Assembly: GCA_020350565.1 (NCBI GenBank)
Contig: CP070718.1
Span: forward strand, 3,664,387-3,714,301
Direction of reading: 5' to 3'
From: Phycisphaerales bacterium
GTDB taxonomy: Bacteria; Planctomycetota; Phycisphaerae; UBA1845
DNA length: 49,915 nt
In this document: one piece after another, positions 1 to 49,915 of the stretch
How positions within the stretch are numbered: the stretch's first letter is position 1
Layout of the letters: each line of letters opens with the position of its first letter
Program-made: the position numbers and the translations under genes
The notes under the pieces: generated by a model
Seen by the model: the letters and a program-made list of their open reading frames with translations, nothing else
Database searches by the model: none
What the model was told of the DNA's origin: nothing

Positions 1-1
1 C

Positions 2-634
2 ACCCTCATCTTCGCCATCGAGATGTACGAGAAAGTGATGGACGCCTACCTGGCGGGTCTGAAGAAGCGTCTGGCCGCCGGTCAGGACGTGTCGAACGTT
101 GCATCAGTGGCCTCGTTCTTTGTCAGCCGCGTCGACACGCTGGTCGATAAGCTGCTCGATGCCAGGCATTCGGAGGGAGCACGCGTCGCCCATCTCTACG
201 GCAAGGCGGCCAACGTCAACGCCAAGCTTGCCTACGCACGCTTCCTGGACGTCTTTGACGAATCAGGCGGCTTCGCCGATCTGGCGGCGCAAGGCGCCCG
301 CGTCCAGCGCCCCTTATGGGCCAGCACCAGCACGAAAAATCCCAGGTATCCCGACACGCTCTACGTGGACCCGCTCGTCGGGCCGAATACGGTCAACACG
401 CTGCCACCGGCGACGATCGAGGCCGTCCTCGATCACGGTCGCGCCGAAGTCACCATCACCGATGGCCTCGATGACGCCCAAGAGCTGGTCAACGCCCTTT
501 CGCAACTGGGCATCGAGATGAAGGCGGTCACCGACCAGTTGCTGGCCGAAGGCGTCGACGCCTTCGCCAAATCCTTCGAGCAACTCATGGACAACCTGGC
601 CTCGAAGCAGGAGCAGCTCACGGCAAGGACGTGA
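2..634 (+). CDS. tal: Transaldolase, C-terminal part (gene cut by window edge)
   Basis: Transaldolase transfers a dihydroxyacetone unit between sugar phosphates in the non-oxidative pentose phosphate pathway (cytosolic). The frame is open from the first bases, which read TLIFAIEMYEKV, matching the family segment just after the catalytic Schiff-base strand; the first in-frame ATG (23) is therefore internal. The segment RPLWASTSTKNP followed by YPDTLYVDPLVGPNTVNTLP is characteristic of the longer, mycobacterial-type transaldolases (about 370 residues). About 210 residues are present. The Schiff-base lysine lies upstream, outside the window. The helical C-terminus ends normally with TGA. Identity is sure; subfamily is inferred. 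Confidence 0.93.
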   Translation, partial: TLIFAIEMYEKVMDAYLAGLKKRLAAGQDVSNVASVASFFVSRVDTLVDKLLDARHSEGARVAHLYGKAANVNAKLAYARFLDVFDESGGFADLAAQGARVQRPLWASTSTKNPRYPDTLYVDPLVGPNTVNTLPPATIEAVLDHGRAEVTITDGLDDAQELVNALSQLGIEMKAVTDQLLAEGVDAFAKSFEQLMDNLASKQEQLTART

Positions 635-647
635 GCTTCGCAAATAG

Positions 648-815
648 ACGGGATTGCCGATTGCAGATTGCCGATTGCCGATTGAACGGGGACCCATCGC
701 AGAGGGCCCAAACAGAGCACAGGCCGGATGACAAGCCAGCGAAAGCGGCAGTCCCTCTCCTTCATTCGCCATTCGACATTCACCATTCGCCATTCTGCCC
801 CGATTCCAAACATCT
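648..815. repeat. Short-word degenerate repeat patch (ATTGCCG / CATTCGC words)
   Basis: After the transaldolase stop there are tandem variants of GATTGCCGATTGCAGATTG (about 651-684) and, further on, variants of CCATTCGCCATTCGACATTC (about 766-798). Units are 7-8 bases and imperfect, with no spacers. The reverse complement of the second block (GCGAATGGTGAATGTCGAATG) belongs to the same word family as the array after the aminopeptidase gene at 49640-49760. Function unknown. Confidence 0.6.
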
Positions 816-897
816 CCAACGATTCTAATGCTCCTCACGCCGTCATCCGGGCATAATAAAAGTAGGCGCCGTCCGTCTATCTTCCCGGAGGATCATC

Positions 898-2319
898 ATG
901 GCCGACATGCCGAACACAGAACGGAAATCACACATTCCCCGCTGGGCGAAGGTCATTGGCCTGCTGCTCGTACTCGTCTTCGTATTGCTGGGCACGATCC
1001 GAATCCTCGGCCTGGCCGCCACCAGGCGCTGGGAGCGCTACGTGGCCAAGCTCGAGGCCGAAGGCCAACCCATAACCATGGAGGCCATCGACGCCCTGCG
1101 CACGCCGCTGCCCGACGAGCAGAACGGAGCGCTAGTCATCGAGGGGATCTGCAATGAGCTGCAAAAGCTCAAGCCGGAGTCCAAATATGTTTTCGTCCTG
1201 GGGACGTGGGCGCCCGATGCGGACTTCTTTAACGGCGTGCCGCGATACGCCATCGAGCCCACCCGCGCTTTCCTAGCTGAGCACGCCGAGCTTCTCGCGC
1301 AGCTCGAGCGTTTGGCGGACAAGCCGTTCGGGCGTTTCGATTTGGTGTTAGAGGAGAATCCGTGGGAAACGCTCCTTCCTCACCTCTCCCCCATTCGCGC
1401 CGCCTGCAAGCTGGAACACGTCGTCGGGATCACCAGGCTGACGAAGGGCGATTGCGAGGGAGCCGCTCACGCCGCTGTTCTGCAGTTCAACATCGCGGGC
1501 ACCTTAAATGAGCACCCTGCGATTGTTGCGAGACTCGTTGAAGTTGTAGGCGACGTGCTGGCCATGCAAACAGTCGAAAACACTCTTCGAGTCGGCGAGC
1601 CTCCTGAGAAGGTTTTGCTCGAGCTTCAAAGCACCATCGCAGGGCGCCTCGACGCCGCTACCATGCGATGGGCCTTTCAGGCCGAGCGCGTGTTCCAAAG
1701 CGTGATTCTCGACATGATTGCGAGCGGCAAAGTCCCGAAGGAGATGAGCGAGGTTTTGGGCGACTTCGGCTCAATTCCCCAGTCTTTCTTGCCCAACGTT
1801 CTCATCCGATCCAGCCAGCTTCGCGGTGCCGAAATGATGGGTTGGCTTGTGGATGCCGCTGATGATCCGGAAGCGTTATTGGGAGCCGCCCGCCGTTCGG
1901 ATGCCGAACTGGCACGACTGCCGAAAAGCCAATTCCTGCTCAAATTGTACCTTCCTTCCCTGAGCCGCGCATGCGTGCTGCACGTGAAGTGCATCGCGCA
2001 ATTGCGCTCAACACATACCGCCCTCGCGGCCGAACGCTATCGCATGCAAACGGGCACCTTGCCTGAATCGCTCGACGTGCTCGTCCCGGAGTACCTGGCA
2101 GAACTCCCAATCGACCCGTTCGACGGCAAGCCACTGAGGCTGGTGCAAACTGATGAGGGCATCATCATCTACTCGATCGGCGAGGATGGAATCGATGACG
2201 AAGGCTTCGTCGCGGAGGAGGAGACAGGCCGACCCGGCTCGGACGTCGGTTTCCGACTCAATCGTCTGGAACACCGCGGGTTGATCCTGACGGACGAAAA
2301 ACCGCCGGAGGAGGAGTAG
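898..2319 (+). CDS. Membrane-anchored hypothetical protein
   Basis: 473 residues, no family recognised. Residues about 16-40 (WAKVIGLLLVLVFVLLGTIR) form a single N-terminal membrane anchor preceded by basic residues, so the rest is probably outside the cytoplasmic membrane. The body is mostly helical. Near the end, the stretch about 380-430 (AERYRMQTGTLPESLDVLVP, then DPFDGKPLRL, then YSIGEDGIDDEG) resembles the C-terminal pattern common in planctomycete secreted proteins with a pseudopilin-like tail; that resemblance is an impression. The ATG has a good GGAGG six bases upstream (887-891), which fixes the start. It stands alone, convergent with the hydrolase gene downstream. Confidence 0.75.
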   Translation: MADMPNTERKSHIPRWAKVIGLLLVLVFVLLGTIRILGLAATRRWERYVAKLEAEGQPITMEAIDALRTPLPDEQNGALVIEGICNELQKLKPESKYVFVLGTWAPDADFFNGVPRYAIEPTRAFLAEHAELLAQLERLADKPFGRFDLVLEENPWETLLPHLSPIRAACKLEHVVGITRLTKGDCEGAAHAAVLQFNIAGTLNEHPAIVARLVEVVGDVLAMQTVENTLRVGEPPEKVLLELQSTIAGRLDAATMRWAFQAERVFQSVILDMIASGKVPKEMSEVLGDFGSIPQSFLPNVLIRSSQLRGAEMMGWLVDAADDPEALLGAARRSDAELARLPKSQFLLKLYLPSLSRACVLHVKCIAQLRSTHTALAAERYRMQTGTLPESLDVLVPEYLAELPIDPFDGKPLRLVQTDEGIIIYSIGEDGIDDEGFVAEEETGRPGSDVGFRLNRLEHRGLILTDEKPPEEE

Positions 2320-2355
2320 CCATCGAAAGAGATGTGCACCCCCACAAGCTCAGCA

Positions 2356-2371
2356 GGGCGGCCCGCCGCCC
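2356..2371. terminator. GC hairpin between convergent genes
   Basis: GGGCGG-CCCG-CCGCCC forms a 6-bp stem in the 53-bp gap between the stops of the convergent genes ending at 2319 and 2373. There is no clear U-run on either strand, so its role as a shared terminator is only suggested. Confidence 0.35.
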
Positions 2372-2372
2372 C

Positions 2373-3035
2373 TCAAAACCCATGAATCAAAAACGGATTC
2401 GACCGCCGCTCGCGTCCGATGGTGGTCTCCGGACCGTGGCCCGATAGAACCCGCGTCTGGTCCGGCAGGCTCAGCAGGTTCTCCTGGATGTTCCTTAGCA
2501 GACTCGCGCCGCTGCTGCCCGGAAAGTCAACCCGCCCCACGCTCCCGGCGAACAAGGCGTCGCCCACAATGACAATGCCGTGCGCCTCGCAATAGAACGC
2601 CCGTCCCCCCGGCGAGTGGCCCGCGACGTCGCGCACCTCCCAGGTGGTACCATCGAGGGCCAGCCTGGAACCAGGCGTCAGGTCGTGCGGATCATCCACG
2701 TTGAGGCTCAGACCCTCGCCGAAGAAAACCGACAGATTGGCTTTCGGCTCGGACAGCGCCGACGACTCCTCATCCGCTATATACACGGGGATCTTGCCCA
2801 GCTCCGCCCGCACCTCGTCGACGCCGGCAATGTGGTCGGCGTGCCCGTGTGTAAGCAGGATCTTTTCCGGCGTCAGCCTCTTCTGTCGGACATGGTCGGC
2901 GATCATCTGCGCTTGTGGCGGCAGGCCCGGATCGATAATCCAGCAGGGTCCGCCCTCACGGAGATAAATCGTATAGCCGTTCTCCGCATACATCGGGTCA
3001 TTGGTGACGTAGACCTGTAGCTCGCTCTCACTCAT
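2373..3035 (-). CDS. Metallo-beta-lactamase-fold hydrolase, glyoxalase II-like
   Basis: 220 residues; the usual length for single-domain MBL hydrolases of the YcbL/glyoxalase II type. The dinuclear metal site is complete: H63-x-H65-x-D67-H68 in THGHADH, H140 in AGHSPG, D159 in GDALFAG, and H200 in SGHGPETT. The segment GRVDFPG followed by GHGPETTIGRE is typical of glyoxalase II-like thioesterases. Substrate unknown; S-acyl glutathione-like or other thioesters are plausible. The ATG overlaps the stop of the upstream alpha/beta hydrolase (ATGA, 3032-3035), so the two are translationally coupled. It is the last gene of the ABC-transporter operon. No signal peptide, so cytoplasmic. Confidence 0.9.
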   Translation of the reverse strand: MSESELQVYVTNDPMYAENGYTIYLREGGPCWIIDPGLPPQAQMIADHVRQKRLTPEKILLTHGHADHIAGVDEVRAELGKIPVYIADEESSALSEPKANLSVFFGEGLSLNVDDPHDLTPGSRLALDGTTWEVRDVAGHSPGGRAFYCEAHGIVIVGDALFAGSVGRVDFPGSSGASLLRNIQENLLSLPDQTRVLSGHGPETTIGRERRSNPFLIHGF

Positions 3036-4258
3036 CGGCGCCCATCCAGTCTGTTCATCGCCTTCAGCAGCTCTCTGGCCTCTCCGGCACGTTTCGTCTC
3101 AGGGTACAGCGTCACCAGCGTCGTGCAATGCTGCCGGCACGCTTTCCAGTCTCGCGCTTCCATGGCTTCGGTCGCCTGGCGCCAAAGCTCCTCGGCCCTG
3201 ACCTCAGCCTCAGCAACCGATTGCTCGTTCAACACGGCGGCCACCTCCGGATCGGCCTCAATCTCGAACCGCAGGGCGCGAGCCTCGTCCTGCAGCGATG
3301 AGGCGCGATATTCCCGCTCAACTTCCATAAGCAGATCGCGGGCCAGAAGCGGCTCACCTTCCTCCCATTTCGCCCGTGCGCGTGCGATTTGCCTGCGCCC
3401 GGATTCGAGAAGCCCCTCCAGCAACGCCTCCGCCCGCTTGACCTGATCGGGGAAATGCGTATGGCGGTTGGCCAGGATGCGCTCCAGAGCACCGGCTTGG
3501 GGACGGACGGGCTCCTGATCTCCAAGCGCCTCCGGGACGTCCTTGAAATGCACCTCCACGTCCTCGCGGCATTTCGCCTCAAACCAGCGCAGGGCCTCCT
3601 GCCCGACCTCCTTGCTCAGCACGTGGCCGATGGGCGGCCGGCTCACCGTCACCCGAACACCATTTTGGCGCACCAGTTCGAGACCCTCCAGCATCGGGCC
3701 ACGGTTCATGTCCGATTGACCCACGGCATAGAAGACGGGAATGTCTCTCCGCTTCTTCACCTGTTCCGGCGTGACAGTCGGTGGCACATAATTCGCGGAG
3801 ACCGCCACCGCCGTGCAGGGAAATGACTCTGCATACAGCAGGTGCATAGCCATCGCCCCACCCGCGGAATGACCGGTCAGCAGGACCCGCTCCCCGTCGA
3901 CCGGGAGTGACGGCACCAACTCGTCCGACATCTCGCGCAAAAGCGGCAGGTCCGTCTCCCGCCAACCGGCGTCGACCCCTTGCGGAGCGATCAGGACGTA
4001 CGGCAAGTCGGTTTCCATGGACTGCCAGAATTCGAGGATGTCTTCGGCCTTGGTCATCGTCCCGTGCAGGCACACGATCAGGGGGGCGCACTCACCGTCC
4101 GGCAGGTTTGAAGGCACGGCCACAAGACAGTAACCGTGATCCAGATCGACGCGCGGGACCTCTCCCCCACGCACCACCTTGGCAGCATGAGCCATGACGA
4201 CCATCCACACGAGAAACAGCGTGAGAAATGATCTTCTTGGACTCAACACCGTACTCAT
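3032..4258 (-). CDS. Secreted alpha/beta-hydrolase (carboxylesterase/depolymerase type) with helical C-terminal region
   Basis: 408 residues from the ATG at 4258. A longer open frame exists upstream, but it runs into the permease gene, and this ATG begins a clear signal peptide (basic start, then FLTLFLVWMVVMAHA). Residues about 58-230 are an alpha/beta-hydrolase: CLHG oxyanion segment (about 63-66), nucleophile S131 in GHSAGG, likely acid D183 in GQSD, and His H212 in IGHV. It resembles the PHB-depolymerase/LpqC-type esterases. Residues about 270-408 are charged helices with a TPR-like hairpin near the end, perhaps for protein contacts. It starts 13 bp after the FtsX permease stop and overlaps the MBL gene. 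Substrate not known; an ester carried or exported by the transporter is an inference. Confidence 0.82.
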   Translation of the reverse strand: MSTVLSPRRSFLTLFLVWMVVMAHAAKVVRGGEVPRVDLDHGYCLVAVPSNLPDGECAPLIVCLHGTMTKAEDILEFWQSMETDLPYVLIAPQGVDAGWRETDLPLLREMSDELVPSLPVDGERVLLTGHSAGGAMAMHLLYAESFPCTAVAVSANYVPPTVTPEQVKKRRDIPVFYAVGQSDMNRGPMLEGLELVRQNGVRVTVSRPPIGHVLSKEVGQEALRWFEAKCREDVEVHFKDVPEALGDQEPVRPQAGALERILANRHTHFPDQVKRAEALLEGLLESGRRQIARARAKWEEGEPLLARDLLMEVEREYRASSLQDEARALRFEIEADPEVAAVLNEQSVAEAEVRAEELWRQATEAMEARDWKACRQHCTTLVTLYPETKRAGEARELLKAMNRLDGRR

Positions 4259-4271
4259 CAAGGAAATCCTG

Positions 4272-7196
4272 TCAGGTGGTTTGTATCGCGGAGATGATGT
4301 TGCTTCTTGCCGCGTAGCGTGCCGGCCCCAATCCCGCCAGCACGCAGACCAGAACCGTAAAGCCGATTGAAAGAAGGATCGTCCCAAAAGGAACCACAAC
4401 ACCCGCATAGACGCCGCTCAGCTCGCCGACCAGATAATCCTCCGAGTGAGCCTGGTGGAAGCCCAGACCCAAGCCAAGGATGCTGCCCAGCAGGCCGAGC
4501 GTAATGGCCTCGGCCAAAACCATCCGCAGAATCTGGGAGCGCATCGCGCCGACGGCACGCAAAATCGCGATCTGCCGCGTCCGCGCGTGAACGCTGAGCA
4601 TCATCAGGTTGCCGATGCCGATGGCCGCCACAATCAAAGCCACCGACGGCATCCACGTCAGCATGACTGCCGATCGCCGGATGCTCTTGTCTACTGCCTC
4701 GACCAGCCGAGTAACCGAACCGATGATGGCGTCGGGCCTGTCCATTTCCCGGGCGATGCGGGTCAGGACAAGCCGCTCGCGAAACACGGCCCAACGCAGC
4801 TCCGGCGTTCGGCGATCCCAACGCCGGCCCGCATAGTCCACCGCGTGGGCCATCCGCTTGAGTTCCTCACGAGCCTTCTCGGAAAGCGCTTCGCCGCGTT
4901 CCTGATGCGCCCTCAACTCCGGCAGGAGCGGCCCCAGGATGTCGCGCTGCGTCGGAAGAGCGTCCGACCATCGCAAGGCCCATTCCACCATGTTCGCCTC
5001 CTTGGTGGTGTCCATGCGCTGGTCACGTTGGAACTCTTCCGGAACCGGCGTCTCGGGCAGCTCCAGGTTCGACATGAACATGGAGACGACGTCCAAGCCG
5101 AACTTGTCCTTCAGATCCTCTCGCGTACCCAAAAGTGCGCTCGCCGAGGCAAACTGCATGTAGCTCTGAGCGTGGAAGAAGTTGGCGGCGATGTCCAATG
5201 CCGGAGATTGCACGACGGCCGCAACCGTAAACTCCGCCTCCCGTCCACGAATTCGAATCCGAATCGTATCTCCGAGATGCAGGTCATGATACTGAGAGGC
5301 GAACGTCGGGATGATCACGTAACCGCCCCGCTTGAGCTTGGCTTTGGCATCTTCAAGGTTGCCCTCGGCGAAGCCCACCTTCATCAGGCTGAAGATCTCG
5401 TCGACGTCGCCGGCAACGAACACCGGCCGGGTCATCTGCCGCAAGAGCCTCTCCCAAAGACTCCTCTGTGAATCGACTCCCGTCTGACCGCTCTCCGAGC
5501 TTGTCGAGAGGATCGTGCAATCGACATCCGTAACCACCGTAGTCTTGCCCACACCGGGAACCCTTTCGACCCGCTCGATGGCATCACCACTCACGTACTG
5601 GGGGGACCACACGAACGTTTCCGGCAGGTGCTTGGGAAACGCCCAGACCGCGTACACGCTCTCCAGGCGAACGGCCATAAAAACGATCAGCGACAAACCC
5701 ACCAGCAGCATCCAGCAGACCCCGCCGCTGCGCCACGGGGCCTTGCCGAACTGATCTTCTGCTAGTTTGCCATTAAGACCCAGGGCGTTGCCCACGGCGC
5801 GCGCGACCGGCCTGCCAACCAGCAGCACCAACCCCGGGGCGATCAGCACGTACCCTATATACAGTGAAAAGGTGCCGGCAAAAACGAAGAACCACGTGAA
5901 CCAGGCGAAGACGTCGGCACCGAGGCGCATCCACTCATGAACCCCAATCATCATGATCCCGATGGCGCCCGCGCCGATGACGTACGCCGTTTTCGCGGGC
6001 CTCGACTCGATATTCACCGCCTCCAGGGGACCAACCCGACAGACGATGAGCAGCAAGGCAAGCGTGCATAGCAGCGTGGTGGCCAGCCCGCTGCCGACCG
6101 CCAGCCAGTTGCCCCAGGAGCTGAAGTAAACCCGCGTCATCGCCACGTCCGGCAAATCGGCGATGTACCGGGCGCCCCAGTAACCGAGCCCCATACCCAG
6201 GATCGTCCCGACGATGCCCAGTGGGAGAAGCTCCAGCAGAAGCAGCCCCGCAAGCTGTATCCGGGTGACGCCGACGCAACGCATGATCCCCAGCACCGGC
6301 CGCCGCTGGATCAGACTCATGCTCATTGTCGTGAGGATGATGAAAAACGCGGTCATCATCGAGATGAACGCGGTAAGGACGAGCACCATTCGGGTGACGC
6401 GCTCGGCCTCGTTGAGCAAATCCTGTCTTCCCCGGGCCGAATGCACCTTATACGGCAGCCCGCGATCCTCGATCAGTTGCGTGACTGCCCGGCAGGCGGC
6501 CGTGAGTTTCTCCCGGGACGGGTCTTCCAGCATCACCTCGATGATGCTGGCCGACTCCTTCTTGTTGAGCAGCGCCTGAACGTCGGCGATCGGCAGATAG
6601 ATCGTCGGCTTTTGAAACTCGGCCAGGCGCTGGCTTTCAAACAGCCCGATGACCTCGAAGGTCTTCCAGTCACCACGCCGGTAGGGAGCAATGGGGATCT
6701 TACTTCCCAGCTCGACGCCCCACTCCCTTGCGACGCTCTGCTCCATCACCGCAACGCCGCGCTCCCCGGTTTCGAACATGCGGCCGGTCAGCCCGGGCAG
6801 GGTGCGAAAGTGCTTCTCCGTTTCCGGATTGATGCCCACGGCGTCGATCTGAGAGCGACCCATTTCGACGAACTGCTCAGGGCGTCCCTCGTGGACCACA
6901 TACATGCGATGTTTGAATCGAGCGGTCACGTGCTCGACGTTGGCCAGCTCGGAGATCGGCTCAACCAGTGATAGGTCTAGCTCTCCCCAGTGGGCGCCGG
7001 GCGGCTCGACCGATAAGTGCGCGGTCCCGACCCAGTTGGCAACCACCTCATCGGTGACGACGCGGCGGGCCGTTTCATAGAAGGCCGTCACAATGACCAC
7101 GGTGGCCACGCCCAGGGCCACCGACAGCACCGCCGCGACGGTCCGCCCCGGCCTAACCCGCCAGTTCCGCGTACCGAGTTGCCACCAGCGACGCAT
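4272..7196 (-). CDS. ABC transporter permease, FtsX/YbbP-like, two FtsX domains
   Basis: 974 residues from the ATG at 7196, which has GGAGAGGG just upstream; longer starts would lie deeper in the ATPase gene. The start overlaps the ATPase stop by 44 bp. Layout: membrane helix about 20-38; a MacB-like extracytoplasmic domain about 40-265; a first FtsX block with helices about 270-292, 315-340 and 366-386; further helices about 404-455 and 492-510; a large second extracytoplasmic domain; and a C-terminal FtsX block with three helices and the motif RQIAILRAVGAMRSQI. About ten helices and two FtsX blocks match the YbbP architecture (E. coli YbbP is about 800 residues) rather than single-unit MacB or LolC/E. 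Such permeases act mechanically on lipids or lipid-linked substrates. Substrate unknown. Confidence 0.88.
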   Translation of the reverse strand: MRRWWQLGTRNWRVRPGRTVAAVLSVALGVATVVIVTAFYETARRVVTDEVVANWVGTAHLSVEPPGAHWGELDLSLVEPISELANVEHVTARFKHRMYVVHEGRPEQFVEMGRSQIDAVGINPETEKHFRTLPGLTGRMFETGERGVAVMEQSVAREWGVELGSKIPIAPYRRGDWKTFEVIGLFESQRLAEFQKPTIYLPIADVQALLNKKESASIIEVMLEDPSREKLTAACRAVTQLIEDRGLPYKVHSARGRQDLLNEAERVTRMVLVLTAFISMMTAFFIILTTMSMSLIQRRPVLGIMRCVGVTRIQLAGLLLLELLPLGIVGTILGMGLGYWGARYIADLPDVAMTRVYFSSWGNWLAVGSGLATTLLCTLALLLIVCRVGPLEAVNIESRPAKTAYVIGAGAIGIMMIGVHEWMRLGADVFAWFTWFFVFAGTFSLYIGYVLIAPGLVLLVGRPVARAVGNALGLNGKLAEDQFGKAPWRSGGVCWMLLVGLSLIVFMAVRLESVYAVWAFPKHLPETFVWSPQYVSGDAIERVERVPGVGKTTVVTDVDCTILSTSSESGQTGVDSQRSLWERLLRQMTRPVFVAGDVDEIFSLMKVGFAEGNLEDAKAKLKRGGYVIIPTFASQYHDLHLGDTIRIRIRGREAEFTVAAVVQSPALDIAANFFHAQSYMQFASASALLGTREDLKDKFGLDVVSMFMSNLELPETPVPEEFQRDQRMDTTKEANMVEWALRWSDALPTQRDILGPLLPELRAHQERGEALSEKAREELKRMAHAVDYAGRRWDRRTPELRWAVFRERLVLTRIAREMDRPDAIIGSVTRLVEAVDKSIRRSAVMLTWMPSVALIVAAIGIGNLMMLSVHARTRQIAILRAVGAMRSQILRMVLAEAITLGLLGSILGLGLGFHQAHSEDYLVGELSGVYAGVVVPFGTILLSIGFTVLVCVLAGLGPARYAARSNIISAIQTT

Positions 7197-7893
7197 GTCC
7201 CTCTCCGCCCGGATCCAGCGATCCAACGACCTGACCGTCCCGAAGGAACAAAACCCGGTCGGCGAACGTGGCTCCCGTCGATTCATGGGTCACCACGAGC
7301 ACGGTTCGCTCGTCCTCGTGCGACAGCCTCGCCAAGAGCCGCCAGACCGCCTCGGCGTGAACCGTATCGAGGTTTCCGGTGGGCTCATCGGCGAGAATCA
7401 GAGCAGGGTCGTTCATCAAGGCCCGGGCAATGGCAACTCGTTGCTGCTCGCCACCGGACATGGCTTGAGGTCGATGGGTAAGTCGGTGGCCGAGGCCGAC
7501 CGTGGCCAACAGCTCGCGTCCTCTCCCTTCACGGTCGCCGGCGCCCCGACCCTCGATCATGGAAGGAAGCAGCACGTTCTCGAGTGCCGTGAGGGTCGGC
7601 AGAAGGTTGTAGGCCTGGAACACGAACCCCAGGCGACGGCGACGGAACAAGGTCCGTTCGCGGTCGCTCATCTCGGCCAGATTCCGGCCCTCGATCGAGA
7701 TCGATCCCGACGTGGGATCGTCCAGGCCGCCCAACAGATGCAGCAACGTGCTCTTGCCCGACCCACTCGCCCCCATGATCGCGACAAACTCGCCGGGATC
7801 GACCGTCAGGCTCACCGCGCAAAGGGCATGAACCGGCTCTCCGCCGGATTCATACGTCTTGTGGAGGTCCTTGACCTCAAGGACGGCAGTCAT
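7153..7893 (-). CDS. ABC transporter ATP-binding protein, LolD/MacB/YbbA family
   Basis: 246 residues, normal for the family. Walker [10 protein letters not shown] (41-49), Q-loop Gln 93 in [10 protein letters not shown], signature MSGGEQQ (145-151), Walker B LILADE (165-170) and switch His 203 are all present, so it should be an active ATPase. It is the first gene of a four-gene minus-strand operon with the FtsX permease, a secreted esterase and an MBL hydrolase, and it powers the permease encoded immediately downstream. Intrinsic terminator 8056-8093 separates it from the small basic protein gene upstream. Confidence 0.95.
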
Positions 7894-8055
7894 CCCGGCA
7901 TTCTAGGTGGCCGCGACATAGCACGCCAGACTCCGACGGAGGCCGACAACTCGCGACAACGACGATGCGGAGGGCGGGAACTGAAGACTTGGGGACACAT
8001 TGACCATACCGCATGGATGGCCGGCTCTATCGACGATCGAAGCGTGAATCCAGTG

Positions 8056-8093
8056 GGAAAACAAACGGCGCCCCTCATCCGGAGAGGCGCCGT
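8056..8093 (-). terminator. Intrinsic terminator of the small basic protein gene
   Basis: On the minus strand ACGGCGCC (8093-8086) pairs with GGCGCCGT (8072-8065) around a short loop and is followed by TTGTTTTCC. It lies 38 bp after the stop of the gene at 8131-8451. Confidence 0.6.
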
Positions 8094-8130
8094 CCCTGAG
8101 CCATATGCTAAGCCCCGCAAGTCGAAAAGA

Positions 8131-8451
8131 TTATGCCGCGGGGACGATTTTTTTCTTCTTGGTCTTCTTCGTGTCGCGCTTGCCTCTCTTCTTCCGGACT
8201 TGTCTGGACTCCTCCTGTTGGCGCTTCTTCTTGACAACCTTCCTTTTCTGCTCGGCCTTTGCGGGCTTCCTGGTTTTCTTCCCCTTCTTCTCCACCTCTC
8301 GACGGGGGGCTTTCGGCTTCTTCTTGAGGCTTTCCCGTGAGACTGCGGGACCCTGGGGAATCTCGTTCCCACCGCGTCCAAAGGTGATATAACCCGCGAC
8401 GCCCAGGCAGGCCACGATCACACCAATCAAAACAATCTGTTTCTTCTCCAC
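8131..8451 (-). CDS. Small membrane-anchored protein with lysine-rich tail (copy 1)
   Basis: 106 residues, no known family. The start is GTG (8451-8449) with GAGGAGG about six bases upstream. Residues 5-24 (QIVLIGVIVACLGVAGYITF) are one membrane helix; residues about 40-106 are a disordered tail in which roughly 40 percent of residues are Lys or Arg, ending KKTKKKKIVPAA. With only a few residues before the helix, the tail topology is ambiguous: the positive-inside rule favours the basic tail in the cytoplasm, while an N-terminal anchor of this type often exports the tail. It is a paralogue of the gene at 8938-9252. Role unknown; the tail could bind nucleic acid or acidic polymers. Confidence 0.75.
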   Translation of the reverse strand: MEKKQIVLIGVIVACLGVAGYITFGRGGNEIPQGPAVSRESLKKKPKAPRREVEKKGKKTRKPAKAEQKRKVVKKKRQQEESRQVRKKRGKRDTKKTKKKKIVPAA

Positions 8452-8937
8452 GATATCCTCCTCGGCGTCTGGGAGCAGAACGTTATCATTTCATGTTCTT
8501 TGACAGCCAGAACTTAAGTATCGGGCCCATCGGACTCTGCGTCAACCCTGAAGACAGGTCGCCCCTTCGCCATTCGGATGGGGCGCGGACCTCTGCCGCA
8601 TGTATCCTCGGCAGGCTCCGCCACGTCTATGAATTCTGACGCCCAACATCGTGAGAAGTTCCGTTGATCGGCGAAAACATGTCGTTTACATCCTCAGTTC
8701 AGCATCTTCAGTACCGCCTTCATGCCGATCTGGCGCGTCCTCTGGAAAAAGGCCCGGCGGCCATCCGAGGACCGGAATGGGAATGCGGCAGATCGACGGA
8801 CCCGCGCCGATGAGGATAGAGCCCACACGCAACAAGTACGCGAAACGCCCCCCACCTGCACCGCCGAGCCTCATCCCCCGCCACCAGAAGCCCCTCGATG
8901 TGACGGCAGGCTATGGCACTTCGATCAGGTCCGTGCC
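8452..8937. other. Intergenic, no gene seen
   Basis: 486 bp between the two small basic-protein genes. Short frames on both strands lack ribosome sites and recognisable sequence. It probably holds the promoter of copy 1. Confidence 0.5.
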
Positions 8938-9252
8938 TTAGAAGGCTGGGGCGCGCTTCCTTTTCGGTCGCTTCTCTTTTGACCTCTTGGGATCCTTTTT
9001 GATGATCTCATTCGGTCGCCGAGGCTTCGCTGTTTTCCGGACAACTCGCCGTTTGTCCTGCGACCGCCGTGGCTTGCGTTCTTTCTCCATCTTCGTTTCG
9101 GCGGGTGCCTTTTCCGGCTCCTCTTTCGCAACTCGGTCGCTGGGTGGGCCGGAGCTCGGGGTCCTGTCTCCGCCAAACGAGAACCAGCAAGCGACACCCA
9201 ACAGTGCAACGACCAGACCGCCCAGCACGTACGATTTCCCACGCCCGTTCAT
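8938..9252 (-). CDS. Small membrane-anchored protein with basic tail (copy 2)
   Basis: 104 residues. ATG at 9252 with GGGAGG about nine bases upstream. Same plan as copy 1: a membrane helix at about 9-27 (VLGGLVVALLGVACWFSFGG), a Pro/Ser linker (TPSSGPPSDRVAKEEP), then a Lys/Arg-rich tail. The helix and linker align directly with copy 1 (LIGVIVACLGVAGYITFGRG, then IPQGPAVSRESLKKKP), so the two are tandem duplicates about 490 bp apart. The tails have diverged in sequence while keeping the charge. No family recognised. Confidence 0.75.
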   Translation of the reverse strand: MNGRGKSYVLGGLVVALLGVACWFSFGGDRTPSSGPPSDRVAKEEPEKAPAETKMEKERKPRRSQDKRRVVRKTAKPRRPNEIIKKDPKRSKEKRPKRKRAPAF

Positions 9253-9637
9253 ATTTGGGACCTCCCGTTGCTCGAATGACGCCTTGACCTTTCACCATGG
9301 GCGAGCAGGCGCATACCCCCAGCGCACCGCGAGCCCGAACGTCTCTCGCTTCAACGAGATGACACGCAGAAGGGACACCCAGCTCTCGATCTCTTGGACG
9401 CACCAAAGAACGCAGGGTTCCAGGCCAAACCGTTCGCGGAGCATGTCGCCTCCCACAACGGTATCACGGATCCCCGCAACCAGCCCCGTGAATCAGGACC
9501 GCAGCGGCACTGGCGACGGAGCGAAACCGCAGTACCGATGGATCTCAGTTGACCGGTCGCTTGGTTTCGCTAATCTGAGGCTTCGATGTGGTCGCGGCTT
9601 GGTATCCCGGCGTTTTGAACAAGGTGATTGAGAGGCA
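9253..9637. other. Intergenic region between divergent genes, no gene seen
   Basis: 385 bp. It should hold the promoters of the minus-strand basic-protein gene and the plus-strand isomerase-like gene. No convincing coding frame or strong palindrome was found. Confidence 0.5.
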
Positions 9638-10543
9638 ATGAAGATTGGATTCAGTTCAGCCACTTGTCCCCAATGGGACCTGAAGACGATGGTGGAAAAG
9701 GCGGCCGAGTTCGGCTTTGACGGCCTTGAGCTAAACGGCGTACAGAGCGAAGTCCACCTGCCCCACGTATCCGAGCTTGCAGATGACTCCGGGCAGGCAC
9801 GGAACCTCTTCGAGAAGCACAATGTACAGCTCGTCTGTCTTTCCTGCTCGGCCACCCTGGACGCAAAGGCGGAACGGCAATTAACCGAAGCCCGCGCGAG
9901 GATCGTCGAGTACATCGAACTGGCCGGAAGCCACCATTGCCCGTTTGTTCGAATTCTCCCGGGTCGCGTTCAAAGGCGGGATCATCACCGAATCGCATTG
10001 TCGCGCATTGCCGAAGCGATTCGATCACTCGTTAAGCCCGCAACCGAACAGAAGGTCACCCTGCTGATCGAAAACGGCGACGATTTCGTCACCAGCGATT
10101 CGCTGTGGTTCGTAGTTGACGCGGTAAACCACCCGGCCGTGCGATGCTGCTGGAACCAATGCACCGCCCTGCTGGAAGCCGAACGCCCAACGAAGTCGAT
10201 ACCGCGCCTCGGGCAGAAGCTCGGGCTCATCCATCTTTGCGACGGCGAGTACAAGAATGATCGCCGACTGCTCACCTACACAGCTTTAGGCGAAGGACGC
10301 GCCGAAATCGCGAGGCAGATCGAGATTCTCAAAGGCATCGCTTACTCGGGATACCTGATGGCATCTTGGCCCAAGAACCAGATCGCCGCCCTTCAGGAGC
10401 CCGAGGAGGCCTTGCCCAAGGCTGCAGAGTATCTCCGTCAGCGCCTCAACGAGGAGCAGACGGTCTTGACCGCATACAAGGGCGACAAGAATGCTCCGAA
10501 GTACACTTCGCGTCGAGCCCCAGCCTTCCTGAGCGAAGTCTGA
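9638..10543 (+). CDS. Sugar phosphate isomerase/epimerase-like TIM-barrel protein
   Basis: 301 residues. It begins MKIGFSSATCPQWDLKTMVE, followed by AAEFGFDGLEL, the typical first strands of xylose-isomerase-like/AP-endonuclease-2 TIM barrels. Later barrel elements are visible: FVRILPGR (about 108), LLIENGDDF (about 146, with metal-ligand Glu), CCWNQCTA (about 170), LIHLCDGE (about 200, with His), and YSGYLMASWPKN (about 243). Metal-dependent aldose-ketose isomerisation or epimerisation is the usual activity; the substrate cannot be read. The C-terminal 40 residues are an extra basic tail. Start supported by GAGAGG just ahead. The next gene follows after 7 bp, so they probably form a transcription unit. 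Confidence 0.82.
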   Translation: MKIGFSSATCPQWDLKTMVEKAAEFGFDGLELNGVQSEVHLPHVSELADDSGQARNLFEKHNVQLVCLSCSATLDAKAERQLTEARARIVEYIELAGSHHCPFVRILPGRVQRRDHHRIALSRIAEAIRSLVKPATEQKVTLLIENGDDFVTSDSLWFVVDAVNHPAVRCCWNQCTALLEAERPTKSIPRLGQKLGLIHLCDGEYKNDRRLLTYTALGEGRAEIARQIEILKGIAYSGYLMASWPKNQIAALQEPEEALPKAAEYLRQRLNEEQTVLTAYKGDKNAPKYTSRRAPAFLSEV

Positions 10544-10550
10544 ACGCTGC

Positions 10551-11927
10551 ATGCCCTCCACACGTGGAATCGTGTTATGGTCCGTGCCGGCCTTGGCCGG
10601 CAGTATCGGGCTGATCGCGGGCGTCTTGCACGTGCTGCCCGAGGGCATCACGCCTATGCAGAAGATCGCTCTGTGTAGCGCCCTCCTCTCAGCGATTTGG
10701 AGCGCCGTGGCCGCGGTGTCGCGCCGGGTGATCCCATCACGCCATTCCAAACGGACCGCTTCCTACAGCTTCGCCTCTCTGTCAGAAGACCTTGCCCTTC
10801 TTACCGCCGTGCCGGCTACCGTGATCGAAATCGCGATTTTGACCATACGCCTGATCCATCAAACACTTGAAATGGCTACAGGGGTCCCCTCGTACATCGC
10901 CCAGCGGTACGGCTTTCAGCGCGCAGGCTTGGTCGCCATAGGGCTGCTCCTCATCTCGGCACTGGTAGCCAGGGTGAACACGCGGGACCGGCGTCTGCCT
11001 GCTGCGCTGCTCATCCTCGCGGTGATGATGATCTGTTGGAGCTGGGCTTCGGTGCCCGTTTTCACGCGTGGGACCGATGGGATGATCGAACGAACGCCCA
11101 TGCCTTTAGGGCTGGCCGCTTCTCTGTCCGGGGCGTTGCTGGCCGCATCGGCACTACGAACACGTGCGCAGGCGATCGCGGCTCCCGCATCCGCGATGCC
11201 GAAGGATCATAAATCCGACCACGCCCCGAGAGACGTCGGCTGGATAGGATTTCGACCATTCTGCGGCGTGACCGCGTTGATGATTCTCGTCCTTGTGACG
11301 TACGTGCTCGTGGTGCCGATTCGACTGGGCGAATCGGGATACGGCCTGAGTATGCTGGCCAACGGGCTGTCCGCCGCCGTGGCAGCCCTGGGGCTGTACC
11401 TCACAGTCCGCGGGTGGTGGAATGCGAACCTCGCCGGTATCGCCATGGGATTGACCTCGCTCGCCTTGTGCAGCTTCGCCGCCGCATTCGTTCCCTCTCA
11501 AGTCGCTACGCATGACGAACGGTATCCGATGCTCTTCAGCGCGATCCTCATCGCCCTTGCCGGAGCCACCGGCCTTTGGAGCTTTTGCTCGGCCCGAATC
11601 GTCGGCAACCATGCTCAGGGAACGGACGTACAATGGAAGATCGCCGGAACCGTAAACCGTTTCTCGATCATCATGGCGGGCCTGGCCTTGCTGATCTCGA
11701 CCATGATGGCGGTATGGCCCCGCCTTCCGGGCATCACGACGATGGACGATTCGTTTGGCCGGATGACTGCAGGTACGGCCTCCAACCTCTTCCTCCTGCT
11801 CGTGCTGCTGCGTTGCTCAACAGGCCCTTTGCGACCTGTCTTCTCGATCCTCGCTCTGCTATCCGCCCTGTCCGCCGCCGGTTTCATCCTGATTCGCATG
11901 CTTCCCTTCGCCCATAAGATTCACTAA
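10551..11927 (+). CDS. Polytopic membrane protein of unknown function
   Basis: 458 residues, about eleven or twelve hydrophobic segments through its length (for example about 8-28, 37-57, 80-105, 122-140, 147-165, 185-203, 242-262, 272-292, 300-325, 335-352, 372-395, 420-450). No transporter motif or catalytic signature recognised. A hydrophilic loop (about 205-235, APASAMPKDHKSDHAPRD) splits it into two halves. It starts 7 bp after the isomerase-like gene and is probably cotranscribed with it. Confidence 0.75.
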   Translation: MPSTRGIVLWSVPALAGSIGLIAGVLHVLPEGITPMQKIALCSALLSAIWSAVAAVSRRVIPSRHSKRTASYSFASLSEDLALLTAVPATVIEIAILTIRLIHQTLEMATGVPSYIAQRYGFQRAGLVAIGLLLISALVARVNTRDRRLPAALLILAVMMICWSWASVPVFTRGTDGMIERTPMPLGLAASLSGALLAASALRTRAQAIAAPASAMPKDHKSDHAPRDVGWIGFRPFCGVTALMILVLVTYVLVVPIRLGESGYGLSMLANGLSAAVAALGLYLTVRGWWNANLAGIAMGLTSLALCSFAAAFVPSQVATHDERYPMLFSAILIALAGATGLWSFCSARIVGNHAQGTDVQWKIAGTVNRFSIIMAGLALLISTMMAVWPRLPGITTMDDSFGRMTAGTASNLFLLLVLLRCSTGPLRPVFSILALLSALSAAGFILIRMLPFAHKIH

Positions 11928-12013
11928 CATCGCCCGATGAAGTGTTCGAAGTCTTGGCGTGCGTGCGTGCCATGGCTATGCCCGGCGCACCGGGACGTGG
12001 CCCTGCATGCAAT

Positions 12014-12037
12014 CATGCTCACGCAAGCGTGAGCATG
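12014..12037. repeat. Perfect 11-bp palindromic repeat (CATGCTCACGC / GCGTGAGCATG)
   Basis: CATGCTCACGC (12014-12024) and GCGTGAGCATG (12027-12037) with a 2-nt centre. It lies just upstream of the dtd start in the gap after the membrane-protein gene. It looks like a dispersed REP-like palindrome and may also form a transcript hairpin; there is no T-run on the plus strand. Confidence 0.6.
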
Positions 12038-12087
12038 GCACCCGGCGGCGCGGCGATACGGTCAGTTTGCGAAAGTGGGGACGTCCG

Positions 12088-12537
12088 GTGCGTGCGGTGA
12101 TCCAGCGCGTGAGCGAGGCCTCGGTGACCGTAGCCGGCGAGATGCTGGGCGCCATCAACCGCGGGCTTCTCGTCTACCTGGGCGTGGACCGCGACGACGG
12201 CGAGACGGACGCCGCCTTCATCGCGCACAAAGTGCGAAACCTCCGCATCTTTCCTGATGATGAAGGCAAAATGAACCGGAACGTGGCGGATGCGTCCGGA
12301 GCCGTTCTCGTAGTCAGCGCTTTCACCGTCAGCGCCGACGCAAGGAAGGGCCATCGGCCCACCTTCGATACCGCGTGCGAGCCCGAGCGAGCCCGCGTTC
12401 TCTACGAGCAGGTTTGCAGGGCACTGCGTGACTCGGGCGTGCCGGTCGAGCAGGGCTCCTTCGGCGATGAAATGCAGGTCGCATCCACGAACGCCGGACC
12501 CATCTGCATTCTGCTGGAATCCAAGAAGCTGTTCTGA
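12088..12537 (+). CDS. dtd: D-aminoacyl-tRNA deacylase
   Basis: Removes D-amino acids (and Gly from tRNA-Ala) mischarged on tRNA, a proofreading enzyme in the cytosol. 149 residues from GTG at 12088 (VRAVIQRVSEASVTVAGE), the standard DTD N-terminus and length; the frame continues upstream, but that part covers a palindromic repeat and is not homologous. The active-site segment is SAFTVSADARKGHRPTFD, where the family usually has SQFTLYAD, so Gln is replaced by Ala. The cross-subunit Gly-cisPro motif is present as TNAGPICILLES (usually NxGPVT). Identity sure; the Gln to Ala change is worth noting. Confidence 0.93.
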   Translation: MRAVIQRVSEASVTVAGEMLGAINRGLLVYLGVDRDDGETDAAFIAHKVRNLRIFPDDEGKMNRNVADASGAVLVVSAFTVSADARKGHRPTFDTACEPERARVLYEQVCRALRDSGVPVEQGSFGDEMQVASTNAGPICILLESKKLF

Positions 12538-12810
12538 TGTTTGGCATATTCCACACACCGCGCCGCGCTTCCATCCGCCGATTCCGTGGAGACTTCGCAA
12601 ATCCTTGACACGCCCTCGACCGCAAGCTCCAATAGCAACGAGCAGAAAAACCCAGCAGGAGTCGTCAGGATTCGCCGCCGGGCGGACGGGCGCGACCACC
12701 GATGTATGTCCACTACAACACGCGGGCCCGCTGCAGAGCGTTGCGAACATCCTTAAGTGCACCATGCCGACACTTCGAAATCACGCCCGTACCATTCTGC
12801 TAGCCGCTAG
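12538..12810. other. Intergenic, no gene seen
   Basis: The gap after dtd up to the inverted-repeat element. No coding frame with a ribosome site or recognisable protein on either strand. Confidence 0.5.
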
Positions 12811-12915
12811 GAGTCCGTTGAAAAAGGGGACCGGCTCTGAGTGTAGGCCCACTCGCACACGCGAAAACGCCATCCGGCGAGGTGCCTGTCCCCTTTTTCA
12901 ACGGACAGCTAGGCA
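12811..12915. repeat. Inverted-repeat element, AAAAGGGGAC family (copy A)
   Basis: TCCGTTGAAAAAGGGGAC (12814-12831) pairs with GTCCCCTTTTTCAACGGA (12888-12905), an 18-bp perfect terminal inverted repeat around a 56-bp centre; CTAG words flank both sides. Copy B (30794-30897) is highly similar through the centre as well. The core resembles the ends of non-autonomous REP/REPIN-like elements associated with IS200-type (RAYT) transposases; that association is from general knowledge. No transposase is in the window. Confidence 0.8.
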
Positions 12916-12941
12916 ACGCGCGAGGCGGGAGACTCCTAGTC

Positions 12942-15155
12942 ATGACTGATCCAGGGCAACAACCTCCAACCGCGACCGATGACGCCCAAGACGCGCCGAC
13001 GGCCAACTCCCGACGAATCAATTGGATCTGGCTTGTCGTCATTTTCGCGGTCGCCTTGTGCTTTCGGTTGATCTATGTGCTGCAGATTCGCTCGAGCCCG
13101 TTTTACGGCAGCGAAGCGATGGATCAAATGTACCACGATCAGTGGGCACAAGCCTTCGCCAATGGCGAAGCATACGTGGAAGGGGCCTACTTTCGCGCCC
13201 CGCTTTATCCATGGTTCCTGGGAACGATCTATTGGCTCTACGGCACTGCTCCCATTGTTCCCCGCATGGTCCAGGCGATCCTGGGCTCCTTGAGTTGCGT
13301 TCTGCTCTACATGATCGGACGCGACGCCTTCTCCAGGCGTGTGGGCGTTCTCGCGGGTCTGAGCGCGGCAACGTACTGGATTCTTCTTTACTTCGATGCA
13401 GAGCTCCTCATCGTAGTCCTCGTCGTTTTCTTGGACCTCCTCCTGATCTGGCTTCTGTTGCGCACCGGGGATCGTCCTAAGCCCGGCCTGTGGTTCATCA
13501 ATGGTCTGGTACTCGGTGTCTCCGCGATCGCTAGGCCGAACATCCTGCTATTCGCACCTGCCGTGCTGATCTGGCTCATAGCCATGCATCGCCGGTCGCT
13601 GCGCCGCCTCCTGGGTTACGGGCTCTGCTTCACGAGCGGCTGTTTCCTTCCCGTTCTGCCGATCACCGTCCGCAACTATGTGGCGGAGAAGGATTTCGTG
13701 CTCATCTCCTCCCAGAGCGGCGTGAACTTCTACATCGGCAACAATCCGGAGTCGGACGGGATGTCGGCGTACACTCCGGGGCTGCCCCTCGGATGGTGGG
13801 AGGGCTACTACGCCCAGATCGAGGAGGCATCCAAAGCGCTCGGAGGAAAGCCCAAGCCTTCAGAGGTATCTCGCTACTACTGGAACCGGGGCTGGAGCTT
13901 TTACCGGGAGCACCCGCGCCAGGCATTGAGCCTGCTGGGCAGGAAACTCGCCTATTTCTGGTCGCGCTGGGAGCATCCCAACAACCTGGACTTTCACTTC
14001 ATCACGCACATGTACACGCCCATGGTCAGGTATCTGCCACATGGTTTCTGGATCGTTGCGCCACTCGGATTCCTCGGTCTGCTCCTGTCAATGGGCAAGG
14101 CAAAACGCCTTTTCCCTCTCTGGGGTTTCGTTATCGTATACACGATCACCGTGGTCACGTTCTTCGTCAACGCGCGCTATCGCGTCCCCGTCGCTGCGGT
14201 GCTGATTTTGCTGGGCAGCTATGCCGTCTTTTGGACGGTCGACGCGATTCGCCTGTCACGCTGGCCACGCATCTGCGGCGCCGTCCTCGTCCTGCTGTTG
14301 ATCTCTCCCGTTGTGGCGCGCTTGCCGGAGGGTGTACGAAAAAAGGACATGTCCATCGGCTATCGGAGCGCTGGCCACAAGTTAATGGAGCTGGGAAGGC
14401 TTCAAGAGGCCGAGGCAATGTATGCCGAGGCGATCCGACAACGACCCGATGACGCCACGAACATTTGGGAGATGGGCTCCTGTCTCGCCAGGCAGAATCG
14501 CGACTCTGAAGCGGAGGAGTACTTTCTCAAGACGGTGCAAATCCATCCCCAATTCACGGAAGCCCGCCGTAGCCTGGCCATCGCGCGTTTCAACCAGGGG
14601 AAGTGGGAGGAAGCCATCCCCGAGCTGGAATGGCTCATGCAGGCCCGGCCGCACGACGGAGAGCTACACGTTCAGTTGGGTTCCGCGCTGGTCCTCGCAG
14701 GACGGACGGATGAAGGTCTCACGCATTTGCTGCGGGCGTTGGAGCTCGATCGCGCTCAACGGACCAACGTTTTGCAGGCCGCTCTCGAGCTAACAAGAGA
14801 GCGACGCCAGGGCGACGCGATACGCGTGTTGAGGGCCGCCTTGTCCTTGACCCCCGACGACGTTCCCATGAACCTGGTGCTATCGAAATTACTCTCCACG
14901 GCCGCGGACCCGGACATCCGCGATCCAGCAGCGGCTTTACGCTTGGCTGAGCACGCCTGCGAACTTTCTGGCTACAACGACGCCGACGCCGTCTTTGCCC
15001 TGGCCTCGGCGCAGTTTGCACTCCAACAGACCGAGAAGGGTCTTGAAACGGCCGGCCGGGCGCACAAGCTCGCCGCAGAGCAGGGCAACAAAGCGCTGGC
15101 CAACCGCATCCGAATCGTCATCAATCACTACCAGGACGCCAAGGAAGCTCCGTGA
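12942..15155 (+). CDS. GT39/PMT-type membrane glycosyltransferase with C-terminal TPRs
   Basis: 737 residues from ATG 12942. An in-frame ATG at 12882 lies inside repeat copy A and is rejected. After a 25-residue polar start there are about nine membrane helices up to about residue 465. Early periplasmic-loop features fit GT-C mannosyltransferases: AMDQMYHDQWAQAF (acidic residues after the first helix) and YFRAPLYPWFLGTIYW. Residues about 475-737 form at least six TPR-like helical pairs (for example SAGHKLMELGRLQEAEAMYA, then PEFTEARRSLAIARF-like units). The expected role is transfer of a sugar from a lipid-phosphate donor outside the cytoplasmic membrane, with the TPRs binding a partner. Acceptor unknown. 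Confidence 0.85.
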   Translation: MTDPGQQPPTATDDAQDAPTANSRRINWIWLVVIFAVALCFRLIYVLQIRSSPFYGSEAMDQMYHDQWAQAFANGEAYVEGAYFRAPLYPWFLGTIYWLYGTAPIVPRMVQAILGSLSCVLLYMIGRDAFSRRVGVLAGLSAATYWILLYFDAELLIVVLVVFLDLLLIWLLLRTGDRPKPGLWFINGLVLGVSAIARPNILLFAPAVLIWLIAMHRRSLRRLLGYGLCFTSGCFLPVLPITVRNYVAEKDFVLISSQSGVNFYIGNNPESDGMSAYTPGLPLGWWEGYYAQIEEASKALGGKPKPSEVSRYYWNRGWSFYREHPRQALSLLGRKLAYFWSRWEHPNNLDFHFITHMYTPMVRYLPHGFWIVAPLGFLGLLLSMGKAKRLFPLWGFVIVYTITVVTFFVNARYRVPVAAVLILLGSYAVFWTVDAIRLSRWPRICGAVLVLLLISPVVARLPEGVRKKDMSIGYRSAGHKLMELGRLQEAEAMYAEAIRQRPDDATNIWEMGSCLARQNRDSEAEEYFLKTVQIHPQFTEARRSLAIARFNQGKWEEAIPELEWLMQARPHDGELHVQLGSALVLAGRTDEGLTHLLRALELDRAQRTNVLQAALELTRERRQGDAIRVLRAALSLTPDDVPMNLVLSKLLSTAADPDIRDPAAALRLAEHACELSGYNDADAVFALASAQFALQQTEKGLETAGRAHKLAAEQGNKALANRIRIVINHYQDAKEAP

Positions 15156-15851
15156 GCTTCTTAAGCTGTCCGCGTCGCGCCCCGGACCCGTCGCAGGATT
15201 TCCCGGCTGAATACATGGGCATCAATACCCGGCGCTGGCAAATATTCGGAGCGAAAGCCATCAGCCGGACCCACAGGCTGTGGTGGCTACCCGGCAGTTC
15301 CTCGCATCGCCGCCAGGTCAAGGCGACTCCTTCTTCATCCAGATGAAGTGGTCATCTTTGTTCTCGATCATATTGGTGACGGGCGCCGTGACTGACGGTT
15401 GTAAGATTCGCACGCAACAGCCGCATCGCGGGTACGGCCGGTGCCCATGCTCCTCTGGTGCGCGCCCGGATGCGATCCGCGGCACCCGCCCATCGAGTGA
15501 CGCGCCGCGGGGCCATGCCCTTGGGTGGAATGAAGTTGCCGTCCAGGTTTCGGTGGATCTCGCGGCGATGGACGCTGGCGTGCCCTCAGGAACAAGAGAT
15601 CGCCTTCAGCCCTTCGCGGCTCTAACAGTTGACCTTGCCCGGAACGAAGCCGCAGATCAAGAAGTCCGGGCCGGCGAAGTTGACGTGGATCGTTGGCCGC
15701 AGGCGTTTCGACGAAATGTCAGGCTGATCGTCGTGGATGTTAAAGGGCCACGATAGACCATGCTGCTCCAACCGGCCGGATTTCAGGCGAAGTGCTGACA
15801 CGCCTGCACGTCTTCGGCGCCAAGATGAGCGGTGCTGACAAAGGCCCTGAT
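15156..15851. other. Long intergenic region, possible decayed coding sequence
   Basis: About 700 bp with no supported gene. On the minus strand, several short frames in different phases give fragments such as HASVHRREIHRNLDGNF and NFAGPDFLICGFVPGKVN that look faintly protein-like but are interrupted by stops. A degraded gene is possible but not shown. Confidence 0.35.
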
Positions 15852-15895
15852 CCAAAAAAGAACCGGCCCCCGAAGCAATCGCCTCAGGGGCCGGT
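15852..15895 (-). terminator. Strong intrinsic terminator of the giant secreted protein gene
   Basis: On the minus strand ACCGGCCCCT pairs with GGGGGCCGGT (9-10 bp stem, 14-nt loop) and is followed by TCTTTTTTGG. It lies about 60 bp after the stop at 15955. Confidence 0.85.
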
Positions 15896-15954
15896 GCGAT
15901 GTATGAACTAGATGAACAGCCTATTGCCGATCACGCTCCAAAGGAGCGAAACCG

Positions 15955-18900
15955 CTACTGGATGTTCACCGTGTAGTCCTCAACCTCGCCGCTGGCGGTG
16001 TTGCCGCACGGATCCGGCTGGGGCGCACCCGCATCCGGGTAGTTCCAGCGAACCCTCAGACGCGTCTCACCCACCGTTGCGCCGGAGTCGACGATGAAGT
16101 CGAAGTCAAACGGCGGCGGAACCTGGTAGCCAATGTTCTCGCCCGCGTCATCGAAGTCGAAGTCCGCGTTGTAGTCGATCCAGACACTCAGCTCGCTACC
16201 AATGTAGTACCAGCCGATGCCGTAACCGATGATACCAGGCCTGAAATCGAAGTTGTAGGACGACCCGCGCGTCAGGTTGGTCGAGATGGTGGTCCAGTCC
16301 TCATAACCACCGGCGCCGCAACCCGTACCCGGATCCGGCAGGTGGTCGATCGTGCCGACGATCACCTCGGCGATGTACTCATCGCACAAGCCCGAGCCAG
16401 CCGGGCAGTACACGCCCAGCGGACACTCGAACGGCGGGGTACCGAAGCAATCCTCGCCCTCGTACCAGACCTCGCCACCAGCAGTCTCGCATTCAAGGAT
16501 GGTGCCGGTCTCGATGCACGCACCCGCCAGGCAGCATGCACCGTCCGGGCACGGGGTCTCGAACGTGAGCGTGGCGTAGTACCGGTTGTCCTCCATGGTG
16601 CACGGCAACGCGTAGTTGTTGCCCGCCCAATGCGGAGCAACAGCCGCGTACCAGTCACCAGCCGGCAGGCAGAGGTCCATCACCGTGTTCACGCACTCAC
16701 CAGGCCAGACTTCCTGCACCAGCGAGTCGGTCACCCAGCCACCACCTGTCTCGCAATCAGCCTCAAAGATGAAGATCTGCGCACAGAAGTCGGAGAAGAC
16801 GGACCATGTGACGTAGGTCCCGTTCGGATCTGTAGTGCTGAAGCTGAACCAATCCAGGTCACGATTCACGTAACCCGGCTCAAGCGCAGGAACGATCGCG
16901 GTCGTACCGCAGATGGTGTCGCCCGCGCTGATCGGATCGAAGGCCTCGTAAGGCGGACCAGGCTCGCTGCAACCACCGTTGCAGTCCGGGTCAGGCGGAT
17001 CGTGTGCAGCTTCCACGTCGCAAATCTCGGTGCACTCGTACAGGGCACCGTCCGGGCAGACGCAGTTACAGGTGATCTCGCCGTTGTCGCGACCGGCCGG
17101 ACATACCGTGCCGTAGCCGTAGAACGAACCGCCGGCACCGCCTCCACCAAAGTAGAGGGGGCAGTGGTTCGGATCGCCCGGCGGGGCCAGGTGCAGCGGA
17201 TAACTAGCATCACACGCAGGCGGATCACCGCTACTATAGAAGAACTTGGCCAGACCCACGTCCCCCGTTCCGATGGAACCGTCGCAGTCCAAGTCGTAAC
17301 GGCAGCAGACCTCCTGGAACGCCGGGTCCGAGCAATCAGACGGGTAGTAGAACTTGATCAGACCGACGTCTGTCGGGTTCACAACGCCGTCACCATTGCC
17401 GTCACCGAAGCAGACCGGCTCATTGCCCCAGGTGGCGAAATCGCAGACCGAGACGCCGCCTTCGCAGCCGGCGGCATCTGTCTGGGTGCAATCGAGCCCG
17501 ACGCAACAGGCACCGACGCTGCAGTCGACGTCGGCACAGCCCATGCCGACCCCACGCCAGATGCCACCCGCGTCGATGCACTCGTCCTCAGACTGGAGCT
17601 CGACGCAGCTCGGCGGATTCTGCAAGCAGCAGGCCCCGACCGGAGGCGGGCAGCTACCCGGAACCAGGCCGAGGTCGATGCAGAATACGAAGTCGCCGTC
17701 GTTATCCTCGTCGCCAATCATGATCAGCCCGCCGGAGGGCGTCCACAGAGCCTTGCGGCCGTTGCCGCCAAACTCGTCGCTGGACGAAGTCCACAGGAAG
17801 ACGCAGTCGTCAGCAAGTCCCGAGACCGACACCCAGTAACAGGTACCGGGCTCGACCGGAACAGCAGCGTGCAAGGCCGTCATCTGGTAGATGTTGGTCG
17901 TATCCGGAGGCGCGAACGTGATGCCCGTGTCTTCACCGCCGACCTGCAACGTCGCGTCGGCCGTGCTGAACACGGCGATCGGGTTGTCAATGTCGGGCAG
18001 GCCGGTGCCAAGGTCCGGATAGTAGCCGACCTCAAAGTTGTACGCCGGCGGATCGCAAGGCACAGCGGTCAACCAGATACCATCGAAGCACATCCCGACG
18101 ATCTGGGCGGGCTCGGTGATGTCCGGAATGAAGTCGTCGAAGCCCTTACCTTGGTTCGCCGCGTCCGGATCGGAGTAGTAGGCGTTCACGTTCGAGAAGA
18201 ACTGGCAGAAGCCCTCCTCTCCACAGAACGACGACGGACAGACAACGTCCTCGCAAGCCTGATCCTGGAACCACGCCGTACCGAACGTGCACGGCGGCAC
18301 CGGGTCGCAGAAGCACTGCGAGGCGGTCATCCGCTGGCCCGGATCGTCCGGCGTGGGACAACAGGTCTCATCCGGCTGGCAGCAGGCACCCGTGGGCGGA
18401 GCCTCACACTCGGCACCACAGACGATATCCAGCGTGAACGCCCCCGGAGCCGTACCGGGATCACTGCCGACCATGATGTAGTAGGTCTCACCCTGGATCA
18501 GCGTACCCGGGCAGAAGAAGGCATGGTTGGCCGGATTGGCGCACGAACGCGTGCTCGAAGTCTGGAAATCGGGCAAGCCACCCGAGTGAGCGAAGGCCTC
18601 AACCAGGTTACCCGTGCACGGCTCGGTCGTTTGGACCAAACGGAAGATACCGGCTACCGTGTCAGCCGCACCCGTGGTCGAGCAGGTCTTAACAGTGATG
18701 GCGTCACCCGTAGCAACCCACTTGTACCACATGGTGTTGTCTGCAAAGATCGGGTTCAGCAAGCACTGCGACCAATCAGACGACTCTTCCAGGACCTGCG
18801 GATCATCCAGACCTGCCGTCGCCAGACAGTTGTCGGCATTGACCTGGGTGTTGCACACAACATCGATCGCATCAATGCACTCGTCGTTGACCACGAGGTA

Positions 18901-20334
18901 GACGCAGCTACCGGGATCGGGATCCAGCGCCTGATCAATGCAGAAAGGCATGTCGTGGGGACCGTACGGGCTCGGATCGTAGAGGTCGTTGCAGTCCCAC
19001 GGATCGGTGGTTCGACCGACGAGCAGGTAACCGTCGCCGTCCGTCGACGTCCGCATGTAGTAATTGGACCCCTGGACGCTCGATCCGTTGTTGACAATCC
19101 CCATGAAGTAGCAGTTGCCGGCCGTCACATTGTAGGCCGGGGTAAGCGTGCCCGCAAACTCGAAGTCCGCACTCTCGATGCTGCCGTCGCCAAGGGCCGT
19201 CACGCCCTCCTGCGCTCGAAGAACGGCCAACGAACCACCACTCTGGCTATAGGTGGCATCGAGCGTGTCCGGGAAGCCGTCGGTGTCCGTATCCAGCCAG
19301 AACGTAACCGTGAAGTCATCCTCGCTCGGATCCCACGGAGTGGCCGGCACGCTATCCACATAACCGCCGTTCCAGCAGATGTCCACGATGGGCTGGGTCG
19401 CGGTGGCCTTGAAGTTGTCGACCATCGTGTTCGTGGTCCCAACGATCCACCAGTTTCCGTTGGGCGACTGGCAGTTCGCCGGAGGCTGCTCGCAGGGCAG
19501 CGTCGGCATGCACGTATCGCCGGGGAGCTGGCATTCGACATTAATGCAGAAGGCCTGATCCCAGAGACCCGACGTGCTCCAGTCGTTACCGAACGGGGTA
19601 GCCCCGTCATCATCAGCGGTCCGCCAGTACCACGTGCAATCGGGGTTGTCGAGATCGTTGACGATGCGGAGGAAGTAGCAGGTGTCGTCGGCAAGCGTCA
19701 ATGCCGTGCCGGCGGCCACCGTCGCGGTGTACTCCCAGATGTCAATCGTGGACGCACCACCCGCGAACGTGAGGTCCACACCCGTGTCGTCTCGGGTCAC
19801 GGTAATCTCGAACAGACTCTCCTGCCATGAGGCGACCAGGTTGGTCGGAATGCCCAGGACGTTATCCCAGATCTCGAGCGTGAAGTCCTCGCCGATCGGG
19901 TCGCACGGGCCCGGGGGAGGATCGGGGGCCGCACCGTCATAGTAGCCGCCCCACCAGCAGAACTGGCTGAGCTGCTGGTCCGGATCGGCAACGATGGTCA
20001 GGAAGTCATCGTAGTTGCTGCCACTGGCCGTCAACACGATGCCATCCGGACCCGCGCCGCCCCCGCTCTCCGGCGGCATCTGGCAGTAGGCACTGGTGCC
20101 ATCGAGCTCGCAGAAGTCGCCGATGGCACGGGTGCCGGTGGACGTGCCACCACCACCAATAACCGTCTGCCCGGCTCGAAGGCTGCCCATCAACAGGCTG
20201 CTCGATTCAGCAGACGCAACCTGCTTTGGCAGCACCTTCGTGCTTTGGGCCTTGTCAAGACGTACGTCGGCCGTGGCACTGCTACACAAAGCCACCAGGC
20301 CGAGTACCACCAATACGCTTACAGTTTTTCGCAT
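15955..20334 (-). CDS. Giant secreted multidomain protein with GACC motifs, dockerin-like pair and GEVED C-terminus
   Basis: 1459 residues; ATG at 20334 with GGAGGG upstream. Signal peptide about 1-22 (MRKTVSVLVVLGLVALCSS, then ATA). It contains three related beta-sandwich modules of about 130-150 residues (about 95-260, 290-460, 720-880), each with a FTLEIWDN/FTVTFWLD/FEVGYYPD-type strand and a conserved GTCYW/NCYFMGIVN strand. A pre-peptidase-C-like domain lies at about 490-640. Cys-rich GACC motifs occur near 648, 898, 941 and 1265. A dockerin-like calcium-loop pair is at about 975-1025 (GDGNGDGVVNPTDVGLIKF; DLDCDGSIGTGDVGLAKFF). The C-terminus (about 1365-1459) has VWIDYNADFDFDDAGE and ends GEVEDYTVNI, the GEVED domain. 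Likely exported, Ca-binding and disulfide-rich; surface adhesion or a structural role is an inference. Confidence 0.85.
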   Translation of the reverse strand: MRKTVSVLVVLGLVALCSSATADVRLDKAQSTKVLPKQVASAESSSLLMGSLRAGQTVIGGGGTSTGTRAIGDFCELDGTSAYCQMPPESGGGAGPDGIVLTASGSNYDDFLTIVADPDQQLSQFCWWGGYYDGAAPDPPPGPCDPIGEDFTLEIWDNVLGIPTNLVASWQESLFEITVTRDDTGVDLTFAGGASTIDIWEYTATVAAGTALTLADDTCYFLRIVNDLDNPDCTWYWRTADDDGATPFGNDWSTSGLWDQAFCINVECQLPGDTCMPTLPCEQPPANCQSPNGNWWIVGTTNTMVDNFKATATQPIVDICWNGGYVDSVPATPWDPSEDDFTVTFWLDTDTDGFPDTLDATYSQSGGSLAVLRAQEGVTALGDGSIESADFEFAGTLTPAYNVTAGNCYFMGIVNNGSSVQGSNYYMRTSTDGDGYLLVGRTTDPWDCNDLYDPSPYGPHDMPFCIDQALDPDPGSCVYLVVNDECIDAIDVVCNTQVNADNCLATAGLDDPQVLEESSDWSQCLLNPIFADNTMWYKWVATGDAITVKTCSTTGAADTVAGIFRLVQTTEPCTGNLVEAFAHSGGLPDFQTSSTRSCANPANHAFFCPGTLIQGETYYIMVGSDPGTAPGAFTLDIVCGAECEAPPTGACCQPDETCCPTPDDPGQRMTASQCFCDPVPPCTFGTAWFQDQACEDVVCPSSFCGEEGFCQFFSNVNAYYSDPDAANQGKGFDDFIPDITEPAQIVGMCFDGIWLTAVPCDPPAYNFEVGYYPDLGTGLPDIDNPIAVFSTADATLQVGGEDTGITFAPPDTTNIYQMTALHAAVPVEPGTCYWVSVSGLADDCVFLWTSSSDEFGGNGRKALWTPSGGLIMIGDEDNDGDFVFCIDLGLVPGSCPPPVGACCLQNPPSCVELQSEDECIDAGGIWRGVGMGCADVDCSVGACCVGLDCTQTDAAGCEGGVSVCDFATWGNEPVCFGDGNGDGVVNPTDVGLIKFYYPSDCSDPAFQEVCCRYDLDCDGSIGTGDVGLAKFFYSSGDPPACDASYPLHLAPPGDPNHCPLYFGGGGAGGSFYGYGTVCPAGRDNGEITCNCVCPDGALYECTEICDVEAAHDPPDPDCNGGCSEPGPPYEAFDPISAGDTICGTTAIVPALEPGYVNRDLDWFSFSTTDPNGTYVTWSVFSDFCAQIFIFEADCETGGGWVTDSLVQEVWPGECVNTVMDLCLPAGDWYAAVAPHWAGNNYALPCTMEDNRYYATLTFETPCPDGACCLAGACIETGTILECETAGGEVWYEGEDCFGTPPFECPLGVYCPAGSGLCDEYIAEVIVGTIDHLPDPGTGCGAGGYEDWTTISTNLTRGSSYNFDFRPGIIGYGIGWYYIGSELSVWIDYNADFDFDDAGENIGYQVPPPFDFDFIVDSGATVGETRLRVRWNYPDAGAPQPDPCGNTASGEVEDYTVNIQ

Positions 20335-22064
20335 AGAACTCCCTCCAACAAAGTTGAATGAACCCGTTGAGGCTACGCGCCAGGACCGCCCCCCTAGGCC
20401 TCGCCTCGCCTATTCAAGACAAACATGCCGAAACGATGACACGTTTCGGCATCCGATAACACCGCAATCCCCACCAAAGCGGTGAGAGAACGCGCATAAG
20501 CAGTACCCACCACGATAGCGCCAGCAATCGACGGGTGGCCTTAGTGCCATAGACGACATACCTCGACCAGACACGTCTCGCACCTATGTAGCGAGCACTC
20601 ATGCTTTTCGGACTGGACAGCCCCCGGTTATGGAAGGTCTGACTAACCCCCTAGCCTCTCACTTCCTCCGAGCGATAATAACCCACGTCGCCCATTCTCT
20701 CAACATCCCTAGGGGTTGTCAACCGCCTTTCTGGCTCTGCCCAGCCGCCCAAAAACGGCCCAATTCCCTGCCGCACCGCTCGATAGATCCAATGCCCTCC
20801 ACCAAAGTAAAGCAAAAGTGCAGCACTTGTGGACGCCCCGCACCCGCATGGAACGCCCGCGCGCCCGGAAATCCTACGGACCGTGACCAACCGGGGGGCC
20901 TCGATTGCCGAAACTGCCGCAGGATCTTCCACAATACATGGATTCCATTCTGACCAACGCCTTTCCACGCATGCAGGTCCAGAGCCCGTGCGCCGCGAAC
21001 GCACGAGACCCGTATACCTTTCGGAATGCCGCCTTGACGGACCCAATACCTCGACCTGTACGCGCCGCTGACACTCGGGAGACAACGGTTTGCGTGCGTA
21101 AGCAACCTGCGAATGATCCGATATGCAGCGCACCACCTCATCCGCCCAAGTCGGCATGCCCGACTGCCCTTGGGTGATTCTTGCTCGATCGATCAGCGCC
21201 GTTCGTTTCACCGAGGCCAAATACGCCAAGTTCCGCTCAAGCTCGGCGGATCCGCATGTCCGATCTCGGTCGGAACCCATTCCCATATCGGTACTTTCGC
21301 CGACCTGATCCGCGAAAAACCTCGTTCTCGGCTTGAAACAACAAGGCCGAACGGACCTGGATCAGACGGTTCCGCACGCCATGACAACAGGATATGAACG
21401 GGGGCTGCACGCCGACTCACCCCCGCATCGGCGTTCCGAGCGACCGAAGTTAGCCCTACTGGAAGAAAAACCCTGGCGGCGACCCCAATGCTGGGAGGCC
21501 CCGTGGCCGGGAGCCACGGCTTAATCCCCAGGAGCACGCACGCCCTGGCAACATTGCCATCGCCGGGCCGGCAGGCATAAGCGGTTTGCGAAGCGCGGAC
21601 GACGCTTTCGAGCGCATGAGGACCCACAAGCCATCATCCGGCTCTGGGCGCGACGGATTGGGACGACCTCATGACTCGAATCCCGCGTGCAATCATGGGA
21701 TCGGGAGAAGAATCCGTCGGGGAATAATCGTCCGATAATCCGTCCCGGCAGAACATCGATCAACAACCGGCGGGCCAACCCCGTCGCAACCGATTCGGCC
21801 CGCATCTCACCATCTGACGCCCCGCGCGATTGGACACATGCAAAATGCATATTGTGGCTCAAAGTTTTGCTTGCTTCTCCAGCGGAAAGCGGCAGCGGCG
21901 ACGGTACCCGGAGCCACTGACCATCGACGCCCGTTTCTCATTCGCTCGGCACAGCCGCACACGCCGAATAGGCCGCGCAGATCATCCAAGCCGAGCCAAG
22001 CACGCTGTCAGCGACCGCAATCACGCAGATGCAAATCAAGGGATGAGGATCAAGCGGAAAGAGC
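20335..22064. other. 1.7-kb gene-poor region
   Basis: No coding frame with a ribosome site and a protein-like sequence was found on either strand. It contains the 20425-20452 hairpin and a hairpin CCGTGGC-CGGGA-GCCACGG (21501-21519). The long minus-strand frame at about 20651-21286 is Arg/Gly-rich, shows no domain, and is probably chance. It may hold the promoter and leader of the giant secreted protein gene. Confidence 0.55.
20425..20452. promoter_or_regulatory. Perfect 11-bp hairpin in the leader of the giant secreted protein gene
   Basis: ATGCCGAAACG (20425-20435), loop ATGACA, CGTTTCGGCAT (20442-20452). It ends 91 bp upstream of the ATG at 20334 on the minus strand. There is no U-run. 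It could be a leader hairpin, an operator or a REP-type palindrome. Confidence 0.55.
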
Positions 22065-22277
22065 TTACCGCTCGTGCCAGCGAGATAATCGCGTGGCACG
22101 TTCGCGCTGCAGGACCAGATCGACGTCTTCGCTCAAGGCCAGCCGATCTCGGCGATTGACTTGTCTGTGCAGTTCTGCGTGCTCATGGGCCGACTGCGTC
22201 ATCGTGGTCCCACAGCCGGGAAGAAACAGGATGGACGCGACGAACAGGGCAATCAAACAACGGGGCACACGGATCAT
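22065..22277 (-). CDS. Small predicted lipoprotein
   Basis: 70 residues from the ATG at 22277, with AAGGGG about eight bases upstream; an ATG nine codons earlier is less likely. MIRVPRCLIALFVASILFLPGC is a lipoprotein signal peptide with the lipobox LPGC (Cys 22). The mature part is only 48 residues, polar and probably one helix (QSAHEHAELHRQVNRRDRLA), ending WHER. No family recognised. It lies alone at the edge of the gene-poor region. Confidence 0.72.
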   Translation of the reverse strand: MIRVPRCLIALFVASILFLPGCGTTMTQSAHEHAELHRQVNRRDRLALSEDVDLVLQRERATRLSRWHER

Positions 22278-22472
22278 CGAACGTTCCCCTTCAACAGGCC
22301 GCAACGGCTACCAGAATCTGCCGCTCACCCCAATAAGGGCACGCTCGCGATTGTAGGTGCCCCCGTTGCCCTGTCAACCGGTGCAACAGCGATTCCGTCC
22401 CGTTCAGGCCGGCAGGCAAGGCAGACCAGCCGACGCCTCAGAGATGCCCTAACCTGTCGAGCCTCGTTGTGC

Positions 22473-22913
22473 CTATGATTTTCTCTTCTTCCGCAGCGAC
22501 TCGATCTGAACGAAGTCGTAGTGGCAGCCGGTGTTCATACCGGGACACTTCTGATGGGCCCGGTTCCAGTCATCGGCGGTTCGCAGGTTCTGCGTCCAGA
22601 ACGGCCAGGTCCGGCACTGCAACGGGCGCACGGGGTGAATGGCACACGAAGTCCGTGGCCCGTCCGGTTCTCGACGGCCGGTCCGCACGAGGAAAATACA
22701 GTCGCCATTCGGCTTCTCGGTGAGGCTGTAGCGAAGGCCGACACGACGAACCTTACGCTCGTCCAGTTTTCCCTCTTCGTGCCCGAGGAACTCCGCGATT
22801 CGGGCGATGTCCTTCTTCGTCACCCAGACGTAGCCAGGATCGCCGCTGCAGCAGTTCCCGCACTGCGTGCAGGAGAAGCACAGCCCGGCCTGATACCATT
22901 TTTCCTTAGCCAA
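22473..22913 (-). CDS. YkgJ family cysteine-cluster protein
   Basis: 146 residues from a TTG at 22913, chosen because AGAGGGAG stands seven bases upstream and the product then starts AKEKWYQAGLCFSCTQCG, as family members do; GTG 22976 and ATG 22964 give longer forms without a good ribosome site. Cysteines CFSCTQCGNCC near the N-terminus, followed by GDPGYVWVTKKDIARIAEFL, and later CAIHPVRPLQCRTWPFW, are the Fe/Zn-cluster pattern of PF03692. Molecular role is not established for the family; metal binding is expected. Divergent from the S41 peptidase gene. Confidence 0.88.
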   Translation of the reverse strand: MAKEKWYQAGLCFSCTQCGNCCSGDPGYVWVTKKDIARIAEFLGHEEGKLDERKVRRVGLRYSLTEKPNGDCIFLVRTGRREPDGPRTSCAIHPVRPLQCRTWPFWTQNLRTADDWNRAHQKCPGMNTGCHYDFVQIESLRKKRKS

Positions 22914-23119
22914 TCGTGGGCTCCCTCTTGGAAACAACTGATTCTCGGACGAGGGAAATGCCATTCCCCGTAACACGGGTGCCCATAAAGTCCCCCGGAT
23001 TGAAAAGCCCCGCTTCGATCGACGATGAAATCCCGAGGGAACGCGTATCCAACGTCCGGAGCGGAGGCGCGCAGCTCCGCCCCGGAACGATTGTCGAACG
23101 ATTCAGTACGAGGTCAAGG

Positions 23120-24433
23120 ATGCTGAGGCAGAACGTGGTCTGGTTGGCGGTGTTCGTGGTGATCGCCACAATGCTCCTGCGCCTTCCGCCCATGATCGCC
23201 CAGCAGGAGTCGGTGCTGAACGTGTACGGACCGCTGGTCGAAGCGGACGCCTTGGCCAGGAAGTACTACGTCGCGCCCATCGAAAGCCGACGCCTGGTAG
23301 ACGGTGCGATCCGTGGCATGATGCTTGAACTCGACCCGTACAGCGCATACATCGCGCCGGACGAACTACCCGCTTTTCGAAGGCACCATTCCGGCGATTA
23401 TAGCGGCGTGGGTCTCGAACTCGCCGTCCGCGGCGGCGAAGTCCGCGTGATCTCCCCGATCGACGACAGCCCGGCCGCCCGCGCCGGCATCCTTCCAGGC
23501 GACACGATTCTGGCCATCGACCGACACGATGTCGAATACATGTCGGAGTCTGCGGTCAACAGCCTGCTTGCCGGTCCGCTGGGGAGCAGGGTCTCGATTC
23601 GGCTCCGCCACGCCGGGCAGGGGCAAGAGGAGATCATCCACGTCACGAGGGGACCTGTCAGTCTCGTTAGCGTAAAAGGCCTCCGACGCCGACCAAACGG
23701 CGACTGGGACTACCTCATCGATGCGGAGAAACGGATCGGCTACATCCGCGTAAGCAGTTTCCGGGAAAACACAATGGGCGAGTTTAATCACGCCCTGAAC
23801 ACGGCGCTCGGCCAAGGTGCCACCCGTCTCATCCTGGATTTGCGATTCAATCCCGGCGGCCTGACCCATGAGGCGATCGCCATGGTCGACCGATTCGTCG
23901 ACCACGGCGTGATTCTCAAGATCGTGAATCGCCGGCAATCAATCGAGGAGTACCACGCCACGGAACACGGCACGTTGAAAGACGTGCCCTTGACCGTCCT
24001 CATTAACCGTGCGACTGCGAGTTCGGCCGAAATCGTAGCCGGAGCACTGCAGGACCTGGACAGGGCAACCATCGTCGGCGAGCGGAGCTTCGGCAAGGGA
24101 AGCGTGCAGCACCTGATTCCCCTCGAGAAACACGACGGTGCGATCAAGCTCACTGTCGCGTTTTACCAGTTGCCGGACGGACGCATCATCCATCGCGACG
24201 CGAGCGGGCACGGAGACGATCAGTGGGGCATCGTGCCCGACATACTCGTCCCGCTGTCCGCGGAGGAATTCGACACAATCGTTCGGACCCGGGTAAAGCC
24301 GGATCGCTCCTTCCCCACAGGTGGCACCGTGGCGGCACCACCCCATGTCGAACTCGATCAGGATCGGCAGCTCCGCGAGGCCATCTCGATCCTTCGAGGA
24401 GCATCTTCTTCTGCGCCTCGAGGCGACTCTTAG
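23120..24433 (+). CDS. S41 (C-terminal processing) peptidase
   Basis: 437 residues from ATG 23120 (GAGGTCAAGG just upstream); an earlier in-frame ATG (22916) would add 68 residues with no signal sequence. Membrane anchor about 5-22, tail exported. PDZ domain about 95-165 (YSGVGLELAVRGGEVRVISP, GDTILAIDRHDV). Protease core about 200-390: ILDLRFNPGG, catalytic Ser 301 in NRATASSAEIVAGAL (aligned with the Ser-Ala-Ser of Tsp/CtpA) and Lys 326 in SFGKGSVQ. It should cleave proteins near their C-termini in the periplasm or cell envelope. Target unknown. The Ser/Lys dyad is intact. Confidence 0.93.
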   Translation: MLRQNVVWLAVFVVIATMLLRLPPMIAQQESVLNVYGPLVEADALARKYYVAPIESRRLVDGAIRGMMLELDPYSAYIAPDELPAFRRHHSGDYSGVGLELAVRGGEVRVISPIDDSPAARAGILPGDTILAIDRHDVEYMSESAVNSLLAGPLGSRVSIRLRHAGQGQEEIIHVTRGPVSLVSVKGLRRRPNGDWDYLIDAEKRIGYIRVSSFRENTMGEFNHALNTALGQGATRLILDLRFNPGGLTHEAIAMVDRFVDHGVILKIVNRRQSIEEYHATEHGTLKDVPLTVLINRATASSAEIVAGALQDLDRATIVGERSFGKGSVQHLIPLEKHDGAIKLTVAFYQLPDGRIIHRDASGHGDDQWGIVPDILVPLSAEEFDTIVRTRVKPDRSFPTGGTVAAPPHVELDQDRQLREAISILRGASSSAPRGDS

Positions 24434-24709
24434 GGCGATTCATCTTCGCCGTCCACACTTTTCCCATACGCTGGGCGTCTTGCGGCGATCGGGCGTCCCG
24501 TCATTTTTCATCCGCGGCGAAGCTCCCGAGCCCACGGATTCGTGGGTCGCAGTCGAGGAGGCTGATTCAAAGCGGTCGCACGTCACCTCACCCCAGGCCT
24601 GACACCTAGCCAAAAGCCGCGGCACCATGCACAATAGCGAGAAGATCGTCGAGAGGAACAATAACGCAGGCCGTCGAGCGAAGCTGAGCAGCCGGGAATC
24701 CACTGCGAT

Positions 24710-25861
24710 ATGCTCTCACTGAAGCTCAGGCTATTAAAGCGTCTTGACCGCATGGTCGGTCCGTGGGTGATCCGTTGGCTCAAACCGACCGCCAAGGCTC
24801 TCGCAACCGCACCCGGCAACCCGGCCGCCGCCTGGCAGCCGCAACCGATCGACCCGGATGGTATTAAGCGCATCTTGCTCATCCGACCCGGCGGGATCGG
24901 AGACGCCGTCCTCACGTTCCCCATGATCAAGGCGCTGAAGGAGCATTTCACCGGCGCGACGATCGACGTTCTCGGCGAGCGGCGAAACACCGGCGTCTAT
25001 CAGATCAACAATCTCGTAAGCGCCATGTACCGCTACGACCACCGGCCCCTCCGCACCCTGTCGCAGCTCAGGCATGCGCGGTACCAGATCGTCATCGACA
25101 CGGAGCAGTATCATCACCTGTCCGTAGTTGTGGCCAATGCTCTAAGGCCCGAATATCTTTGCGGCTTCGACACCGTGGGACGCGGGCAGTTCCAGACGCA
25201 CCGCGTGCGGTATTGTGAGCCAATCTACGAGATTTACTCCTTTCTGCGCCTGGCCGCAGCGCTGACCGGCAGAGAGCCGTCCTTCGACCGCGACAGCCCT
25301 TTTCTGGACGTGGATGAACGTTGGCAGGAATGGGCGGCAAGGACGCTGGCACCCCATGGTGATCGACCGCTCGCAGTCATCGTGCCCGGAGCTTCAACAC
25401 CGCACAAGTACTGGGCTCCCGACCGCTACGCCGACATCGCCCGCTGGCTGATCGAGCACGACCACTTCGTTGTCATTCTCGGCGGCCGCGACACGCTGCA
25501 GTCGGCCAAGCTCATCGCCGCCTGCAACGACGGCAAGGACGCGCTCAATCTGGCCGGCAGGACCGCCCTGCCCCAGACAACCGGCATCGTTCAGCGCGCG
25601 AGCCTCTACATCAGCTCCGATACCGGCGCCCTGCACATCGCCTATGGAGTCGGCACACCGACGGTCCACATGTTCGGCAGCGGCATCCAGGAAAAATGGG
25701 CGCCGCAGGGGCGGCGGTACGTGGTGGTCAACAAGGGCCTGCCTTGCAGCCCGTGCACGCGCTACGGCTACACGCCACCGTGTCCATACGGCGTCGCGTG
25801 CATGGAGGCCATCGAGGTGGAGGACGTCATTGCAGCCATCGAGGAGGTGCTGCGACAATGA
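24710..25861 (+). CDS. Glycosyltransferase family 9 (heptosyltransferase-like)
   Basis: 383 residues. Core begins KRILLIRPGGIGDAVLTFPM (about 53), the GT9 N-terminal motif, and the donor-site half has VIVPGASTPHKYWAPDRYAD (about 225) and SDTGALHIAYGVGTPTVHMF (about 302). A Cys-rich loop follows (GLPCSPCTRYGYTPPCPYGVAC, given here as two parts: CSPC and CPYGVAC). GT9 enzymes add heptose or other sugars to lipopolysaccharide core or related glycans on the cytoplasmic side. First gene of a three-gene operon, with its stop overlapping the methyltransferase start (ATGA, 25858-25861). Confidence 0.92.
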   Translation: MLSLKLRLLKRLDRMVGPWVIRWLKPTAKALATAPGNPAAAWQPQPIDPDGIKRILLIRPGGIGDAVLTFPMIKALKEHFTGATIDVLGERRNTGVYQINNLVSAMYRYDHRPLRTLSQLRHARYQIVIDTEQYHHLSVVVANALRPEYLCGFDTVGRGQFQTHRVRYCEPIYEIYSFLRLAAALTGREPSFDRDSPFLDVDERWQEWAARTLAPHGDRPLAVIVPGASTPHKYWAPDRYADIARWLIEHDHFVVILGGRDTLQSAKLIAACNDGKDALNLAGRTALPQTTGIVQRASLYISSDTGALHIAYGVGTPTVHMFGSGIQEKWAPQGRRYVVVNKGLPCSPCTRYGYTPPCPYGVACMEAIEVEDVIAAIEEVLRQ

Positions 25862-26601
25862 CCTCCGAGCCCGCCGGATCATTTAACGAGAGCTACTTCG
25901 AGCATACCTACGGCGTGACCCGGGTGAAGCCGTTCACCCGGCACTGGTGGTCGGTACGTCTGTATGCCGGGATGGCCGACTGGCTGCTGCGCCGGACGGG
26001 CGGCCGACGAATGCTCGAAGTGGGCTGTGGCTACGGTTTCATTCTCGCGAAGCTGCAGCATCGATACGAAACGTTCGGCGTAGATGTCTCGGAGCACGCC
26101 ATCGAACAGTGTCAGACAGTGACACCAGAGTCAAGATGCTTCGTCGGCGACGTTCAAGAAGGCCTGCCCGCCGAACTCGAACGCGGTTCCTTTGATCTCG
26201 TTCTGGCGTGCTACGTCTTCGAGCATTTGCGCGACCCGCCGGCAGCCATGCATACGGTCCGGTCGCTCTTGAAAGACGGCGGCATGCTTCTCTTCTCGGT
26301 ACCGAATACGGAATCGATCGGCGCGAGATGGAAAGGCAAGGACTGGTACGGGCGCAAGGACCCAACGCACTGCTCGCTCCTGCCTCCCGATCGCTGGATC
26401 GAACTGACGCGCGAGGCCGGCTTCCGCGTCGAACGTGAAACCTCTGACGGGTACTGGGATCTGCCTTACCTTCGACGCTTGCCGAAGCTGCTTCAGGCAC
26501 CGCTCTTCCTAGCGCCGTCAGCGTTCGCCTGCGTCATGGCCCGGCCCGTCCTCCCGAAACGTTTCGGCGAGAACATCCTGGTGATTGCCAAGAAAGTATG
26601 A
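25858..26601 (+). CDS. Class I SAM-dependent methyltransferase (Methyltransf_23 type)
   Basis: 247 residues from ATG 25858, overlapping the GT9 stop by ATGA. Motif I LEVGCGYGFILAKL (about 51-64), acidic end of strand 2 in FGVDVSEHAI (about 75), motif II-like GDVQEGLPAEL, and DLVLACYVFEHLRDP (about 118-132) are typical of methyltransferases acting on glycan or lipid precursors. A hydrophobic C-terminal stretch (LLQAPLFLAPSAFACVMARP) may touch the membrane. Its placement between GT9 and the TMTC-like gene suggests it modifies a surface glycan; the acceptor is unknown. Confidence 0.88.
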   Translation: MTSEPAGSFNESYFEHTYGVTRVKPFTRHWWSVRLYAGMADWLLRRTGGRRMLEVGCGYGFILAKLQHRYETFGVDVSEHAIEQCQTVTPESRCFVGDVQEGLPAELERGSFDLVLACYVFEHLRDPPAAMHTVRSLLKDGGMLLFSVPNTESIGARWKGKDWYGRKDPTHCSLLPPDRWIELTREAGFRVERETSDGYWDLPYLRRLPKLLQAPLFLAPSAFACVMARPVLPKRFGENILVIAKKV

Positions 26602-28502
26602 GTCATGCACAACGTCCGCATGAGGATCAGCGGAGCATCGAGGAGCACCCGGCTATGAAACATGTCTCCTGGATCGTTCCGACGCTCCTTGCCGCGGCCT
26701 TGTATACCCCGGCGATTCTTGGTGAACGAGTCTGGGACGACACCATCGTACAGAACAAGCAGATCATCGCCTTCAAGAGCATCAAGGACGTCTTCTTCCC
26801 GCCGGATCACATTCCGCAATGGGCATCGATGTACTGCCGGCCGATGGTGACCGCGACCTACTTGCTCGACGCGGCCCTGTTCGGACGTGACTCGACCAGG
26901 GGCCCACACGCCATGGTGGTCCTGTACCACACCATCGCCACATTGTTCGCATCGATCCTCGTCGGTCAGGTCTTAAGAGGCTACGACTATCGCTGGTGGG
27001 GCGCCTTGGCCGGCGGCATCATCTTCGCACTTCATCCGATTCACACGGAATCGGTATGCTGGATCACGGGTCGCAGCGATACCGTGGCCGCCGTGTTCAT
27101 GTTTCCTGCCATGGTGACCGCCATCTTCTACCAAGACCGCAAAGCCATTTGGGCGCTGCTCCTCTCTCCGCTCCTTTTCCTCTGCGCCGTGTTCTCAAAA
27201 GAAGTGGCTCTCTCCGCTCTTCTCGTGCTGCCCTTCCTGCTGCTTCTGGTCCCCCCTCCTCGGGGCGCAGATCCGAAAGAGCAGCAGCGGCAGAAAGAAG
27301 AAGCGAAGACGGGAGCGGTACTCGCCCGCCTCTTCGGCTCATGGGCGCTTCTCACCCTCTACGCGATAGCCACCTTGGTCTACTTTTTCATGCGGAAGAA
27401 GGCCGGCGCTGGATACGGCGGGTCGCTTGACATGGATCCGGGTGAGATTCTCGGACGTGCGGCCGGCGCGCTCGCCTATTACCTTGCCAAAGTCGTGGTG
27501 CCGCCGCCGCAATCCTGCCTCGTCCTTGGGTTCCCCGCCACAATATTCACGCTTGTTGTGCTTGTGATCGCAGGGGCCGGATTCGTGTGGGCCTGCTGGC
27601 GTTGGAAGCACGGACATCCAGTCCGGGCACTAAGCTTCCTCTGGTTCGGCTTCACCTTGGCACCTTCCCTGGCGATCGCCCTGCGGAGGATCTCCGAGGC
27701 CCCGCTGGCAGAGCGGTATCTTTATCTTCCTTCACTGGCGCTCTCCATCGTCGTCGGGGCTGTCTTCTGTGCAGGTCTCAGGGAACGGTCGATACGCCTA
27801 CCGGCGGTCGTCATGGTGATCGCAGTCGCGTGCGCCTATGGATACGGCACCGTGCACCGCGGCCTTGTCTGGCGAAACAACATCGCGCTCTGGTCGGACA
27901 CGGTTGAGAAAGAGCCCGAATCGGGTCTGGCCTGGGGGCACTTGGGCAAGGCCTACATGGAAACGAAGGGCAGCATTGACCTGCATAAGGCACTGGAGTG
28001 CTACGAGAAGGCCGTCAAAGTCTACGACGATGCCGAGGGACGATCCATCTCCCTCAACTCCATCGCGGCCATCTATGCAACGTGGGACGAGAACGATAAA
28101 GCCGTTAAACACTGGAAAGCCGCCATCGCGGAGCGGCCCACTTATCCCTCCCCTTACTTCAACATCGGCAACATTTACGCGCACATCGTGGAGCAGACCG
28201 CCAAGCAGGAACAGCGCGTCGACTTCGAGTTGCTCATGGAAGCCCAATCGTATCTCCAGCGCGCAATCCAGCTCGACCCGCGTTACCGCAAGGCCCTCCT
28301 GCGCCTGGCACGCTGCCAGATGCAGGCCGGAACCTACCACAACTTTGTCAGGCGAGACCGCGAGTCGGCGCTTGATGCGCTTCAACAGGCCCGGCAAACC
28401 GCTCGGAGATTGATCGAGGTCGATGGTGACGGGCCTTTTGCCCAGCAGGCACAGAAAATTCTGCAGCTCACCGAGCAGCAGATCGACAGGCTGAATCGCT
28501 GA
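26598..28502 (+). CDS. TMTC-like membrane protein: multiple helices plus C-terminal TPRs
   Basis: 634 residues (ATG 26598 overlaps the methyltransferase stop by ATGA; ATG 26655 is an alternative that begins at the first helix). About ten membrane helices to about residue 430, including FALHPIHTESVCWITGRSDT (about 143-162), the hallmark loop of TMTC-type O-mannosyltransferases. An early acidic pair in RVWDDTIV (about 44) fits the GT-C catalytic loop. After the last helix, residues about 435-634 form TPR-like units. Expected to transfer sugars from a polyprenyl-phosphate donor outside the membrane. Cotranscribed with GT9 and the methyltransferase. Confidence 0.85.
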   Translation: MSHAQRPHEDQRSIEEHPAMKHVSWIVPTLLAAALYTPAILGERVWDDTIVQNKQIIAFKSIKDVFFPPDHIPQWASMYCRPMVTATYLLDAALFGRDSTRGPHAMVVLYHTIATLFASILVGQVLRGYDYRWWGALAGGIIFALHPIHTESVCWITGRSDTVAAVFMFPAMVTAIFYQDRKAIWALLLSPLLFLCAVFSKEVALSALLVLPFLLLLVPPPRGADPKEQQRQKEEAKTGAVLARLFGSWALLTLYAIATLVYFFMRKKAGAGYGGSLDMDPGEILGRAAGALAYYLAKVVVPPPQSCLVLGFPATIFTLVVLVIAGAGFVWACWRWKHGHPVRALSFLWFGFTLAPSLAIALRRISEAPLAERYLYLPSLALSIVVGAVFCAGLRERSIRLPAVVMVIAVACAYGYGTVHRGLVWRNNIALWSDTVEKEPESGLAWGHLGKAYMETKGSIDLHKALECYEKAVKVYDDAEGRSISLNSIAAIYATWDENDKAVKHWKAAIAERPTYPSPYFNIGNIYAHIVEQTAKQEQRVDFELLMEAQSYLQRAIQLDPRYRKALLRLARCQMQAGTYHNFVRRDRESALDALQQARQTARRLIEVDGDGPFAQQAQKILQLTEQQIDRLNR

Positions 28503-28518
28503 AACCTGCCGGTCTCCC

Positions 28519-28548
28519 GCCACGGTACCCGGCAAACCTGTGGCTTTT
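28519..28548 (+). terminator. Probable intrinsic terminator after the glycosylation operon
   Basis: GCCACGGT pairs with ACC-T-GTGGC (one bulge), followed by TTTTCG, starting 17 bp after the stop at 28502. Confidence 0.5.
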
Positions 28549-28689
28549 CGTTCAGCATCCGGGCTGGTTTTATAATGGCTCGCATGGCCGTGGCCTTCCA
28601 TAATGGAGGAGGAAATCGCGCGGGTGCGCTGTAAGAACATTTGACAGGCGACCTCAGGCAAACGCCGAATACCGCCCGAGAGGTGAACG

Positions 28690-29700
28690 ATGAAGGGTGA
28701 CTACTATCTGCCCGAAGATCCCCTCAAGAGGTTTCAGGATCTTTACGACGCATTGAACGCCGACCGCAGTTGGTGGGAGGATGCGTCCTCCCTCCGCTTC
28801 TCGGCCATCACGGCATTAACCTGCCCGGGTGAGCCGGCTCATGTTGCCGGGGCCATTCGAGACATGGCGGACGACCTTCGCCGCGAGGCCGGTTGGTTCA
28901 GCTCCCTTTCCTCACAAATGCGCTTCGTCGTCGGGGCCATGCTCGTGCTATACCGGGACACGGCCGCTGATTTCCTCCGCGAAGTCGATCGCGTCCGCGA
29001 ATTATTCCGGGCCGTGCGGCTCCGACGCGGTTACGCCTACGAGATGATGTCCGTCCTCACCCTTCGAATCCAGGCCGAGAAACAACCCATCCAGCAGGCT
29101 GCCGTTGAGAGGCTCAAGGCCATCTACGATCAGATGAAACGCTATCACTGGTGGCTGACGGGATCCGACGACTTGCCGGCGTGCGCCATCCTCACCGGCC
29201 AGAAAGAAACGCCTGAGCATATCGGCCTCACGGTCGAAAAGATCTATCGCGCAATCGATCAGCGCGGTTTCGCGAAAGGGAACCCTCTCCAGACCGCGGC
29301 GAACATCCTGTATCTCGCACCACTCGATTTTGAGAACATCGCTTCCCGCTTCGCCGATCTGGCAAATGAGTTCCGTGCCGCAGGCGTCTCCATCTGGCAA
29401 AGTGACTACGATGAACTGGCCATCCTGAGCTTCCTGGATCATCCTGCACTGCGAATCGTCGACCGCGTCTTACAGCACCGGAAAGCCATGGAGGAACTCC
29501 GGCCCCGACCGGACCGCTCGCTCACGTTCAACCTCGCCTCCAGCATCACCTTTCTGGAGTTGTTCCAGCTCGACCAGGACCTCAAAACCATTACCGACGC
29601 CAAGGCCCTCTTGGACATGCAGGCGGTGATCAATGCCCAGCAGGCTGCCATAGCCGCGTCCGCCAGCGTCGCCGCCACATCGGCCGCGGCATCGTCCTGA
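28690..29700 (+). CDS. DUF4003-like protein
   Basis: 336 residues, all-helical, cytoplasmic. WWLTGSDDLPACAILTGQKE (about 154) matches the Leu-Thr-Gly-x-Asp-Asp-x-Pro motif I associate with DUF4003, and the surrounding layout (long helices, a C-terminal QLD region) fits. Function of that family is not known. GAGAGGTG lies just ahead of the ATG, and TATAAT at 28571-28576 may be a -10 element without a good -35. The last 20 residues are Ala/Ser-rich. Confidence 0.7.
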   Translation: MKGDYYLPEDPLKRFQDLYDALNADRSWWEDASSLRFSAITALTCPGEPAHVAGAIRDMADDLRREAGWFSSLSSQMRFVVGAMLVLYRDTAADFLREVDRVRELFRAVRLRRGYAYEMMSVLTLRIQAEKQPIQQAAVERLKAIYDQMKRYHWWLTGSDDLPACAILTGQKETPEHIGLTVEKIYRAIDQRGFAKGNPLQTAANILYLAPLDFENIASRFADLANEFRAAGVSIWQSDYDELAILSFLDHPALRIVDRVLQHRKAMEELRPRPDRSLTFNLASSITFLELFQLDQDLKTITDAKALLDMQAVINAQQAAIAASASVAATSAAASS

Positions 29701-29831
29701 ATGCACGATTGGGACGATTCGATCCGTCCAACCAACTCCGCCGAAATGTGACCGGGAGGCACAGCGACCTCTCAGATCAGGAATCGAGGATTCCCATAGG
29801 CCGATAGGACACCGCTGGTTATAGTCTCGCC

Positions 29832-30761
29832 ATGGCCCTCGACACGCTCGGACAATTGTGCGCCCTGCTTGCCGCACTCACCTGGGCTTTCGCCCTCGTG
29901 TTGTTCAAAAGAAGCGGTGAGCATATCCCCGCGCTGGCGTTGAACCTGTTCAAGAACACGATCGGCATCATCCTGCTCGTCGCGACGCTTTCGTTGACCG
30001 GCGGCTTCATCCAGGTCTTCTACCGCCTGGAACCCATCGACATAGGCATCCTGATGATCAGTGGCATCCTGGGCATCGCCCTCGCGGACACGGCCATGCT
30101 CTATAGCCTGAACCTGATCGGTGTGGGGCTGATCGCCATCGTGGACTGCAGTTACAGCCCGCTCGTCATTCTCTGTTCGTGGCTCATGCTTTCCGAACAA
30201 CTCACGGTGTTCCACTATATCGGAGGCGGGTTGATCGTCGCGGGCGTCTTCGTCTCGTCGCAACACGCGCCGCCGGCCGATCGGACGCGAGGTCAGATCA
30301 TCGTCGGGATCCTGATGGGCATTCTGGCCATCGCGCTCATGGCGGTCGGCATCGTCCTGGCCAAGCCGGTGCTGGAATACACGCCCATCATCCCTGCGAC
30401 GCTGCTTCGTCTTCTTCCGGGCACGATCGTTCTGGCCTTATTCGCCGTGGTATCCCCGCAACGGAAGCTGCACTTCTCCGCCTTTCGACCTGCGCCCGTC
30501 TGGAAGTTCAGCATCCCGGCTTCAGTCCTCGGAACCTATCTCGCCATGATCCTTTGGATTGGCGGATTCAAATACACCAAGACCTCCGTCGCCGCCATCC
30601 TCAATCAAACCTCGACCGTCTTCGCGATCGTGCTGGCCACGTTCGTTCTGAAGGAAGCCATGGACAATCGCAAGAAGGTGGCCGCACTGCTGGCCGTAGC
30701 AGGCGTTTTTATCGTCCGGGCGGCCCCATTCATAGAGAGCCTTCTCGCCAAGGGCCGATGA
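29832..30761 (+). CDS. EamA-family (DMT superfamily) transporter
   Basis: 309 residues with ten predicted helices in two five-helix EamA repeats. First repeat starts LGQLCALLAALTWAFALVLF and ends near HYIGGGLIVAGVFVSS (about 130-145); second repeat starts about 160 (IIVGILMGILAIALMAVGIV) and ends AALLAVAGVFIVRAAP. The family exports metabolites such as amino acids or nucleotide precursors; substrate unknown. Stands alone, followed within 33 bp by repeat copy B. Confidence 0.9.
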   Translation: MALDTLGQLCALLAALTWAFALVLFKRSGEHIPALALNLFKNTIGIILLVATLSLTGGFIQVFYRLEPIDIGILMISGILGIALADTAMLYSLNLIGVGLIAIVDCSYSPLVILCSWLMLSEQLTVFHYIGGGLIVAGVFVSSQHAPPADRTRGQIIVGILMGILAIALMAVGIVLAKPVLEYTPIIPATLLRLLPGTIVLALFAVVSPQRKLHFSAFRPAPVWKFSIPASVLGTYLAMILWIGGFKYTKTSVAAILNQTSTVFAIVLATFVLKEAMDNRKKVAALLAVAGVFIVRAAPFIESLLAKGR

Positions 30762-30793
30762 AGCAGCCGACTGCGATACGCGTTCGCCTGGGA

Positions 30794-30897
30794 CTCCGTT
30801 GAAAAGGGGACTGGCTCCGAGTGTAAGCCCGCTCGCGCCCGTGAAAACGTCGTTCGGCGAGGCGCCTGTCCCCTTTTTCAACGAACGGACAGCTAGG
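30794..30897. repeat. Inverted-repeat element, AAAAGGGGAC family (copy B)
   Basis: CTCCGTTGAAAAGGGGAC (30794 onward) pairs with GTCCCCTTTTTCAACG(AAC)GGAC ending near 30890, followed by AGCTAGGC as in copy A. The centre GCTC(C/T)GAGTGTA(A/G)GCCC is shared with copy A. Left end has four rather than five A's, and the right end carries an extra AACG. Confidence 0.8.
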
Positions 30898-30969
30898 CAC
30901 GCTTGAGACGATTCGCTGAACGTGCCGGGCATCTAAGGGGTAACGCGCCCGTAACATCACCTCGACGGC

Positions 30970-30999
30970 TTGATCACCTCTTCCGATATGCGATATATA
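30970..30999 (+). promoter_or_regulatory. Promoter-like sequence upstream of the DUF1573-thioredoxin gene
   Basis: TTGATC (30970-30975), an 18-bp spacer, then TATATA (30994-30999). It would give a leader of about 155 nt to the ATG at 31163. A sequence match only. Confidence 0.35.
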
Positions 31000-31162
31000 A
31001 GCTGTTTGCCAAGCTGGAGTCGGCCCATGTTTTCTGAGCCTTCTCGGATGCTCTCAGAAACCGTGAGGCTTCAAAGGCGATGGGCAGATGAACCACCTCG
31101 GCCGACGATCTGATGCGGACAACGACATTGGACTGATTCTTCACTCTGGGAGTCTTTCGGTG

Positions 31163-33001
31163 ATGAAGAGACACCATGGCAACACAAACGACAAGCGGAA
31201 CGAAAGGTCGAGTTATCGCGTCGCGGGCAACTCTCGACGATGGCTTCGAGGAATGCTCCCGGCGACGATCTGTATAGCCCTCGTGGCATGGATCGCCTCT
31301 CCGATGGCGATCGCTCAAGCCCCCTCACCCGACAAGGGCGATGCGCAAAAGCCCGAGGGCGCGCAAAAGGCCCCAGCCGACCTCAAAAAGACCTCTCTCA
31401 ACCCGGCGCAGCCCCAACAAGGCACGCCAAAGATCCTAGTGGCCAAGCCGGTGCATGACTTCGGTGAGTTCTGGTCCGGCACGGCCTTAAGAAACGTGTT
31501 CGCCATCAAGAACGAAGGCACGGCGCCACTCGAGATCCTCAAGGTCAGACGCACGTGCGGCTGCACGGAAGCGGGCGCGCACCCGGACAAGCTCGCACCT
31601 GGTGAGACCGGCGAGTTCCCCTTCTCCCTCGACAGCACGAAGGTCAAGGGCAAATTCAACAAGGAAATCAAGATCGAGACCAACGATCCGTCCAACCCGA
31701 CAACCACGCTCAGCCTCGTCGGGAATTGCAAACATTACGTGGACGTCGATAAGAAGGTCATCCATTTCAAATCGGTCTTTGGAAATGAGCCGGTTACGCA
31801 AACGGCCAAAATCACCAACAACACGGACGTCGACCTCAAACTCACGCTCGCCCCCATGAGCGAGGAGTCCAAGGTGAAGTACGAGCTGGTGGAAAAAGTG
31901 CCCGGCAAGGAATTCGAGCTTGTCGCACGCGTGGAACCGCCGTATGTGCCCGGGACCAACGTCCGAGAGAAAGTCACCTTGAATTCGAGCATCATCAAGC
32001 AGAGGACGATCGACATCCGTGTCTCGGCCACCTTCCCGGAGCGGTTGTCCGTCTCGCCCAGTCCGTTGTCGCTCGAGCCGCTTCCCAGGCCCATCACCAA
32101 GCAGTTGCTGTTCCGCAATGAAGGGCCAACATCGGTCAAGGTCCTGGATGCCCGCGTCAACGACGATAAGCTCAGTGCTTCCGTAATCGAAAAGAAGCCC
32201 GGTAAGGAATACGTCATCCGATTGGACGTCCCTCCCAATTACAGCGCGCCAAGCGAAGGACGCACACTCGTGGTCCAGACAGACGACCAGGAGCAGCCGG
32301 AGATCAAGGTCGGCATAAGAACCCCTACCCCGCGCGTCACGCCAACGCGACAGACCGCGGAGCGCCCCGCGCAGAAGCTCAAGGGTCAACCTGCCCCCCC
32401 GATCGCGGTAACAACGATCGACGGCAAGGGCCTGAGCAGCGCCGACTTCAACGACAAACTCACTGTCGTAAACTTCTTCGCCCCCAACTGCCCCCACTGC
32501 AAAAGGCAACTGCCCAGGGTCGAGACGGTACGTAAGGAATTCGAGTCCAAGGGCGTCCGATTCGTGAATGTCAGCCAGACGATGAGAAAGCCCTACACTG
32601 ACGAAGAGGTGGTCTCGACCGTCAGAGACGCGTTCGGCGTCCAGGGCGAGTTGGCCATCAATTCAGATAACACCGTGGGCCGAAGATGGAAGGCAACCAG
32701 CTTCCCGACGCTGTTCGTCGTCGACGGCCAGGGAAACGTCGCCGAGGTCATCATCGGCAACAAGGGTACTCTCCAGACCGACCTCACCAAATCGTTGGCG
32801 ACACTACTCAGTCCTGATGCGAAGACGATGGCTCAGCCTGCAGAGGCCGCACCGAAGCCGACCACGCAGAGCGGCAACGAACCCGTGGGAGAGAAGCCGG
32901 ATCAGGCGAGAATTCAACGGATCCGCACCGGCGATGTACCGAACTTGGGCCAAGCCGAAAAGCCGGAGAAGAAGGAAGGGCAAGAGAAAGATAAACCGTA
33001 G
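31163..33001 (+). CDS. Exported DUF1573-thioredoxin fusion protein
   Basis: 612 residues from ATG 31163; ATG 31088 and ATG 31253 are alternatives. Basic start and hydrophobic stretch MLPATICIALVAWIASPMA (about 31-49) form a signal peptide or anchor. A Pro/Lys-rich linker leads to a DUF1573 domain (about 92-190) with NEGTAPLEIL and the conserved Cys pair C132/C134 in TCGCT, followed by PGET and TNDPSNP. A second immunoglobulin-like region spans about 200-390. A TlpA-like thioredoxin domain (about 408-555) has the active site CPHC (C443, C446) and the cis-Pro loop SFPTLFVVDG. Likely a disulfide reductase or isomerase of the cell envelope acting on a fixed partner. Tail is charged and disordered. 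Paralogue at 38782. Confidence 0.85.
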   Translation: MKRHHGNTNDKRNERSSYRVAGNSRRWLRGMLPATICIALVAWIASPMAIAQAPSPDKGDAQKPEGAQKAPADLKKTSLNPAQPQQGTPKILVAKPVHDFGEFWSGTALRNVFAIKNEGTAPLEILKVRRTCGCTEAGAHPDKLAPGETGEFPFSLDSTKVKGKFNKEIKIETNDPSNPTTTLSLVGNCKHYVDVDKKVIHFKSVFGNEPVTQTAKITNNTDVDLKLTLAPMSEESKVKYELVEKVPGKEFELVARVEPPYVPGTNVREKVTLNSSIIKQRTIDIRVSATFPERLSVSPSPLSLEPLPRPITKQLLFRNEGPTSVKVLDARVNDDKLSASVIEKKPGKEYVIRLDVPPNYSAPSEGRTLVVQTDDQEQPEIKVGIRTPTPRVTPTRQTAERPAQKLKGQPAPPIAVTTIDGKGLSSADFNDKLTVVNFFAPNCPHCKRQLPRVETVRKEFESKGVRFVNVSQTMRKPYTDEEVVSTVRDAFGVQGELAINSDNTVGRRWKATSFPTLFVVDGQGNVAEVIIGNKGTLQTDLTKSLATLLSPDAKTMAQPAEAAPKPTTQSGNEPVGEKPDQARIQRIRTGDVPNLGQAEKPEKKEGQEKDKP

Positions 33002-33056
33002 GGAAACCGCGGCCACGCCGAACGCCCTCTTGGCAAAGGTAAACCGCCCATAGGAT

Positions 33057-33104
33057 CGCCGTCGCCTCCGGTTCCCTCCACCGCTGGCGGCGGCGAATCT
33101 TTTT
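33057..33104 (+). terminator. Intrinsic terminator after the DUF1573-thioredoxin gene
   Basis: CGCCGTCGCC (33057-33066) pairs with GGCGGCGGCG (33086-33095), ten pairs including one U-G, followed by AATCTTTTT. It lies 55 bp after the stop at 33001 and in front of the convergent smpB gene. Confidence 0.65.
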
Positions 33105-33162
33105 GGATGTTCGTCGTGGTGACCCTGTTATGCTTGGGGCGGCTGAGTAACGAATACGTCCC

Positions 33163-33633
33163 TCACCGGCTGTCACGCTGGGCGCGATCCATCTCGCGCT
33201 TATGTTCACGCTCTTTGAGCGTCTGTCTCTTGTCGGTGAGGCGTTTGCCGCGGGCCAAAGCAATCTCGACCTTGGCGATCCCGCGGCTGTTGAAATACAG
33301 GCGAAGCGGCACAAGGGTGAGCCCCTTCTGCGCCACTTTGGGGGCGAGCTTACGGAGTTCTCGGGCGTGGACCAGGAGCTTGCGGCGTCGAAGCGCGTCG
33401 TACCGTCCGCAGGTGTCAAAGGTATACGGAGCGATGTGGCAGCCGATCAGCCAGAGCCCGTCGTCCTCGATACGGATGTAGGCCTCTTCGAGCGAGGCTC
33501 GCCCCTCGCGTAGGCTCTTCACTTCCGCACCCCGGAGGACCAGCCCGCATTCCAGCCGCTCGAGCAGCTCGAAGCGGAAACTGGCCTTGCGGTTGCGGCA
33601 GACGGCGGCATTAAGGGACGGCTTCTTCGACAT
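33163..33633 (-). CDS. smpB: SsrA-binding protein SmpB
   Basis: 156 residues, normal length. SmpB binds tmRNA and brings it to stalled ribosomes for trans-translation. Family features in order: NRKASFRFELLERLECGLVL, then GAEVKSLREGRASLEEAY, IGCHIAPYTF, LLVHARELRKL, LTLVPLRLYF and the basic tail GKRLTDKRQTLKEREHKREM. The ATG has no Shine-Dalgarno: the upstream bases read TTTCCTCCA. ssrA itself is not in the window. Divergent from the sigma-factor gene; the sigma promoter candidate overlaps its first codon. Confidence 0.97.
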   Translation of the reverse strand: MSKKPSLNAAVCRNRKASFRFELLERLECGLVLRGAEVKSLREGRASLEEAYIRIEDDGLWLIGCHIAPYTFDTCGRYDALRRRKLLVHARELRKLAPKVAQKGLTLVPLRLYFNSRGIAKVEIALARGKRLTDKRQTLKEREHKREMDRAQRDSR

Positions 33634-33654
33634 TGGAGGAAATGCAGCTATAAT
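33626..33654 (+). promoter_or_regulatory. Sigma-70-like promoter ahead of the ECF sigma gene
   Basis: TTCGAC (33626-33631), 17-bp spacer, TATAAT (33649-33654). Transcription would begin near 33661, so the ATG at 33660 cannot be the start of the sigma protein from this promoter; ATG 33756 or 33795 fits. A second TATAAT at 33747-33752 lacks a -35. Confidence 0.5.
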
Positions 33655-33755
33655 TTAAAATGGCCCACCCCGATTCGAGCCGGGCCTGTCCAAAGGCCGA
33701 TTTTAATGGGGGTCGAACGCCCCGCAACAGCGACCATAGAATCGGTTATAATGAA

Positions 33756-34409
33756 ATGGGGAAAAGCGCCTTGGCAACGAAAGATGCAAAAGCCATGAGC
33801 ACCAAGAGGCAATTGGAGGTCAAGGAGAACGAGCGCGAACTCGTTCGTCTCGCTCGTCAAGCGGACCATGCCGCGACCCGCAGCCTGGTCGATGACCATA
33901 AGGACCGGCTCTTCGCCTTCATCCGGCGCATGGTACGAAACCATCATGACGCCGAGGAGATCTGTCAGGAGGCGTTCCTCAAGGCGTTCGCCTCGCTTGA
34001 TTCCTATTCGAGCCAGTATCGGTTCAGCACGTGGCTGTTCACCATTGGTTACCGAGTGTGCCTGAACTGGTTGAGACGCAAGCGAGCCCTCACCGGGGAA
34101 GTGGATTTCGCCAACGTTCCGCTCACGGTTTCAGCGAGCGGCCCGAAGGAACTGATCGAATCGGAGGAGGCAGGCAAGCTGAAGGAGCTTGTGTGGGCGG
34201 CCGTCGATCGGCTCAGCACGCCTCAGCGCGCCACGGTGGTTCTCTTTTATCGGCACGAGCAAAGCTGCCAGGACATCGCCCACGCCCTGGGCCTGCCCGT
34301 CGCCACCGTTAAGAGTCACTTGCATCGGGCGCGCGGGCGCTTGCGCGAGATGCTCGAATCAGCCCTCGACCAGGAGGATATCGGGCGACTCTGCAATCTG
34401 GCGGGCTGA
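33756..34409 (+). CDS. ECF-type RNA polymerase sigma factor
   Basis: 217 residues from ATG 33756; ATG 33795 (204 residues) is equally possible, and neither has a strong ribosome site. Region 2: LVDDHKDRLFAFIRRMVRNH, then DAEEICQEAFLKAF and FSTWLFTIGYRVCLNWLRR. Region 4: LSTPQRATVVLFYRHEQS, then CQDIAHALGLPVATVKSHLH. No region 3, so group IV (ECF). The adjacent zinc-finger membrane protein is its probable anti-sigma factor. Target regulon unknown. Confidence 0.93.
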   Translation: MGKSALATKDAKAMSTKRQLEVKENERELVRLARQADHAATRSLVDDHKDRLFAFIRRMVRNHHDAEEICQEAFLKAFASLDSYSSQYRFSTWLFTIGYRVCLNWLRRKRALTGEVDFANVPLTVSASGPKELIESEEAGKLKELVWAAVDRLSTPQRATVVLFYRHEQSCQDIAHALGLPVATVKSHLHRARGRLREMLESALDQEDIGRLCNLAG

Positions 34410-34489
34410 AACGGGTATAAGGGGGCGAACCAGGCGACTGGACGAATCCAGGCCGCCCTGTGGTTCCTGTTCGTTTCACGGATGCCGAC

Positions 34490-35128
34490 ATGCGCTGCAA
34501 AGACGCGCAAAAACTCTTCGACTCATACCTTGACGGCGAATTATCCCCCTCGCTCGCCGCCGAGTTGGGTGCTCACCAATTGCAGTGTCCCCGCTGCCGA
34601 CGGGAGCTTGCGCTCTTGGAAGTCACGGGGCACATTCTGGGTTCAGACCCCGAGGTTGCGTCCCTGAGTGATGACTTCGCCGAACGTCTCCTCGCATGCC
34701 TGGAGCAACGCCCGAAGCATCGCCGGTTGAAGCGGGTGCAACGATTGCTCTACGTCGGCGTGCCGCTTGCCGCGGCCGCCATGATCGCGCTAGCCTTCCT
34801 CGGCGTGTTCAACCCCGAGACCCGTGTGGCCGGCGAGATAGAATTCAGGGACGACGCGTCCGTGCCTGATCAGGCGGAAGTCCAGGCAACAGGCACACCC
34901 GACTTGCTGGCCCCGAAAGCCGACGCCTCGTTCCCCGACCAGCGAGCGGCCGGTAGCGCGGCCTCTGACAGCGGCCGGAACCTTACCTTCTGGGACTTCG
35001 TCGACGCCATCGAGCAGGCGGCGGGGCCATCGAGGACCGACAAAGGCGAGACCGGCACGGAAGAGGATCCGGCGTCCACCTCCGACGATCAGACCGAGGC
35101 CTCCGAGGACGACGTCGAGGACTTGTAG
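34490..35128 (+). CDS. Anti-sigma factor with zf-HC2 zinc finger and one membrane helix
   Basis: 212 residues from ATG 34490. N-terminal zf-HC2: MRCKDAQKLFDSYLDGELSP followed by the ligands His-x3-Cys-x2-Cys in AHQLQCPRC (about 28-36). Membrane helix about 92-110 (LLYVGVPLAAAAMIALAFLG). The outer part (about 112-212) is acidic, disordered and ends in a run of Asp and Glu (EDPASTSDDQTEASEDDVED). The ECF sigma gene is 80 bp upstream. It should hold the sigma at the membrane until signalled; the S41 peptidase or another protease could release it, which is only an inference. Confidence 0.88.
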   Translation: MRCKDAQKLFDSYLDGELSPSLAAELGAHQLQCPRCRRELALLEVTGHILGSDPEVASLSDDFAERLLACLEQRPKHRRLKRVQRLLYVGVPLAAAAMIALAFLGVFNPETRVAGEIEFRDDASVPDQAEVQATGTPDLLAPKADASFPDQRAAGSAASDSGRNLTFWDFVDAIEQAAGPSRTDKGETGTEEDPASTSDDQTEASEDDVEDL

Positions 35129-35417
35129 CCCTTGAACCACCGCTCCTCGCGTACCCCACCGAACTCGACTCTTTCGGTTTTCGCGACCCCGGTTGTCGTC
35201 CTGTTTGCAATGGTCCACCGGCCTTGTATGGTGCGAAAATTCTACGCCAGCGCCCGGATTCGGCGCGGTACCTCGGGCCCGTGGCAACCGAATTAATGGT
35301 ATGGCAAGTCCCGGCTCAATGTGTGCATCAACGCCCCCAGGGGCGACACACCTATTCGGCACGGACGTAGCGCGTGTGGCCGACGCGGATCGGGCCGGCA
35401 ACGCGAAACGCAGGAGG

Positions 35418-37397
35418 ATGAGGACCGCTCTCCTGCCTTCGCTCCTCGCCATCCTGCTGCTGTGTCCTCCTCTTCTGGCAGAGGACCCTGCCGAGGAACC
35501 CGTCCAACAGCCCATGGAGCGCTTCATACCCGCGTCGGCGAGGTGCTTCATTCACGCTTCGGATTTGCAGCAACTCGACCAGGCGCTCCGCCAGACAAAA
35601 GTGGCAAGTCTGGTGCCCCTGCTCGACGCCGCCGCTCTACAATCCGACAGCTACCCGGATCCACGTACCGCCTTGTTGCAGTTGATCGCCCAGGAGCGAA
35701 CGATCCGTAAAGAAGACCTTACAGGCAGAGAAGTTGCCGCGGTCGCTCCGTCATGGTTCCAATTGGAGCAGGCCTACTGGCTCCTGCGAGTCTCCAACCC
35801 GGCGATCATCGACGAATGGTTCCCCCCGGAAAGACGTTCCCAGGAAGACGAGACCGGCGCGATGCGCTTCTTCCTTGTCGAAGAGAACCTCGTGGTCGCC
35901 ATCCGCGACGACATCGTCGCCCTGGGGCAACGCGATGCGGGCAATGTCCTTTTGGGTGAAACGATGGCGCTCATGGCCGATGCCGGCGGCGAGACTCTTG
36001 AGGACTCAGAGTCGTACATAAGACTCGTCGAGACGTTGCCATCCTCGCCCGTGGGGCTGGCCTACCTCGCACACAGCGAGCCCGACGAGCAGAGCATGCC
36101 TCATCTCAGCTCGTTGGGTGCGGATTTCGAGCACGCCGCGATCGGGCTGAACGTGCAATCCGATCGACTCAACGTCGCTATTCGTACGTCGCCGGCACAC
36201 CACCAGGATCACACCACCATCTCCGATGATGCCGTCGAACAGCTTCTAAGGCTCCCGCGCGCCACCTTGCTCGCGCTGGCCACCACATTCCAGGCAAATC
36301 ATCTCTTCGAAGAAGAGACAAGCCGCGCCTCCGCAAACCCACTCGAGCGCGCGCTTAGAGCCTTGCGACGTTTCGCAGGTGACAGCCAGTCCGGAGGAGG
36401 CCCCTTCTCTACGCTGGGGCCTAACCTCATTATCACCTGGAATCCGAATCTAAGGGGGTACGGTGCAGTCCCGCAGGTCGCCGTCCTGATGGAATGCGAG
36501 GATCCTGCTGCGGTTCGCGATGAAGTGGAAGCGATGGCCGAACGCATGCTTCCGATCCTCGAATCCGTCTATCAATCCGAGCCGCATACCGGAGCGCGCA
36601 TCGAGTACAGCCGGTATTTCGGAACGAAAATCGTCCAGATTCCCATGCGGAAGCATGCGGCCAAGTCAGACTACCCATTCATCAAGCTGCTCAAGCGGGC
36701 GACGCCCTCGTTCGCCGCCGTCGATGGCTGGTTCGTCTTTGCGATGAGCCCCGAGCACATCCGTCAGATCATCCGCTGCAACAACGAGTTATCCAGGTCG
36801 TGGGACGCTGTGCCGCAAATCAAGGAAGCCTGTCAGCGCTATCGAAACAGCTCGACGCTGTGCATCGCACAGCCGGGACTGGCTTCGGGCATCATCGAAC
36901 GCTGGCTCCGCGACCTGGACAAAGGGGCCCCTTCCCTCCTCGATCCCAAGTGGTGGAAACCCACAGAGAAGTCCGCCCGCGACAAGCTCCGTCGATTTGG
37001 TATCGGCATGAAAGCAAGGCAGCGTCCCGGCGGCGTCGTCATCGCCAGGGTCTATGCCAACACTGCGGCAGACGGGCGACTGCAACCGGGGGATCGCATC
37101 GTCGGTGTCGACGGCGAACTGCTTGCGATGGATCGACCTAATGCCGACTTGCGGCGCCGCCTCCTCGCCTCAGAGACGAGGTCGGGACCCATCCTCAGGG
37201 TTCTCCGCGATCAAGCTTTGATCGACGTTCAACTCGTTGTGGAGGAGGAAAGAGACTCCGCAAGCCGCTGGACGCCCGCCGGTTTCCTGCGTGAACTCGC
37301 GCGTATCGGCCACTATGCAAACATCGCCGTGCTTGCAGCGGAACCCGATCAGGAAGATTCCCAATCTGTCCATCTCGTCCTTCAGGCCGCCCCGTAA
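35418..37397 (+). CDS. Secreted protein with C-terminal PDZ domain
   Basis: 659 residues from ATG 35418, chosen for its signal peptide (MRTALLPSLLAILLLCPPLL, then AEDP). GGAGG directly touches this ATG, which is unusual; a GTG about 15 codons upstream is an alternative. The body (about 30-520) is of unknown fold and is widespread in style among planctomycete exported proteins (MERFIPASARCFIHASDLQQ). A PDZ domain lies near about 535-620: GIGMKARQRPGGVVIARVYA and LQPGDRIVGVDGELLAMDRP. No protease residues recognised, so it is probably a peptide-binding or scaffold protein. It follows the sigma/anti-sigma pair by 289 bp and could be in their regulon. Confidence 0.78.
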   Translation: MRTALLPSLLAILLLCPPLLAEDPAEEPVQQPMERFIPASARCFIHASDLQQLDQALRQTKVASLVPLLDAAALQSDSYPDPRTALLQLIAQERTIRKEDLTGREVAAVAPSWFQLEQAYWLLRVSNPAIIDEWFPPERRSQEDETGAMRFFLVEENLVVAIRDDIVALGQRDAGNVLLGETMALMADAGGETLEDSESYIRLVETLPSSPVGLAYLAHSEPDEQSMPHLSSLGADFEHAAIGLNVQSDRLNVAIRTSPAHHQDHTTISDDAVEQLLRLPRATLLALATTFQANHLFEEETSRASANPLERALRALRRFAGDSQSGGGPFSTLGPNLIITWNPNLRGYGAVPQVAVLMECEDPAAVRDEVEAMAERMLPILESVYQSEPHTGARIEYSRYFGTKIVQIPMRKHAAKSDYPFIKLLKRATPSFAAVDGWFVFAMSPEHIRQIIRCNNELSRSWDAVPQIKEACQRYRNSSTLCIAQPGLASGIIERWLRDLDKGAPSLLDPKWWKPTEKSARDKLRRFGIGMKARQRPGGVVIARVYANTAADGRLQPGDRIVGVDGELLAMDRPNADLRRRLLASETRSGPILRVLRDQALIDVQLVVEEERDSASRWTPAGFLRELARIGHYANIAVLAAEPDQEDSQSVHLVLQAAP

Positions 37398-38781
37398 GAA
37401 ACCCAGCTCAGATCCGGACTTGCTCAATTGCACGCGGATAAGACGATCGACAAGTAGTCCGCGCCTCTGAAACTCCTTTTGCAGGGACAGGGCGGCGAAC
37501 GGATCACGCCCAGACTTGAGACAAGCATTCGCTGCAGCCGGTGCAACCGAACGCACGAAAACGCCGGGCAGCCATCTCATCGCAAGCTGGTCTGGCTGCC
37601 CGGCTCTCCTGCGTTCGAATCCCAGTATGTGCCACCTCACAAGATTTTTCAATCCGGGAAATACCTGATCTTCGGCTTTCGGGTCCCAGGCTGGCGGATC
37701 GACCGGAATCCGTTCATCGGCCCAAAGGCCGCCGCGGGAACAAGAATCGAAGCGCACTTAAGGCCGGAAGCGCCCCATTGGGGCAAATACGCCCTTCGCG
37801 TACAGCCGCCCAAACCTTCAAACCTTGACCAAAAGCCGTCGCAGACCTGCAATCAGCGGTCCGCAGGTCCGTGGAACACCTTCCTTCTCGTGTATCTCCT
37901 CCGCATAGCGATCTGCGGACGCCCGGATCCCCAGACGACGCCCGAAACGCTCCTTGAGTTCGATCGACCGCGCGGTTCCGCGCGTTATGACCTCACCGAG
38001 GTGGCCGCAAACCTCATCTGCGCTGACGTAGACGAGGCGATCATCGCACGGATTGGATTCGATATGACGGTTTGCACAAGTGATGTTGCATGACGACTCC
38101 CGTGTTGATCCACAAAACCTTGATAATTTTCAAGAACACGAACGCGCGCCCGGCCGTCCGCAGTCACCTCCGAACTCTTGAACTTCGCCGGACAAAGCGC
38201 TGGCGACTCAGGTTGCGTCGTCTGATTCTTCCGTTGTTACCGGCCTGAAACAATGTTCTTAGCCCTTCACTTACGGCTTGACCGGCGAAACCCGACGAGG
38301 CGCGCCTTCCCTTCGGCAGCCGACAGAAGATCGGCCGTCCTGACCTCCGGGAACGATCGCAGACACTACCGCGAACTGCTTTACGCAACAGGGTGCGAAT
38401 CAGAATCGCCGGCCTTTCACGGCCTTTTCCCCTTGTTTCAAGGCTAAAAGAGCGTATCCAACCTCGCTCTCACGTTAACGTTCCTGCTCGTCTTGTTCGC
38501 GGTCACCGAAAGTCTCCCACCTCGGCGACCATTTCCTGCCGCGAGGGGGAAGCCCGACTCCGGACACCCCGTCAGCGCGACCTTCGGGCCGGAACATAGG
38601 CCGTCATACCTTCCGGACACCTGCACGTACTGCTCTTGGCAAACAGCACGGGGATGGAACCGCAAAAGCCTTTTGCTAGAATGGAATGACCAATGGACGA
38701 ATCCTGCCGATAAGCATCTTGACGCATCGTCCGGAGTGGAAAGTAAGGCGTAGCCTTGATCGATTCCTGAAGGAGAAGCAC
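37398..38781. other. 1.4-kb intergenic region with palindromes
   Basis: No supported gene. It contains an 11-bp inverted repeat GCCGGGCAGCC / GGCTGCCCGGC (37563-37573 and 37594-37604, 20-nt loop) and a short palindrome GCAAAAG-C-CTTTTGC (38662-38676) followed by TAGAAT, which may mark an operator and -10 element of the UGA-containing DUF1573 gene 105 bp downstream. Confidence 0.5.
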
Positions 38782-40329
38782 ATGTTGAGAACTCACGGAT
38801 CAGTACAGTCCGGCCGACACTTGGGCTCCTTGTTCCGCGTGAACCTGAGCGTGTTGTGCCTGCTGGCTTTCACGGGATACCTCTTCGCGCAAGAGCCCGG
38901 ACCAAAGGGCCAGGGTAGCAAGAAGCCGGCCGACGAAACGCAAAAGCCGGAGCCGAAAGCACCCTCGAAAAAACCCACGCAAGAGGGACACAACATCACC
39001 CCCAAGCCCACTCAGCCGAGAGTGATACCGGCGCCCAATCCCAAAGCTCGCCCCGGTCTGTCAAGCGGGAGAGAGACACCAGGAAAGCCCGCCGCACCGA
39101 AGTCGCTTAGGGGCACACAGCGCTCCAAAAGGGGCAGAGCCAGTGCCGGATTCCAGATGGATCCCAACACCAAGTGGGCGTGTGACAAAACGGTCGTCGA
39201 ACTCGAACCGGTCTGGCGAGGGGAGGATCGGCTGACATTCGCTTTCGATATTCGCAATGAAGGAACGGCCGACCTGAGGTTCCGCGCCAAAGGCGGGTGA
39301 GGGACCAAATTCAACGGTCGGGCCGACCGTACGGTAAAGCCGGGTGAGACGGATCATCTTGAAGTCAGCTTCCACTGCCGCAAGCTCAAGAGCAAGTTCA
39401 CCCGAGACATCAAAGTAACCACCAACGATCCAACGAAGCCAAGCGTCACCCTCACGTGCAAGGGACAGATCCTCGAGCCGATGATCGTAGAACCAAAGCT
39501 TTTGAACTTCGGCCAGGTCTCGCGCCTGCAAGAAGTCGCCCCAAAGAAAGCCGTTTTGACAAAAGGCGACGGCGGACCGATCAGCCCCAAGCTGAAGCCC
39601 TTCGAACAGACCGGCATCGAGGCTGATTTGAAGGAGATCAAGCCGGGCGAAACGTATGAACTCGAAGTGAAATTGGCCGAGGAGTTCGATGGCAAGCTGG
39701 GCCGGGCGGATCTTGAACTGGAAACGGGTGTCGCTGAAGCTCCCGTGATCAAGTTCCAGGTGTTCGCTCGATGGCTTCCCCGACTGGTCGCGAAGCCCAG
39801 ATACTTCTCGCTCCCGATGCAGCCCTCCGTCGATACGGAATTGCGCGTCAACCTGGAATGGGATGACAAGAAGCCCCATAAGGTTGAAAATCTCAGCGTC
39901 GATGACCCGGACCTCCAAGTGCGCCTCGAGGAGAACGACGGGCAACAGGAAGTAGTCCTTGTCGTGCCGGCCGGGTACCGACCCCTGACCAACAGGCGCA
40001 CCATCCTCATGGAGACGGACGATCCCACGGTGAAGAAATTCCAGATCCAAGCCATCGCCAAGCGGGACTACAAGCCGCTTCGCGCGGCCCCCACTACTCC
40101 CCCAAAACCCGTTGTCACCAAGGGGGAAACGGAGCCCGCCGCAATCCGCGCGAAAGCAGAAGCCGTCGAGACGGGAAGCACCGCGAAAACGGCCACACTG
40201 GAAGCGAAAGGGATCGAGAAAACCTCGATCAAAGAGGTCGCCAAACGAAAGAGGAAGGATACGTCCGATCCGGAAGAGCAACCCTCTGAGTCAAAAGAAG
40301 AGGCAACGAAGGCCAAAGGGAAGCCGTAG
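38782..40329 (+). CDS. Exported DUF1573 protein with one in-frame UGA: candidate selenoprotein
   Basis: 515 codons from ATG 38782 (AAGGAG seven bases upstream). Signal peptide about 16-37 (FRVNLSVLCLLAFTGYLFAQ). A Pro/Lys-rich linker leads to a DUF1573-type domain (about 130-225) with NEGTADLRFRAKGG, then codon 173 UGA (39298-39300), then GTKFNGRADRTVKPGET and TNDPTKP. Against the paralogue at 31163 (NEGTAPLEILKVRRTCGCTE, with PGET and TNDPSNP), the UGA falls on the first Cys of CGC, allowing one gap. The frame stays open for 342 more codons with coding-like sequence and normal domain structure. ACGGTCG-GGC-CGACCGT (39314-39330) is a 7-bp hairpin placed like a bacterial SECIS. No thioredoxin domain here. 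Alternatives: a Cys codon mutated to stop, or a sequencing error. Confidence 0.7.
39314..39330 (+). promoter_or_regulatory. SECIS-like hairpin behind the in-frame UGA
   Basis: Stem ACGGTCG (39314-39320) and CGACCGT (39324-39330), apical loop GGC (39321-39323). The first loop base is G and is 21 nt after the UGA, within the 16-37 nt window and loop rule used for bacterial SECIS elements. Whether it is functional is not shown. Confidence 0.5.
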
Positions 40330-40346
40330 CTCTCGTTGAAACAAAC

Positions 40347-40466
40347 TGGAAAAGGGGACATTCTACTTTTTCCTCGACGATCCAGGTCCCGGCCGGACAT
40401 CAAGCGTGGTGCTCCCGGCCGGGCTCAGCGACCAGGGACGTCGAAAAGTAGAATGTCCCCTTTCCA
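40347..40466. repeat. Inverted-repeat element, AAAAGGGGAC family, second type (copy C)
   Basis: TGGAAAAGGGGACATTCTAC (starting about 40347) pairs with GTAGAATGTCCCCTTTCCA (ending 40466); the arms extend through CTTTTT..TCGA and TCGAAAAG. The centre holds CCCGGCCGG and CCCGGCCGGG, which can also pair. The outer core AAAAGGGGACA is shared with copies A and B, but the interior differs, so this is a related second type. It begins 18 bp after the stop of the UGA-containing gene. Confidence 0.75.
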
Positions 40467-40577
40467 TGCGCAGCCGTGAGCGATGCGGCGACAATCCCAC
40501 CGCATCCAAAAGCCTTGCCGCACGCGCGGCCATACGGCCATCGCACTGAGGATGCCTACGTCCTTCCTCTGCACGCC

Positions 40578-41123
40578 CTAATAGATCAACTTACCGTCGC
40601 TTTCACCTGAAGGCTCTGCATCTTCCCAGCCCCGCCGCACAAGGCCGAGACCGTAGATGCAGCATTCAAAGTCTTCGCTGAGATGGCGGAAGAGGGCGGG
40701 CGAAGGGGCAGCCGCGTTGTCGGTCAAATCCGACACGATGGCGTATGATTGCTTGCCCTGAGTCACGTAGTCCAGGAGAACGTCCGTGCTCCTCCTGCGC
40801 ACCAGTCTCAGGTGCTCCGGGTAGACACCCGTCCAGAACAGCGTGTAGTCCCCGATATGACGGTACATGAGACGATCACGCTCGGTCTCGTCTTTCGGCT
40901 TGTCATCGCACACCACGGAGAGCATCGCCACAATCTGACTCAACGGCCTGTCCGTCATGTTACGCAGCGCATCGAGCTGATCGACGTGCGTGAAAGTCAC
41001 CAGCAGATCGGCCAGATAATCCGTCAGCTCCGCATCGCAGATCCCGATTTGCGTACAGAAGGCGTCGTCCAGCAGTCCTCTGAACAGACGCCGCAGCGGG
41101 TGATCTCGTCGAATCGGTAGCAT
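40578..41123 (-). CDS. Hypothetical protein
   Basis: 181 residues from ATG 41123 (AAGGAAG about ten bases upstream). It starts MLPIRRDHPLRRLFRGLLDD; mostly helical, cytoplasmic, with LADLLVTFTHVDQLDALRNM and a region HIGDYTLFWTGVYPEHLRLV. No family recognised. Gene faces the same way as its minus-strand neighbours but is separated from the next one by a terminator. Confidence 0.68.
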   Translation of the reverse strand: MLPIRRDHPLRRLFRGLLDDAFCTQIGICDAELTDYLADLLVTFTHVDQLDALRNMTDRPLSQIVAMLSVVCDDKPKDETERDRLMYRHIGDYTLFWTGVYPEHLRLVRRRSTDVLLDYVTQGKQSYAIVSDLTDNAAAPSPALFRHLSEDFECCIYGLGLVRRGWEDAEPSGESDGKLIY

Positions 41124-41327
41124 GACCGGAACTTCCTTTCGCACCCATGCCGACGAACAAACAGCCGTCGAATAGATCCGTCGTCCGTCCATTAAAGCGT
41201 AGGATTCCATTTTCGGCTGGGCAAACGCCGATCCGCCTGGCGGACACAGCTTTACGTTCGCCTCCGCGGGTTATCGGGATTTGCGTTCTCTGGTTGCGCG
41301 CTTTTGGTGACACTTGACAAAAGCCCG

Positions 41328-41363
41328 AAAAAAAAGAGCGGCTCGATTTGACCAATCGAACCG
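41328..41363 (-). terminator. Intrinsic terminator after the Lys-rich secreted protein gene
   Basis: On the minus strand GCGGTTCGATT (stem start) pairs with AATCGAGCCGC around GGTCA, followed by TCTTTTTTTT. It lies about 60 bp after the stop at 41426. Confidence 0.85.
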
Positions 41364-41425
41364 CCCCTCGGATCGACGTTTTGAAAGTGAACAGCGCGCC
41401 TTCCTGCGCGGTACAAACCGCTCTC

Positions 41426-42634
41426 CTACGGCTTGTCGTCCTTTGCCGACTCGCTTGCCTTCGGCTTCTTCGCTTTCGGGGTATGCTTCTTTGGTGACTG
41501 TTTCTTCGGCGATTGTTTCTTTCCGGAGCTCTTGGACGTGTCTTTCTTCTCCGTCCGTTCTTTCTTTGCGCCTTTGGCTTTGTTCTGCTCGTACCGCTCT
41601 CGCTGTGCGGTGGTCAATTGCGCGACCAGGCGCTCTTCCATCTGCTGGAACATCCCGTTGACCGGCTCGAGCAGTTGGCGATGTTCCTCTTCGGCCGCCT
41701 TGCTCGCTTCGTGGTCCTTGAGCGTCAGCGCTCGTTCCTGCTTGGCCATCGCCCGCGATATCTTGTCCTTGTTCGCATCAAGATAAGACTGCGCCCGCCC
41801 CTTGTACTCCTTGAGGATCGATCGAGCGTTGCCCGTCTGCGCCGCATCCAACTCGTTGTCTTTGATAAACGCCTCGACCCATGCCTCGAACATGGTGGGG
41901 CTGAAGATTTCCTCCCTCGGCTCGGGTGTGGTGGTTTGGACCTTGCCTTGATTCTCCTTACTGGGTAGCCATCCATCCGGCGGCTTGTCGGGTCTGGGAG
42001 GCTCACCGGGGTACCGCTGGGGAACGGGGAAGATTCCGGCATCTTTCGGGTTCCCCTCCGCCCAGCTCCGAAGGTTCTCGTCGATCTCCTTGAACTGGCG
42101 GTCAATGTCAGCCAGATCCCAATCATGCAACGTCCTTTGCTTCTCCTCCAGACACTCTCTCCACACTTCATTCGCGTCGAGGATCGCCTCCAGAGCGGCC
42201 TGGGCGAGCGGTCGACCTACGCGACCCACGCGCATCACCTCCGCCTTATCCTCCGGGGGGGCCCCCGCAAGTTGAGCCTTGATCAGCGTGCGGATCGCCG
42301 GCCAGATCTCGTCGTGATGTTCCTCCAGGAACAAAGTCACCCGCTCCCGCATCAAGTCTTCCGTTATCTGCGTCTGCTTATCGTTGAGGTTGTAGCGCGC
42401 CGCTATGTTCCGCACGGACTGCATCATGATCTGTTCAACCGTGCCCCACTCGGGAGGCAACGTATCCGCCGGCGGCTGAGGCGCCTGAGCCGGCTGATCA
42501 GGCTGCGTCGAATCGGGCTTCGACTCCTGCGCAGTGGCCGACCCGCAGAGTGTCACTACGCTCAACGCCAACACCGTCGCAAAACACACCAAACCTGATC
42601 CGCGTAGAATGGTCATAAGCATCATCGTCCTCAT
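41426..42634 (-). CDS. Secreted helical protein with Lys-rich tail, unknown function
   Basis: 402 residues from ATG 42634; four clustered ATGs (42634, 42625, 42622, 42616) are possible. Signal peptide (about 8-35: LRGSGLVCFATVLALSVVTL, ending near ATAQE). A Pro/Gln-rich linker leads to two long helical stretches (about 60-180; about 245-355, with FEAWVEAFIKDNELDAAQT and ATLTTAQRERYEQNKAKG-like end). The tail (about 360-402) is a Lys/Pro/Ser run with repeats PKKQSPKKQSPKKHTPKAKK. No catalytic motif seen. The helical part resembles LTXXQ-type regulators or Spy-like chaperones only loosely. Confidence 0.72.
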   Translation of the reverse strand: MRTMMLMTILRGSGLVCFATVLALSVVTLCGSATAQESKPDSTQPDQPAQAPQPPADTLPPEWGTVEQIMMQSVRNIAARYNLNDKQTQITEDLMRERVTLFLEEHHDEIWPAIRTLIKAQLAGAPPEDKAEVMRVGRVGRPLAQAALEAILDANEVWRECLEEKQRTLHDWDLADIDRQFKEIDENLRSWAEGNPKDAGIFPVPQRYPGEPPRPDKPPDGWLPSKENQGKVQTTTPEPREEIFSPTMFEAWVEAFIKDNELDAAQTGNARSILKEYKGRAQSYLDANKDKISRAMAKQERALTLKDHEASKAAEEEHRQLLEPVNGMFQQMEERLVAQLTTAQRERYEQNKAKGAKKERTEKKDTSKSSGKKQSPKKQSPKKHTPKAKKPKASESAKDDKP

Positions 42635-42849
42635 CGTACAGTGCCCCCGCTTAGGCTCACACCGCGCCATTCTCCTACTACTATAACCCTTGCTGACTGT
42701 CCAGGTTGCATTTACGCAGCCCCACAAGCATTCCCGCCCGGAGGGGACCCCGGGGCTTGCCCACCAGCCAAGGCAAACAGAGACCCAGACCGGCACTCCC
42801 TGTGACTTCCATTCAGGGTGACCCAGTGTTCATCCACGAGCCGAGTCGT

Positions 42850-44196
42850 TCAGACGACCCTGGCCTTGCAAAGATGGCTAATCAACGAACCGATGAGATG
42901 GTTAAAGCGGTACACCCACCACCACCGCCATAGTCTGCGAAGGACTCGGCTGTCCGGTTGGTTCTTCAGCGCCTTCTTGAGCATCCGGCGGCCTTCCCCC
43001 CACTGCCCCAACCGGACATAGGCGATGACGGCTTTCTGCATGGCCAAACCGTAGTCCGGCTTGTGCCGCAGCGACTCCAGACAGTGGTTCAGCCCGGCTT
43101 TATAGTTGCCCGACTGGAACAGGCACACCGCCAGGTTGTGGTGGGCAAAGGCATGGCTGTTCTCTAGCGCGAGAACGCGACGGAAACACTCCTCCGCGCG
43201 ATCCACCTTGCCCAGCGCGAGGTAGCAGTTCCCCAGGACCATCAGCGCCGAGACGGACGGGGACTTCTCATCGACGGCAGCTTCAAGGCAATGGCGGGCT
43301 TGGTCGTAGTCGCCGAGACGCAGATAGGCCTCCCCCATCCGGGCCCGAAGCTCCTTCTCACCGTCCCCGTCAACACTCGCCTCCGCCAGGCGAAAATGCT
43401 CGATCGCCTTCGCCGCTTCCCCTCTTTCCAGCAGCAGCTTGCCGAGCCCCAGATGAGCCTGCCAGTATGAAGGGTCCAGCTCGATGATTTGAGCCAGCTT
43501 GGCCGCGGCTGCTGCCGGCCTGCCGGATTCCAGCGCCAGCTCAGCCAGGTCGAAGAGGATATCGCTGTTCCCAGGATCGTCACGCAGCTCGGCCAGAAGG
43601 TATTCATGCGCTTCGAGCAGCTTGCCCTGAGCACGATATGCCAGGGCTATGCACTGACGAACGCCGGGATACTCCGGGTCGATGTTCAGCACCCGCTCCC
43701 AGCAATAGAGCGCCCGATCCGTCTGCCCACGCTGCGCAAGTGAGTTGCCAATATTGAAAAAGCAGTGTGGGCACTCGGGGTCCAGTTCCTGCGCAAGGTA
43801 AAACATCTCCTCAGCCTGGTCATGTCGGCCCAGGTCGGCATAGATGGCAACACGCTGGCAGTACGCCGGCTCAAAGTCAGGATATTGCCGAGACAGCTCG
43901 GCAAAGATGGAGAGGGCTTGCGTATACTTGCGCAGCTTGGCAAGGTCGGCCCCGTAGGCCAACGAGATCTCTCGATCACCCGGCTCGAGTTCCAGAGAGC
44001 GCTCATAAGCCTCGGCCGCTTCAGCACATCGATCGAGTTCGTCCAGAATGTAGCCCCGGTGGGCATGCCATGAGGCATTGTGCGGATTGATCTCCAGCGC
44101 GGCCTCGATCTCCGCGAGGGCTTCTTCCCAGCAGTGCGACTCGGACAACTGCTGCGCCCGCTCAACCCGCTGTTCCGCCTCGAACCATTCGTTCAT
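42850..44196 (-). CDS. Cytoplasmic TPR-repeat protein
   Basis: 448 residues from ATG 44196 (GGAAGG seven bases upstream; TTG 44199 possible). At least ten TPR units of 34 residues from about 10 to 400, for example AEIEAALEINPHNASWHAHR, YERSLELEPGDREI, NIGNSLAQRGQTDRALYCWE and NLAVCLFQSGNYKAGLNHCL. No signal peptide, no catalytic domain. The C-terminus is unusual: RRLWRWWWVYRFNHLIGSLI, a Trp-rich amphipathic or membrane-touching helix. Probably a scaffold for protein complexes; partner unknown. Confidence 0.88.
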   Translation of the reverse strand: MNEWFEAEQRVERAQQLSESHCWEEALAEIEAALEINPHNASWHAHRGYILDELDRCAEAAEAYERSLELEPGDREISLAYGADLAKLRKYTQALSIFAELSRQYPDFEPAYCQRVAIYADLGRHDQAEEMFYLAQELDPECPHCFFNIGNSLAQRGQTDRALYCWERVLNIDPEYPGVRQCIALAYRAQGKLLEAHEYLLAELRDDPGNSDILFDLAELALESGRPAAAAAKLAQIIELDPSYWQAHLGLGKLLLERGEAAKAIEHFRLAEASVDGDGEKELRARMGEAYLRLGDYDQARHCLEAAVDEKSPSVSALMVLGNCYLALGKVDRAEECFRRVLALENSHAFAHHNLAVCLFQSGNYKAGLNHCLESLRHKPDYGLAMQKAVIAYVRLGQWGEGRRMLKKALKNQPDSRVLRRLWRWWWVYRFNHLIGSLISHLCKARVV

Positions 44197-45093
44197 CAAA
44201 AGCCTTCCAAGTCACCAGCCGGTGAGGACTTACGGCTACTTCCCATTCTATCCCCGTTATCGGACAGGGGCAATCGCGAGTCCAGACCCAAATCCCACCC
44301 GCAATGCCTGCGCAAGGTAACACTTTGCAGGAAGTTGCCGACTTTGCTGCCTGACGCCTCTGTTTTCTACGCACGCATTGCAGCAGCCGTTCAATCCGCA
44401 CGGCGAGCTTCGACAACGTCTTACGCGCCCAACATAGTCCAATGCGCTAACTCGCTAAGGCACGGTCTCGTAAAGAGCTTACGTCAGTGCCAACACGCTG
44501 ACCGGTCGTTCCGCCGCGCAGGCTGCGTCCTTCATGACATGGTTCCGCATCTCGTCACCACCACGCAGGCAAATGGGACTACCCCGGGTCCGATTCCTGC
44601 GGGAGGATCAAACGGTAACAAGGGTGCTTCGCCAATGCAGCGCGAGCTGCCAGCAAGATGTCGCTAAAAAAGGAGAAACCAATAAAAAGCCCCTTGCTTT
44701 ACGAGGCTCAATGCTGCATACTAAATATTAGTAAATGTAGGCCGTTTGGCCTGGTTCCGGCGAGTGGGCCGGAACGATGATACGGAAGAAGCCTCGCATC
44801 TCGCTGCGGAGAATCCACGCATGCGGCGCAGCAAGAAGTCGAGGCTTCTAATTTGCGCCTCCCGTCGCGTTGCCTGAAAGCACACCGCAAACAGCCCCTC
44901 CTGACTCGCAAGATCGATTAGCAAATGCCATCTTGTGGCATTTCAGGGTATGTTACCGAGAGAATCCCTTGTACGGGAAAGGGGTCGAAGCGGCACGCAC
45001 CGATCAAACAAGCCGCACGCCTCAATCCGCGGCGGAACGCCCGCGCGAGTTGAAACGAGCGGCTTGTGCAAAGTTCCAACCGTTAACCCAACC
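44197..45093. other. 0.9-kb intergenic region with stem-loop cluster
   Basis: No supported gene between the TPR gene start and the thiolase stop (both minus strand). Contains the four-stem cluster at 44719-44849. Small frames here encode Arg-rich chance peptides. Confidence 0.5.
44719..44849. ncRNA. Cluster of four adjacent stem-loops, candidate structured RNA or mobile element
   Basis: Consecutive palindromes: TACTAAATATTAGTA (44719-44733); AGGCC-GTTT-GGCCT (44739-44752); GTTCCGGC-GAGTGG-GCCGGAAC (44754-44775); and AGAAGCCTCG (44787-44796) with CGAGGCTTCT (44840-44849), the last enclosing GCTGCG (44803-44808) with CGCAGC (44827-44832). Spacers are 1-11 nt. The strand cannot be decided from palindromes. 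No known RNA family is recognised. Confidence 0.4.
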
Positions 45094-46278
45094 CTAGCAG
45101 CGCTCGACCGCGATCGCGCTGGCTTCACCGCCGCCGAGGCATATCGCAGCCATGCCGATTCGCTTGTCGTGGAACTCCAGCGCCCGCACCAGCGTGTTGA
45201 TGATCCGGGCACCGCTCGCTCCGATCGGGTGTCCGATCGATACGGCGCCTCCGGCCACGTTCACCTTGTCGTGATCCAGCTTCAGCTCCTTGATCGCCGC
45301 CAACGCAACCACGGAGAACGCCTCGTTGATCTCAAAGAGATCAACCTTACTCAAGGGGAGAGACAGCTTCTCGGACAGCTTCTTCAGCGCTCCGATAGGC
45401 GCCGAACCGAACCATTCGGGCTCCTGGGCGTGGTTGGAATGTCCGAGGATACGAGCCGCCGGCTTGATGCCCAACCGTGTTTTGGCTTCGTCGTCGAAGA
45501 CCAGCATCGCCGCCGCACCGTCGTTAATGCCCGAGGCGTTGCCTGCGGTGACGGTCCCCTCAGCACCGAATGCCGGACGGAGCGAGCGAAGCTTGTCGGC
45601 GCCGCGGTACCTGGAAACCTCCTCGTCCTTTTCGACGAGGATCGTCTCCTTCCGCGTCTTGATCTCGATGGGCACGACTTCCTCCTTGTTGTAGAAGCCG
45701 TTTTCCCAGGCCTGGACCGCCCGATCGAAGCTGGCGATGGCGTAGTCGTCCTGCTGCTGCCGGGTGATATCGTACTTGGCAGCCAACTGGTCGCCGCAGG
45801 TCCCCATGTGCTTGTCGTTGTAGACGTCCCAAAGCCCGTCGTAGATCATGCCGTCGACCAAGGGACCGTCGCCCATGCGGTAGCCGGTCCGTGCCTGACG
45901 CAGGAAATACGGCGCGTTGCTCATGCTTTCCGCACCACCCGCCACGATCAGGTGAGCGTCATCACATTGAATCGTCTGTGCGGCGATAACGACGGCCCGC
46001 ATGCTGGAACCACACACTTTGTTCACCGTGGTGGCTCCGCAACTCGCCGGCAGCCCGGCGCCGATGGCCGACTGACGAGCCACGTTCTGCCCAAGACCCG
46101 CCTGAACCACGCAGCCCATGTAGACCTCATCAACCTCTTTTCCGTTCACGCCGGCACGGGCGAGCGCCGCCTTGACCGCATGCGCCCCCAATTCGCCGGC
46201 CTTCAGCCCGGACAACGAGCCCAAGTAGTTACCGAAAGGCGTCCTCACGCCATGTGTCAAATAAACGTCTCTTAGCAT
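45094..46278 (-). CDS. Acetyl-CoA acetyltransferase (thiolase)
   Basis: 394 residues from ATG 46278 with AAGGAG five bases upstream (GTG 46284 possible). Acyl-accepting Cys 89 in NKVCGSSMRAV, C-terminal GHPIGASGARI (His 350) and CLGGGEASAIAVE (Cys 380) complete the active site, with EINEAFSVV (about 320) and GNASGINDGAAA. Length and motifs fit the biosynthetic acetoacetyl-CoA thiolase group (AtoB/PhaA/ThlA), cytosolic, condensing two acetyl-CoA or acting in reverse. Monocistronic as far as seen. Confidence 0.95.
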   Translation of the reverse strand: MLRDVYLTHGVRTPFGNYLGSLSGLKAGELGAHAVKAALARAGVNGKEVDEVYMGCVVQAGLGQNVARQSAIGAGLPASCGATTVNKVCGSSMRAVVIAAQTIQCDDAHLIVAGGAESMSNAPYFLRQARTGYRMGDGPLVDGMIYDGLWDVYNDKHMGTCGDQLAAKYDITRQQQDDYAIASFDRAVQAWENGFYNKEEVVPIEIKTRKETILVEKDEEVSRYRGADKLRSLRPAFGAEGTVTAGNASGINDGAAAMLVFDDEAKTRLGIKPAARILGHSNHAQEPEWFGSAPIGALKKLSEKLSLPLSKVDLFEINEAFSVVALAAIKELKLDHDKVNVAGGAVSIGHPIGASGARIINTLVRALEFHDKRIGMAAICLGGGEASAIAVERC

Positions 46279-46829
46279 GACCACTCCTTACCCGTCGCCC
46301 AGATGCTCAACTGAATCCGCCGAGACCGGGAGACCACGGTGACTCACTGTTGCCGCGCCCGATCCCGCAACCGCACCAGTCGGCGGAGCATCCCGGGCGC
46401 ACGATTGAATAACCAGCTTCGCGAACACTCGGGACGGGGCCTCGACCTGCCTGGCGCTCGCGGCACCTGAGAGTCCCGCGTGTCCACACGCCTCGATGCA
46501 GGCGCGTCGCCGAGCACCGTAGCGGCCCATTTCAGGCTGGGCGATCCGGCCGCTCGCAAGCAAACGTTTGCCCTAAGCCCGACGGCCTCCTGCGCGTTGG
46601 CAGCGACCCTCACGCCAGATAAAGGTTACACCACGACTGCACGAGGAAGGTTCATCCTAGTGTAATTGCTGAAGAACGTCCAGAGTGTTGACCGCTTGAC
46701 TGGTCACCGAAACACGGACCCGGCGCGTGTAACAAGACAACGCATGGGTGCGAAGGACAAACGCGTTTGGGACGGAAGAACCGCTCGAACGGCGGCGCCG
46801 CGCGCAGGATGTGCTGGGAGAGGTACGGC
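46279..46829. other. Intergenic, no gene seen
   Basis: 550 bp between thiolase and the HU-like gene. Only a 10-bp palindrome AAACGCGTTT (46759-46768) was noticed. Confidence 0.5.
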
Positions 46830-47210
46830 CTATCGGCGTAGTGCGCCATCATCGGAAGCCGACGATGAGGCCTTGGCGCCGGAGGCCTCCAACGGCAATC
46901 CGGTGGCTTCATCAAACGTGCACGACTTCTCAAGCAAGCGCAACTTCATAACCCGACCGACTTTGAACTTCACCGTCCGCTTGGCCGGAACGGGAACCTT
47001 GGCCATCGTCTTGGGATTCTGAGCGAGCCGGGCCGCCCGTATCTTGCTCTCGAACACGCCGAAGTCCCGGAACTCGAGGCGGTTGCCCTCCGCGAGTTCG
47101 TCAATGATCGCGTCCAGGAAGGTCTGAATCACCTTCTTGACCAGGACACGCTTCAGCACGTGCTGGTCGGCGATCCTGTCGATCAATTCCTTCTTGGTCA
47201 CCGTCGCCAT
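46830..47210 (-). CDS. HU/IHF family DNA-binding protein with extended tail
   Basis: 126 residues from ATG 47210; family members are usually 90-100, so there is a C-terminal extension. MATVTKKELIDRIADQHVLK and VKKVIQTFLDAIIDELAEGN form the helical dimerisation part; NRLEFRDFGVFESKIRAARL, then AQNPKT, is the HU signature with the DNA-bending arm; VKFKVGRVMKL closes the fold. The extra tail (about 95-126) is Ser/Ala-rich and acidic (EASGAKASSSASDDGALRR). Nucleoid-associated DNA bending is expected. No clear ribosome site. Confidence 0.93.
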   Translation of the reverse strand: MATVTKKELIDRIADQHVLKRVLVKKVIQTFLDAIIDELAEGNRLEFRDFGVFESKIRAARLAQNPKTMAKVPVPAKRTVKFKVGRVMKLRLLEKSCTFDEATGLPLEASGAKASSSASDDGALRR

Positions 47211-47541
47211 GGGAAGGCCCACCGTCTAGATGCTGCGGTTAATCAACACCTCCGAAGACAAGCAAATCGGGTGTCCCTTCTGCGTTTCGTCACAGGCTTC
47301 ACGGGCACAGGAGTTGATCAGCAACGACCCGCCAGGCACCCGATTCCTGAACCCGAATATGAGCGCAAGTCATACTACAGCAAAGAGTTTGCGATCGCAA
47401 GCCGCTTTTCGGACATGCTCCAACAGGTCCCGCTGGGCCTGGCGGAGGGGCAATCACCCTACTGAGGTCCAACCGGGCGATGCCGTGCGTTTGCCGTCCT
47501 GAGAGTTTCCGTAAGGGCCGACCTCGAGGCAAGCGACCGCC
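47211..47541. other. Intergenic, no gene seen
   Basis: 330 bp. Contains one palindrome TTGCGATCGCAA (47389-47400). No coding frame supported. Confidence 0.5.
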
Positions 47542-47862
47542 CTACCGCGAGCTTGCGCCCGTTTTGACGGACTCGAATCGGCGGTAAAAGTAGTCGTGCC
47601 CCTCAAAGGAACGCGATTGGCGGTCAATCAGGTGGGTGACGTATTCGGTCACCTCTTGTTCAGGTGTGCTGCTGCTGGTCGCCGGCCAATCCGACCGGGC
47701 ACCCGCCAGTGAAGGGATGTTTGTCCAGTGAGGATTGAAAAGTAGATGGCTCTGGCGGAGCGGAGGCTGTCTTCTATGCGGGGGTCGACTGGCGCAGCCG
47801 GCTAGCGAGGCCACCCCAGCGATGACCGCCAGAGCCATCAGTAGACGCAAAGGCTGTCGCAC
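47542..47862 (-). CDS. Small predicted lipoprotein
   Basis: 106 residues, start GTG (47862-47860) with AAAGGGGAG about eight bases upstream. Signal MRQPLRLLMALAVIAGVASL then lipobox LAGC (Cys 23). Mature region is Pro/Arg-rich, then EYVTHLIDRQSRSFEGHDYF (about 73-92), a likely helix. No family recognised. Lipid attachment outside the cytoplasmic membrane expected. Confidence 0.72.
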   Translation of the reverse strand: MRQPLRLLMALAVIAGVASLAGCASRPPHRRQPPLRQSHLLFNPHWTNIPSLAGARSDWPATSSSTPEQEVTEYVTHLIDRQSRSFEGHDYFYRRFESVKTGASSR

Positions 47863-48203
47863 CTATGCTTCTCCCCTTTCCTCACGGTCCTCGTCCTGGA
47901 TGACGAGCTTGCACGGCGCTCGCCAACCGAGCCCCGTGTCGGCAGGACCGAGAATCCCGCCTGGGCAAGGCCCGAGGGATCGATCGAATACCGGGTACGC
48001 GGGATGGGTAATTGACGAAAAGCGATCGGTCTACACAGCCCGGTCGCTCCTGATCAACGCCGAGGTTGTTCTTCGTCAACCGTCGAGGCACCAAGAAGGT
48101 GCGCTCATACCTGTTTGCGGAAGTCACGAGAGAGCACTACGATGCGGCGGCGTGCCCCAGTGATTGAATCCTCTCACCATCCCTTCAAACGGAGGCCTCA
48201 GCC
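47863..48203. other. Intergenic region between divergent genes, no gene seen
   Basis: 340 bp. Expected to carry promoters of the lipoprotein and aminopeptidase genes; none stands out. Confidence 0.45.
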
Positions 48204-49640
48204 TTGAACTTCTCAATCTCTGCAAAGCCCCATCCGGATGTCGAGGTGATCGTCGAGCTTCAGGCTGTGCCCGCCAAACCGGAGATGAAGAAGCACGGGA
48301 CGTCGGTCGGCGACGTGACCGTTCGCGGGCCGGATCGCGCCGGTAAACCTGACGGCGCGCTGGTCGCAACGGTTTCGCTCGGCCCGCTCAAGGAGGCCAC
48401 GGCCGAAACCGTTCGCCGCACCGGCGGTGCAGCCGCAAAGTGGATCAACGGCCAGTCGGCAAAGCGGGCAGCGGTCAAGCTCGCCGGCCTGACCGCCATG
48501 AAGATGCCGAACGCGCCGGCGGCCTTCGTCGAGGGATTGGCACTCGGCGCATTTAACTTCGATCGCCACAAGACCAAGGAGGAGTCGAAAGCGATCGACA
48601 CCGGCGTCGAGATTGTTCCTGCCCGGGCAACGGCCGGCGTACGTAAGACCATAGAGGAGGCACTTAAGGTAGCCGAAGCTGCCAACCTCGCTCGCGAGTG
48701 GGCCCACGAACCACCGAACGTCATCAATCCCGTCACGCTGGCCGAGCGCGTCCGCAAGCTGGCCGCCTCGCTCAAACTCAAATGCAACGTCTTCGACGAG
48801 AAGCAGCTCAAGGCGATGAAGGCCAATGCGCTTCTGGGCGTCGGGATGGGCAGCAAGACGCCTTCGCGTTTGATCGTCCTGGAACACACGGGACACGCCA
48901 AGGCGAAGAAGGCGAAACCGGTCGTTCTGATCGGCAAAGCGATCACCTTCGACACCGGCGGGTACTCGCTTAAGGACAAGACGAACATCGTGGGGATGAA
49001 GTATGACAAGTGCGGGGGCATGGCCGTCCTGGGCACGATGCGTGCGGTGGCGGCACTGAAGTTGCGGTGCCCCGTCGTAGGGATCATCGCGGCCGCGGAG
49101 AACATGATCTCCGGCGAGGCCTACCGCCCCAACGACATCATCACCACCATGTCGGGCAAGACCGTCGAGATCATCAGTACCGATGCCGAGGGGCGCATGG
49201 TGCTGGCGGATGCACTCACCTATGCCTGCAAGAATTACAAGCCGCGTGCGCTGATCAACCTGGCAACGCTGACGGGCGGCATCGTGGTGGCGTTGGGCAA
49301 CTTCCGGGCCGGCATCATGTCGACCAGCGATCGACTGGCCGACGCCTTGATCGCGTCCGGCGAGCGAGTGCATGAGCGCCTGTGGCGCATGCCTCTGGAC
49401 AACGATTACTTCGAGCTCATCAAAGGGGACGACAGCGACATGAAGAATGCGGCCGGCCGCACCGCCCATCCGATCATCGGCGGAATCTTCCTGAAGCAGT
49501 TCGTTGATGAAAAGGTGCCGTGGGCGCATCTCGACATTGCCGGCATGGGCGACACCGACAAGGACCAGCCGTACTGCCCGAAGGGCGCGACCGGATTCGG
49601 AGTCCGCCTGCTGGTAGATTACATCAAGCGCCTCCGGTAG
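48204..49640 (+). CDS. pepA: Leucyl aminopeptidase (M17)
   Basis: 478 residues starting at TTG 48204, with GGAGG eight bases upstream (48191-48195); the product begins MNFSISAKPHPDVEVIVELQ. M17 peptidases release N-terminal residues from peptides using two metal ions, cytosolic hexamer. Metal and catalytic residues present: K245 and D250 in GKAITFDTGGYSLK, K257, D268 in MKYDKCGG (usually MKxDMxGA), D327 and E329 and R331 in STDAEGRMVL (family NTDAEGR). N-terminal domain about 1-165 is less conserved. All key ligands intact. Confidence 0.95.
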   Translation: MNFSISAKPHPDVEVIVELQAVPAKPEMKKHGTSVGDVTVRGPDRAGKPDGALVATVSLGPLKEATAETVRRTGGAAAKWINGQSAKRAAVKLAGLTAMKMPNAPAAFVEGLALGAFNFDRHKTKEESKAIDTGVEIVPARATAGVRKTIEEALKVAEAANLAREWAHEPPNVINPVTLAERVRKLAASLKLKCNVFDEKQLKAMKANALLGVGMGSKTPSRLIVLEHTGHAKAKKAKPVVLIGKAITFDTGGYSLKDKTNIVGMKYDKCGGMAVLGTMRAVAALKLRCPVVGIIAAAENMISGEAYRPNDIITTMSGKTVEIISTDAEGRMVLADALTYACKNYKPRALINLATLTGGIVVALGNFRAGIMSTSDRLADALIASGERVHERLWRMPLDNDYFELIKGDDSDMKNAAGRTAHPIIGGIFLKQFVDEKVPWAHLDIAGMGDTDKDQPYCPKGATGFGVRLLVDYIKRLR

Positions 49641-49644
49641 CGGG

Positions 49645-49758
49645 TGAATGGCGAATGACGAATGTCGATTGACAAATGTCCAATGACAAACATCGAATCG
49701 CAAACGACAAACGGCAAACGGCAAACAACGAATGCCATACGACGAAAGGCAAACGATT
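49645..49758. repeat. Short-word degenerate repeat array (GCGAATG / GGCAAAC words)
   Basis: Directly after the pepA stop: variants of GTGAATGGCGAATGACGAATG (as separate 7-bp words GTGAATG, GCGAATG, ACGAATG, TCGATTG, ACAAATG, TCCAATG), then ACGGCAAACGGCAAACAACG-type words. Units 7-8 bp, imperfect, no spacers. Same word family as 648-815, opposite orientation. Confidence 0.6.
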
Positions 49759-49763
49759 CCCGA

Positions 49764-49915
49764 CCCCGAAGGGGCGACAGATGATGCCCGGCCCCAAACG
49801 GGCGACGAACAATGCCCGGCCCCGAAGGGGCAAAGGTCCCTAGCCCCGGGCGTAAGCCCGGGGAATCGGCGCCCCACGATTCGCAGAAGCCCCGAAGGGG
49901 CGACGACGATCCCCG
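49764..49915. repeat. Cluster of short palindromes, CCCCGAAGGGG and CCCCGGGC-GTAA-GCCCGGGG
   Basis: CCCCGAAGGGGCGAC at 49764-49778; a diverged copy at 49792-49806; CCCCGAAGGGG again at about 49820-49830 and about 49890-49900; and a perfect 8-bp hairpin CCCCGGGC-GTAA-GCCCGGGG at 49844-49863. REP-like dispersed palindromes; runs past the window edge. Confidence 0.75.

Follow-up and report, generated by a model that had tools for sequence, protein, structure and literature searches.

The gene at positions 38782-40329 of the window (the whole stretch of 49,915 nucleotides of Phycisphaerales bacterium DNA that was analysed) has a UGA at codon 173 that, judged from sequence comparison, very probably encodes selenocysteine (Sec). 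The sequence-only reading, which placed Sec at this residue of an exported protein, is supported by alternation with Cys only, a covarying SECIS-like hairpin, selA in the genome, and selB and tRNA-Sec in most relatives. Of its proposed refutations that could be computed, nearly all were resolved in its favour. The gene product would be an exported, multi-domain Ig-like (DUF1573) selenoprotein. What appears to be new, on the aligned sequences, is a real clade of 50 sequences (the UGx clade) within the known DUF1573 selenoprotein family, in which the second Cys of the Cys-Gly-Cys (CGC) motif is gone (U-G-T, U-G-V, U-G-M and others).

Gene layout and proposed role of the protein

The features of the gene, and of a Cys paralogue in the same window, are as follows.

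38782-40329 (+): putative DUF1573 selenoprotein gene, 515 aa; the read-through protein, P0001, takes the single in-frame UGA as Sec (residue 173)
38782-38889 (+): probable signal peptide, residues 1-36, from reading the sequence
39184-39471 (+): DUF1573 / HYDIN-like Ig domain, residues 135-230, containing the UGA (Pfam match and Ig-fold model)
39298-39300 (+): UGA codon, proposed selenocysteine (homologue codon alignment)
39314-39320 (+): SECIS 5' stem arm, ACGGTCG (sequence, alignment and covariation)
39321-39323 (+): SECIS apical loop, GGC; the G that opens it lies 21 nt downstream of the UGA
39324-39330 (+): SECIS 3' stem arm, CGACCGT (sequence, alignment and covariation)
39472-40076 (+): about two more predicted beta-sandwich domains C-terminal to the Sec domain, with approximate limits
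31088-33001 (+): DUF1573 paralogue with Cys (motif CGC) and a fused thioredoxin/redoxin domain (Pfam and alignment)

The TGA at residue 173 is the sole stop inside the frame 38782-40329, and it is followed by 342 open codons and then a TAG. The Pfam family PF07610 (DUF1573) matches residues 135-230 across the UGA, with 41.5 bits against a gathering score of 26.1. The ORF and Pfam results confirm the original description of a DUF1573 frame with one UGA, domain sequence before it and 342 codons after it. The motif at the Sec site of P0001 is U-G-T. No thioredoxin or redoxin domain was found in P0001 by the Pfam domain scan. The predicted model (mean pLDDT 90) shows beta-sandwich domains arranged in a chain. 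In the first Ig domain the Sec position is in a loop following a beta strand, at the place of CGC in ordinary relatives. The best matches in a fold search with this model are Ig-like ciliary (HYDIN-type) domains; the overall superposition is poor, so no function was read from them. A search for solved structures matching P0001 by sequence found none, and no conserved gene neighbour pointing to function was found around the gene in relatives.

An inverted pair of AAAGTAGAATGTCCCC lies just 3' of the gene, at 40354-40369 (-) and 40445-40460 (+) of the window. There are nine exact copies in the genome, including two further pairs with the same spacing, and none of the reversed control. The element has the appearance of a dispersed palindromic repeat.

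The paralogue at 31088-33001 has the first Cys of its CGC at the place aligned to the UGA, as first read. The planctomycete DUF1573-thioredoxin fusions of this type share the Ig-like domain and the motif position with the Sec protein, but they carry CGC, and their chains include from one to three thioredoxin/redoxin domains, whereas the Sec protein carries Sec and stands alone. Thioredoxin/redoxin domains occur in the same chain in all ten CGC homologues scanned, and this association in sequence would link the CGC site to thiol-disulfide chemistry.

The selenol may be the reactive centre of a periplasmic module for thiol/disulfide or peroxide redox chemistry. Since the scanned CGC relatives have thioredoxin/redoxin in the chain and the Sec form does not, the module would work with a separate thioredoxin-like partner. 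We know of no redox activity of DUF1573. A lone Sec in a motif without a second Cys, in some members without any further Cys within the aligned region, and an Ig-fold model that is not a classical redox fold would also fit a Sec that binds a metal or metalloid, or that forms a mainly structural or sensory site. This is rather unlikely, since Sec is normally kept for its redox reactivity and the domain fusions of all ten scanned CGC relatives point the other way. The redox mechanism is the favoured role for the Sec module, at a modest level of confidence.

Codon at the Sec site in homologues

Homologues were searched in 60 related genomes, then in the order (114 genomes) and the phylum (392 genomes), and 143 remained after the removal of duplicates. 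The first search, with the read-through protein in the 60 related genomes, found more than 20 homologues having exactly one in-frame TGA. These TGAs fall on the codon aligned to residue 173, with one (L026) a codon off by alignment; a TGA one codon either side of the aligned column was taken as the same site. Counted in this way, the codon is TGA in 64, TGC in 70 and TGT in 9 of the 143 non-redundant homologues, and no other codon occurs. The sequence-only reading staked its proposal on every homologue having Cys or UGA here, and these three codons are all that is seen.

In 27 of 27 aligned TGA genes the frame is open before and after the UGA, and the protein after the UGA is conserved. Third codon positions are the most variable both upstream and downstream of the UGA, which indicates constraint at the protein level. 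The genome itself has a second DUF1573 gene (L052:1004-2023; C1:1303410-1304630) with a TGA at the same codon and the same SECIS hairpin.

SECIS hairpin

The hairpin ACGGTCG-GGC-CGACCGT is present at 39314-39330 with the first loop G 21 nt past the UGA, as had been described, and its assignment as a SECIS-like element is borne out by its retention across TGA homologues with compensatory base changes. In a gap-free alignment of 27 TGA genes (A1), the 7-bp stem is paired in 98.4% of cells, with changes on both sides in 4 of the 7 pairs. The stem covariation is 0.409, compared with 0.137 when shuffled and at most 0.085 when slid. Since 64 homologues have the UGA and the hairpin covaries, the UGA is beyond chance.

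The 7-bp stem, 3-nt loop and 13-nt spacer occur in nearly all TGA genes of the order's two Sec clades (52 rows). Scored in this fixed register, the mean stem score is 6.59/7 in 44 UGx genes, 7.0/7 in the order's 8 UGC genes and 2.18/7 in 79 Cys homologues, most of which lack the hairpin. Two UGx genes (L207 and L209) have the hairpin outside the fixed register. Three Cys genes (L196, L197 and L219) still have 6 of the 7 stem pairs, as fossil SECIS elements would. The 12 UGC genes of families f30 and f97, outside the order, have a register score of 2.25, and by eye their hairpins differ from the SECIS of the order.

Bacterial SECIS elements, such as that of E. coli fdhF, are in-frame hairpins shortly downstream of the UGA, with a G within a small apical loop. 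The element described here is alike in these respects, but its stem is unusually regular: almost every member in the order keeps 7 bp, a 3-nt loop and the same 13-nt spacer. The exact UGA-plus-hairpin pattern, scanned for across 84,980 species genomes, occurs at 29 sites. Of these, 25 are in this DUF1573 family, in records titled Phycisphaerae, Phycisphaerales or Planctomycetota and in one titled merely "bacterium". The remaining four look like chance. There was no match to the pattern in the viral contigs scanned, a plasmid search gave nothing, and no Rfam element matches near the gene.

Sec machinery and proposed decoding of the UGA

On comparative evidence, SelB and tRNA-Sec very probably read the UGA at codon 173 as Sec, guided by the in-frame hairpin lying 13 nt downstream. 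The search for sel genes that had been proposed for this genome gave a mixed outcome. A selA gene was found (526 bits); selB, selD and selC (tRNA-Sec) were not found in the assembly, which is 67% complete and contains N runs. The best selB-like match has the length of EF-Tu, and the selD-like matches look like ThiL and HypE. Five relatives have selB just upstream of selA, in the same orientation. In this genome an N gap cuts selA off on exactly that side, so the absence of selB is plausibly due to an assembly gap.

Most relatives have selB and tRNA-Sec, the former above the cut-off in 50 and the latter in 47 of the 60 genomes. Of the 19 more distantly related genomes examined, 18 also have a tRNA-Sec above the cut-off. 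Among these 19, the f30 genomes and G314 carry TGA homologues, while G187, G221, G379 and G381 have TGA at positions other than this codon.

A standard tRNA-Sec was not found in seven TGA-carrying genomes (this one and six more), two of which are 97% complete. The tRNA-Sec candidates in this genome and in G018, G021, G029, G031 and G047 are ordinary tRNAs for Ser, Leu, Arg, Cys or Met. In the seventh genome, G017, a tRNA on contig 151 (L247:1501-1618) has the anticodon UCA and agrees with the tRNA-Sec of relatives in its anticodon, variable and T arms; its 5' half (D region) is different and exceeds theirs by about 25 nt. The six other TGA genomes without a standard tRNA-Sec, this one included, might carry a similar variant.

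The seven genomes would also fit a UGA read as another amino acid, such as Trp or ordinary Cys, through a general suppressor or a reassigned code. This is very unlikely. Several TGA homologues terminate at a TGA of their own, so the codon is not generally reassigned; the TGA at the site alternates solely with Cys codons; relatives have selA and selB; and the hairpin would be left without a role. A true stop or sequencing error, with the downstream frame as either a relic or the 3' half of a split pseudogene, takes only one change from TGC and fits an assembly without selB and selC, but this reading, like a frameshift, is rejected with near certainty since the TGA is conserved at the same codon in 64 non-redundant homologues (second copy included), there is no other stop, the downstream protein is conserved and the hairpin covaries.

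Relation to known DUF1573 selenoproteins

The OS_HP2 / DUF1573 selenoprotein was reportedly first listed in an original paper of 2007, from a symbiont of Olavius algarvensis. Reviews list a DUF1573 selenoprotein with the motif UGC (PMC9312934, PMC13188914), and an ocean survey of 2008 lists OS_HP2 with pfam07610 and UxC (PMC2398784). The initial statement, which knew of no described DUF1573 selenoprotein, is therefore wrong. The description of the gene as a candidate new selenoprotein also has to be softened, since the OS_HP2 family with U-G-C was already listed; the selenoprotein is supported, but the DUF1573 family has been listed since 2007-2008 and the U-G-T branch is a variant of it.

The protein has the same Pfam domain as OS_HP2 (PF07610, NF041425) and, as in that family, Sec would take the place of one CGC cysteine. 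With the NCBIfam model NF041425 (OS_HP2), P0001 reaches 45 bits, which is below the curated cut-off of 100. Unlike OS_HP2, with its listed U-G-C (UxC), P0001 has U-G-T, and the second Cys is lost in the clade (U-G-T/V/M/F/L/I/S/R). No description of this lone-Sec DUF1573 clade was found in the literature searched.

Clades and evolution

Sec is found in three regions of the tree of 143 rows: the UGx clade, a UGC group of the same order with 8 Sec rows mixed with Cys rows, and 12 UGC or USC rows of families f30 and f97 of the phylum. The Sec/Cys label changes 10 times on the tree compared with 47 in shuffles, in an alignment that includes the column of the trait itself. The UGx clade (44 Sec and 6 Cys sequences) is strongly supported and, among the genomes searched, is confined to one planctomycete order. 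The f30 genomes, which belong to a different part of the phylum, have two distinct UGC DUF1573 selenoprotein paralogues with other hairpins, NGT-UGC and KPG-UGC (L131, L133, L134, L143, L129 and L128, L130, L132, L135, L141, L144).

The second Cys of CGC is absent from the 44 Sec members of the clade and is kept in 73 of 73 other Cys homologues. In its place the clade has T (20), V (10), M (5), F (3), L, I, R or S. A Cys immediately before the site (Cys-Cys-Gly) is present in 5 of the 6 Cys members of the clade, in 0 of 44 Sec members and in 0 of 73 other Cys homologues. One Sec apparently serves in place of two Cys: the second Cys is lost in the clade, and where lineages went back to Cys, most have a new one beside it. 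The association of this return with the adjacent Cys in the sequences is suggestive, but it is not significant because there are only about four independent pairs. There is about an even chance that this planctomycete order built an exported selenoprotein lineage in which one Sec replaces a two-Cys redox centre, and in which reversion to Cys tends to need a second, adjacent Cys (Cys-Cys-Gly).

Ordinary annotation halts at the UGA, so this exported family is probably misread in many Phycisphaerae-type genomes. The clade allows Sec, Cys-Gly-Cys and Cys-Cys-Gly to be compared in nature at a single site, with putative fossil SECIS elements in some of the Cys genes, and the benefit of Sec over Cys becomes directly testable on a fold other than thioredoxin. 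If the proposal is true, these proteins would form a natural series of one-Sec and two-Cys chemistry on a single Ig-like scaffold, and the clade would point to a redox role for DUF1573.

Follow-up and report, generated by a model that had tools for sequence, protein, structure and literature searches.

Four hairpins in a row in a Phycisphaerales intergenic region: a candidate plus-strand small RNA gene of a family new to Rfam

Between a TPR gene (42850–44199, minus strand) and a thiolase gene (45094–46284, minus strand, with Pfam matches to Thiolase_N and Thiolase_C) of a Phycisphaerales genome, four inverted repeats follow one another at 44719–44849 of the window, as we call the whole stretch of 49,915 nucleotides analysed here. 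What is this row of hairpins, and which strand does it belong to? An initial annotation had offered three readings, a structured RNA, a minus-strand cis-regulatory leader before the TPR gene and a small non-autonomous element, holding that multiple copies with target duplications would mean an element and a single conserved copy with compensatory changes an RNA. All four repeats were found when the sequence was read, separated by spacers of 5, 1 and 11–12 nt. The last one (44788–44848) is extended by an A-T pair (44787/44849) and holds an inner GCTGCG/CGCAGC stem within 44802–44832. Their density is indeed beyond chance, since the folding of 44680–44860 was better than that of all 200 dinucleotide shuffles on either strand (z -3.4 on the plus strand, z -5.9 on the minus strand). 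When 6638 sliding windows of 131 nt were ranked by folding (both strands pooled, GC-corrected, self-overlaps counted), those as extreme as 44719–44849 numbered 11 of 6638 for the plus strand and 4 of 6638 for the minus strand. The claim of four stem-loops stands as to their existence, but the first palindrome, TACTAAATATTAGTA (44719–44733, assigned to no strand), overlaps a -10 box, did not show up in the copies of relatives and probably lies outside the RNA structure. The candidate RNA gene is made up of the other three, here termed H3, H2 and H1.

Other strong inverted repeats occur in the same window. The strongest-folding of all 131-nt windows starts at 40336, and a perfect 20-nt inverted repeat, AAAGGGGACATTCTACTTTT (40351–40370 / 40444–40463), encloses an inner GC-rich hairpin; the 40351–40463 repeat resembles a REP-type element, the kind that goes with RAYT transposases. 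A 29-nt inverted repeat (12807–12835 / 12884–12912, 90% complementary, with GTTGAAAAAGGGGAC / GTCCCCTTTTTCAAC) is possibly a second REP-like element, and a strong GC-rich hairpin at 15862–15895 (ACCGGCCCC...GGGGCCGGT), adjoining an A-rich stretch, is probably an ordinary minus-strand terminator.

Taking gene, strand and structure together, we are highly confident, on the strength of the sequence comparisons described below, that the hairpin row belongs to a plus-strand gene for a small RNA, at about 44694–44856. The predicted gene opens with a sigma-70-like promoter, made up of a -35 box TTGCTT (44694–44699, plus strand) and, exactly 17 nt 3' of it, a -10 box CATACT (44717–44722, plus strand). 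The pattern TTGCNT-N17-CATANT matches nowhere else in the window, with 0.01 matches expected. Across the copies, the promoter consensus 5' of the first hairpin is TTGCCT - 17 nt - CATACT, and TTG with the exact 17-nt spacing was found in 28 copies out of 29, all but L038. The promoter of a single copy is less telling than the whole set, because the picker tried 16 positions and three spacings and kept the best site. Twenty-five of the 29 copies had been found before the promoter entered any search model, through R1, R2, a neighbour gene or otherwise (models R1 and R2, described below, lack the promoter; R3 includes it and is the sole source of three copies, L219–L221). The distance from the -10 box to the aligned RNA is 4–13 nt in 18 of 26 copies and 38–50 nt in seven (L023, L028, L033, L035, L041–L043), while in L029 another site was picked.

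The transcript would span 44729–44856 on the plus strand, about 125 nt, with its 5' end placed about 7 nt past the -10 box and its 3' end within a T-rich stretch, both ends being deduced from the positions of promoter and tail. All its parts lie on the plus strand. Hairpin H3, AGGCC-GTTT-GGCCT, occupies 44739–44752 and hairpin H2, GTTCCGGC-GAGTGG-GCCGGAAC, 44754–44775; a single-stranded linker, GATGATACGGAA (44776–44787), leads to hairpin H1 (44788–44848), with the conserved base GAAGCCTCG / CGAGGCTTC and a variable top. Behind H1 comes the terminator-like T-rich tail TAATTTGC (44849–44856), weak in the window's copy and stronger in many relatives; a terminator scan of 44150–45150 with a loop limit of 8 nt returned no terminator. 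Over 29 copies, the mean T content was 58% in the 8 nt past H1, as against 21% at 12–44 nt past the stem. Most copies measure about 100–130 nt, and the H1 top ranges from 21 to 106 nt, a variation in length that is unlike a reading frame. In the copies of genus g5 (L033, L035, L041, L042), an H1 top of 90–106 nt goes together with 38–50 nt before the first hairpin.

Most matches in a blastn search of 100 genomes, the host's own and those of 99 relatives, were due to chance, but three loci (L003, L004, L006) were recognised as copies. A covariance model of the minus strand (R1), built from these and the window, had matches at E <= 1, in part weak ones, in 27 of the host family's 51 genomes. They contained recurrent C.A mismatches, which become G-U pairs once the plus strand is read; because of these, and of the plus-strand promoter, R1 was dropped and the model rebuilt on the plus strand, as R2 (RNA only, 17 copies) and R3 (promoter and RNA, 18 copies). 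Nor was a stem GCGCA/UGCGC kept that would close off the hairpins, its 5' half falling within the -10 region and its pairing being lost in L034, L039 and L044. Over the 114 genomes of the order, R2 matched 32 at E <= 0.1, 27 inside the family and five outside. Outside the family, the matches L093–L096 (in G080, G095, G101 and G097) proved on reading to be terminator-like hairpins, and the one in G070 (E 0.024) was left uncounted; inside it, the R2 match of G014 (E 0.081) was dropped from the count. R3, run on 26 genomes (24 of the family without an R2 match, G014 and G007), added G036, G009 and G025, and reading 3' of C0, a lipoprotein-like gene, added G043, whose locus L273 scores 47.9 bits. 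Seventeen such stretches 3' of C0 were read: G036 and G043 hold the RNA there, the copy of G025 lies elsewhere, and no RNA was seen in 14, G026 having a chance promoter-like match without hairpins. A promoter scan of 11 further stretches found none.

Altogether, copies of the sRNA were found in 30 of the 51 genomes of the host's family within Phycisphaerae, a class of Planctomycetota, whereas no copy was found in the other 21, several of them nearly complete and 14 of them those whose stretch 3' of C0 was read. The host genome, a single contig of 3.8 Mb with a listed completeness of 67%, has one copy. Over the class (397 genomes), R3 matched 26 genomes at E <= 0.01, all within the family, and over the phylum (392 genomes) it returned the own genome and three look-alikes (L323–L325), of which one only resembles the promoter, one is the promoter region ahead of a gene start and one is a terminator; both scans used stricter filters, under which diverged copies may be missed. 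Two of these loci from other phylum members, L323 and L324 (at about 1500–1530), carry TTGCTT-17-CATAAT and TTGCAT-17-TATAAT, which resemble the sRNA promoter; the one in L324 precedes, by eye, the start of a GAPDH-like gene, and this may be a form that housekeeping promoters of the phylum commonly take.

Named records were also scanned, with the pattern GAAGCCTCGC, an unspecific one that many ordinary terminators match. At least 118 stretches fitted it, and among the matches listed there were 80 loci, four of them true copies by R2 (70.3–84.5 bits): JAAEQG010001366 (bacterium Gpa_12), JAGVHG010000071 and JAGLWJ010000334 (Phycisphaerae bacteria) and JADFRO010000303 (Planctomycetota bacterium). 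The remaining 76 of the listed loci scored at most 31.1 bits with R2 and were used as decoys. Because decoys reach 31.1 bits, the low-scoring copies (with R2, G004 at 33.3, G048 at 26.9 and G034 at 26.2 bits; with R3, G025 at 27.9 bits) were accepted with the help of the promoter, of genus mates or of a reading of the sequence. Additional weak R2 matches in G035, G047, G038 and G080, at 21–24.5 bits, fall under the decoy scores.

Conservation of the structure was assessed in two alignments, a MAFFT alignment of 17 copies (A5) and a model-fitted one of 31 rows from 30 loci (A8), the latter including one antisense match within L026 and one row clipped at its 3' end. In A5, 96.4% of 391 cells are paired, and pairing falls to 50–52% when the partner is slid by one column. 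Changes on both sides of a pair occur in A5 at 12 of 23 pairs and in 35 cells, where 500 shuffles give 6.3 and 12.0, and in A8 in 83 cells, against 22.4 in shuffles. Of five measures, one did not depart from the shuffles, namely the number of further pair types in A5 (26 as against 24.0, a value reached by 86 of the 500 shuffles). Both controls lean towards structure, because kinship is ignored in the shuffles and the alignment under test also supplied the structure. The double changes in A8 touch all 13 pairs of H3 and H2 (5/5 and 8/8, respectively; 4/5 and 6/8 in A5). In H1, 97.3% of cells are paired, and double changes are found at 5/10 pairs in A8 and 2/10 in A5; its base is near-fixed in most copies, the double changes in A8 coming from diverged ones. 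As far as these alignments go, the secondary structure is conserved with compensatory changes. Single in its own genome, recurring in relatives and covarying above shuffles, the locus thus bears out the structured-RNA reading by the very test that the initial annotation had put forward, a covariance search of the genome and its relatives.

The strand was judged from wobble pairs, a G-U pair on one strand being an A-C mismatch on the other. A5 holds 28 G-U against 3 A-C cells. Under strand-symmetric scoring of 18 copies, H1 has 11 G-U and no A-C cells; H2 (18 G-U against 9 A-C) and H3 (6 against 5), whose stems were badly chosen by the script in some copies, do not settle the strand by themselves. 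These counts, the promoter and the T-rich tail together point to the plus strand. The minus-strand leader of the TPR gene is therefore very improbable. It would agree with the better folding of the window's own copy on the minus strand (z as given above) and with a run of five Ts on that strand at 44688–44684, but it is opposed by the wobble counts and the plus-strand promoter, and the TPR gene belongs to no cluster common to at least three of the 20 neighbourhoods compared. On the plus strand, the next gene is convergent in the window (the thiolase gene) and at L052, L054, L058 (C2), L062, L064 (C5), C2 being thiolase-like by reading; at other loci the downstream gene is mixed, as far as mechanical ORF calls tell. 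Since the copies do not share one downstream gene, and the one present is convergent at several loci, a leader role would not be general, and no shared same-strand gene directly downstream, as expected of a cis-regulatory leader, was seen in the copies examined.

The upstream side suggests another alternative, according to which the hairpins would be the 3' UTR or a two-way terminator of the upstream genes C0 or C1, the promoter-like sequence being coincidental or serving otherwise. A C0 homologue lies upstream on the RNA's strand in 15 of the 20 neighbourhoods, 181–428 nt off in 11 and with a C1 gene intervening in four (one C0 member has a SnoaL_3 match below the cut-off, and no better one), and the T-rich tail behind H1 would fit such a role. 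The 17-nt promoter spacing is however kept in 28 of 29 copies, and H3 and H2 covary, though a terminator would need neither. Moreover, C0 is missing from five of the 20 neighbourhoods, and a C0 profile search of the window's genome found no match, an absence made uncertain by the listed completeness of 67%; promoter and RNA stay in all these places. We hold this alternative to be improbable, if less so than the minus-strand leader. Less credible again is a diverged housekeeping RNA, that is 6S, SRP RNA or tmRNA. In its favour, the Rfam models of 6S and SRP RNA gave no match in the window's genome, 67% complete as listed. The search of ten family genomes, eight of which have the new RNA, against Rfam however yielded tmRNA above the cut-off in 10, SRP RNA in 8 and 6S-like matches in 6 (two of the six above cut-off), all of them at other places than the new RNA; among the eight carriers, tmRNA was present in 8/8, SRP RNA above cut-off in 6/8 and a 6S-like match in 5/8 (above cut-off in G035). 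This co-occurrence largely refutes identity with tmRNA and SRP RNA, and in part identity with 6S; the RNA itself has no Rfam match. The small non-autonomous mobile element suggested at the outset is the least probable of all: inverted repeats in series in an intergenic region would suit it, but the own genome has a single copy, the neighbourhood is partly conserved in relatives, and no direct repeats of at least 12 nt flank the locus, a length below which shorter target duplications would not show.

The whole is best explained, with a probability of roughly two in three, by a stand-alone plus-strand sRNA gene acting in trans. According to this model, polymerase would start just 3' of the TTGCTT-17-CATACT promoter on the plus strand, transcribe some 125 nt that fold into three successive hairpins, and stop at the terminator-like H1 with its T-rich stretch. 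The near-fixed H1 base and the single-stranded linker that joins it to H2 would be the likely contact surface. The RNA would most likely act on mRNAs in trans, by pairing with them, and would do so with no recognisable Hfq. Base pairing is a tentative proposal all the same, if the likelier of the two modes of action weighed here. TACG occurs in the linker of roughly one copy in three: a script counted 10 of 29, and L091, read by eye, makes 11. The distant L219, L220, L221 and L273 are among them. As for Hfq, none of 14 family genomes (10 carriers) has it above the Pfam cut-off, G028 giving a weak match, and the control with the same model was positive in 5 of 14 known genomes, including E. coli and B. 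subtilis; given these 14 genomes, a mechanism of the classical Hfq type is open to doubt.

The lack of Hfq above the cut-off would also agree with an sRNA that binds or sequesters a protein instead of pairing with mRNAs, with the H1 base and either H3 or H2 as the site; this is the main rival, possible but less likely than not. Both arms of the H1 base are near-fixed beyond the need of a plain terminator, and GGA, the core of CsrA sites, precedes H1 in 16 of 29 copies. The sequence of H2, on the other hand, varies freely, GGA is missing from 13 of the 29 copies, and the repeated motif that CsrB-type RNAs carry is absent; with at most one GGA before H1, and in 16 of 29 copies, the reading as a CsrA sponge was rejected. 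More speculative, and in our opinion unlikely, is an Hfq-independent, lineage-specific riboregulator whose H1 base and linker would bind a protein or a few mRNAs of an undescribed kind. If true, it would give this Phycisphaerae lineage a first regulatory RNA that is well charted. Planctomycete sRNAs are little charted: Table 1 of a review counts 8 distinct annotated sRNAs in Planctomycetes-Verrucomicrobia-Chlamydiae versus 345 in Proteobacteria (PMC9029176). For the present family, promoter, structure and distribution are now worked out from sequence, and it can be annotated with a covariance model and searched for in existing metatranscriptomes.

How does the candidate compare with known RNAs? 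Rfam 15 was compared with the window and with 20 related loci, and the RNA was matched in neither; weak matches fall elsewhere. No description of it came up in the openly accessible main texts of journal papers that were searched. Among the nearest known candidates is the Rhodopirellula-1 motif, a putative structured RNA that Weinberg et al. (2010, PMC2864571) list for Proteobacteria and Planctomycetes, with no Rfam number given; the confirmed copies of the new RNA are confined to one family. 6S RNA (RF00013) is likewise structured and of similar size, but forms one long hairpin with a central bubble, whereas the new RNA consists of three hairpins in a row. Intergenic bacterial sRNAs with their own promoter and an intrinsic terminator are a known general class, and with these the new RNA shares its own sigma-70-like promoter, a size of about 100–130 nt in most copies, the hairpins, the terminator-like last one and the single-stranded linker before it. 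It differs from them in having no Rfam family, no Hfq above the Pfam cut-off in the 14 family genomes and a long, variable top on the last hairpin. By this comparison of sequences and predicted structures, it would be a real sRNA family, new to Rfam 15 and otherwise of known kind.
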